A DNA stretch of 33,018 bases from contig CAIMEE010000433.1 of assembly GCA_903839865.1 (NCBI GenBank), positions 1 through 33,018 of the forward strand, in the 5' to 3' direction. This document shows positions 1 through 33,018 of this stretch, piece by piece. Every line of letters begins with the position of its first letter. The stretch's first letter is position 1. The DNA comes from Enhydrobacter aerosaccus. GTDB taxonomy: Bacteria > Pseudomonadota > Alphaproteobacteria > Reyranellales > Reyranellaceae. Position numbers and translations under genes: made by a program. The notes beneath the pieces are model-generated. The model was not told the origin of the DNA, ran no database searches, and saw only the letters and a program-made list of their open reading frames with translations.

Positions 1-40
1 CGCCACTGGAGTGGCGCGCCCCCAGCAAACTGCAATCGCT

Positions 41-883
41 TCAACCCAGCTCCAGACTCGTCACCGCAAACAGTCCCGCCGTGTCGATGGCGGGATCGGC
101 GCCGGTGTACATGCGCGCGGTCTCGAACGACGGCGTGAGCCCGAGGCCGAGCGCCATCTGCGTCGCCACCTTGTTGCGATCGGGAATGTCGAGCGCCACC
201 GCCTTGGCGTTCACCTTCGCGGCGAGTCCGCTCACCAGCATGGCTGCGATCTGCGGCGTCGCGGCATAGAGCGGCCCGATGCGCGAGGCCGCGCGGCAGG
301 CGCGAATGACGCCGAAGCCCACGATCTCTCCGTCACGCATCGCCACCATCGCCGCGCGCTCGGGCAGCGTGATCCAGGGCGCCAGGAACGAATCCCGCGC
401 CTCGGGAAAGAAGCGCCGGTCGTAGGCGGCGAGCCTGTCGAACGGCACGCCACGCGCATCGACGAGGGTGACGCCGCCCGCCAGCGCCGTCGGCGCCGGA
501 ACGCCCTCATGCCGCGCGTTGTTCCAGGCGGTGCGGAAGCCGGACTTCTTGTAGTTATGCTGCTGCGCCACCACGCCATCGAGCCCGACATTGCGACCCG
601 CGAGGCGCTTCATGCCGGCGTTCCACACCTGGATGCCGTAGCCCTTCCCGCGGATCTCGGGCCGCGCGATGTAGAAGCCCAGGAAGCCGAAGCTCGCGCC
701 GTACTTCACGACCGAGATGCAGGCGACCGGCTTGCCGTCGAGCCGCCCGATCAGGAAGGCGCCGGGGTCCATGGCAAAGAACGCCTGGGCATCGGTGTTG
801 CCTGGGTTCCAGCCCTCGTCGCCTGCCCACTCGGCCATGCGCATCACGTCGTCGGCGCTGCCGACCGAAATCTCGAATGTCAT
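41..883 (-). CDS. GNAT family N-acetyltransferase (two-domain, YitH-like)
   Basis: Probable acyl-CoA-dependent N-acetyltransferase of 280 residues; the substrate cannot be read from the sequence. The N-terminal half is a GNAT domain. The acetyl-CoA loop is visible as R78-G-K-G-Y-G83, inside YIARPEIRGKGYG, and Y111-KKSGF matches the usual last-strand motif. The C-terminal half (about 130-280) resembles the second domain of the YitH/acetyltransf_18 group. The ATG at 883 is chosen because the protein then begins MTFEISVGSADD, a natural GNAT start; the longer open frame upstream only runs into the neighbouring monooxygenase gene. It starts 5 bp after the stop of that gene, so the two are probably co-transcribed. 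The family call is firm, but the function in the operon is unknown. Confidence 0.88.
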   Translation of the reverse strand: MTFEISVGSADDVMRMAEWAGDEGWNPGNTDAQAFFAMDPGAFLIGRLDGKPVACISVVKYGASFGFLGFYIARPEIRGKGYGIQVWNAGMKRLAGRNVGLDGVVAQQHNYKKSGFRTAWNNARHEGVPAPTALAGGVTLVDARGVPFDRLAAYDRRFFPEARDSFLAPWITLPERAAMVAMRDGEIVGFGVIRACRAASRIGPLYAATPQIAAMLVSGLAAKVNAKAVALDIPDRNKVATQMALGLGLTPSFETARMYTGADPAIDTAGLFAVTSLELG

Positions 884-888
884 GCCGC

Positions 889-2244
889 CTATTCTGCAGC
901 CTTTGCGGCGGCAGAAAAGAAGCGATTTTCCGGCCGCGGGAGACCAAGGTTCTCGCGCAGGGTCTTGCCTTCGTACTCCGTGCGGAACAATTCGCGCCGC
1001 TGCAGCTCGGGCACGACCTTGTTCACGAAATCGTCGAGCCCGCCCGGCAGGTAAGGGAACATGACGTTGAAGCCGTCGCTGGCTTCCGTCACCAGCCACT
1101 CCTCCATCTGGTCGGCGATCATCTTGGGCGTGCCCATCATCGCGAGCCCGCCGTAGCCGCCGAGGCGGCCGGCCAGCTGCCGCACCGTCAGGTTCTCGCG
1201 CTTGGCCAGCGCCACGACCCGCTCGCGGCCGCTCTTGCTCTGGTTGGTCTCGGGGATTTCCGGCAGCGGCCCGTCGGGATCGAATTTGCGCGCATCGACG
1301 CCCGTGGCGATCGAGAGTGCCGCGATGCCGCTGTCGTAGCTCACCAGGCTGTCGAGCTTCAGCCTCTTCTCCTGCGCCTCCTCGAGCGAGTCGCCGATGA
1401 TGGTGAAGGCGCCGGGCAGGATCTTGATGTGATCGGGGTTACACCCGTACCGCGCCGCGCGGCCCTTCACATCGGCATAGAATTCGCGGCCCGCCGCGAT
1501 CGGCCCGCCCGCCGCGAATACCATCTCGGCCGTCTCGGCCGCGAGCTGGCGGCCGGCATCCGACGCACCCGCCTGCACCATCACCGGCCAGCCCTGGACC
1601 GGCCGCGCGATGTTGAGCGGCCCGCGCACCTTCAGGTACTTGCCCTGGTGGTTCAACACATGAAGCTTGTCGGGATCGAAGAACAGCCCGTTCTCGACGT
1701 CGCGCGTGAAGGCGTCATCGGCCCACGAGTCCCACAGGCCCGTCACGACATCGTAGAACTCGCGCGCGCGGGCATAGCGCTCGCCGTGCTCCATCTGCTC
1801 GTCCATGCCGAAGTTCAGCGCCGCGTCGGGATTGGACGTCGTCACCAGGTTCCAGGCCGCGCGGCCCTCGGAGATATGGTCGAGGGAGGCAAAGCGGCGC
1901 GCGATCGTGTAGGCCGGCTCGAAGGTGGTCGAGGCCGTGGCGATCAGGCCGAGGTGCTTGGTGTGCTGCGACAGCACGGGCAGCAACGTCAGCGGATCGA
2001 ACGAGGTGACGGTGGCCGAGCGCTTCAGCGCCTCCATCGGCATGTTCAGCACGGCCAGGTGATCGGCCATGAAGAACGCGTCGAATTTCCCCCGCTCCAG
2101 GGTCTGGGCGTAGGAGATCAGCGCCTTGAGATTGAAATTGGCATCCGGCGTGCCGCCCGGATAGCGCCAGGCGGCGGTGTGGATGCTGACGGGGCGCATG
2201 AATGCGCCGAGACGGAGCTTTTTCTTCTGGGCCATGGGAGACAT
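889..2244 (-). CDS. LLM class flavin-dependent monooxygenase (NtaA/SnaA/DszA type)
   Basis: Predicted FMNH2-dependent monooxygenase with a bacterial-luciferase-like TIM barrel, 451 residues, the normal length for the nitrilotriacetate/dibenzothiophene-sulfone monooxygenase subgroup. Landmarks include KLRLGAFMRPVSIHTAAWRY at the N-terminus, FMADHLAVLNM near residue 60, the FMN-phosphate region ARRFASLDHISEGRAAWNLVTT near 120-140, and QAGASDAGRQLAAETAEMVFA near 230. Members oxidise C-N, C-S or sulfone substrates and need a separate flavin reductase, none of which is encoded nearby. ATG 2244 has AAGGGCAAG just upstream; an in-frame ATG at 2235 is a close alternative. An 84-bp, relatively AT-rich gap separates it from the DUF1989 gene, so it may have its own promoter. 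The substrate is unknown. Confidence 0.92.
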   Translation of the reverse strand: MSPMAQKKKLRLGAFMRPVSIHTAAWRYPGGTPDANFNLKALISYAQTLERGKFDAFFMADHLAVLNMPMEALKRSATVTSFDPLTLLPVLSQHTKHLGLIATASTTFEPAYTIARRFASLDHISEGRAAWNLVTTSNPDAALNFGMDEQMEHGERYARAREFYDVVTGLWDSWADDAFTRDVENGLFFDPDKLHVLNHQGKYLKVRGPLNIARPVQGWPVMVQAGASDAGRQLAAETAEMVFAAGGPIAAGREFYADVKGRAARYGCNPDHIKILPGAFTIIGDSLEEAQEKRLKLDSLVSYDSGIAALSIATGVDARKFDPDGPLPEIPETNQSKSGRERVVALAKRENLTVRQLAGRLGGYGGLAMMGTPKMIADQMEEWLVTEASDGFNVMFPYLPGGLDDFVNKVVPELQRRELFRTEYEGKTLRENLGLPRPENRFFSAAAKAAE

Positions 2245-2328
2245 CTTGCCCTTGGCCGCCCTTCCCGCAAGGTGCCTCAGGCGAGAAGAGCTAATTCGTT
2301 CATTAGGCTGCCATTTTACAGAAAGTTG

Positions 2329-3189
2329 TCAGCGCTCCCACGCGGGCTTCTGCAACTTCATGCCATGCGCGCCCTTGTAGGGCGGGCTTTGTGGCGGTTT
2401 CCAGCCGTCGAGCAGCTTCGGGGCGAGCGCGTGGATCTCGACACCGAGCGGGCGGCAGACGGTGAGCGGGTCCTGGGCGTCGGGACCCCACAGCGCTACG
2501 GACAAGTCGCCGCCGGGGCAGGTGGACAGTGCGCAGAGAAGATCGATCTCGGCGAAGAACTCGATGTGATCGCCCTGCTTCGCGGGGCTCGCGCGCATGA
2601 AATATTTGTCGGCGTGGTTGAGGCCGGTGCACTGGAAGACGTTCAGCACGTCGTGCACGTCGAATTCGGTCAGGCCATGCGGCGCCACGGCACGCACCAG
2701 GTTGGAATGGCAATGGTGGTCGAAATCCTCGCCGGTCAGCATGCGGTTGACGTAGGGGTCGCAGCGCGTGCCCAGCAGGTCGTGGATGCGGCCACCGAAC
2801 TCGTCGATGCCATAGTCCTTGAGACTGTCCGCCGTGATGGTCGCGATCGGCCGCAGGTAGGGAAGCGTCGACCACAGCCGGTCGAAGACCGTCACGTGCG
2901 CGGCCTGGAGCTGGCGCGTGCGCGAGGCCCACAGCCGCTCGCGCGGATTGTGCGCGTTCCAGATGTTGAGGTCGCCGACCTGCGGTCCCTCGACCGTGAC
3001 GATGCGGAAGACATGTCCCGCCGGCACCTTCCAGGCGCGCCCGGTGCGGATCGGGATGGTTAATTTCTCGACGAGCGCGCGGCCGCCGCCCTCGGCGATG
3101 CGCTTGTAGAACGCCTTGTCGACGGTCAGCGCCGAGCCTTCGTTCGCCAGATAGGCGGCAGGATGATCTTTCGTTCCGTTGGCTTTCAT
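2329..3189 (-). CDS. DUF1989 / urea carboxylase-associated family protein
   Basis: Protein of 286 residues with the DUF1989 fold. It has the family's features: a central GPQVGDLNIWNAHNPRE segment, LLGTRCDPYVN, the DFDHHCHSNL motif (putative metal-site Cys/His residues), and a C-terminal NVFQCTGLNHADKYFM block. Family members include the urea-carboxylase-associated proteins, some of which are carboxyguanidine deiminase subunits (CgdA/CgdB). Here there is only one DUF1989 gene and no urea carboxylase or guanidine carboxylase in the window, so I infer a related metal-dependent amidine or aminohydrolase-like role and no more. ATG 3189 overlaps the stop of the upstream phosphodiesterase gene in an ATGA (3186-3189), which fixes the start and implies translational coupling. 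Confidence 0.85.
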   Translation of the reverse strand: MKANGTKDHPAAYLANEGSALTVDKAFYKRIAEGGGRALVEKLTIPIRTGRAWKVPAGHVFRIVTVEGPQVGDLNIWNAHNPRERLWASRTRQLQAAHVTVFDRLWSTLPYLRPIATITADSLKDYGIDEFGGRIHDLLGTRCDPYVNRMLTGEDFDHHCHSNLVRAVAPHGLTEFDVHDVLNVFQCTGLNHADKYFMRASPAKQGDHIEFFAEIDLLCALSTCPGGDLSVALWGPDAQDPLTVCRPLGVEIHALAPKLLDGWKPPQSPPYKGAHGMKLQKPAWER

Positions 3190-3926
3190 CGCTTGTCTCG
3201 CTGGGCCAGCGCGAGGTCCGGCCGGTCGGTGGTAAAGACGTCGACGCCGAGGTCGAACATCCTGGCAATCAGGGAAGCGGTATTGCAAGCCCAACCGCCG
3301 ATGCCGAGGCCCGCCTTGCGCACGGCGGCGACCGTCGGTGGATCGAGGAGAGGGCCGTGCAGCCCCAGCATCGGCACGCCGTTGGCCCTGGCCGCGGCGA
3401 TCACGGCGGCAAGGCCGATATCGACCTGCGTCGCGGGCGCCACAAGCCAGACGCTGCGCAGCGGCGTGCCGTGCCGCAGCGCTTCGGCGACGGTGCCGAG
3501 CTGGAAGCTGGTGAGCACGGTGCGGTCGAGCATACCGCCCGCCTTCACCGCGCTGACGACGTTGGACGCATGCGGATCGGGATAGGGCACGCGGTTCGGC
3601 CCGGTCTTGATCTCGAGACGCAGGACGATCTTCGTCGGCCGGAAGATATCCATCACCTCGTCGAGCAGCAGCATGCGCTGGCCGCCGCTGCCCTTCAGGA
3701 TCAGCTTCGCAAGATCGGCCCAGTCGTGCGCACACACCGGACCGTGACCGTCGGTCGTGCGGTCGAGCGTCTCGTCGTGGATCACGACCAGCTTGCCGTC
3801 GCGCGTGGGATGAACGTCGAACTCGACCTGCTCGACGGGCAGCTTCGCGGTGTTCGCGAAGGCGAGCGGGCTGTTCTCGGCCCACAACAGGGCGCCGCCG
3901 CGGTGCGAGGCGATCTCGGTCGTCAT
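3186..3926 (-). CDS. Glycerophosphodiester phosphodiesterase family protein
   Basis: Cytoplasmic-type GDPD of 246 residues; no signal peptide is seen. The family hydrolyses glycerophosphodiesters to glycerol-3-phosphate and an alcohol. Active-site and metal residues are visible: H8-R-G in ASHRGG, E18-N, E35 and D37 in VEFDVH, H50-D51 in VVIHDETLDRTTDG, and E105/K107 in LRLEIK. The C-terminal strand holds GWACNTASLIARMFDLGVDVFTTDRPD, typical of the last barrel turn. ATG 3926 follows a GGAG sequence with about 6 bp spacing. It is the first gene of the leftward cluster and its end overlaps the DUF1989 start. The pairing with DUF1989 and a flavin monooxygenase is odd for a simple phospholipid-salvage enzyme. 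Confidence 0.92.
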   Translation of the reverse strand: MTTEIASHRGGALLWAENSPLAFANTAKLPVEQVEFDVHPTRDGKLVVIHDETLDRTTDGHGPVCAHDWADLAKLILKGSGGQRMLLLDEVMDIFRPTKIVLRLEIKTGPNRVPYPDPHASNVVSAVKAGGMLDRTVLTSFQLGTVAEALRHGTPLRSVWLVAPATQVDIGLAAVIAAARANGVPMLGLHGPLLDPPTVAAVRKAGLGIGGWACNTASLIARMFDLGVDVFTTDRPDLALAQRDKR

Positions 3927-4081
3927 TCAGAACTCCGTTTCAGGCCGCCTAACGATATCCCGATAAGCCGCCGGCCGCGCAGCGCTATTGCACGGGGGGG
4001 AGGTGATGGAATTTGAGACGAATCGCGACAAGTGCTTATGCCATCGGCATCGGAGGTGTCTCAGCCTCGTGAGACAACCCG
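3927..4081. other. Intergenic region with inverted repeats
   Basis: This 155-bp spacer lies downstream of the leftward ABC permease gene and upstream of the leftward phosphodiesterase gene, so it should hold the promoter of the latter. Two small hairpins are visible: ATGCC/GGCAT at 4038-4050, and TGTCTCA/TGAGACA at 4057-4076 with a 6-base loop. Neither is followed by a clear T-run on the minus strand, so termination is only possible. The GTCTCA/TGAGAC core also occurs in the repeats near 24.8 and 25.06 kb. I see no gene here. Confidence 0.5.
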
Positions 4082-4957
4082 CTACCGCAGGGTCGGATCG
4101 AGACGGTCGCGCAGCCAATCGCCGATGATGCTGATCGAGAGCGTCGTGAGGATGATCACGGCGCTGGGAAACAGCAAAATCCACGACGCGCGCGTCAGGT
4201 ACTCGCGACCGTAGCCCACCATGTTGCCGAGCGAGCTGAGCGGCGGCTGCACGCCCAGGCCCAGGAACGACAGACCGCTCTCGAGCAGGATCGTCTCGGG
4301 GAAGGTGATCGTCATCGACACGATCAGGGTCGAGGCGATGTTGGGCAGCACATGGATGCCGTAGACCCGCCAGCTCGACGCGCCCAGTTGCCGGATGGCG
4401 CCGGCGTAACCCTGCTCGTTGGCCGAGATGGTGAGGCCGCGTGCGATGCGGGCGTAGCGCTCCCAGCTGTTGAGGCCCATCAGCGCCACGAACAGCACGA
4501 GCGAGTTGCCGAAGAAGGCCAGCACCGCCAGCGCCACGATCAGGAACGGCACGCTCGCCTGGAAATCGATCATCATCAGGATCAGCCACTCGACCCGGCC
4601 GCGAAAATGGGCCGCCACGAAGCCCAGGGTCGTGCCCAGGGTGGCCGCGATCAGCGTGCCGAAGAAGGCGATCAGCACGCTGATGCGGATCGAGACGATC
4701 AGGCGGGACAGCACGTCGCGGCCGAGTTCGTCGGTGCCCAGCGCATGCTTCCACGTGCCGCCGAAGCCGACCGGCGGCTGCAGGCGCGCCCGCAGGTCGA
4801 GTGCCGAGAAATGGAACGGCGAAAGAAAGTCGGCGCCCAGCGCCACGACCAGCATCAGCGCGACCCAGGCGAGAGCCACCAGCGTGAGCGGCGGCCAGGC
4901 CTCGAGGAAGCGCGACCGGCGGCTGCGCTGGAGAGGGACCGATGAGATCGCTGTCAT
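4082..4957 (-). CDS. ABC transporter permease, DppC/OppC type
   Basis: Inner-membrane permease of a peptide/nickel-type ABC importer, 291 residues. A cytoplasmic N-terminus leads into TM1 (about 23-43). The DppC hallmark HALGTDELGRDVLSRLIVSIRISV follows, then further membrane segments. The EAA-type ATPase-coupling loop is around GYAGAIRQLGASSWRVYGIHVLPNI, and the C-terminus has the usual GLSFLGLGVQPP. Start ATG 4957 overlaps the stop of the preceding DppB-type gene (ATGA, 4954-4957). It is the last gene of the amidase-transporter operon. The substrate is inferred only from the neighbouring amidase. Confidence 0.95.
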   Translation of the reverse strand: MTAISSVPLQRSRRSRFLEAWPPLTLVALAWVALMLVVALGADFLSPFHFSALDLRARLQPPVGFGGTWKHALGTDELGRDVLSRLIVSIRISVLIAFFGTLIAATLGTTLGFVAAHFRGRVEWLILMMIDFQASVPFLIVALAVLAFFGNSLVLFVALMGLNSWERYARIARGLTISANEQGYAGAIRQLGASSWRVYGIHVLPNIASTLIVSMTITFPETILLESGLSFLGLGVQPPLSSLGNMVGYGREYLTRASWILLFPSAVIILTTLSISIIGDWLRDRLDPTLR

Positions 4958-5877
4958 TTCGGCGCCGTGCGCATGCGCGGGTCGATCCAGCCGTAGACGA
5001 GATCGACGATGATGTTGGCCGTCACCATGGTCATGGCGACCAGCAGCAGGATGGTCTGCACGACGGCCAGGTCGCGGTTGGCCACCGCGACGACCAGCAG
5101 GCGGCCGATGCCGGGCCAGGCGAACACGCTTTCGACGACGACGGCGCCCGCGATCAGGGTGCCGACCATGAAGCCGATGATGGTCGTGGTCGGGATGGCG
5201 GCATTGGGCAGCGCATGTTCGGTGACGACGCGCCGCCACGAGAGGCCCTTGGCCGACGCCGCCCGGATGTAGGGCTGGCCCAGCACCTCGAGCATGGCCG
5301 AACGCGTGAAGCGCGCCAGGATCGACGCCCCCGCCGCGCCCAGGGTCACGATCGGCAGGATCGCGTTGGCCAGGCCGTCGCTGCCGCTGCTCGGCAGCCA
5401 GCCCAGCTTGACCGAGAACACCAGCACCAGCAGCAGCGCCAGCACGAAGCTCGGCATGGTGAAGCCCGCGACCGAGAACAGCATGGTGAGGCGGTCGGCG
5501 AAGGAATTGCGGCGCAGCGCGGCATAGATGCCGGCCGGCACGCCGATCGCGATCTTGAGCGCGAAGGCCGGGAGCGTGATGGCGAGCGTCGACGGCACGC
5601 GCTCGAGCACGAGCTGGATCGCGGGCCGCCCGTCGCGCATGGAATTGCCGAGGTCGCCGGTCAGCGCGTGGGCGACATAGGCGAGGTACTGCATCCAGAT
5701 CGGCTGATCGAGGCCCCACGACTTGCGGAAGGCGGCAATCGACTCGGGCGGCGCGTCGACCGACATGATCAGCAGCGCCGGGTCGCCCGACAGTCGCAGC
5801 ACGAAGAAGGCGAAGGTCACGACCAGGAAGATGGTGAGCAGCGCGCGCAGCAGCCGTTGGGCGAGATAGCCAATCAT
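4954..5877 (-). CDS. ABC transporter permease, DppB/OppB type
   Basis: Inner-membrane permease partner of the DppC-type protein, 307 residues. It begins [34 protein letters not shown], the standard DppB start with TM1 and the periplasmic GDPA motif. LRKSWGLDQPIWMQYLAYV and the coupling loop around YIRAASAKGLSWRRVVTEHALPNA are also typical. ATG 5877 overlaps the stop of the upstream ATPase gene as ATGA (5874-5877) and fits the family's start exactly; the longer open frame is rejected. The gene is coupled on both sides to transporter genes. Confidence 0.95.
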   Translation of the reverse strand: MIGYLAQRLLRALLTIFLVVTFAFFVLRLSGDPALLIMSVDAPPESIAAFRKSWGLDQPIWMQYLAYVAHALTGDLGNSMRDGRPAIQLVLERVPSTLAITLPAFALKIAIGVPAGIYAALRRNSFADRLTMLFSVAGFTMPSFVLALLLVLVFSVKLGWLPSSGSDGLANAILPIVTLGAAGASILARFTRSAMLEVLGQPYIRAASAKGLSWRRVVTEHALPNAAIPTTTIIGFMVGTLIAGAVVVESVFAWPGIGRLLVVAVANRDLAVVQTILLLVAMTMVTANIIVDLVYGWIDPRMRTAPK

Positions 5878-6851
5878 GCAGCTGCCGCCAGATGACACGC
5901 GACCTCGCGACCGTCGGCCAGCGGCCGCAGCAGCGGCGTCTCGGCGCGGCAGCGCGCAACGGCGATCGGGCAACGCTCATGGAAAGCGCAGCCCGCCGGC
6001 ACGTTCACGGGGTTGGGCGGATCGCCCTTCAGGATCAGCCGCTGCCGGCGCTTGCGCGCCGCGACCGGGATCGCCGACACCAGCGCCTGCGTATAGGGGT
6101 GCGTGGGCGCAGAGAACAGACGGTCGGGATCGCCACGTTCGACGATGCGACCGAGATACATCACCGCCACCTCGTGGCTGACCTGGCGGACCATGCGCAG
6201 GTCGTGGCTGATGAAGAGATAGGCCAGGCCCATTTTCGCCTGCAGGTCGAGCAACAGGTTGATGACCTGCGCCTGGATCGATACGTCGAGCGCGGAGATC
6301 GGCTCGTCGCATACCAGCAGCCGCGGTTCGAGAATCAGCGCGCGCGCCAGCACGATGCGCTGGCGCTGTCCGCCCGACAGTTCATGCGGATAGCGGACGA
6401 AGTGATGGGCCTGCAGGCCGACCGACTCGAGGATCGCCATCGCCCTGTCGCGGCGCTCGGCCGTGCTGGTGCCGATCGCATGGATCGCCAGCGGCTCCAT
6501 GACCTGAGGGCCGACCGCGATGCGCCGGTCGAGGGCGGCCAGCGGATCCTGGTAGACCATCTGAACGGTGCGCCGCAGTTCGCGCCAGCGCGTCGATCCG
6601 GCCTTGGGCAGGGTCTCGCCGTCGAGGCGCATTTCGCCGGAGGTGAGCGGCAGCAGTCCCAGCACCAGCCGCGCCGTCGTGGTCTTGCCGCAGCCCGACT
6701 CGCCCACCAGACCGAGGGTGCGTCCCGGCCGCAGGGTGAACGACACACCGTCGACCGCGCGCAGGGTCGCGGCATGGCCGAACAGGCGGCCGCCGCGCCG
6801 TACCTTGTAGTGGCGGGTGAGCTGCGAGGCTTCGAGGAGCGGTTGACTCAA
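5874..6851 (-). CDS. ABC transporter ATP-binding protein, DppF/OppF type
   Basis: Cytoplasmic ATPase subunit, 325 residues from a TTG start at 6851 that overlaps the previous stop (TTGA, 6848-6851). Walker A is G50-ESGCGKT-T57, the signature LSGGQ spans about 158-162, and Walker B with the catalytic Glu is LLVCDEP near 178-184. The C-terminal oligopeptide-transport ATPase domain has the cysteine pattern [15 protein letters not shown] seen in DppD/DppF proteins. TTG is preferred because the overlap mirrors the other junctions and the family N-terminus ([12 protein letters not shown]) begins there. With the adjacent DppD-type ATPase it forms a heterodimer. Confidence 0.93.
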
Positions 6852-7891
6852 GCGCCGATGCCTTGCTCGTGTGGGCGCCGCGCGCGGATGCAGGCGGCGC
6901 GATGACGGGGCTCGACCTGCACGGTGGGCGGCAGAGCCGCCTCGCACGCCGCCGTCACCTCGCCACAGCGTGGTGCGAAGCTGCAGCCCGGCGGGAGGTT
7001 CCACGGCTCCGGCACGACACCCGGAATGGCCATCAGGCGGCGGCGCGGCCCCTCGAGTTCCGGCAAGGCGGTCAGCAGGCCCGACGTATAGGGATGCGCG
7101 GGCCGGTCGAAGATCGCGTCGATCGGCGCGTCCTCGACGATGCGGCCGGCATACATGACGCAGACACGATCCGTGTTCTCCGCGACGACTCCGAGATCGT
7201 GGCTGATCAGCACCAGCGTCATCGCGCTGTCGCGGCGGATCTCCTGCAGCAGTTCGAGGATCTGCGCCTGGATCGTGGCGTCGAGCGCCGTCGTCGGCTC
7301 ATCGGCGATCAGGATCTGCGGCTGGCCGGACAGCGCCATGGCGATCATAACGCGCTGGTTCATGCCGCCCGACAGCTCGTGCGGAAAGTCGCGCAGGCGG
7401 CGGGCCGCATCGGCGATGCCGACCCGGTCGAGCAACCGCGCCGCTTCGGCGAGGGCTGCCTGGCCGGTCAGGCCGCGATGAAGGGCCAGCGCCTCGCAGA
7501 GCTGGCGGCCGATGCGATAGACCGGATTGAGGCTGCTCGCCGGGTCCTGGAAGATCATGGCGATGCGCGCCCCGCGCATGGCCTCGAGTTCGTGCGCCGG
7601 GGCACCCACGAGATTGCGGCCCTCGAACGTCACTGTGCCCTTCACGCGGGCACGACCGCCCAGCAATCCAAGGGCGGCGAGCCAAGTCACGCTCTTGCCC
7701 GAGCCCGACTCGCCCACGAGCCCAACCGCCTCGCCACTTCCGATCGCGAGATCGACGCCATGCAGCGCGCGCACCACACGATGGCCCGCGTCGAAGTCGA
7801 CGGTGAGGCCCCGGATATCGATCAGAGGCGGGCTTATTACAGAAATGGAGCGGCCTTTCCAAACGCAGTGTCGCTGCGCCGGGCAGTACAC
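6848..7891 (-). CDS. ABC transporter ATP-binding protein, DppD/OppD type
   Basis: Second ATPase subunit of the importer, 347 residues from GTG 7891. Walker A is GESGSGKS (60-67), the signature is LSGGM (about 173-177, a variant usual in DppD), and Walker B is ILIADEP. The C-terminus has the [15 protein letters not shown] cysteine pattern of oligopeptide ATPases. The start is uncertain: GTG 7891 has no good ribosome-binding site and gives about 20 extra residues before the usual family beginning [12 protein letters not shown], so a nearer non-ATG start is possible. It lies 27 bp after the amidase stop, in the same transcription unit. Confidence 0.92.
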
Positions 7892-7918
7892 GGCACAGAT
7901 GTCGTTTGGATGACAGCG

Positions 7919-9313
7919 TTACCCGATGGGCGGGTGCTTCTTGTCGGAGCCGGACGCCGATTCCCACGCCCGCGCGACCTGGAAGATGGTCGCTTCGTCG
8001 AAGTAGCGACCGACGAACTGCACCGACAGCGGCAGGCCGCCCGACGACAGGCCCGACATCATGGCGAGCGCCGGATGGCCGGTGGTGTTGAACGGCGTGC
8101 GGGCCTGGCGCGGATATGTGCGCTCGACTTCCGGCGTGTCGTCGATGCGGCAGGCCGGGTCCATCGAGCTGGCGCACAGGAGGATATCGACGTCGCGGAA
8201 CGCCTCCTCGACCGCGGCGATCATCTCGCGGCGGCGGCGCTGGGCCAGCACGTAGTCGCCCGAGCTCATGAAAGCGCCGGCCATCAGGCGCAGGCGACCG
8301 TAACGGCCATAGTCGCCCGGCCGTTCGCGCAGCCACTTCGAATGGATCGACCAGGCCTCGCTCTGCAGGATGACCCTGTTCACCGCGCCGAACTCACCCA
8401 GGGTCGGCAGCACGACGTCGCGTACGTCGGCACCGGCCATCTGCAGCGTGCGCGCCACGTGCTGCAGGGCCGCCGTCACCTCCGGCGCGGCGGGCGTGTC
8501 GATCTCGTGGAAGTGACGCACGAAGCCGATGCGCAGCCCCTTCACGCCGCGCTCAAGCGCCGAGGCGTAGTGACCGGGTGTCGAGGGGGCGCTGCCGGGA
8601 TCGAGCGGATCGTGACCCGCGATCGTCTCCAGCATCAGCGCGTTGTCGGTCACGGTGCGTGTCATCGGGCCCACGTGATCGAGCGTGAAGGACAGCGGGA
8701 AGACGCCGCGCCGCGACACCAGACCATAAGTCGGCTTGAGGCCGACGATGCCACAGCAGCTCGCGGGGTTGCGCACGCTGCCGCCGGTGTCGGTGCCCAG
8801 CGCCATCGGGAACAGGCCGGCGGCAACGCCCGAGCCCGAGCCCGACGACGATCCGCCGGGATGATGATCGGGATTCCACGGATTGCGCGCCGGCGGCCAC
8901 GGCAGGTCGAAGCTCGGACCGCCGATGGCGAACTCGTGCGTCGAGAGCTTGCCCATCACGATCGCGCCGGCGCCGCGTAACTTGCTCACGCACACCGCGG
9001 TGTCCGTCGCCATGTTGTCTTCGAGGACCTTGGAATGGCAGGTCGTCGGCAGGCCCGCGACATCGATGATGTCCTTGATGCCGACCGGCACACCGTGCAG
9101 CGGACCGCGGCTGCGGCCGGCCATGATCTCGGTCTCGGCGGCCTGTGCCGCAGCGAGCGCCTGATCGCCATCGACCTTGATGAAGGCGTTGAGACGCGGA
9201 TCGAGTTTCTCGACGCGGGCCAGCAGCGCCTGCACCAGTTCGACCGGCGACAGCTCCTTGGCCGCGATCGCCTCGGCCATCTTCGCGACCGGGAGCCAGT
9301 GGAGGTCGGTCAT
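7919..9313 (-). CDS. Amidase-signature hydrolase (AtzE/GatA-like)
   Basis: Cytoplasmic amidase of 464 residues. The Ser-cisSer-Lys triad can be placed: K80 in GVPVGIKD, S155 in PGGSSSGSGSG, and S179 in GTDTGGSVRNPAS, with the same 75 and 24 residue separations as GatA. It lacks GatA's tRNA-binding C-terminus and has no GatB near it, so it is a metabolic amidase, not the amidotransferase. ATG 9313 overlaps the stop of a DUF4089 gene (ATGA, 9310-9313). That pairing matches AtzE with its small subunit AtzG (1-carboxybiuret hydrolase), so a carboxamide or biuret-like substrate is a reasonable but unproven inference. The adjoining importer may bring in the substrate. Confidence 0.92.
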   Translation of the reverse strand: MTDLHWLPVAKMAEAIAAKELSPVELVQALLARVEKLDPRLNAFIKVDGDQALAAAQAAETEIMAGRSRGPLHGVPVGIKDIIDVAGLPTTCHSKVLEDNMATDTAVCVSKLRGAGAIVMGKLSTHEFAIGGPSFDLPWPPARNPWNPDHHPGGSSSGSGSGVAAGLFPMALGTDTGGSVRNPASCCGIVGLKPTYGLVSRRGVFPLSFTLDHVGPMTRTVTDNALMLETIAGHDPLDPGSAPSTPGHYASALERGVKGLRIGFVRHFHEIDTPAAPEVTAALQHVARTLQMAGADVRDVVLPTLGEFGAVNRVILQSEAWSIHSKWLRERPGDYGRYGRLRLMAGAFMSSGDYVLAQRRRREMIAAVEEAFRDVDILLCASSMDPACRIDDTPEVERTYPRQARTPFNTTGHPALAMMSGLSSGGLPLSVQFVGRYFDEATIFQVARAWESASGSDKKHPPIG

Positions 9314-9489
9314 TGTCCCTTCCCCGCCTGCATCGGTGGCCAGGGTTCGGCGCGCGGATCGACGGGCTTGATCTTGGACGCCACGTCATCGGCCTGGCGC
9401 GCCGCGGCGGCGACGTCGTCGGGGAATTCGGCCAGCGCCTTCTGCAGACCTGCCCGGCGCGCCAGCATCTCGATAATTTCCTTGTCCAT
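9310..9489 (-). CDS. Small DUF4089 (AtzG-like) amidase partner
   Basis: Protein of 59 residues (MDKEIIEMLARRAGLQ...), largely helical, followed by a Pro-rich tail DPRAEPWPPM. It matches the DUF4089/AtzG pattern: a GatC-like small subunit that wraps an amidase and is encoded just before it. ATG 9489 has AAGAGG 9 bp upstream; ATG 9498, adding MQR, is nearly as good with GAGGG upstream. The end overlaps the amidase start by 4 bp, as expected for subunits made in equal amounts. The assignment rests on size, helical pattern and context more than on strong motifs. It is the promoter-proximal gene of the leftward operon. Confidence 0.75.
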   Translation of the reverse strand: MDKEIIEMLARRAGLQKALAEFPDDVAAAARQADDVASKIKPVDPRAEPWPPMQAGKGQ

Positions 9490-9580
9490 CCGCTGCATCC
9501 TCTTAACGCCCTCGCCGTTACCAAGGTCAGCACGAATAGTGCCAACGAGTCTATCGGCGCCATTCGCACGGGGGAACTGC
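9490..9580. promoter_or_regulatory. Divergent promoter region, amidase operon / antiporter
   Basis: A 91-bp spacer separates the leftward amidase-transporter operon from the rightward antiporter gene and must carry both promoters. I see a GGGGGA ribosome-binding site for the antiporter near 9570-9575 but no convincing -35/-10 pair on either strand. Confidence 0.45.
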
Positions 9581-11713
9581 GTGGAAGCTAACCATACGCT
9601 GGCGATTTTTGCGGCCCAGTTGATCCTGCTGCTGCTGACCGGACGCCTGTTGGGCGAAGTGATGAACCGCTTCGGCCAGCCGGCGCTGTTCGGACAGTTG
9701 ATCGCGGGTGTCGTTCTCGGCCCCTCGGTGTTTGGCCTGCTGTGGCCCGAGGGACGGGAATTCATCTTCCCAGACAACAAGACCCTGAAGACGATGATCG
9801 ATGCGATCTCGCAGATCGGCATCCTCCTGCTTCTCCTGCTGACCGGCATGGAAACCAACCTGGCCCTGGTGCAGCGCCGCAAGCGCGCGGTTGTCGCTTC
9901 CTCCCTCTCCGGCATCGCCGTTCCTTTCGCCCTGGGCGTGGCGATGGCCTATGCGCTTCCGGGCGGCGCCATTCCGATGCACGAGAACAGGCTGGTTACG
10001 GCGTTGTTCCTCGGCACGGCGCTGTCGATCTCGTCGGTGAAGATCGTGGCCATGGTGCTGATCGACATCGGCGCGATGCGGCGCGATCTCGGCCAGCTCA
10101 TCCTCGCGACGGCCATCCTCGACGATACGATCGCCTGGATCATCATCGCGGTGATCGCGGGCATCGCTTCGCACGGCACGATCGACCTTGCCACGATCGG
10201 CGCGAGCCTGGCCGGGACGGCGCTGTTCCTGGCCTTCAGCCTGACGATCGGCCAGCGGCTGGTGGCCCGCACCATCGTCTGGGTGAACGACCACATGACG
10301 ATCGACGTGCCGGTGATCACCACCATCATCGTCATCATGCTGGCGATGTCGCTCACCACCGAGCTGATCGGCGTGCACACGGCGCTGGGCGCCTTCATCG
10401 CCGGCATCCTGGTGGGCCGCTCGCCGATCCTGACCGAGCAGATCGAGAACCAGGTGCGCGGCTTCGTCTTCGCCTTCTTCAGCCCGGTGTTCTTCGCCGT
10501 GGCAGGCCTCGGCATGGACCTGCGCACGCTGGCGGACGGCAAGCTGGCCCTGTTCACGGTGGCCATCATCGTCGTCGCCAGCGTCGGCAAGTTCTGCGGC
10601 GCGCTGGTGGGCGGCCGGTTGGGCGGGCTGACGACCCGGGAGTCGCTGGCGCTGGGCGTCGGCCTCAACGCGCGCGGCTCGACCGAAGTGATCATTGCCT
10701 CGATCGGCCTCGCCATGGGGGCGCTCAGCAACCAGCTCTACACGATGATCGTGGCCATGGCCGTGATCACCACCATGGCGATGCCGCCGATGCTGCGCTG
10801 GGTCATGGCGCGCGTGCCGCTCGGCGAGGAAGAGACCAAACGCCTCGAAAAGGAAGAAGCCGAGGCGCTCGAACACCTGCCGAAGATGGAGCGCGCGCTG
10901 GTCTATGCCGACGACAGTCCCAACGGCCGTCTGGCGTCGCGCCTGGCCGGCCTGTTTGCGGCCCGCCAGGAAGTGCTGACGACCGTGCTCCAGCCCAAGG
11001 CCACCGATGCCGAAAGTGCCGACGAGACGACCCGGCGCGCGCATCTGTCCGAGGCGGCCCAGACGGTCCTGGCCGGCACCGAAGCCAAGCCCGCGATCGA
11101 GCAGCTCGTGATGGAGCGGCCGGGCGATCACGAGAACGCCATCGAGCGCGAGATCGCGCGCGGTTACGACATCGCCTTCGTGGGCATCGATCGGCCCATC
11201 GCCGAGTCGCAGCTGCGCTTCGAGGAGCGGCTGCAGAAGCTCGTCAACAGCTTCGACGGGCCGGTAGCGATCGCGATCAACGGCGCGGGCGCGGCGGGGC
11301 CGGCCGACGTGCCGCTCGACATCCTGTTGCCGGCCGCGGGCACGCAGGACGCCCGCCTCGCCACCGAGATCGCGATCTCCCTGGCGGCGGCGACCAAGGG
11401 CAACGTGACGGCGCTGCATGTGTTCGATCCCCAGGCCGATACCGCCGTGCTGCGCGGTCGCGGACGGCGCGCCGGCATGTCGGTGCTCGTCGACGTGCAT
11501 CGCGCCGGCAAGCGCGGCGGGGTTCCCGTGAAAGGACTGACGGCGACCAACATCCGGCCGGAGGCGGAGATCAGGCGTGCGCTGCGCGGCGGTGGCTTCG
11601 ACCTCGTCGTGCTCGGCACGTCGTTGCGACATGGCGAGACGAGGTTCCTCGGGCCGCGCACGGCGGCGCTGATCCGGGTCGTGCGCACACCGATGCTCCT
11701 GATCGCGCGTTGA
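9581..11713 (+). CDS. CPA2-family cation:proton antiporter with C-terminal stress-protein-like domains
   Basis: Predicted Na+(K+)/H+ antiporter of 710 residues. The first ~410 residues form the membrane domain: FGQPALFGQLIAGVVLGPSVFG (about 31-52), LLLLLTGMETNL, and the ion-site pair D181-D182 in ATAILDDTIAWI. HTALGAFIAGILVGR and LNARGSTEVIIASIGL follow. A cytoplasmic region with two universal-stress-protein-like halves (about 440-710) ends in FDLVVLGTSLRHGETRFLGPRTAALI, resembling the USP nucleotide-binding loop. Start GTG 9581 has GGGGGA about 6 bp upstream and begins just before TM1; longer in-frame extensions run antisense through the amidase and are rejected. It stands alone in its orientation before a dioxygenase gene. 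A role in pH or osmotic homeostasis is inferred from the family. Confidence 0.92.
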   Translation: MEANHTLAIFAAQLILLLLTGRLLGEVMNRFGQPALFGQLIAGVVLGPSVFGLLWPEGREFIFPDNKTLKTMIDAISQIGILLLLLLTGMETNLALVQRRKRAVVASSLSGIAVPFALGVAMAYALPGGAIPMHENRLVTALFLGTALSISSVKIVAMVLIDIGAMRRDLGQLILATAILDDTIAWIIIAVIAGIASHGTIDLATIGASLAGTALFLAFSLTIGQRLVARTIVWVNDHMTIDVPVITTIIVIMLAMSLTTELIGVHTALGAFIAGILVGRSPILTEQIENQVRGFVFAFFSPVFFAVAGLGMDLRTLADGKLALFTVAIIVVASVGKFCGALVGGRLGGLTTRESLALGVGLNARGSTEVIIASIGLAMGALSNQLYTMIVAMAVITTMAMPPMLRWVMARVPLGEEETKRLEKEEAEALEHLPKMERALVYADDSPNGRLASRLAGLFAARQEVLTTVLQPKATDAESADETTRRAHLSEAAQTVLAGTEAKPAIEQLVMERPGDHENAIEREIARGYDIAFVGIDRPIAESQLRFEERLQKLVNSFDGPVAIAINGAGAAGPADVPLDILLPAAGTQDARLATEIAISLAAATKGNVTALHVFDPQADTAVLRGRGRRAGMSVLVDVHRAGKRGGVPVKGLTATNIRPEAEIRRALRGGGFDLVVLGTSLRHGETRFLGPRTAALIRVVRTPMLLIAR

Positions 11714-11863
11714 CGGCACCCCAACGACAGAAATGGTTCGGGGCGCGCCTGCCGACCGGCGAGAAGCCGAGCGTCGGAAGCTCCCCGCAGCTCGAGGAAA
11801 GCTTCAAGGTCCTCGACGAGTCGCCGACGAACAACTAGCCTTTCCAGAAAGGGGAAGGACGCC

Positions 11864-12712
11864 ATGAGGAACAGTCGCCTGGACGTACGGCCGCTCTCCG
11901 GCGCAGGCGGCGCGGAGATCTTCGGCGTCGACGTCGCGCAGGATCTCGACGACGACACGGTCCGCGACATCCGCGACGCATTGAACGAGCATTGCGTGGT
12001 CTTCTTTCGCGACCAGCAGATCGACGTCGCCCGGCACAAGGCGTTCGCGCGGAAGTTCGGCCCGCTCTTCATCCATCCCAACTACGGGACGACCGGCGAC
12101 GATCCGGAGGTCGTCATGGTGCGGCGCGAGCCCGGCGACGCCGGCCACATCGGCGAGGACTGGCACACCGACACGACCATGGTCGCGGAGCCGCCGATGG
12201 GCGCGATCCTCTACGGCATCGACGTGCCGCCCTACGGCGGCGACACCATGTTTGCCAACCAGTATCTCGCCTACGACGCGCTCTCGCCCACCATGAGGAA
12301 GATGCTGGAGGGCCTGCGCGGCGTGCACAGCGACATCACCGAGGCGGGGCCGCTCGCCGGCAAGAAAAACAAGAGCCGATCGACCAAGCATCGCGACGAT
12401 GCTGCCTGGCAGGAGACCCGCAACACGCACCCGATCGTGCGGACCAATCGCGAAACAGGTCGGCGCTGCCTATTCGTCAATGCCGCCAACACGATCGGCA
12501 TCGAGGGCATGACCGAAGCGGAAAGCAAGGCACTGCTCGGCTTCCTGCTCGAGCATGGCAACCGGCCGGAATTCACCTTCCGATTCCGCTGGCAGAAGGG
12601 TTCGATCGCCTTCTGGGACAATCGCAGCACCAGGCACATCGCGCTGGGCGATACCGGACCGTTCCCACGGCTGATGCGCCGCATCCAGATCGGCGGCGAC
12701 AAGCCCGTCTAG
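11864..12712 (+). CDS. TauD/TfdA-family Fe(II)/2-oxoglutarate dioxygenase
   Basis: Cytoplasmic dioxygenase of 282 residues, full length for the family. The iron triad is H101 and D103 in DWHTD, and H258 in STRHIALGD. R273 in RLMRRIQIGGD sits 15 residues after the distal His, where TauD binds 2-oxoglutarate. ATG 11864 follows GGGGAAGGAC, a strong ribosome-binding site. Members hydroxylate taurine, alkylsulfates, aryloxyalkanoates or other acids; which one cannot be told here. It stands 150 bp after the antiporter, and that spacer holds no recognisable gene. Its stop overlaps that of the convergent NHL gene in a shared CTAG (12709-12712). Confidence 0.93.
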   Translation: MRNSRLDVRPLSGAGGAEIFGVDVAQDLDDDTVRDIRDALNEHCVVFFRDQQIDVARHKAFARKFGPLFIHPNYGTTGDDPEVVMVRREPGDAGHIGEDWHTDTTMVAEPPMGAILYGIDVPPYGGDTMFANQYLAYDALSPTMRKMLEGLRGVHSDITEAGPLAGKKNKSRSTKHRDDAAWQETRNTHPIVRTNRETGRRCLFVNAANTIGIEGMTEAESKALLGFLLEHGNRPEFTFRFRWQKGSIAFWDNRSTRHIALGDTGPFPRLMRRIQIGGDKPV

Positions 12713-13554
12713 TTCAGGCGCTCGAGCTTGGTGATGTACTGCGGCGGCAATTCCGCCAGATAGAGATTGCCTTCCGCATCGCCCGACAGGCCGTGGGCGC
12801 CATTGATCGCGCCGCGGCAACGGCCGATCAGCTTGCCGTCCGGCGACAGCAGGCTGATGCGCGGGATCTGGTCGGTCACGAACACCAGCCCGCGATCGTC
12901 GATCCAGATCTGCATCGGATGATAGAAGTCGCCCCAGGCTTCGAGGAACGCGCCGTCGCGGTCGAAGACCTGTACGCGGTTGTTCTCGCGGTCGCCCACC
13001 AGCACACGGCCCTGGCCGTCTATCGCCACCGCGTGCGGCGTGGTGAAGGCACCCGGGCCGTCACCCTGCCCGCCCCAGGTCTTGAGCAGCGCGCCGTCGG
13101 CCGAGAAGCGGTGCACGCTCGAATTGCCGTAGCCGTCGGCGACATAGATCTCGCCGTCGGGCGCCTGCGCCGCCGCCGTCGGATGGTTGAAGGGCGCGTC
13201 GAGCGACGGCCAATGCCGCTTGCCGAGCGCCTGCAGCAGCTTTCCGTTGCGGTCGAAGCGCAGCACCTGATGGGCATCGCGGTCGGCCACCAGGATCGCC
13301 TCGCCGTTCGCCGCGGTGATGTAATGCGGCTCCGCGAGCGTGCCCTCGCCCCAGCTTCCGGCAAGTCTGCCGTCGCGCTCGAAGACCAGAATGGGCCGGT
13401 CGGTGCCCCGCTGCGCCACATGCACGCGGCCCTCGCCATCGACCATCAGGTCGGACAGGAAGCCGAAGCTCTCGCCCGCCGGCAGCTTCGCCCAGTTTCG
13501 ATGGATGGCGTAGCGCCGGTCACCCAGGATCACCGTGTAACGTTCGTCGGACAT
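12709..13554 (-). CDS. NHL-repeat beta-propeller protein
   Basis: A 281-residue protein made almost wholly of NHL-type blades. Repeating units read as (F/V)xxPxxxAxxxxGxIYVADxxNxxVxxFxxDG, for example near LAEPHYITAANGEAILVADRDAHQVLRFD, FNHPTAAAQAPDGEIYVADGYGNSSVHRF and FTTPHAVAIDGQGRVLVGDRENNRVQVFD. About five to six blades are visible. It resembles bacterial proteins annotated as peptidyl-alpha-hydroxyglycine alpha-amidating lyase-like, but catalytic assignment is not possible. No signal peptide is seen, so it is probably cytoplasmic. ATG 13554 has AGGAGG upstream. It diverges from the GST gene across an 80-bp spacer. Confidence 0.88.
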   Translation of the reverse strand: MSDERYTVILGDRRYAIHRNWAKLPAGESFGFLSDLMVDGEGRVHVAQRGTDRPILVFERDGRLAGSWGEGTLAEPHYITAANGEAILVADRDAHQVLRFDRNGKLLQALGKRHWPSLDAPFNHPTAAAQAPDGEIYVADGYGNSSVHRFSADGALLKTWGGQGDGPGAFTTPHAVAIDGQGRVLVGDRENNRVQVFDRDGAFLEAWGDFYHPMQIWIDDRGLVFVTDQIPRISLLSPDGKLIGRCRGAINGAHGLSGDAEGNLYLAELPPQYITKLERLN

Positions 13555-13634
13555 GCGTTCCTCCTAGCGATCTTCATGCCAGATAGGCAGACCGACTTCG
13601 AGACGGCAAGATGGATCGCAAGGAGACTCAGAAC

Positions 13635-14285
13635 ATGACCGACAGTCCGGACCGCCTCGTGCTGCACGGCAGCTTCACGTCGAGTTCGTCCTACAAGCCG
13701 ATGCTGTTCCTCGCGCTCGGCGGCCTGCCCTTCTCGTTTCGCACGGTCAATCTCAAGAACGGCGTGCAGAAGCAGCCGGCGCATCTCGCGATCAACCGCT
13801 ACGGCCAGGTGCCGGTGCTCCAGCATCGCGGACTGACGCTCGTGATGTCGAACGTCATCCTTGATTATCTCGCGCGCACGACCGGCAAGTTCGAGGGCGC
13901 CAATGAGCAGGATAAAATTCACGCCCGCGAATGGCTGTCGTGGGAGAACGACGCCATTCAGAATGTGGCGCGGGTCCGCCACTTCGCGCGTTTCCGGCCC
14001 GACGTGTCGCAGGACATCGTGAACTACTTCCGCCCGGGCGCCGAGGCGGCGCTCGACTTCCTCGACAAGAGCCTCGACGGCCGCCAGTGGCTGGTGGGCC
14101 AAAGCTGCACCATCGCCGATCTCGGCTGCTTCGGGCGCAGCGTGTTCATGGCGGAAGGCGGCATGTCGACGGACAACCGGCCCCACCTCGCCGCGTGGCG
14201 CGAGCGCCTCATGGCGATGCCGGGATTCAAGCTGCCCTACGACCTGATCCCGAAGAAGGACGCCGAATTCGAGGCGCGCGCCTAG
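13635..14285 (+). CDS. Glutathione S-transferase family protein
   Basis: Protein of 216 residues with the two-domain GST layout. The thioredoxin-like N-terminal domain includes LHGSFTSSSSYKPMLFLALGGLPF, the cis-Pro segment YGQVPVLQHRGLTLVMSNVILDYL, and linker residues to about 85. The helical C-terminal domain has the N-capping box SCTIADLGCFG. The usual glutathione-binding ES pair is replaced by MS before NVILDYL, which may alter substrate. ATG 13635 is preferred over 13611 because AAGGAG lies 9 bp upstream. Its stop codon overlaps that of the convergent ABC permease gene in CTAG (14282-14285). A link to the nearby gamma-glutamyltransferase (glutathione metabolism) is possible. Confidence 0.88.
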   Translation: MTDSPDRLVLHGSFTSSSSYKPMLFLALGGLPFSFRTVNLKNGVQKQPAHLAINRYGQVPVLQHRGLTLVMSNVILDYLARTTGKFEGANEQDKIHAREWLSWENDAIQNVARVRHFARFRPDVSQDIVNYFRPGAEAALDFLDKSLDGRQWLVGQSCTIADLGCFGRSVFMAEGGMSTDNRPHLAAWRERLMAMPGFKLPYDLIPKKDAEFEARA

Positions 14286-15124
14286 CCCACCCGCATCAGG
14301 CGCAGCCGTGGATCGAGCAGGTCGCGCAAGCCGTCGCCCAGCATGTTGAGGCCCAGAACGGCGAGCGCAATGGCGAGGCCGGGCCAGATCGCGAGTTCCG
14401 GCGCCTGGTAAATATAGGTCTGGGCGTCGCGCAACATCCCACCCCACGACGGCGTCGGCGGCTGGGCGCCGAGGCCGAGGTAAGACAGCCCCGCTTCGGC
14501 CAGGATCGCCACGGCGAACTGGATGGTCGCCTGGACGATCAGGATGCTCGCGATATTGGGCAGCACGTGGCGCAACGTGATGCCGAGCGGCGCGCGGCCG
14601 AGCGCGGTCGCGGCGCGCACGAAGTCGCGGCTCCACATGGCGAGCGACGCGCCCCGTGTCACGCGCGCGAACACCGGCACGTTGAAGATGGCGATCGCCA
14701 GGATCGCGTTCACCGCACTCGCGCCCAGCACCGAGGTGATCAGGATCGCGATCAGAACGGCGGGAAAGGCGAACACGAGATCCGAGGCGCGCGACAGGGC
14801 CTCGTCGACCCAGCCGCCGCGTGCGGCGGCCCAGGCCCCCAGGGTCACGCCCACCGACATGCCGAGACCGACGGCGATCATGCCGACGGCGAGCGAGGTG
14901 CGCGCGCCCACCATGATGCGTGACAGCACATCGCGGCCGAGATGATCGGTGCCCAGCCAGTGCTCGGGCGACGACGGCAGGAGTTTGGAGCGCATCTGCA
15001 GGTCGGTGGCGACATAGGGTGTCCAGAAGAGCGAGACCAGCGCCGTACCGACGAAAAGCAGCAACAGCACCGCGCCGATCTGGAAGCCGACGTGACGGCG
15101 CGCGCGCGTCAGGAAAGCGCTCAC
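14282..15124 (-). CDS. ABC transporter permease, DppC/OppC type (second set)
   Basis: Inner-membrane permease of 280 residues. TM1 lies at about 14-34, followed by the family hallmark HWLGTDHLGRDVLSRIMVGARTSL, the coupling loop around FVRAATALGRAPLGITLRHVLPNIA, and GLSYLGLGAQPPTPSWGGML. The GTG start at 15124 overlaps the preceding permease stop (GTGA, 15121-15124). It is the last gene of the peptidase/peptide-transport run, and no ATPase gene follows it. It is clearly distinct from the DppC-type permease ending at 4082. Confidence 0.94.
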   Translation of the reverse strand: MSAFLTRARRHVGFQIGAVLLLLFVGTALVSLFWTPYVATDLQMRSKLLPSSPEHWLGTDHLGRDVLSRIMVGARTSLAVGMIAVGLGMSVGVTLGAWAAARGGWVDEALSRASDLVFAFPAVLIAILITSVLGASAVNAILAIAIFNVPVFARVTRGASLAMWSRDFVRAATALGRAPLGITLRHVLPNIASILIVQATIQFAVAILAEAGLSYLGLGAQPPTPSWGGMLRDAQTYIYQAPELAIWPGLAIALAVLGLNMLGDGLRDLLDPRLRLMRVG

Positions 15125-16068
15125 GACGCCACCCGCGGGCGGGGATCGAGCAACGTGTAGGCGAGGTCGACCAGCAGGTTTACGACCAGCACCAGCAGGG
15201 TGAACAGGATCACGACGTTCTTGATCACCGCGAGGTCGCGATTGTTGATCGAGTCGTAGACCAGCTGTCCGACGCCAGGCAGGCGGAAGACGCTTTCGAT
15301 GATGACGGCGCCGGCCACGAGGAAGCCTGCGATCAGGCCGGCGACCGTCGTCACCGGAATCAGGGCATTGCGCAACGCATGGCGGAACAGCACCCTGCCC
15401 TCCGACGCCCCCTTGGCGCGCGCGGTGCGGATGTAGTCCTCGCGAAGGGTGTCGAGCATCGCCGAGCGCGTCACTCGCGTCAGGATCGCGATCTCGCTCA
15501 ACGACAGGGCGATGGCCGGCAGCACCAGCGACAGCAGCGACTTCGCCGGATCCTGCGCCCAGCCGGGAAAACCGCCGGCCGGGAAGATCTGCCAGCTCAC
15601 GGCGAACAGCAGCACCAGCACGATGCCGAACCAGAAATTGGGAATGGAGATGCCGATCTGGGTGAAGCCCATCACGCCCCAGTCGCCGACACGGCCCTGG
15701 CGCCAGGCGGCGAAGACACCGAGCGGCACGGCGACGATTATCGCCCAGCCGAGCGCGAGCCCGGCCAAGGGAAGAGTGACGGCAAGGCGGTCACCGATCA
15801 GCTTGGTGACGGGCGTGCCATAGGCGTGGCTGGCGCCGAGATCGAAGCTCAGCAAGCCGCCGATCCAGCGGAAATACTGCACGATCAGAGGCTGGTCGAA
15901 GCCGTACTTGGCGCGCAACGCCGCCAGCGTATCCGGTCGCGCGTCGGTGCCCAGCATCACCAGCGCCGGATCGCCGGGCAGCACCTCGACGACCGCGAAC
16001 ACCACGATCGTCGCCAGGACCAGAGTGACCAGCGCGGCGGCCAGTCGACGAGAGAGAAACTCGATCAC
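15121..16068 (-). CDS. ABC transporter permease, DppB/OppB type (second set)
   Basis: Permease of 315 residues. It starts VIEFLSRRLAAALVTLVLATIVVFAVVEVLPGDPALVMLG, with TM1 and the GDPA motif. LRAKYGFDQPLIVQYFRWI and the coupling loop near YIRTARAKGASEGRVLFRHALRNA follow, and the end is DLAYTLLDPRPRVAS. GTG 16068 is chosen since it overlaps the stop of the substrate-binding protein gene (GTGA, 16065-16068) and gives the standard family N-terminus. It pairs with the following DppC-type permease. Confidence 0.94.
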   Translation of the reverse strand: MIEFLSRRLAAALVTLVLATIVVFAVVEVLPGDPALVMLGTDARPDTLAALRAKYGFDQPLIVQYFRWIGGLLSFDLGASHAYGTPVTKLIGDRLAVTLPLAGLALGWAIIVAVPLGVFAAWRQGRVGDWGVMGFTQIGISIPNFWFGIVLVLLFAVSWQIFPAGGFPGWAQDPAKSLLSLVLPAIALSLSEIAILTRVTRSAMLDTLREDYIRTARAKGASEGRVLFRHALRNALIPVTTVAGLIAGFLVAGAVIIESVFRLPGVGQLVYDSINNRDLAVIKNVVILFTLLVLVVNLLVDLAYTLLDPRPRVAS

Positions 16069-17564
16069 GCCTTCCAGGAGACAGCGCTGAGGTCGACGCA
16101 GGGCGTCGGCGAATTCTCCCACATGCCCAAGAGCTCCTTCTTCCACACGCCGATCTTGGCGAGCTGGTAGAGGAAGCCGTTCACGGCGTCGCGCGCGACG
16201 ATGCGCTGGCACTCCTTCAGGAGCTCATCGCGCTTGGCGAAGTCGGTAACGGCCACGACCTCGCGCCACTTGGCCTTGAACTCGGCAGAGTCGTAGCCCC
16301 AGTAGTAGCCTTCGCGCGCGTAGCGATCGAGGTCGTTGGCCTCCGTGTGCGCAACGACGGTGAGATCGTAGTTGTGCTCCTTGAAGACCTCGGAGAGCCA
16401 CTGCGGCCACTGCAGCTGGGTGATCGTGACCTTGATGCCGATCTTGCCGAGTTGGCTCACCAGCACTTCGCCCGCGCGCGTGGCATAGCCGACCGGCGGC
16501 AGCTTGAGGCTCGCCTCGAAGCCGTTGGGATAGCCCGCCTCGGCCAGCAGCGCCTTGCCTTTGGCGATGTCGAGCGAATAGGTCTTGGTCAGGTCGACAT
16601 AGGCCTTGTTGTGCGGCGGGAAGTGACTGCCGATCGGCGTGCCGAAGCCCGACTCCGCCTCGATCAGCTCCGCACGGTTGAGCGCATGCGCCATCGCCTG
16701 ACGCACCTTGGGATCATTGAACGGCTTCTTCTTGTTGTTGGTCGCCATGATCACTTCGCCCTCGGTCGTGCCGACCACGACAGCGAAGCGCGAGTCCTTC
16801 CTGAGGCGCGCCACAAGTTCGGGTGCCTGGAAGCCCGGGAAGGCGTCGACGTCGCCTGCCAGCAGCGCGTTCACCTGCGCCGACGGATCCTTCACCACCT
16901 TGAAGATCACGCTACCGAGCTTGACCGACGCCGCATCGCGGTAGCCCATGAACTTCGCGAAGGTGATCGAATCGCCTTCTTTGCGTTCCTTGAACACGAA
17001 CGGCCCTGTACCGACCGGCTGCTTGTCGTTGGTCGGTGCCGACTTGGGATGCATGATCCCCGCGTCGCCGAGCGAGAGATTGTAGAGCAGGTAGGAATTC
17101 GGCGACTTCAGCGTGATCTTGACGGTCGCGGGATCGACCGCTTCGACCTTGTCGATGTCGGTGTAGAGCGACTTGGCGGGAACCGTGGAGTCGGCGGCGA
17201 AGAGGCGGTCGATCGAGAACTTGACCACCGAGGCGTCGAGCGATTCGCCGTCATGGAACTTCACGCCGGTGCGCAGCTTGAACGCATACTCCTTGCCGTC
17301 GGGCGAGATGGTCCAGCTTTGCGCCAGGCCGGGCCCGATTTCGCCGCGACTGTCGATGCGGCCGAGGCTCTCGAATACGTTGGGGCAGGTCAGCTCGCGG
17401 ATCGAGGCGGCGGCGTTCCGGGTCGGATCGAGCACCGGCGGCTCAAGTGACATGCCGATCACCAACTTGTCCTTGGCCTGCGCCCAGACCTCGGGACCAA
17501 ACAGACCCGCGGTCGCGAGCGCGCCCGCGGCGCCCAGCAGATGCCGGCGATGAAGTGCTGTCAC
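16065..17564 (-). CDS. ABC transporter substrate-binding protein, family 5 (DppA/OppA type)
   Basis: Periplasmic solute receptor of 499 residues. The N-terminus MTALHRRHLLGAAGALATAGLFGPEVWAQA is a signal peptide with an RRHLL twin-arginine-like motif and an AQA cleavage site, with no lipobox. The mature part shows family-5 landmarks: LEPPVLDPTRNAAA, the CPNVFESLGRID...GPGLAQSWTISPDGKEYAFKLRTGVKFHDG stretch, GTGPFVFKE, VRQAMAHALNR, and AKGKALLAEAGYPNGFEASL. GTG 17564 has GGAGG 6 bp upstream, which decides the start. It follows the P1 peptidase gene by 31 bp and is coupled to the DppB-type gene. Ligands of the family are peptides, but some members bind opines, nickel or sugars. Confidence 0.95.
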   Translation of the reverse strand: MTALHRRHLLGAAGALATAGLFGPEVWAQAKDKLVIGMSLEPPVLDPTRNAAASIRELTCPNVFESLGRIDSRGEIGPGLAQSWTISPDGKEYAFKLRTGVKFHDGESLDASVVKFSIDRLFAADSTVPAKSLYTDIDKVEAVDPATVKITLKSPNSYLLYNLSLGDAGIMHPKSAPTNDKQPVGTGPFVFKERKEGDSITFAKFMGYRDAASVKLGSVIFKVVKDPSAQVNALLAGDVDAFPGFQAPELVARLRKDSRFAVVVGTTEGEVIMATNNKKKPFNDPKVRQAMAHALNRAELIEAESGFGTPIGSHFPPHNKAYVDLTKTYSLDIAKGKALLAEAGYPNGFEASLKLPPVGYATRAGEVLVSQLGKIGIKVTITQLQWPQWLSEVFKEHNYDLTVVAHTEANDLDRYAREGYYWGYDSAEFKAKWREVVAVTDFAKRDELLKECQRIVARDAVNGFLYQLAKIGVWKKELLGMWENSPTPCVDLSAVSWKA

Positions 17565-17595
17565 TGAATTCCTCCGTCTTGGTAGCCACAGTCTA

Positions 17596-18624
17596 TCAGC
17601 GGCCGAACACGTCCCGCCAGCCGCGCGCGGCTCCAAGCGTGGCGGCCGAATAAACGCCGCGCGCCACGGCACGGGCCAGGCAATCGGCGGCCAATGTGCC
17701 CAGTTCAGCGAGCGCCAGCGGATCGTTGCCGAGGTCGAGCCTGCCCGTGGCGATCGAGAAGACCGTGTCGCCATCCTGCGGCGTGTGCACCGGCCGGATC
17801 GAACGGGCGAGGCCGTCCTGCGCCATCACCGCCAGCCGCTGCGCCGAAGCCTTGTCGAGCCTTGCATTGGTCGCGACCACGGCGATGGTGGTGTTGGCGC
17901 GCGGATCTTTTCGCGCCGCGTCGGCTGGATCGTGCGTGAGATCGGCGCGGTCGTGCGACACCGGCAGGCCAAGGCCATGCGCCGGTGGCGGCAGGCCGCC
18001 GAACTCGCCGCTCTGCTCCAAGGCCCACGCCCAGAATTGCGGCATGTCGCCCATGGTCGTGTAGCCGCGCGCATTCACCGCCACGATCGCGCCCACCTGC
18101 ACGCCCGTCGCGGGATCGACCGCCGAGGCGCTGCCGAGACCACCCTTGAGATTGCCGGCCTTGGCGCCGAGGCCGGCACCGATGTTGCCCAGCGCAAAGT
18201 CGCGACCCGCATTGCCCGTCGCCTGATAGCCCAGCTCGCGATAGGGCGGCCAGTCCCAGGCCTTTTCGCCGCCGTTCAGCAGGTCGAACAGGATCGCCGA
18301 GGGCACGATCGGCACGACGATGTCGGCGATGGCGATGCCCTTGCCATGCTCGCGCAGCCAGCGCATCACTCCGTCGGTCGAAGACAGGCCGAAGGCCGAG
18401 CCGCCGGAGAGACAGACCGCGTCGATGCGATCGACCCGGCACGAGGGATCGAGCAGATCGGTCTCGCGCGTGCCCGGTGCGCCACCGCGCACGTCGACCG
18501 AGGCGACCGACGGCGTCTCGCACAGGATCACGCTGACCCCCGAGCGCAGGCGATGATCCTCGGCGTTGCCCACCAGGATTCCGTCGACGTCGGTGATCAG
18601 GTTGCGAGGGCCGGGACGAAGCAT
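17596..18624 (-). CDS. P1-family N-terminal-nucleophile peptidase (DmpA-like)
   Basis: Aminopeptidase-like protein of 342 residues, full length for the S58/DmpA family, which self-cleaves to expose a nucleophile. The N-terminal domain starts with GPRNLITDVDGILVGN. It continues through VRGGAPGTRETDLLDP and CLSGGSAFGLSSTDGVMRWL, and later GNIGAGLGAKAGNLKGGLGSAS. Aligning ATNARLD with DmpA's ATDAPL places T245 (in N-T-T-I-A-V-V) at DmpA's nucleophile Ser250, so Thr would be the nucleophile here. Relatives cleave beta-peptides or D-amino-acid amides. ATG 18624 lies 2 bp after the RlmI-like stop. Its position just before a peptide-binding protein suggests hydrolysis of the imported peptide. Confidence 0.9.
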   Translation of the reverse strand: MLRPGPRNLITDVDGILVGNAEDHRLRSGVSVILCETPSVASVDVRGGAPGTRETDLLDPSCRVDRIDAVCLSGGSAFGLSSTDGVMRWLREHGKGIAIADIVVPIVPSAILFDLLNGGEKAWDWPPYRELGYQATGNAGRDFALGNIGAGLGAKAGNLKGGLGSASAVDPATGVQVGAIVAVNARGYTTMGDMPQFWAWALEQSGEFGGLPPPAHGLGLPVSHDRADLTHDPADAARKDPRANTTIAVVATNARLDKASAQRLAVMAQDGLARSIRPVHTPQDGDTVFSIATGRLDLGNDPLALAELGTLAADCLARAVARGVYSAATLGAARGWRDVFGR

Positions 18625-18626
18625 TG

Positions 18627-19820
18627 TTAGTCGACTTGCAGCGTCATCGCCTTGAGGTACGCCGTTTCCGGCAGGCCCGGATGCACCGGATGATCGAGGG
18701 CGGCGCCGGAGGTGCGCAGGATGCGGGCGTTGCGTTCGACGTCGCGCAGGCCGCGGCGGACTTGGTCGGCGAACATCGGCGGATCGACCAGATGCGAGCA
18801 CGAGGCCACGAACAGGAAGCCGCCGCGTGAGACGAGAGGCGCCGCCAGCCGCACCAGCTTGCGATAGCCCTGCACGCCCACCTTGATGTCCTTGCGGCTC
18901 TTCACGAAGGCCGGCGGATCGCAGATCACGACGTCGAACTTGCGCAGATGCGTGCCGCCCAGCTTTTCGAGCGCGTCGAACACTTCGCTCTTCTCGAACG
19001 ACACGATCTTCTCGACGCCGTTCAGCTTCGCGGCCTCGCGCGCGGGATCGAGTGCCGCCGCCGAGCGGTCGATGCAGGTCACGGCCTTGGCGCCTTCCTT
19101 GGCGGCCAGCACGCCGAAGCCGCCCGAGTAGCAATAGGTGTCGAGCACGTTGGCGTCCTTGGCGAGGCTCGCCACGAAGCGGCGGTTGTCGCGCTGGTCG
19201 TAGAACCAGCCGGTCTTCTGGCCGCCCGAGAGATCGGCCACGAACTTCGCACCGTTCTCGATCAGCTCGATCGCGGTATCGCCGTCGCCTTTGACGACGG
19301 TCACTTCGCGCGTCAGCCCTTCGAGCTCGCGCACCGGCGAATCGTTCTTGAGCACGATGGTCTTGGGCGACAGCTCGGCCTCGAGCGCTTCCAGCAGCAC
19401 CGGCGTCAGCGCATCCATGCCAGCACTGTTGACCTGGACCACCAGCGCATCGCCGAAGCGGTCGACGATCACGCTCGGCAGGCCGTCGGCCTCGGCATGG
19501 ATCAGCCGGTAGTATGGCACGCCGATCAGCTTGTCGCGGAGCGCAACCGCATTGGCGATGCGGCGGCCGAGGAACAGCGCGTCGATGGTCGCCTCGGGAT
19601 TCGAGGTCAGCATGCGGGCTGCGATCAGCGAATGCGGATTGAAGGTGGCGACGCCGATCGCCTGACCGCCCGGCGCGCGCATCACGACCAGCGAGCCCGC
19701 GGGCAGCGCCTTGGTCTCGGCGTCCATCAGGATTTCGTTGGAGAAGGCCCAGGGATGGCCCGAGCGCACGCGGCGATCTTCGCCGGCTTTGAGCAAAACA
19801 CTGGGGAGTTTGTCAGCCAA
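18627..19820 (-). CDS. Class I rRNA large-subunit methyltransferase, RlmI-like
   Basis: SAM-dependent methyltransferase of 397 residues. An N-terminal PUA domain (about 1-75, LLKAGEDRRVRSGHPWAFSNEI) precedes the linker domain (EADGLPSVIVDRFGDALVVQVNSAGMD). The Rossmann methyltransferase domain follows, with QKTGWFYDQRDNR, motif I VLDTYCYSGGFGVLAAKEGA, motif IV CDPPAFVKSRKD and SCSHLVDPPMF. This is the architecture of RlmI, which makes m5C1962 in 23S rRNA. TTG 19820 is supported by AAAGGAG 5 bp upstream, and the family N-terminus begins there. Only 1 bp separates it from the gamma-glutamyltransferase stop, so a housekeeping rRNA enzyme sits inside a peptide-catabolism run. Confidence 0.9.
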   Translation of the reverse strand: MADKLPSVLLKAGEDRRVRSGHPWAFSNEILMDAETKALPAGSLVVMRAPGGQAIGVATFNPHSLIAARMLTSNPEATIDALFLGRRIANAVALRDKLIGVPYYRLIHAEADGLPSVIVDRFGDALVVQVNSAGMDALTPVLLEALEAELSPKTIVLKNDSPVRELEGLTREVTVVKGDGDTAIELIENGAKFVADLSGGQKTGWFYDQRDNRRFVASLAKDANVLDTYCYSGGFGVLAAKEGAKAVTCIDRSAAALDPAREAAKLNGVEKIVSFEKSEVFDALEKLGGTHLRKFDVVICDPPAFVKSRKDIKVGVQGYRKLVRLAAPLVSRGGFLFVASCSHLVDPPMFADQVRRGLRDVERNARILRTSGAALDHPVHPGLPETAYLKAMTLQVD

Positions 19821-19821
19821 G

Positions 19822-21468
19822 CTAATCTCCTTTGGCGACGCCGTCGCGCCGCGGATCGGCGCCCCCTCCCCAGCCATCCCCCTCGCGGCGGATGGCCGTC
19901 AGGCCGCCTTCATGCCGGCGGACTTGTACTTCATGGCCCAGCGCGCGCAAGCGCCCTGCCTGAGCGGGCAAATCGCCCTTTTCCTCGAGTTCGGTCGGTC
20001 CGTTGGTATTGATGATGCGCGGAAGATCGAGCGCGGCCTGTGCGGATAGGTTCCAGTCGAGCATGCCGATCAGCGCCTGGAGCGTATCGCCGATGATCCG
20101 CTGGCCCCCGGCCGAGCCCACGGACAGGACCAGGTCCCGGTTCCGGTTCAGCACGAAGGTGGGCGACATCGAGGACCGCGGCCGCTTGCCGGGCTCGACC
20201 CGGTTGGCGACCGGCTGGCCGTCGCGCACCGCCACCGCCGAGAAATCGGTAAGCTCGTTGTTCAGGATAAAGCCGCCCACCATCATCAGCGAGCCGAACG
20301 GCGCTTCGATGGTCGTGGTGAAGCTCACGGCATTGCCCTGCTTGTCCACGATCGTCATGTGGCTTGTGCCGTGCTCGACATAGCCCGGCGGCACGGTGCC
20401 CTGCACGCCCATGCTCTTGTCGAGCGAGATCAGGGCACGACGTTGGGCAATATAGGCTGGCGCCAGCAGCTTCTCGACCGGCACCGGCGTGAAGGCGGGA
20501 TCGTCGACGTAATGCGCTCTGTCGGCGAAGATCAGACGACTGGTCTCGCCGATGAGATGCAGGGCGCGCAGGTCGTTGGGCTGGTCGTCCGACAATTTGA
20601 ACGGCTCGAGGATGGCCAGCGCCTGCAGGATCGCGATCCCGCCCGACGACGGCGGACCCATGCCGCAGACCGTCCAGATGCGATAGGGGCCGCACACGGC
20701 CTCGCGCTTGATCACCTTGTAGGCGGCGAGATCGGCGAGCGACAGGGTGCCGGGCCGTATGTGCGACCGTACCCGCGCGACCATCTCCTCGGCAATCGGG
20801 CCTTCGCGCAGGACCGCACTGCCCTTGTCCGCGATGAGCTGCATCGTGTCGGCCAGGGCCGGATTGACGACGGTGTCGCCCCGTTTCTTCGGCGAGCCGA
20901 CGGCGTTGTAGTAGATCGCGCGCGCCGCGGGCTCGTCGGCGAACGGCTTCACCGTGTCGAGCCAGGCGGCAAGACGCGCGGAGACGGGAAAGCCGTTGCG
21001 CGCGGCCTCGATCGAGGTGGCGAACAGGCTGCTCCACGGAAGTCTGCCGTGTTCCTTGTGCGCCGTCTCGAGCAGCGCAACGGCACTGGGTACGCCGACC
21101 GAAATTCCAGACGCGACGGCCTGGCGGAACGGCAGCGGCTTGCCGTCGGCACCGAGGAACATCGTGGGCGTCGCACCGGCCGGCGCCGCCTCGCGGCCGT
21201 CGTAGACAGTAATCGCGTGGCTCGCGCCGTTGTAATAGAGCAGGAACCCGCCGCCACCGATGCCCGAGGCCTGCGGCTCGGCCACGCCCAGCATCATCTG
21301 CACGGCAACGGCGGCATCGACGGCAGAGCCGCCGCGGCTCAGCACTTCAAGACCAGCCTGGACCGCCAGTGGATGAGCGGCCGCCACCATCTGCTGCGGC
21401 TCCGCGTGCGCACGCTCGGCGCCGCCGACCAGCAGCGCAACAGCGAGAACGGCGCCGAGGCGCCTCAC
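19822..21468 (-). CDS. ggt: Gamma-glutamyltransferase (Ntn-hydrolase)
   Basis: Periplasmic enzyme of 548 residues that removes or transfers the gamma-glutamyl group of glutathione and related peptides. It has a signal peptide MRRLGAVLAVALLVGGAERAHA. Key features are R92 in YDGREAAP (gamma-glutamyl carboxylate binding), autocleavage and nucleophile T368 in EHGTSHMTIVDKQGNAVS, and NNELTDFS. SSMSPTFVL and GSAGGQRII complete the oxyanion region. The precursor should split before T368 into large and small subunits. GTG 21468 overlaps the stop of the tam-like gene (GTGA, 21465-21468) and directly precedes the signal peptide; the longer open frame is rejected. With the downstream peptidase and peptide transporter it suggests use of gamma-glutamyl peptides. 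Confidence 0.93.
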   Translation of the reverse strand: MRRLGAVLAVALLVGGAERAHAEPQQMVAAAHPLAVQAGLEVLSRGGSAVDAAVAVQMMLGVAEPQASGIGGGGFLLYYNGASHAITVYDGREAAPAGATPTMFLGADGKPLPFRQAVASGISVGVPSAVALLETAHKEHGRLPWSSLFATSIEAARNGFPVSARLAAWLDTVKPFADEPAARAIYYNAVGSPKKRGDTVVNPALADTMQLIADKGSAVLREGPIAEEMVARVRSHIRPGTLSLADLAAYKVIKREAVCGPYRIWTVCGMGPPSSGGIAILQALAILEPFKLSDDQPNDLRALHLIGETSRLIFADRAHYVDDPAFTPVPVEKLLAPAYIAQRRALISLDKSMGVQGTVPPGYVEHGTSHMTIVDKQGNAVSFTTTIEAPFGSLMMVGGFILNNELTDFSAVAVRDGQPVANRVEPGKRPRSSMSPTFVLNRNRDLVLSVGSAGGQRIIGDTLQALIGMLDWNLSAQAALDLPRIINTNGPTELEEKGDLPAQAGRLRALGHEVQVRRHEGGLTAIRREGDGWGGGADPRRDGVAKGD

Positions 21469-22277
21469 GCGCGGCGGGCCACGATGAACATGCGACGGAA
21501 GGGAAACAGCGTGATGCCGTCGGCGCGTGTCGGATAGGCCTTGGCGATCATGCCGGCGTAGCACTCGTAGAACGCCTTGCCCTCTTCGGGACTGAGCGCC
21601 TCGAGGAACGGGCGCAGGCCGGTGCTCGACGTGTATTGCGCGACCGGGTCCTTGCCCGTCAGCACCTGCTGGTAGATCGACTCCCAGATGTCGAGATCGG
21701 CGCACAGTGGCTTCAGCCTGTCGTAATACTGCGCGGGCTCTTCGACGCGGATGACGCCGCCCACGTTCCTGAGCTTGTCGCGCCACGGTCCCGCTTCGGC
21801 CGCCTCGCGCATCAGCGTATGCGACGGCGCGTCGAGATTGCGCGGCATCTGGATCGCGAGCTGGCCGCCCGACGGAAGCGTCTCCAGCAAGCCGGGGAAC
21901 ATGTCGATGTGGCCCGGCAGCCACTGGTAGGCGGCGTTGCTGTAGAGGATCGAGGGCGGCGTACCTGGCTTGAAGTGCGCCAGATCGCCCTTCTCGAAGG
22001 TCACGCGCGCAGTCGTGGTCTGGCTGCGCGCCTTGGCAAGCATGTCCTCCGACGAATCGATGCCGATAACAGGAGCCGCGGGAAAGCGCTCGGCCAGGAT
22101 GCGCGAGATGTTACCGGCGCCGCAGCCTAGATCGTAGATCGCATGGCCCGGGCGCCCGGCGTTGGCCGGATCGAGGCGGGCCATCAGGTCCATGGCCGGC
22201 CGCATGCGCGCATCGGCGAACTTCAGGTAGAGATTGGCATCCCATTTGGTCGACGCTGTTGTGGAGGTCCCTGGCAC
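21465..22277 (-). CDS. tam: Trans-aconitate 2-methyltransferase
   Basis: SAM-dependent methyltransferase of 270 residues that in E. coli methylates trans-aconitate, a spontaneous isomer of cis-aconitate that inhibits aconitase. Features are WDANLYLKFADARMRPAMDLMARL, motif I IYDLGCGAGNISRIL (about 47-61), IGIDSSEDMLAKAR, and the family-specific YSNAAYQWLPGH and LAIQMPRNLDAPSH. GTG 22277 has GGGGAGAAG upstream overlapping the preceding gene's end. It lies 3 bp after the AhpD-like gene and is coupled to ggt. Whether the substrate is really trans-aconitate is inferred from the motif set. Confidence 0.88.
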   Translation of the reverse strand: MPGTSTTASTKWDANLYLKFADARMRPAMDLMARLDPANAGRPGHAIYDLGCGAGNISRILAERFPAAPVIGIDSSEDMLAKARSQTTTARVTFEKGDLAHFKPGTPPSILYSNAAYQWLPGHIDMFPGLLETLPSGGQLAIQMPRNLDAPSHTLMREAAEAGPWRDKLRNVGGVIRVEEPAQYYDRLKPLCADLDIWESIYQQVLTGKDPVAQYTSSTGLRPFLEALSPEEGKAFYECYAGMIAKAYPTRADGITLFPFRRMFIVARRA

Positions 22278-22280
22278 AGC

Positions 22281-22679
22281 TCACTTCTCCCCGAACGCTT
22301 TATCGACCGGAACGCGGTAGGCCTGGGCGATCTTGTTGCCCTTTTGCGCCGCCAGCACGACGGCCATGAATTCCTCGTGCATCTCGACCGTCAGCCCCTT
22401 CTTGGCCGCCATCGCGCCGCGCGAGGCGATGCAATAGTCGCACCCGTTGGCGATCGATACAGCGAGATAAACTAACTCCTTGGTGAGCGGATCGAGCCTG
22501 CCCGGCCCCATCGCGGCCTTCAGCTCCTCGGCGAACCGCTCCATCACGTCGGGATGGACGGCGAGCGCCTTCCAGACGTTGTTGATCTCGTCCGGCTTGA
22601 TGCTGCGGCCGCGCGCGATGGTATCGACAACGGCCTTGGCGCGGGGCGCCATGTCCTTGTACTCGACCAGTTTGGCCAT
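22281..22679 (-). CDS. Carboxymuconolactone decarboxylase / AhpD-like protein
   Basis: Helical protein of 132 residues of the CMD/AhpD fold. The AhpD-type redox motif is at C80-D-Y-C83 in SIANGCDYCIASRGAMAAKKG, with E69 as the expected upstream acid. In active AhpD relatives the motif continues CxxCxxxH; here position 87 is Arg, not His, so the proton relay is incomplete. It could be a peroxidase-like thiol protein with altered chemistry. ATG 22679 has AAAGGAG upstream. It sits between phaB and tam; the 26-bp gap to phaB allows co-transcription. Confidence 0.88.
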   Translation of the reverse strand: MAKLVEYKDMAPRAKAVVDTIARGRSIKPDEINNVWKALAVHPDVMERFAEELKAAMGPGRLDPLTKELVYLAVSIANGCDYCIASRGAMAAKKGLTVEMHEEFMAVVLAAQKGNKIAQAYRVPVDKAFGEK

Positions 22680-22705
22680 GGCGGTCTCCTTTGTGTGCGC
22701 TAAGC

Positions 22706-23431
22706 CTAATACATGTGCTGGCCGCCGTTGATCGACAAGGTCGAGCCGGTGATGAAGCCGGCATCGTCGGCGATCAGGAACAGCACGCCACGCGCGATCT
22801 CGTCGGCCTTGCCCAGCCGGCCGACGGGGATCTTGGCCACGATCTTCTCGAGCACGTTTGCCGGCACCGCCGAGACCATGTCGGTGTCGGTATAGCCCGG
22901 CGCGATCGCGTTCACGGTGATGCCCTTGGACGCGCCTTCCTGGGCCAACGCCTTGGTGAAGCCGTGGATGCCCGACTTGGCGGCGGCATAGTTCACCTGG
23001 CCGTACTGGCCGCCCTGGCCGTTGATCGAGCCGATGTTGACGATGCGGCCGAAGCCGCGCGTGTTCATGCCGTCCCACACCGCCTTGCTGACGTTGAAGC
23101 AGGAGCCCAGGTTGGTGTCGATCACGGCGTCCCACATGTCGCGGCTGAGGCGGCGCATCGTGCTGTCGCGCGTGATGCCGGCGTTGTTGACCACGATCTC
23201 GATCGGCCCGAGGTCCTTCTCGATCTGGGCGACGGCGGCGGTGACGGCGGCATGATCGCTGACGTCGAACTTGTAGACGGCAATGCCGGTCTCTTCCTTG
23301 AAAGCCTGGGCCGCCACGTCGTTGCCGGCGTAATTGGCGGCAACAGCGTAGCCGCGCAGCTTCAGCATTCGCGAGATCGCGGCACCGATACCGCGCGTTC
23401 CACCCGTCACCAATGCAACACGTCCAGCCAT
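22706..23431 (-). CDS. phaB: Acetoacetyl-CoA reductase (NADPH)
   Basis: Short-chain dehydrogenase of 241 residues that reduces acetoacetyl-CoA to (R)-3-hydroxybutyryl-CoA, the monomer for polyhydroxybutyrate. The cofactor loop is T9-GGTRGIG-16, NNAG is at 82-85, and the catalytic residues are S135, Y148 and K152 (VNYAAAK). RIVNIGSINGQGGQYGQVNYAAAKSG is the PhaB-type block that separates it from FabG, and the C-terminus GSTLSINGGQHMY also fits. ATG 23431 has GGGAGG upstream. It lies 1.7 kb from phaA, with an MFS gene and a repeat-bearing spacer between them. Confidence 0.94.
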   Translation of the reverse strand: MAGRVALVTGGTRGIGAAISRMLKLRGYAVAANYAGNDVAAQAFKEETGIAVYKFDVSDHAAVTAAVAQIEKDLGPIEIVVNNAGITRDSTMRRLSRDMWDAVIDTNLGSCFNVSKAVWDGMNTRGFGRIVNIGSINGQGGQYGQVNYAAAKSGIHGFTKALAQEGASKGITVNAIAPGYTDTDMVSAVPANVLEKIVAKIPVGRLGKADEIARGVLFLIADDAGFITGSTLSINGGQHMY

Positions 23432-23469
23432 TTTTTCCTCCCTTACTGAGAGGACACTCTAGCCAAAAA

Positions 23470-24690
23470 TCAGTCGCAGGCCATCTCCGGCTGGCTGATC
23501 AGGGCGACCGCACGTGACATCCAGATCACCAGCGCCTGCACGGCAAATCCCGCAACTGCGAGATAGAGGCACGCCTCGGCACCGTAAAGGCCACCGACCA
23601 GCGCACCGAGGCCCGCGCCCAGCGGACGCGCGCCGTAGGCCATGATGTTGATCGCCGAGACGCGGCCCAGCAGGCGCGGCGGCGTCACCGACTGGCGCAA
23701 GGTCGTGGTGCTGATCGTCCACAGGATCGGCCCGGCGCCCAGCAGGAAGAAGCTCAGACCCGCCAGGATCGGCGTAGGCACCGCCGTGGTGAGCGCCATC
23801 ACGCTGGCGGCGACAAGACCAGTTACCGGACCCAGCCCGATCACCGTTCCGAACGGCAGCCAGCGCATCACGCGCGTTGCCAGCAAGGCGCCGAACACCA
23901 TGCCGACGCCGTACATGCCGAGCACGACGCCGATCCCCGAGGCCGATAGGCCGAGCGTCCGCACGGCATAGGGCACGAAGACCGCGACGATCAGGAACCA
24001 GGCGGTATTGAAAATGAACTGCGTCACGAACACCGGCCGCAGCAGATCGTGGCCGAACACGAAGGCCGCGCCCTCCTTGATCTCCTGCCACGGATGACGG
24101 CGTGCAAACTTGGCGCGCACCGGCTCGTAGATGCCCGACAGCAGCACGACAGCCAGGATCGACAGAGCGGCCGCAAAGCCGAACGCGGGACCCGCGCCAA
24201 TCCAGCCGACCAGCAGACCGCCCAATGCGGGGCCCGCGGCGAAGGCTATGGTGCGGGCGAGCTCGATGCGGGCATTCGCGGCCGGCAGCATCTGCGGAGG
24301 CACCAGCGACGGCACAAGCGAGGGAGCCGCCACGCTGTAGACAACGGTGCCGCAGACCGCGACGAAGCCCAGCAGCGCCAGCAGCGGGAGCGTGAGCCAG
24401 CCCGCCAGGATCAGCAGCAGCACGCCCAGCAGCGCCCCTGCCCGCAACGCCTCGGCAGCCGCCATCAACCGGCGCCGCGCCATCCGGTCGACCATCAGGC
24501 CGGCGGGGATGGCGAACAGCACGAACGGCAAAGTGAGCGCCGTCTGCAACAGGCCGGTCTCGCCCTCGCCCGCGCCCAGCAGAAGCACGGCCACGATGGG
24601 AGCGGCAGCCAGCGCCACCTGCTCCGCCGACTGCGCGACCAGGTTCGACCAGGCGAGACGATTGAAGGTGGCGGGAAGAGTGTCGGACAT
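23470..24690 (-). CDS. MFS transporter (EntS/MFS_3-like exporter)
   Basis: Inner-membrane protein of 406 residues with about 12 hydrophobic segments. It starts MSDTLPATFNRLAWSNLVAQSAEQVALAAAPIVAVLLLGAGEGETGLLQTALTLPFVLFAIPAGLMVDRMARRRLM, which includes the MFS motif A between TM2 and TM3. The second half has VSAINIMAYGARPLGAGLGALVGG. The pattern resembles enterobactin-exporter-like and other drug or metabolite efflux MFS proteins; the substrate is unknown. ATG 24690 has AGGAG 6 bp upstream, and the upstream extension is non-coding spacer. It stops 38 bp before phaB, so the two may be co-transcribed. Confidence 0.9.
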   Translation of the reverse strand: MSDTLPATFNRLAWSNLVAQSAEQVALAAAPIVAVLLLGAGEGETGLLQTALTLPFVLFAIPAGLMVDRMARRRLMAAAEALRAGALLGVLLLILAGWLTLPLLALLGFVAVCGTVVYSVAAPSLVPSLVPPQMLPAANARIELARTIAFAAGPALGGLLVGWIGAGPAFGFAAALSILAVVLLSGIYEPVRAKFARRHPWQEIKEGAAFVFGHDLLRPVFVTQFIFNTAWFLIVAVFVPYAVRTLGLSASGIGVVLGMYGVGMVFGALLATRVMRWLPFGTVIGLGPVTGLVAASVMALTTAVPTPILAGLSFFLLGAGPILWTISTTTLRQSVTPPRLLGRVSAINIMAYGARPLGAGLGALVGGLYGAEACLYLAVAGFAVQALVIWMSRAVALISQPEMACD

Positions 24691-24766
24691 CGGCGGCTCC
24701 TGCGTTCGTTGTCCCGAACCTAGGGAGCCCTGGGCGGAGCCTCTATCCGGCAGCCGCCCCGCATTC

Positions 24767-24808
24767 CGTCTCACCGTCTCACGCCCTAGCGTTTGAGACG
24801 ATGAGACG
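24767..24808. repeat. Degenerate GTCTCA-family inverted repeat
   Basis: The left arm CGTCTCACCGTCTCA pairs with the right arm TGAGACGATGAGACG, 14 of 15 positions. The left arm and following bases (GTCTCACCGTCTCACGCCCTAG) are identical to those of the perfect hairpin at 25044-25084, so the two are copies of one element about 276 bp apart. Confidence 0.8.
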
Positions 24809-24810
24809 TT

Positions 24811-24893
24811 TGTCATCCTGAGCGCAGCGAAGGATCTAGCCCGTCAACACCGCGCCGTTGAACCCCTGGGTCCTTCGCTGCGCTCAGGACGAC
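24811..24893. repeat. REP-like inverted repeat pair
   Basis: The left arm GTCATCCTGAGCGCAGCGAA... (24812-24835) and the right arm ...TTCGCTGCGCTCAGGACGAC (24870-24893) are reverse complements at 22 of 24 positions, separated by about 34 bp. This CTGAGCGCAGCGAAGGA core is a common type of bacterial intergenic palindrome. On transcription it would fold into one long stem. Confidence 0.85.
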
Positions 24894-25043
24894 AAGGTGC
24901 GGAGCCAGGTTTTCCGGGCGTTTTGACGTCAGTAACGACCGTAATAGGGGTTCGCGGCGCGCTCAGTTAAAATAGCGCCAAGCTGATCCACTCCTTAGGA
25001 GTCGGGAGGGGAGAGCCATGTCTTTTTTTCTTGAAGAAAGAGA

Positions 25044-25084
25044 GTCTCACCGTCTCACGCCCTAGGGACGTGAGACGGTGAGAC
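25044..25084 (-). terminator. Perfect 16-bp hairpin after phaA, possible terminator
   Basis: The arms GTCTCACCGTCTCACG (25044-25059) and CGTGAGACGGTGAGAC (25069-25084) match perfectly around a 9-base CCCTAGGGA loop, itself nearly palindromic. It begins 8 bp after the phaA stop. On the minus strand the stem is followed by TCTCTTTCTT, pyrimidine-rich but not a pure T-run. It may act as a terminator, but since a second copy lies 276 bp away it may equally be a dispersed repeat. Confidence 0.6.
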
Positions 25085-25091
25085 GCGCGAA

Positions 25092-26270
25092 CTAATCTCT
25101 CTGAACGCACATCGCGATGCCCATGCCGCCGCCGATGCAGAGGGTGGCGAGGCCCTTCTTGGCGTCGCGCTTCTGCATTTCGTAGAGGAGCGTCGTGAGT
25201 ACGCGCGCGCCCGAGGCGCCGATCGGGTGGCCGAGCGCGATCGCGCCGCCGTTGACGTTGAGCTTGGCGGGATCGACGCCGAGTTCCTTGCCGACGGCGA
25301 GGGCTTGCGCCGCAAAGGCTTCGTTGGCTTCGACGAGATCGAGGTCCTTCACCGTCCAGCCGGCCTTCTTGAGCGCAGCCTGCGAGGCGGTCACCGGGCC
25401 GATGCCCATCACCTTGGGATCGACGCCCGTGGTCGCCCACGACACGATCTTCGCGAGCGGCGTGATGCCGCGCTTCTTGGCTTCGTCGGCGCTCATCAGC
25501 ACCATGGCGGCCGCGCCGTCGTTGATGCCCGAGGCGTTGCCGGCCGTCACCGAGCCGTCCTTGGCGAAGGCGGGCTTCAGCTTGGCCAGCGTCTCCGCCG
25601 TCGTGCCGTGACGCGGGAACTCGTCGGTGTCGACCACGACGTCGCCCTTGCGGGTCTTCACAGTGACCGGGACGATTTCGTCCTTGAAGCGGCCGGCCTT
25701 CTGCGCCGCCTCGGCCTTGTTCTGAGACGAGGCCGCGAAGGCGTCCTGCTCGACGCGAGTGATCTGGTACTTCTGCGCCACGTTCTCGGCGGTGTTGCCC
25801 ATGTGATAGCCGTTGAAGGCATCCCACAGCCCGTCCTTGATCATGGTGTCGACCATCTTGAGGTCGCCCATCTTGGTGCCGTCGCGCATGTAGCCCGCGT
25901 GCGGCGCCTGGCTCATGCTCTCCTGGCCGCCGACCACCATGATGTTGGCGTCGCCATTCCTGATCGCCTGCCAGCCGAAGGCGACGGCGCGCAGGCCCGA
26001 GCCGCAGAGCTGGTTGATGCCGAGCGCGGTCTTCTCGACCGGGATACCGGCGTTCACTGCGGCCTGGCGTGCCGGGTTCTGTCCCTGACCGGCGGTCAGG
26101 ATCTGGCCCATGATGACTTCGTCGACTTCCTCGGGCTTCACATTGGCGCGCAAGAGTGCGCCGGTGATGGCGGCCTTGCCCAGGTCGTGGGCGGGCACGT
26201 GGCCGAAGGCGCCGTTGAACGCGCCGACGGGCGTGCGCGCTGCGCTCGCGATGACGATATCGGATGCCAT
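25092..26270 (-). CDS. phaA: Acetyl-CoA C-acetyltransferase (beta-ketothiolase)
   Basis: Biosynthetic thiolase of 392 residues that condenses two acetyl-CoA to acetoacetyl-CoA, the first step of polyhydroxybutyrate synthesis. All catalytic residues sit at the classical positions: nucleophile C89 in [13 protein letters not shown]348 in [14 protein letters not shown], and C378 in [26 protein letters not shown] is the biosynthetic-type pattern. ATG 26270 has AGGAG 7 bp upstream. It is followed by a hairpin and a long spacer, so it is probably the end of its transcript; a 74-bp gap separates it from the upstream oxidase gene. Confidence 0.96.
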
Positions 26271-26344
26271 TGAACTTCTCCTAACAGGCCCTGCAACCTC
26301 AAGATGGGGATGTTATAGACGCGCCGCCATCCCCTGCAAGGAAG

Positions 26345-28129
26345 CTAGGCACGGCGGGTGAAGCCGTCGGGGCTCCAGTCGTCGCTGCCGACGCCGTTAT
26401 GGACAAAGAACAGCCCGTCGGGATCGTATTTCTGCTTCACCACGCGCAGACGACCGTAGTTGCTTCCCCAATAGGCAGACTGCCAGCCTTTCTGGAAGTA
26501 GCTCGATTCGGAGACATAGGCGCCATTGTCGGGCGCGAGCTTCGTCACCTCGGCCAGCGAGGCGCTGACGGCGGCGGCCTCGATCTTGGCCTTGGCGAGA
26601 TCGGGCTCGTGGCCCGCGATGCCGGCGAAGGCCGGCGCCCCCGAGGCGGAGACGATCGCCAGCGCGAAGGCGTCGAGCACGGCGGGATTGGTCGCAGTGT
26701 CCCGCGCGGCAGCAATGGCTTCGGGCGGCGCGCCCGCCAGGCCCTTGTTGAAGTGGAGCTGGAGCGACCATTTGCGCGACGCCTCGTAGAGTGCGTCGAC
26801 CAGCTTCGCCTGGTTGGCAGAATCGATCAGCGACTGCGGCAGCCATGCCGATTCGTAGTTGTGCAGATACCAGCCCGCCTCGCCGACATTGCCCGCCCAA
26901 TAGATCGCATCGGCTGGCGCACCGGGCCGGTCGTCCGAGCGGATCGCCGTCGGGATGTTCTGCTTCAGGAACGCGGCATCCCAAAAGAAATGCGCGGGTG
27001 CAGCGATCGCCATCAGCGGGGTCGTCCACGCATAGTCGTTCGGCGAGGCCGAGACCCAGTCGATGAACGGCTTCCACGTCGCCTGGGCCGTCGCCATGTC
27101 GAGGCCCTGGAACACCATCTCGATGTCGAGCACGTTGTCGCGCCGGAAGCGCACCGACTCGCCCCAGTTCGGATTGAACAGCTTGTCGCGATAGAAGGCC
27201 ATGAACTGGGCGATCAGCCGCTTGTAGGCCTCGGGCGAACTCGCCTTGATGTTGCCGAAGGCGCCGCCCAGGAAATTCGGCAAGGGGTGCGTCTTGAGCG
27301 TGATGCGCGTCACGACTCCGAAGCTGCCGCCACCGCCGCCTTTCAGCGCCCAGAAGAGATCGCGGTTGGTGCAGTTGTTGGCGATGCGGATCTCGCCGTC
27401 GGCCGTCACGATCTCCGCTTCGAGCAGGCTCGCCGCCGCCATGCCGAAGTTCTTGGAGAAGCTGCCGAAGCCGCCGCTCTGGATCAGCCCCGCCACGCCC
27501 ACGGTGCAGCAGCCGCCGCCCTGCACGTAACGCCCGGTCTTGGTCACCGCGGCGTAGGCCTTCAGCCAGATGTTGCCAGAACCCAGCGACACCGCCGGCA
27601 GCGGCGCGTCAGAGCAGCCCTTGGCCACGAAGGCGTCGTGCATCTCGATGGAGTCCATCGGCCGCGTGCGGATCAGCAGCGAGTCGGGCGCGTTCGACGT
27701 GCCCTGATAGCTGTGGCCGCCGCCGCGCACGGCCAGTCGCAGCTTGTTCTCGCGGGCAAAGTTCACCGCGGCCGCCACGTCGGCTGAGTTGCGGGCATCG
27801 ACGGCATAGGCGCTGGGCTGCGACGTCCAGGCCTCGGCCCAGCCGGTGGTCTGCGTCAGCGCGACATTGTCCCGGATGAAGTACGGGTTCTTGAACTGCT
27901 TGAAGATCGCGTCGCAGGTCGCGGCATCGGCGCCCTTGCAGGCCTCGAGCGGCGAGCGGACGGCGGTGAGCTGGCCACCGACGGCCTTGTTCAGCTCCTG
28001 CCACTTGGCCTCCGTTGGCCAGCCGGGCTCCCCGGGGCGGACGCGCTTGAAGGCGGGCGCTTGGGCCCGCACGGAAGCCGGCAAAACGGACAGGCAGGCG
28101 GCAGTCTTGAGAAGGTCGCGGCGGTTCAT
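26345..28129 (-). CDS. Tat-exported FAD-binding oxidoreductase, BBE type
   Basis: Flavin-linked oxidase of 594 residues. The signal peptide MNRRDLLKTAACLSVLPASVRAQA carries a twin-arginine motif, so it is exported folded. The FAD-binding 4 domain has RLAVRGGGHSYQG, where H139 aligns with the His that holds FAD in berberine-bridge-enzyme proteins. GGGCCTVGVAG follows, where C207 aligns with their second, cysteinyl attachment site, so bicovalent flavin is likely. The C-terminal BBE segment reads YGRLRVVKQKYDPDGLFFVHNGVGSDDW. Such enzymes oxidise alcohols, sugars or alkaloids using O2. ATG 28129 has GGGAGAG upstream. The 121-bp upstream spacer carries 21-bp-phased repeats next to a LytTR regulator gene. 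Confidence 0.92.
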   Translation of the reverse strand: MNRRDLLKTAACLSVLPASVRAQAPAFKRVRPGEPGWPTEAKWQELNKAVGGQLTAVRSPLEACKGADAATCDAIFKQFKNPYFIRDNVALTQTTGWAEAWTSQPSAYAVDARNSADVAAAVNFARENKLRLAVRGGGHSYQGTSNAPDSLLIRTRPMDSIEMHDAFVAKGCSDAPLPAVSLGSGNIWLKAYAAVTKTGRYVQGGGCCTVGVAGLIQSGGFGSFSKNFGMAAASLLEAEIVTADGEIRIANNCTNRDLFWALKGGGGGSFGVVTRITLKTHPLPNFLGGAFGNIKASSPEAYKRLIAQFMAFYRDKLFNPNWGESVRFRRDNVLDIEMVFQGLDMATAQATWKPFIDWVSASPNDYAWTTPLMAIAAPAHFFWDAAFLKQNIPTAIRSDDRPGAPADAIYWAGNVGEAGWYLHNYESAWLPQSLIDSANQAKLVDALYEASRKWSLQLHFNKGLAGAPPEAIAAARDTATNPAVLDAFALAIVSASGAPAFAGIAGHEPDLAKAKIEAAAVSASLAEVTKLAPDNGAYVSESSYFQKGWQSAYWGSNYGRLRVVKQKYDPDGLFFVHNGVGSDDWSPDGFTRRA

Positions 28130-28199
28130 GGAACTCTCCCGTGCTGAGTGTGTCGCACGTCTAGCTATCGTCCAAGTCACTGAATCTGGCGCATTTTGT

Positions 28200-28250
28200 G
28201 ATGACCGGCGAGGTCCGTGGGACGACCGGCGTGTGCCAAGGGACGACCGG
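28200..28250 (-). promoter_or_regulatory. Three 9-bp repeats at 21-bp period (candidate LytTR operator)
   Basis: GATGACCGG (28200-28208), GACGACCGG (28221-28229) and GACGACCGG (28242-28250) recur at exactly 21 bp, that is 9-bp repeats with 12-bp spacers. On the minus strand they read CCGGTCRTC, differing at one or two positions from the AlgR core CCGTTCGTC. They lie 71-121 bp upstream of the FAD-oxidase start and end at the LytTR gene stop codon. Direct repeats two helical turns apart are the known LytTR operator layout. Confidence 0.65.
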
Positions 28251-29078
28251 TCAGGTCTTCACAGGGGCCAGCGCCTCGAAGCGCTGGCGATAGCGGCGGC
28301 TCAGATTCACTTCCGCACCGTCCTGGAGCCGGATGCGCCAGTCGCCGCTCACCCAGGGCACGACCTCGGCCACCCGGGAAATGTTCACGACGTGTGATTT
28401 GTGGACCCGCACGAAGCGTTTGGGGTCGAGTTCGGCCTCCAGCCTGGCCAGCGACGAGCGGATCTCGAAGGTCTCGCCGCCGACATGCAGGATGGCGTAG
28501 TTGCCCGAGGCCTCGATCCAGTCGATGTCGGCCACCTCGACCATGATCTCGCTGCCGCCGCGCTTGCGCACGGCGAAGCGCTCCGGGGGTGCCTCCGCTT
28601 TCGGCGCGGGCGCGACCGCCCTCTCGCGCTCGCGCAGGTATCGGAACGCCATGATGCCGAGGTTCATCACGCAGTAAGTGAAGATGTCCTTGGTGAATTC
28701 GTAGGCCAGCCGGTCGAGCGTGATCGGAAAGCGGTACGACGTGTCGCCCAGGATGCCCCCGAACCAGAGCATGCGCAGCGCGCCCATGCCCAGCGTATGG
28801 ACGATGCTGAACACTAGGAGGGCCACGGCGTGGGCCGCAAAGTTGCGCGGGCTGGTCAGGGGAAAGCGACGCTGCATCCAGTAGACCGCCGGGATGAGCG
28901 CCGCGATCACGACGTGGCTGGTGACCTGGATGGCGAAGGACCATCCGAAGGGCGTGCTCGCGCCGCGGCGCGCATCGTCGGCGACCGTGATGTAGGCCTG
29001 GGTGAAGCACGAGACGATCAGGATCGCGGCCCACACCGCCGCCACCACACCGCGCCACGACTGCCGGCTCATCGCCAT
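28251..29078 (-). CDS. Membrane-anchored LytTR-family transcription regulator
   Basis: Protein of 275 residues. Four hydrophobic segments (about 11-31, 47-67, 83-107 and 130-147) form an N-terminal membrane domain with no recognisable sensor name. After a charged linker rich in Ala, Pro and Glu (150-168) comes a LytTR DNA-binding domain (about 170-270), with VADIDWIEASGNYAILHVGGETFEIRSSLARLE, RFVRVHKSHVVNISRVAEV and VNLSRRYRQRFEAL. The family binds paired 9-bp direct repeats in target promoters. ATG 29078 overlaps the PhaC-like stop as TGATG, so it is translated with the PHA-synthase genes. Candidate binding sites lie just downstream, before the oxidase gene, and upstream of its own operon. 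It is a one-component design with no receiver domain. Confidence 0.92.
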   Translation of the reverse strand: MAMSRQSWRGVVAAVWAAILIVSCFTQAYITVADDARRGASTPFGWSFAIQVTSHVVIAALIPAVYWMQRRFPLTSPRNFAAHAVALLVFSIVHTLGMGALRMLWFGGILGDTSYRFPITLDRLAYEFTKDIFTYCVMNLGIMAFRYLRERERAVAPAPKAEAPPERFAVRKRGGSEIMVEVADIDWIEASGNYAILHVGGETFEIRSSLARLEAELDPKRFVRVHKSHVVNISRVAEVVPWVSGDWRIRLQDGAEVNLSRRYRQRFEALAPVKT

Positions 29079-30244
29079 CAGCGCGCCTTCAGCCAGTCGA
29101 TCAGCGGCATCCAGCACAGCTCGCGCGCGCGGCCGCTCACCATCATGCCGATGTGGCCGAGCGGCACGTCGAGGCGGGTGGCGTTCTTCAGGCCGCGTTT
29201 GGGATCGACCAGTGCCGCGGCCGACAGCGGCGGCACGATGCGGTCGCCGGACGGGATCATCACCAGCGCCGGCCGCTTGATCTTCGCGGGCAGGATGCGC
29301 TTGCCGCCGACGACCCACTTGTTCGTGCCCGGCAGATTGTCGCCGTACCAGCCGACCAGACACTCGCGCGCCGTGGGGCCGGCGAGCGGCGCGCCGCCGT
29401 TCAGCCAATCCTCCAGCAGCACGAACTCTCGCGCATGTTCGCCCTTCTGGTCCATGCCGAGGAAGCGGCCGAACTTCTTCACCGCCAGCCACGGATCGAG
29501 CGACCAGAACAGGGTCTGCAGGATATCGACCGGCAACTCGCCCGCGGTATCGGCGAGCTTGGCCAGCATCGGCCCGGCCGACAGCAGGAAGGCATGGCCG
29601 GTCTTGTCGGCGTGGAAATCCCACGGCGCCGCCAGCAGCGCGAGACCTGCGACCTTGCGCGGCTGCCGCGCCGTCAGCGCGACGGTGAGCGTGCCGCCCA
29701 TGCAATAGCCCATCACCGCCGGTGCACGGCGCGCACGCTTCGTCACGAACGCGAGCGCGCGTTCAAGGCGTTGGACGTAAGCCGTCGCATCGAAGCGTCG
29801 CTCGTCGGCATCGGGCGTGCCCCAGTCGACGAGGTACGGCCGCAGACCTTCGGCGGCCATGGCGCGCAGCAGGCTTTTCTCGGCGGTGAGGTCGAGCACT
29901 TCCCAACGGTTGATCAGCGATGGAACCACCAGCACGGCCCGGACGCGGCGCTTGCGGGCGGCGGGATGCGTGGCACCGTAATCGAGCAGGCGCGTATTAC
30001 CCTCGCTCCAGACGGCGGGCGGATTCTCGAGGTCGCGATGGACCGGGTGATTGCGGTAGGCCAGCACGCCCTCGGCCAGGCGATCGAGGCGCCGGCCGAT
30101 CTCGCGATGAAGGGCGGCTTCGAACTTCTCGGCACCGTCCGGCGGGATTTCCGTCAGCAGCTCAGCGAGCGGCGAGCTTGCTTTCGAGTTCGGCGAGCCT
30201 TGCTTCGAGAGCCGCCACGCGCTTTCGGAGCTCGCCAACGTCAT
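29078..30244 (-). CDS. phaC: Short PhaC-like poly(3-hydroxyalkanoate) synthase / alpha/beta hydrolase
   Basis: Alpha/beta-fold protein of 388 residues with a PHA-synthase triad: C181 in the modified lipase box VMGYCMGG, D334 in PSGDRIV and H364 in LGHIGMM. VVPSLINRWEVLDL and PYLVDWGTPD match PhaC. A depolymerase-type hydrolase would carry Ser, not Cys. It lacks the ~200-residue N-terminal domain of class I PhaC and so has class III/IV size, classes that need a PhaE or PhaR-subunit partner. ATG 30244 has GGGGAC upstream and overlaps the preceding gene by 83 bp; the only start near that gene's stop would be CTG at 30160 or 30157. The start is therefore the weakest point. It is followed by the LytTR gene with a TGATG overlap. 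Confidence 0.85.
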   Translation of the reverse strand: MTLASSESAWRLSKQGSPNSKASSPLAELLTEIPPDGAEKFEAALHREIGRRLDRLAEGVLAYRNHPVHRDLENPPAVWSEGNTRLLDYGATHPAARKRRVRAVLVVPSLINRWEVLDLTAEKSLLRAMAAEGLRPYLVDWGTPDADERRFDATAYVQRLERALAFVTKRARRAPAVMGYCMGGTLTVALTARQPRKVAGLALLAAPWDFHADKTGHAFLLSAGPMLAKLADTAGELPVDILQTLFWSLDPWLAVKKFGRFLGMDQKGEHAREFVLLEDWLNGGAPLAGPTARECLVGWYGDNLPGTNKWVVGGKRILPAKIKRPALVMIPSGDRIVPPLSAAALVDPKRGLKNATRLDVPLGHIGMMVSGRARELCWMPLIDWLKAR

Positions 30245-30494
30245 CAGCGCCGTCCCCAGATGGAGCGGCAGCGGCCGAGGACCTGTTCGGAGACCCGTTC
30301 TGGGAGCTGGCGGCATGCGCGGTACCTTGGGCAGCTTGTATTGCAGACGCAACCTGCGCATTCGCGGCCGCGAACAGCCGGGCTATCTGCTCGGTCAGTG
30401 CCGGATCCGACGCAAGGCCGGAAAGCTGGCTCTGCCAGAGATCGAGATACCGCCGGGCCAGCGTGTCGAATGTATCGTCGTTTCCGGAAGCCAT
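30162..30494 (-). CDS. Small coiled-coil protein, candidate PhaE-like synthase subunit
   Basis: Protein of 110 residues. An N-terminal helical part MASGNDDTFDTLARRYLDLWQSQLSGL is followed by a second helix (30-57), an Ala/Ser/Pro-rich linker (58-85), and a C-terminal coiled coil with an unbroken 4-3-4-3-4 pattern, L89-V93-L96-L100-L103-L107. It lies directly upstream of and overlaps the PhaC-like gene, where PhaE (class III) or the PhaR subunit (class IV) would be expected; PhaE also ends in a coiled coil but is several times longer. Start ATG 30494 has GAGGAC very close; ATG 30512 is an alternative. The function is inferred from context and could be phasin-like. Confidence 0.65.
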   Translation of the reverse strand: MASGNDDTFDTLARRYLDLWQSQLSGLASDPALTEQIARLFAAANAQVASAIQAAQGTAHAASSQNGSPNRSSAAAAPSGDGADDVGELRKRVAALEARLAELESKLAAR

Positions 30495-30640
30495 GTCCTC
30501 ACTATAGACCATCGTTGCAGGAACGGGTGTTCGCAGACGCAAACCGTGTCTTGTCGCACTGCGGCATCGGGTCTAATGTGACGAACGGTGTGTAAACGGG
30601 CGTTTAGCGTGTCGCGGGGGCGAAGAGGAGCGCAAGCGTA
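30495..30640. promoter_or_regulatory. Divergent control region between the PHA-synthase operon and phaR
   Basis: This 146-bp region drives the leftward coiled-coil/PhaC/LytTR genes and the rightward phaR. It contains GCA/TGC elements of the kind PhaR repressors bind (TTGCAG at 30515-30520; CGCACTGCG at 30555-30563), the LytTR-type site at 30580-30589, and the phaR ribosome-binding site GAGGAG at 30625-30630. Exact promoter boxes are not clear. Confidence 0.55.
30580..30589 (-). promoter_or_regulatory. AlgR-core-like LytTR site upstream of the PHA-synthase operon
   Basis: The minus strand reads ACCGTTCGTC, identical to the AlgR core consensus. The plus-strand 9-mer GACGAACGG differs by one base from the GACGACCGG repeats at 28221 and 28242. 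A weaker 7/9 copy, CAGGAACGG, lies at 30518-30526. The site is 86-95 bp upstream of the coiled-coil gene start. Confidence 0.5.
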
Positions 30641-31288
30641 ATGGCCGATCAGGCAGTACCCGAGGGCGGCCCAAAGCCCGCTCCGGTGGTTATCAAAAAG
30701 TATGCGAACCGGCGGCTCTACAACACCGCCACCTCTTCCTATGTGACGCTCGATCATCTGTCGACGATGGTGAAGGCCAAGACCGATTTCGTGGTCTACG
30801 ACGCCAAGTCCGGCGAGGACATCACGCGTCCGGTACTGACGCAGATCATCTTCGAGGAAGAGAGCAAGGGCGGCCAGACGCTGTTGCCGATTCCGTTCCT
30901 GCGCCAGCTCATCTCGTTCTATGGCGACAGCCTGCAGGGCGTGGTGCCGCAATATCTCGAGATGTCGATGACGCAGTTCGCGCGCAATCAGGAGCAGATG
31001 CGCAAGTACATGCAGAACGCGTTCGGCTTCAATCCGTTCCAGCAGTTCGAGTCGATGGGCAAGCAGAACATGGCGATGTTCGAGAACGCCATGCGCCTGT
31101 TCAACCCGTTCGCCGCGGGCCAGGGCGGTGTTCCGGGTGCCGCTCCCGCGCACACCAACGGCGCCGAAGCGCCCAAGGCCGACGCCACGCCGCCGGCCGG
31201 ACCGCCCAGCGAAGAGGCGATCGACGATCTCAAGCGCAAGCTCGACGAGTTGCAGAGCCAGCTCGCGCAGTTCGGCAAGAAGAGCTGA
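30641..31288 (+). CDS. phaR: Polyhydroxyalkanoate synthesis repressor PhaR
   Basis: Regulator of 215 residues that in related bacteria binds both PHA granules and DNA and represses phasin and synthesis genes until polymer accumulates. The N-terminal PHB/PHA accumulation regulator DNA-binding domain is at about 15-75 (VVIKKYANRRLYNTATSSYVTLDHLSTMVK...VVYDAKSGEDITRPVLTQII). The PHB_acc segment is at about 80-125 (LPIPFLRQLISFYGDSLQGVVPQYLEMSM). A Met/Phe-rich stretch and a Pro/Ala linker follow, and it ends in a short coiled coil IDDLKRKLDELQSQLAQFG. ATG 30641 has GAGGAG 10 bp upstream. It diverges from the synthase operon and is followed by a DUF1289 gene 4 bp away. Confidence 0.95.
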   Translation: MADQAVPEGGPKPAPVVIKKYANRRLYNTATSSYVTLDHLSTMVKAKTDFVVYDAKSGEDITRPVLTQIIFEEESKGGQTLLPIPFLRQLISFYGDSLQGVVPQYLEMSMTQFARNQEQMRKYMQNAFGFNPFQQFESMGKQNMAMFENAMRLFNPFAAGQGGVPGAAPAHTNGAEAPKADATPPAGPPSEEAIDDLKRKLDELQSQLAQFGKKS

Positions 31289-31292
31289 CGCA

Positions 31293-31490
31293 GTGGCCGC
31301 GCCGACGCCTCCGGCGTCGCTGGTGCGGCGCACGATGTCCCCCTGCAAGGGCATCTGCATGATGGACCCGCGCGGTCCCTACTGCCTCGGCTGCAAGCGC
31401 ACCATCGACGAGATCGGCCGCTGGCAGATGATGGAAGAATCCGAGCGCCAGAAGATCGTGGGCGAACTGAAGACCCGCAAGCTCAGCTGA
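31293..31490 (+). CDS. DUF1289 domain-containing small Cys-rich protein
   Basis: Protein of 65 residues with the DUF1289 signature: SPCKGICMMDPRGPYCLGCKRTIDEIGRWQMMEESERQKIV, a four-cysteine pattern (CxxxC...CxxC) likely to bind a metal, followed by helices. The function of the family is not established. GTG 31293 lies 4 bp after the phaR stop and is favoured by that spacing; ATG 31335, directly before SPCKGIC, is possible. Its stop is 1 bp from that of the convergent crotonase gene. Confidence 0.85.
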   Translation: MAAPTPPASLVRRTMSPCKGICMMDPRGPYCLGCKRTIDEIGRWQMMEESERQKIVGELKTRKLS

Positions 31491-31491
31491 C

Positions 31492-32301
31492 CTAGCGCCC
31501 CTTGAACTTCGGCTTGCGCTTCTCGCGGAACGCCATCGTCCCCTCTTTGTAATCCTCCGTCAGCCCGGTCAGCACGTTCTGGTCGGCATCCATGTGCGCA
31601 GCTAGATCGTCGAGCGCGTGCGCGAGACGGTTCACAGATGCCTTGCTCATGCGCACCGGGATCGGCGGCTGCACCGCGATGCGCTCGGCGAAAGCCATCG
31701 CCGCGCCGAGCACCTTGCCATCGTCGACCACCTTCTCGACCAGGCCCCAATCCAGCGCATCGGCCGAACCGATACGGTCCGACGCCAGGATCACTGCCTG
31801 CTTGGTGCGCGCCGGTCCCATCAGCGCCAGCATGCGTGGGATCGAGCCCCAGCTCATGTTCATGCCGAGCTCGACCTCGGGAATGCGGAAGTGCGCGCCC
31901 TTCCCGCAGAAGCGGAAGTCGAGCGCCACGACCAGGGCGGCACCACCGCCCACGCAATGGCCCTCGACCGCGGCGATCGTCACCTGATCTATGTCCTGCC
32001 AGGCCTTGCACATCTTGGGGCCGAGCCGCTGGCGCTGGATGCGTTCGCCGATCGGCAGGTCCTCGCGCGACCGGCTCTCGGGATCCTTGAGGTCGAAGCC
32101 GGCGGAGAAGGCCTTGGCCGAGCCGGTCAGGATCACGACAGAGGTCTCGAGATCGTCCTCGAAGTCGCGCGGCACGTCGCGCAGTTCGCGCATCGCCTGC
32201 TGACTGAGGGCATTGATGTTGTCGCCGCGATCGAAGCGCACGACGGCGATACGGCACTGCGGGCCCAGCCCCTTCTCGACTTTGACGAAGCGCCGTTCCA
32301 T
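31492..32301 (-). CDS. Enoyl-CoA hydratase/isomerase (crotonase) family protein
   Basis: Crotonase-fold protein of 269 residues acting on a CoA thioester. Oxyanion-hole segments are AKAFSAGFDLKDPES (about 63-77) and VEGHCVGGGAALVVALDFRF (about 112-131). The first catalytic Glu of enoyl-CoA hydratase is matched by E in FRIPEVELGMNMSWGSIPRML. The second falls in ASDRIGSADALDWGLVEKVV, where Asp stands in the usual Glu place, so hydratase activity is not certain and isomerase or hydrolase activity is possible. ATG 32301 has GGGAGAG upstream. A tie to PHA monomer supply is only positional. Confidence 0.9.
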   Translation of the reverse strand: MERRFVKVEKGLGPQCRIAVVRFDRGDNINALSQQAMRELRDVPRDFEDDLETSVVILTGSAKAFSAGFDLKDPESRSREDLPIGERIQRQRLGPKMCKAWQDIDQVTIAAVEGHCVGGGAALVVALDFRFCGKGAHFRIPEVELGMNMSWGSIPRMLALMGPARTKQAVILASDRIGSADALDWGLVEKVVDDGKVLGAAMAFAERIAVQPPIPVRMSKASVNRLAHALDDLAAHMDADQNVLTGLTEDYKEGTMAFREKRKPKFKGR

Positions 32302-32375
32302 TCGCGTCTCTCCCTGTGCAATGGAGCGTAGCGCCTCGCCTTTACAAGTGCGAGCCGCTTGGGTTCACTGCATCC

Positions 32376-33018
32376 ATGCCCCAGACCATCGGATCCATCG
32401 CCCTCGAACGCCGCGTCGATGCGCTGTTCGCCCGCTACACCCGGCCCGGCTCGCCCGGCGCTGTGGTCGGCGTCATGCGCAACGGAGAGATCGAGCTGTG
32501 CAAGGGCTATGGCCTGGCCAGCATCGAGCACGGCGTGCCGATCGGCCCTGGGACGCGCTTCCGCATCGCCTCGGTCAGCAAGCAGTTCACCGTGACGGCG
32601 GCGCTGATGCTGGCGGCGGAAGGCAAGCTCAAGCTCTCCGACCCGCCGCACAAGTACCTCAAGGAGCTGGCGCCGCTGCCGGTTACGATCGACCAGATGA
32701 TGCGCAATTCCAGCGGCTGGCCCGATTTCCTCGAACTGCTGCGCATGGGCGGTCATGGCCTCGACAAGCCCGCGCGGCCGGAGGATCTCTATGCCGCGTG
32801 CGTGCTGAACCGCGACCTCAACTTCACGCCGGGCAGCCGCTTCCTCTACAGCAACAGCAACTTCCTGCTGCTCGGCCGCATCATCGAGACCCTCACGAAG
32901 AAGAAGCTGGGCGACGTGCTGGCGGAGCGCATCTTCACGCCGCTGGGCATGACCAACACGATGCTGGCGGCCGACATCGCCACGGTGATTCCCGATCTCG
33001 CCACCGGCTATCTCGGCA
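32376..33018 (+). CDS. Beta-lactamase-fold serine hydrolase (partial, cut by window end)
   Basis: The first 214 residues of a class C beta-lactamase/penicillin-binding-protein-fold hydrolase; the gene runs past 33018. The catalytic S66-V-S-K69 lies in FRIASVSKQFTVTAALML, and the Y158-S-N motif in FLYSNSNFLLLGRIIE. MMRNSSGWPDF corresponds to the usual LLTHTSG block. No signal peptide is present, so a cytoplasmic esterase or peptidase role is more likely than cell-wall work. ATG 32376 has no clear ribosome-binding site but starts the family fold correctly. It diverges from the crotonase gene across a 74-bp spacer that holds both promoters. Confidence 0.88.
   Translation, partial: MPQTIGSIALERRVDALFARYTRPGSPGAVVGVMRNGEIELCKGYGLASIEHGVPIGPGTRFRIASVSKQFTVTAALMLAAEGKLKLSDPPHKYLKELAPLPVTIDQMMRNSSGWPDFLELLRMGGHGLDKPARPEDLYAACVLNRDLNFTPGSRFLYSNSNFLLLGRIIETLTKKKLGDVLAERIFTPLGMTNTMLAADIATVIPDLATGYLG

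Follow-up and report, generated by a model that had tools for sequence, protein, structure and literature searches.

The window, by which we mean the whole 33,018-nucleotide stretch of DNA that was analysed, carries on its minus strand an alpha/beta hydrolase gene, a LytTR regulator gene, an array of three short direct repeats, a gene for an oxidase with FAD_binding_4 and BBE domains, and a thiolase gene, in that order (Table 1). The TGA stop of the hydrolase and the ATG of the regulator have one base in common, and because of this overlap the two genes are probably co-transcribed. The N-terminus of the oxidase (MNRRDLLKTAACLSVLPASVRAQA) is Tat-like by eye. We scanned the region between oxidase and thiolase and found no terminator-like site there, and thiolase is the downstream neighbour in most relatives whose locus extends that far; it is a possible read-through target of the oxidase promoter. 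The stretch from 25092 to 31288 is a neighbourhood of the PHB/PHA type, with the hydrolase and its weak PhaC_N match, the thiolase, and a PHB_acc regulator at 30641-31288; the hydrolase and thiolase of this neighbourhood are retained in relatives. It is possible that the signal of the LytTR regulator is tied to storage or lipid metabolism.

Table 1. Features of the locus and their positions in the window
Feature	Position	Strand	Evidence and remarks
Thiolase, next gene past the oxidase	25092..26270	-	Pfam
Oxidase, FAD_binding_4 and BBE domains, presumed target	26345..28129	-	Pfam; start read from sequence
Extended -10 (G-n-T-A-G), candidate	28164..28169	-	Column conservation; A in 69/69 arrays
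Conserved imperfect dyad TCAR-N4-TTGR	28172..28183	-	Column conservation, 69 arrays
Repeat unit 3 (proximal), CCGGTCATC, then ACAAAA	28200..28208	-	Exact CCGGTCRTC in 62/69 arrays
Repeat unit 2, CCGGTCGTC, then CCCA	28221..28229	-	Exact CCGGTCRTC in 68/69 aligned arrays
Repeat unit 1 (distal), CCGGTCGTC	28242..28250	-	Directly 3' of LytTR stop codon; least conserved in relatives
LytTR regulator, 275 aa	28251..29078	-	PF04397, E 1.6e-23; AlphaFold model; Foldseek
Alpha/beta hydrolase	29078..30361	-	PhaC_N match below its cut-off; upstream neighbour in relatives too

It had been noted that GAYGACCGG occurs at 28200, 28221 and 28242 with 12-bp spacers, and this was confirmed in exact register: the 9-mer GATGACCGG at 28200 and two copies of GACGACCGG at 28221 and 28242 follow one another with a period of exactly 21 bp. 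Read on the minus strand, on which both flanking genes lie, the array is CCGGTCGTC-N12-CCGGTCGTC-N12-CCGGTCATC, followed by ACAAAA. The exact motif GAYGACCGG is present five times in the window, counting both strands, and the two copies outside the array, at 12088 and 26927, are each single. Among all 9-mers we looked for equally spaced triples with a period between 15 and 40 bp in which neighbours differ at no more than one position, and found the array, in two overlapping registers, and one further triple. The latter, at 11131, is the sole other such triple in the window; it has a period of 18 and is imperfect. In 200 dinucleotide shuffles of the window the mean number of such triples was 0.215, and none of the 200 contained a triple at 21 bp with a total of one mismatch or fewer. 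The genome scan that the original prediction had proposed for pairs at 21 bp was run, and in the source genome (5.52 Mb, 622 contigs) exact pairs are confined to the array; two further places match with one mismatch. The shuffles and the conservation described below rule out a chance origin of the array.

The unit next to the regulator gene had been said to touch the LytTR stop codon and to have been kept despite coding constraint. Unit 1 does abut the stop codon (28251-28253), but it does not overlap the gene, and because it lies beyond the gene end the LytTR gene places no coding constraint on it. That explanation is thus ruled out, and unit 1 is in fact the most degenerate of the three, with the exact sequence CCGGTCRTC in 13 of the 69 aligned arrays of relatives, versus 68 and 62 for the other two.

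The regulator has a LytTR domain at residues 178-269 (PF04397, 83.2 bits against a cut-off of 22.6), and the Pfam search gave nothing else above cut-off, so neither a REC nor an MHYT match. The AlphaFold model, built from 31 sequences (mean pLDDT 90.6, pTM 0.54), has four long helices of 28-35 residues (5-37, 44-71, 77-109 and 121-155) and a beta domain from residue 167, whose best solved relatives in Foldseek are the LytTR domains of 3d6w and AgrA. The FhRhHRS motif of the LytTR family appears as FVRVHKS at residues 222-228, with K for the second R, and is invariant in the 31-sequence alignment. Judged by their length and hydrophobic sequence, the helices are predicted to cross the membrane, and the regulator appears to be a one-component protein anchored in the membrane and lacking a receiver domain. 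Helical domain and LytTR domain belong to one protein and the next gene is the oxidase, so the locus does not have the HdrRM arrangement of a soluble regulator with a membrane inhibitor gene behind it. The protein had initially been set beside AlgR, AgrA and ComE; the LytTR domain bears this out, but the predicted one-component, membrane-anchored architecture, in which no receiver was found, departs from it.

Conservation of the array and its co-occurrence with the regulator

Of the 65 genomes of the genus, 60 yielded an orthologue of the regulator, which in a few is fragmentary (27 aa at a contig end in G034, a partial match in G030, two pieces in G006). Downstream of the regulator, most relatives carry the same array in the same register. 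Searching these 65 genomes for the three-unit pattern, we obtained 44 perfect matches, 10 matches with a single mismatch and 11 with two mismatches. Since a reversed control pattern gave 16 matches at up to two mismatches over the same genomes, against 65 for the pattern itself, the 11 two-mismatch matches are partly background, and we took those at G019:C84, G007:C7, G014:C16 and G016:C1:77129 and one at G006:C35 as such. Of the 44 perfect matches, 43 lie ahead of a homologue of the oxidase or the acyltransferase, the other being cut short by the end of its contig; nine of the 10 single-mismatch matches precede an oxidase or acyltransferase-3 homologue, and the tenth, at G006:C35, looks like a coding repeat. 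The acyltransferase-3 is a membrane protein with PF01757 above cut-off and an MdoC model below its cut-off.

We then aligned 69 arrays, which were picked by hand at a score of at least 22 of 27, with at least 7 of 9 in each of units 2 and 3, one register each and duplicates removed; the two-unit arrays (G007, G046, G055, G010), G030 and G061 lie outside this set. The gene behind the array is an oxidase in 28 cases and an acyltransferase in 40, and is cut off in one. The protein match begins 86-208 bp, in most cases 112-125 bp, from the array start, a distance that is overstated where the match begins inside the protein. Conservation reaches 1.95 bits per column in unit 2, 1.85 in unit 3 and 1.42 in unit 1, values that are inflated because the arrays were chosen by unit score; columns outside the units are free of this selection. 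There the spacers and the downstream flank are variable, at 0.2-0.5 bits per column (spacers about 0.4), and the conserved columns beyond the search pattern are a G before units 2 and 3, CCA after unit 2 and ACAA after unit 3, with the ACA directly after unit 3 nearly invariant. Six of the 69 first units match CCGTTCRTC, a point of likeness to the AlgR core. Loss of the 21-bp phasing in relatives had been named in advance as a result that would speak against the prediction, and the phasing proved to be kept throughout the genus and also in six genomes from elsewhere in the family.

Regulator and array also occur together. Of the 60 regulator-bearing genomes, whose sorting was entered by hand, 59 have an array with two or more units 21 bp apart: 18 have it with the oxidase beside the regulator, 34 with the acyltransferase beside the regulator, 2 with the target cut off or on another contig, and 5 elsewhere only. 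No array was found in the remaining genome, G040, which is 60% complete and in which the sequence upstream of the oxidase lies outside the data. Among the five genomes without the regulator (G005, G007, G016, G051 and G101), an array was found only in G007; this genome is 73% complete, no regulator orthologue was found in it, and the first unit of its array is 20 bp away. Genome scans of G005, G016 and G051 gave no exact two-unit pair and no convincing triple. No three-unit array was found in G101, where a two-unit array could escape because the scan used the three-unit pattern only. With kinship ignored, the association of regulator and array has p = 3.6e-5 in Fisher's test, and among genomes at least 90% complete the array is present in 45 of 45 with the regulator versus 0 of 3 without it, again ignoring kinship. 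G005 and G101 are weak tests of co-occurrence because they have no close target genes, and the acyltransferase of G051 is cut by a contig end. The clearest case is the complete genome G016, which has hydrolase, oxidase and thiolase in order, with neither regulator nor array and about 40 bp from the hydrolase match to the oxidase start.

Target genes of the array and loci beyond the genus

It is the target genes, and not the regulator gene, that the array accompanies. Thiolase comes straight after the regulator in G041 and G043, as acyltransferase does in G024 and G049; no array stands at these places, and the arrays of these four genomes are on other contigs before the oxidase. Regulator and array are on different contigs in G046. 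A second array lies before a distant oxidase in G012, G047, G033, G054, G020 and G014, besides one at the regulator or acyltransferase, and G060 has one array each for oxidase and acyltransferase. The order in G022 and G038 is regulator, array, oxidase, acyltransferase. In the source genome, the best match to the acyltransferase is 26% identical. The original prediction made the oxidase a target of the adjacent regulator, and the conserved phasing and the way the array tracks its targets agree with it, but the oxidase is not the sole presumed target in the genus, where acyltransferase-3 is the commoner one.

At six loci, matched like the other named loci to genome handles by coordinates (L023, L027, L028, L033, L069 and L071), an inserted sequence that is partly palindromic by eye lies between the regulator stop and the array, and despite these insertions the array stays next to the target gene. 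At L043 and L063 one array is followed by two oxidase homologues in tandem.

The acyltransferase is likewise preceded by the array in G105, G106, G108, G109, G110 and G111, which belong to other genera in the same family; in G108 and G109 the array lies beyond the regulator by about 1.9 and 2.5 kb. G061, from another family of the same order, has two good units. In G112 and G114, of the same family, the regulator is present and no array was found nearby. A sample of 385 genomes of the class contained 35 with a match to the regulator. Of 28 LytTR loci taken for comparison (the source-genome paralogue, G112, G114 and 25 outside the order), 27 were scored, namely all but the paralogue; a 21-bp motif pair beat all 60 random resamplings at 5 of 7 loci with a divergent acyltransferase versus 2 of 20 others. 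Several of the distant pairs run into what is annotated as the 5' end of the LytTR gene, where the units would read GTNG/GTSG. Because 21 is a multiple of 3 and several of these loci have units in annotated coding sequence, these distant LytTR/acyltransferase loci are a lead only. The units of G064 are intergenic, with spacings of 21, 31 and 20, and in G261 and G433, which have the divergent gene pair, a clear array at 21 bp is missing (their scores are reached by 4 and 24 of 60 resamplings). Upstream of a distant LytTR gene, locus L174 (G065) has CGGCTCGTC-N12-CGGCTGGTC followed by ACAAAAT, as if the repeats were autoregulatory; 4 of 60 resamplings score as high as this pair. Tentatively, and at slightly less than even odds, a four-TM LytTR protein and an acyltransferase-3 may form an old alphaproteobacterial module with an AlgR-like direct-repeat operator that drives the acyltransferase, into which part of Reyranella swapped an exported FAD oxidase while the acyltransferase was lost. 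If this is true, the source organism is among those Reyranella that have the oxidase under the operator and have lost the acyltransferase.

Promoter region and candidate mode of regulation

The conserved G-n-T-A-G downstream of the array is probably an extended -10 element. Its placement comes solely from column conservation, because scans of 26200-28400 for consensus (sigma-70) promoters and for terminators found nothing. Taking its TA as -12/-11 puts the -35 hexamer at 28190-28185 (GCCAGA, which is poor), with unit 3 ending 9 bp upstream of it; we found no recognisable -35 at the array promoter. A TTG at alignment columns 75-77 was considered as a -35 and rejected: no -10 is conserved 17 bp on, where CACACT stands in close relatives only. 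The dyad TCAA-N4-TTGR lies between the array and the presumed -10 before both types of target and has been assigned to no known site. In G012, G047, G033, G054 and G020 the arrays before the distant oxidase show it in degenerate form or not at all.

With a probability of roughly 0.87, we take the array to be the operator of the neighbouring, predicted membrane-anchored LytTR regulator, controlling the downstream oxidase promoter, with activation the likelier outcome. Nearly all relatives examined carry these repeats, identically spaced, ahead of a gene of one or the other of two kinds, and for this reason they are very probably the docking site of the regulator. The form known for LytTR operators, 9-bp direct repeats two turns apart with 10-13 bp spacers, is found here with 12-bp spacers and a 21-bp period. 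Sequence, conservation and register of the array, its coupling to regulator and targets, counted across genomes many of which are fragmented, and the predicted fold of the regulator are direct results; from them we infer promoter position, membrane anchoring, binding and the sign of regulation. A regulator multimer would engage the three 9-bp units through its LytTR domains, all from the same face of the helix, since 21 bp is two turns, and units 2 and 3 would be the main contact. Once bound, the regulator would act on the adjoining downstream promoter, which serves the Tat-like FAD oxidase and, through read-through, perhaps the thiolase as well. It would activate rather than repress, since unit 3 seems to end about 9 bp before the place of the -35, much like the repeats of LytTR regulatory systems (LRS); these are found some 10 bp ahead of the -35 and activate, according to the available text of PMC6193735.

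The same regulator might instead repress from this operator, as CoxC does, until a signal frees it from the DNA. CoxC, which represses, is indeed a membrane LytTR protein of an alphaproteobacterium and has three direct repeats, but its operator overlaps the -35, whereas unit 3 here seemingly ends about 9 bp upstream, given the inferred -10; we consider repression rather unlikely and activation about twice as probable. It is improbable that the array is bound by a different regulator, for instance a LytTR paralogue, with the LytTR protein next to it a passive bystander. The source genome does have a second LytTR gene, C363, and G007 has the array and only another LytTR-domain gene, but across the 65 genomes the array tracks the orthologue of the neighbouring regulator, and in G101 and G051, which have another LytTR-domain gene, no array was found. 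That the repeats are no protein site at all, being a remnant of tandem duplication, an iteron- or REP-like element or an RNA element, as their periodicity and the insertions between regulator and array in several relatives might suggest, is hardly credible: the spacers are unrelated while the units are held in exact register, 52 of the 54 places with at most one mismatch precede the two gene types (one of the others is a contig end and one is G006:C35), and no Rfam family scores above its gathering score, the only match being to a miRNA (E 0.81, 18.2 bits against a gathering score of 100).

Comparison with known LytTR systems

The triple repeats of CoxC and RcoM1 are the nearest operator precedents. 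In the available text of PMC11347149, CoxC of Afipia carboxidovorans is, like our candidate, an alphaproteobacterial membrane-anchored one-component LytTR regulator with three repeats two turns apart in its target promoter; the repeats at PcoxB are direct and 18-21 bp apart, and the LytTR domain binds them in EMSA. CoxC differs in having a seven-TM MHYT sensor, where the present regulator has four predicted TM helices without a Pfam name, and in its TTNNNGCN units, which overlap the -35, and its repression of the cox genes. Here the units are CCGGTCRTC, the operator is apparently upstream of the -35, and the targets are others. RcoM1 of Paraburkholderia xenovorans shares a direct-repeat triplet with 12-13 bp spacers, but it is a haem-based CO sensor and its unit is TTCNNGCA (PMC11347149, available text).

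The reverse complement of the unit had been described as identical to the AlgR core at 7-8 of 9 positions, and CCGGTCGTC agrees with the 9-bp core CCGTTCGTC at 8 of 9 (PMC4064291). AlgR is the response regulator of a two-component system, however, and its sites need not be direct repeats 12 bp apart, as the accessible part of that review has it. The LRS systems HdrRM and BrsRM resemble our array in their direct repeats, mostly with 12-bp spacers, and in the bias of these repeats to 10 bp upstream of the -35, and hdrRM has a putative extended -10 as well. They differ in having a soluble regulator with a separate membrane inhibitor, two repeats and autoregulation (PMC6193735, available text).

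HigX of Caulobacter crescentus, which we compared by architecture, has a four-helix transmembrane bundle and a C-terminal LytTR domain, with no apparent periplasmic domain in the part of PMC13384398 that is available. Its neighbours differ, being a COG4188 hydrolase and ctrA, and its ChIP motif is an inverted repeat, ATGTTASC/GSTACCAT, which counts against a direct-repeat operator here (PMC13384398). HigX itself has no settled role in the papers surveyed, and the direct-repeat array contrasts with its motif.

The operator form of triple LytTR repeats is known; new, as read from sequence, are the operator sequence and the presumed targets. Within the open-access literature surveyed, in part as excerpts and with subscription papers mostly beyond its scope, we found no earlier description of this array and regulator system, and no membrane-anchored LytTR regulator of alphaproteobacteria other than CoxC has a mapped operator. 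Beside CoxC, comparative genomics yields a putative operator resolved to the base, a pair of presumed target genes and, in G016, a natural loss of both regulator and array, with one cis-array elsewhere retained while the gene behind it varies between acyltransferase and oxidase.
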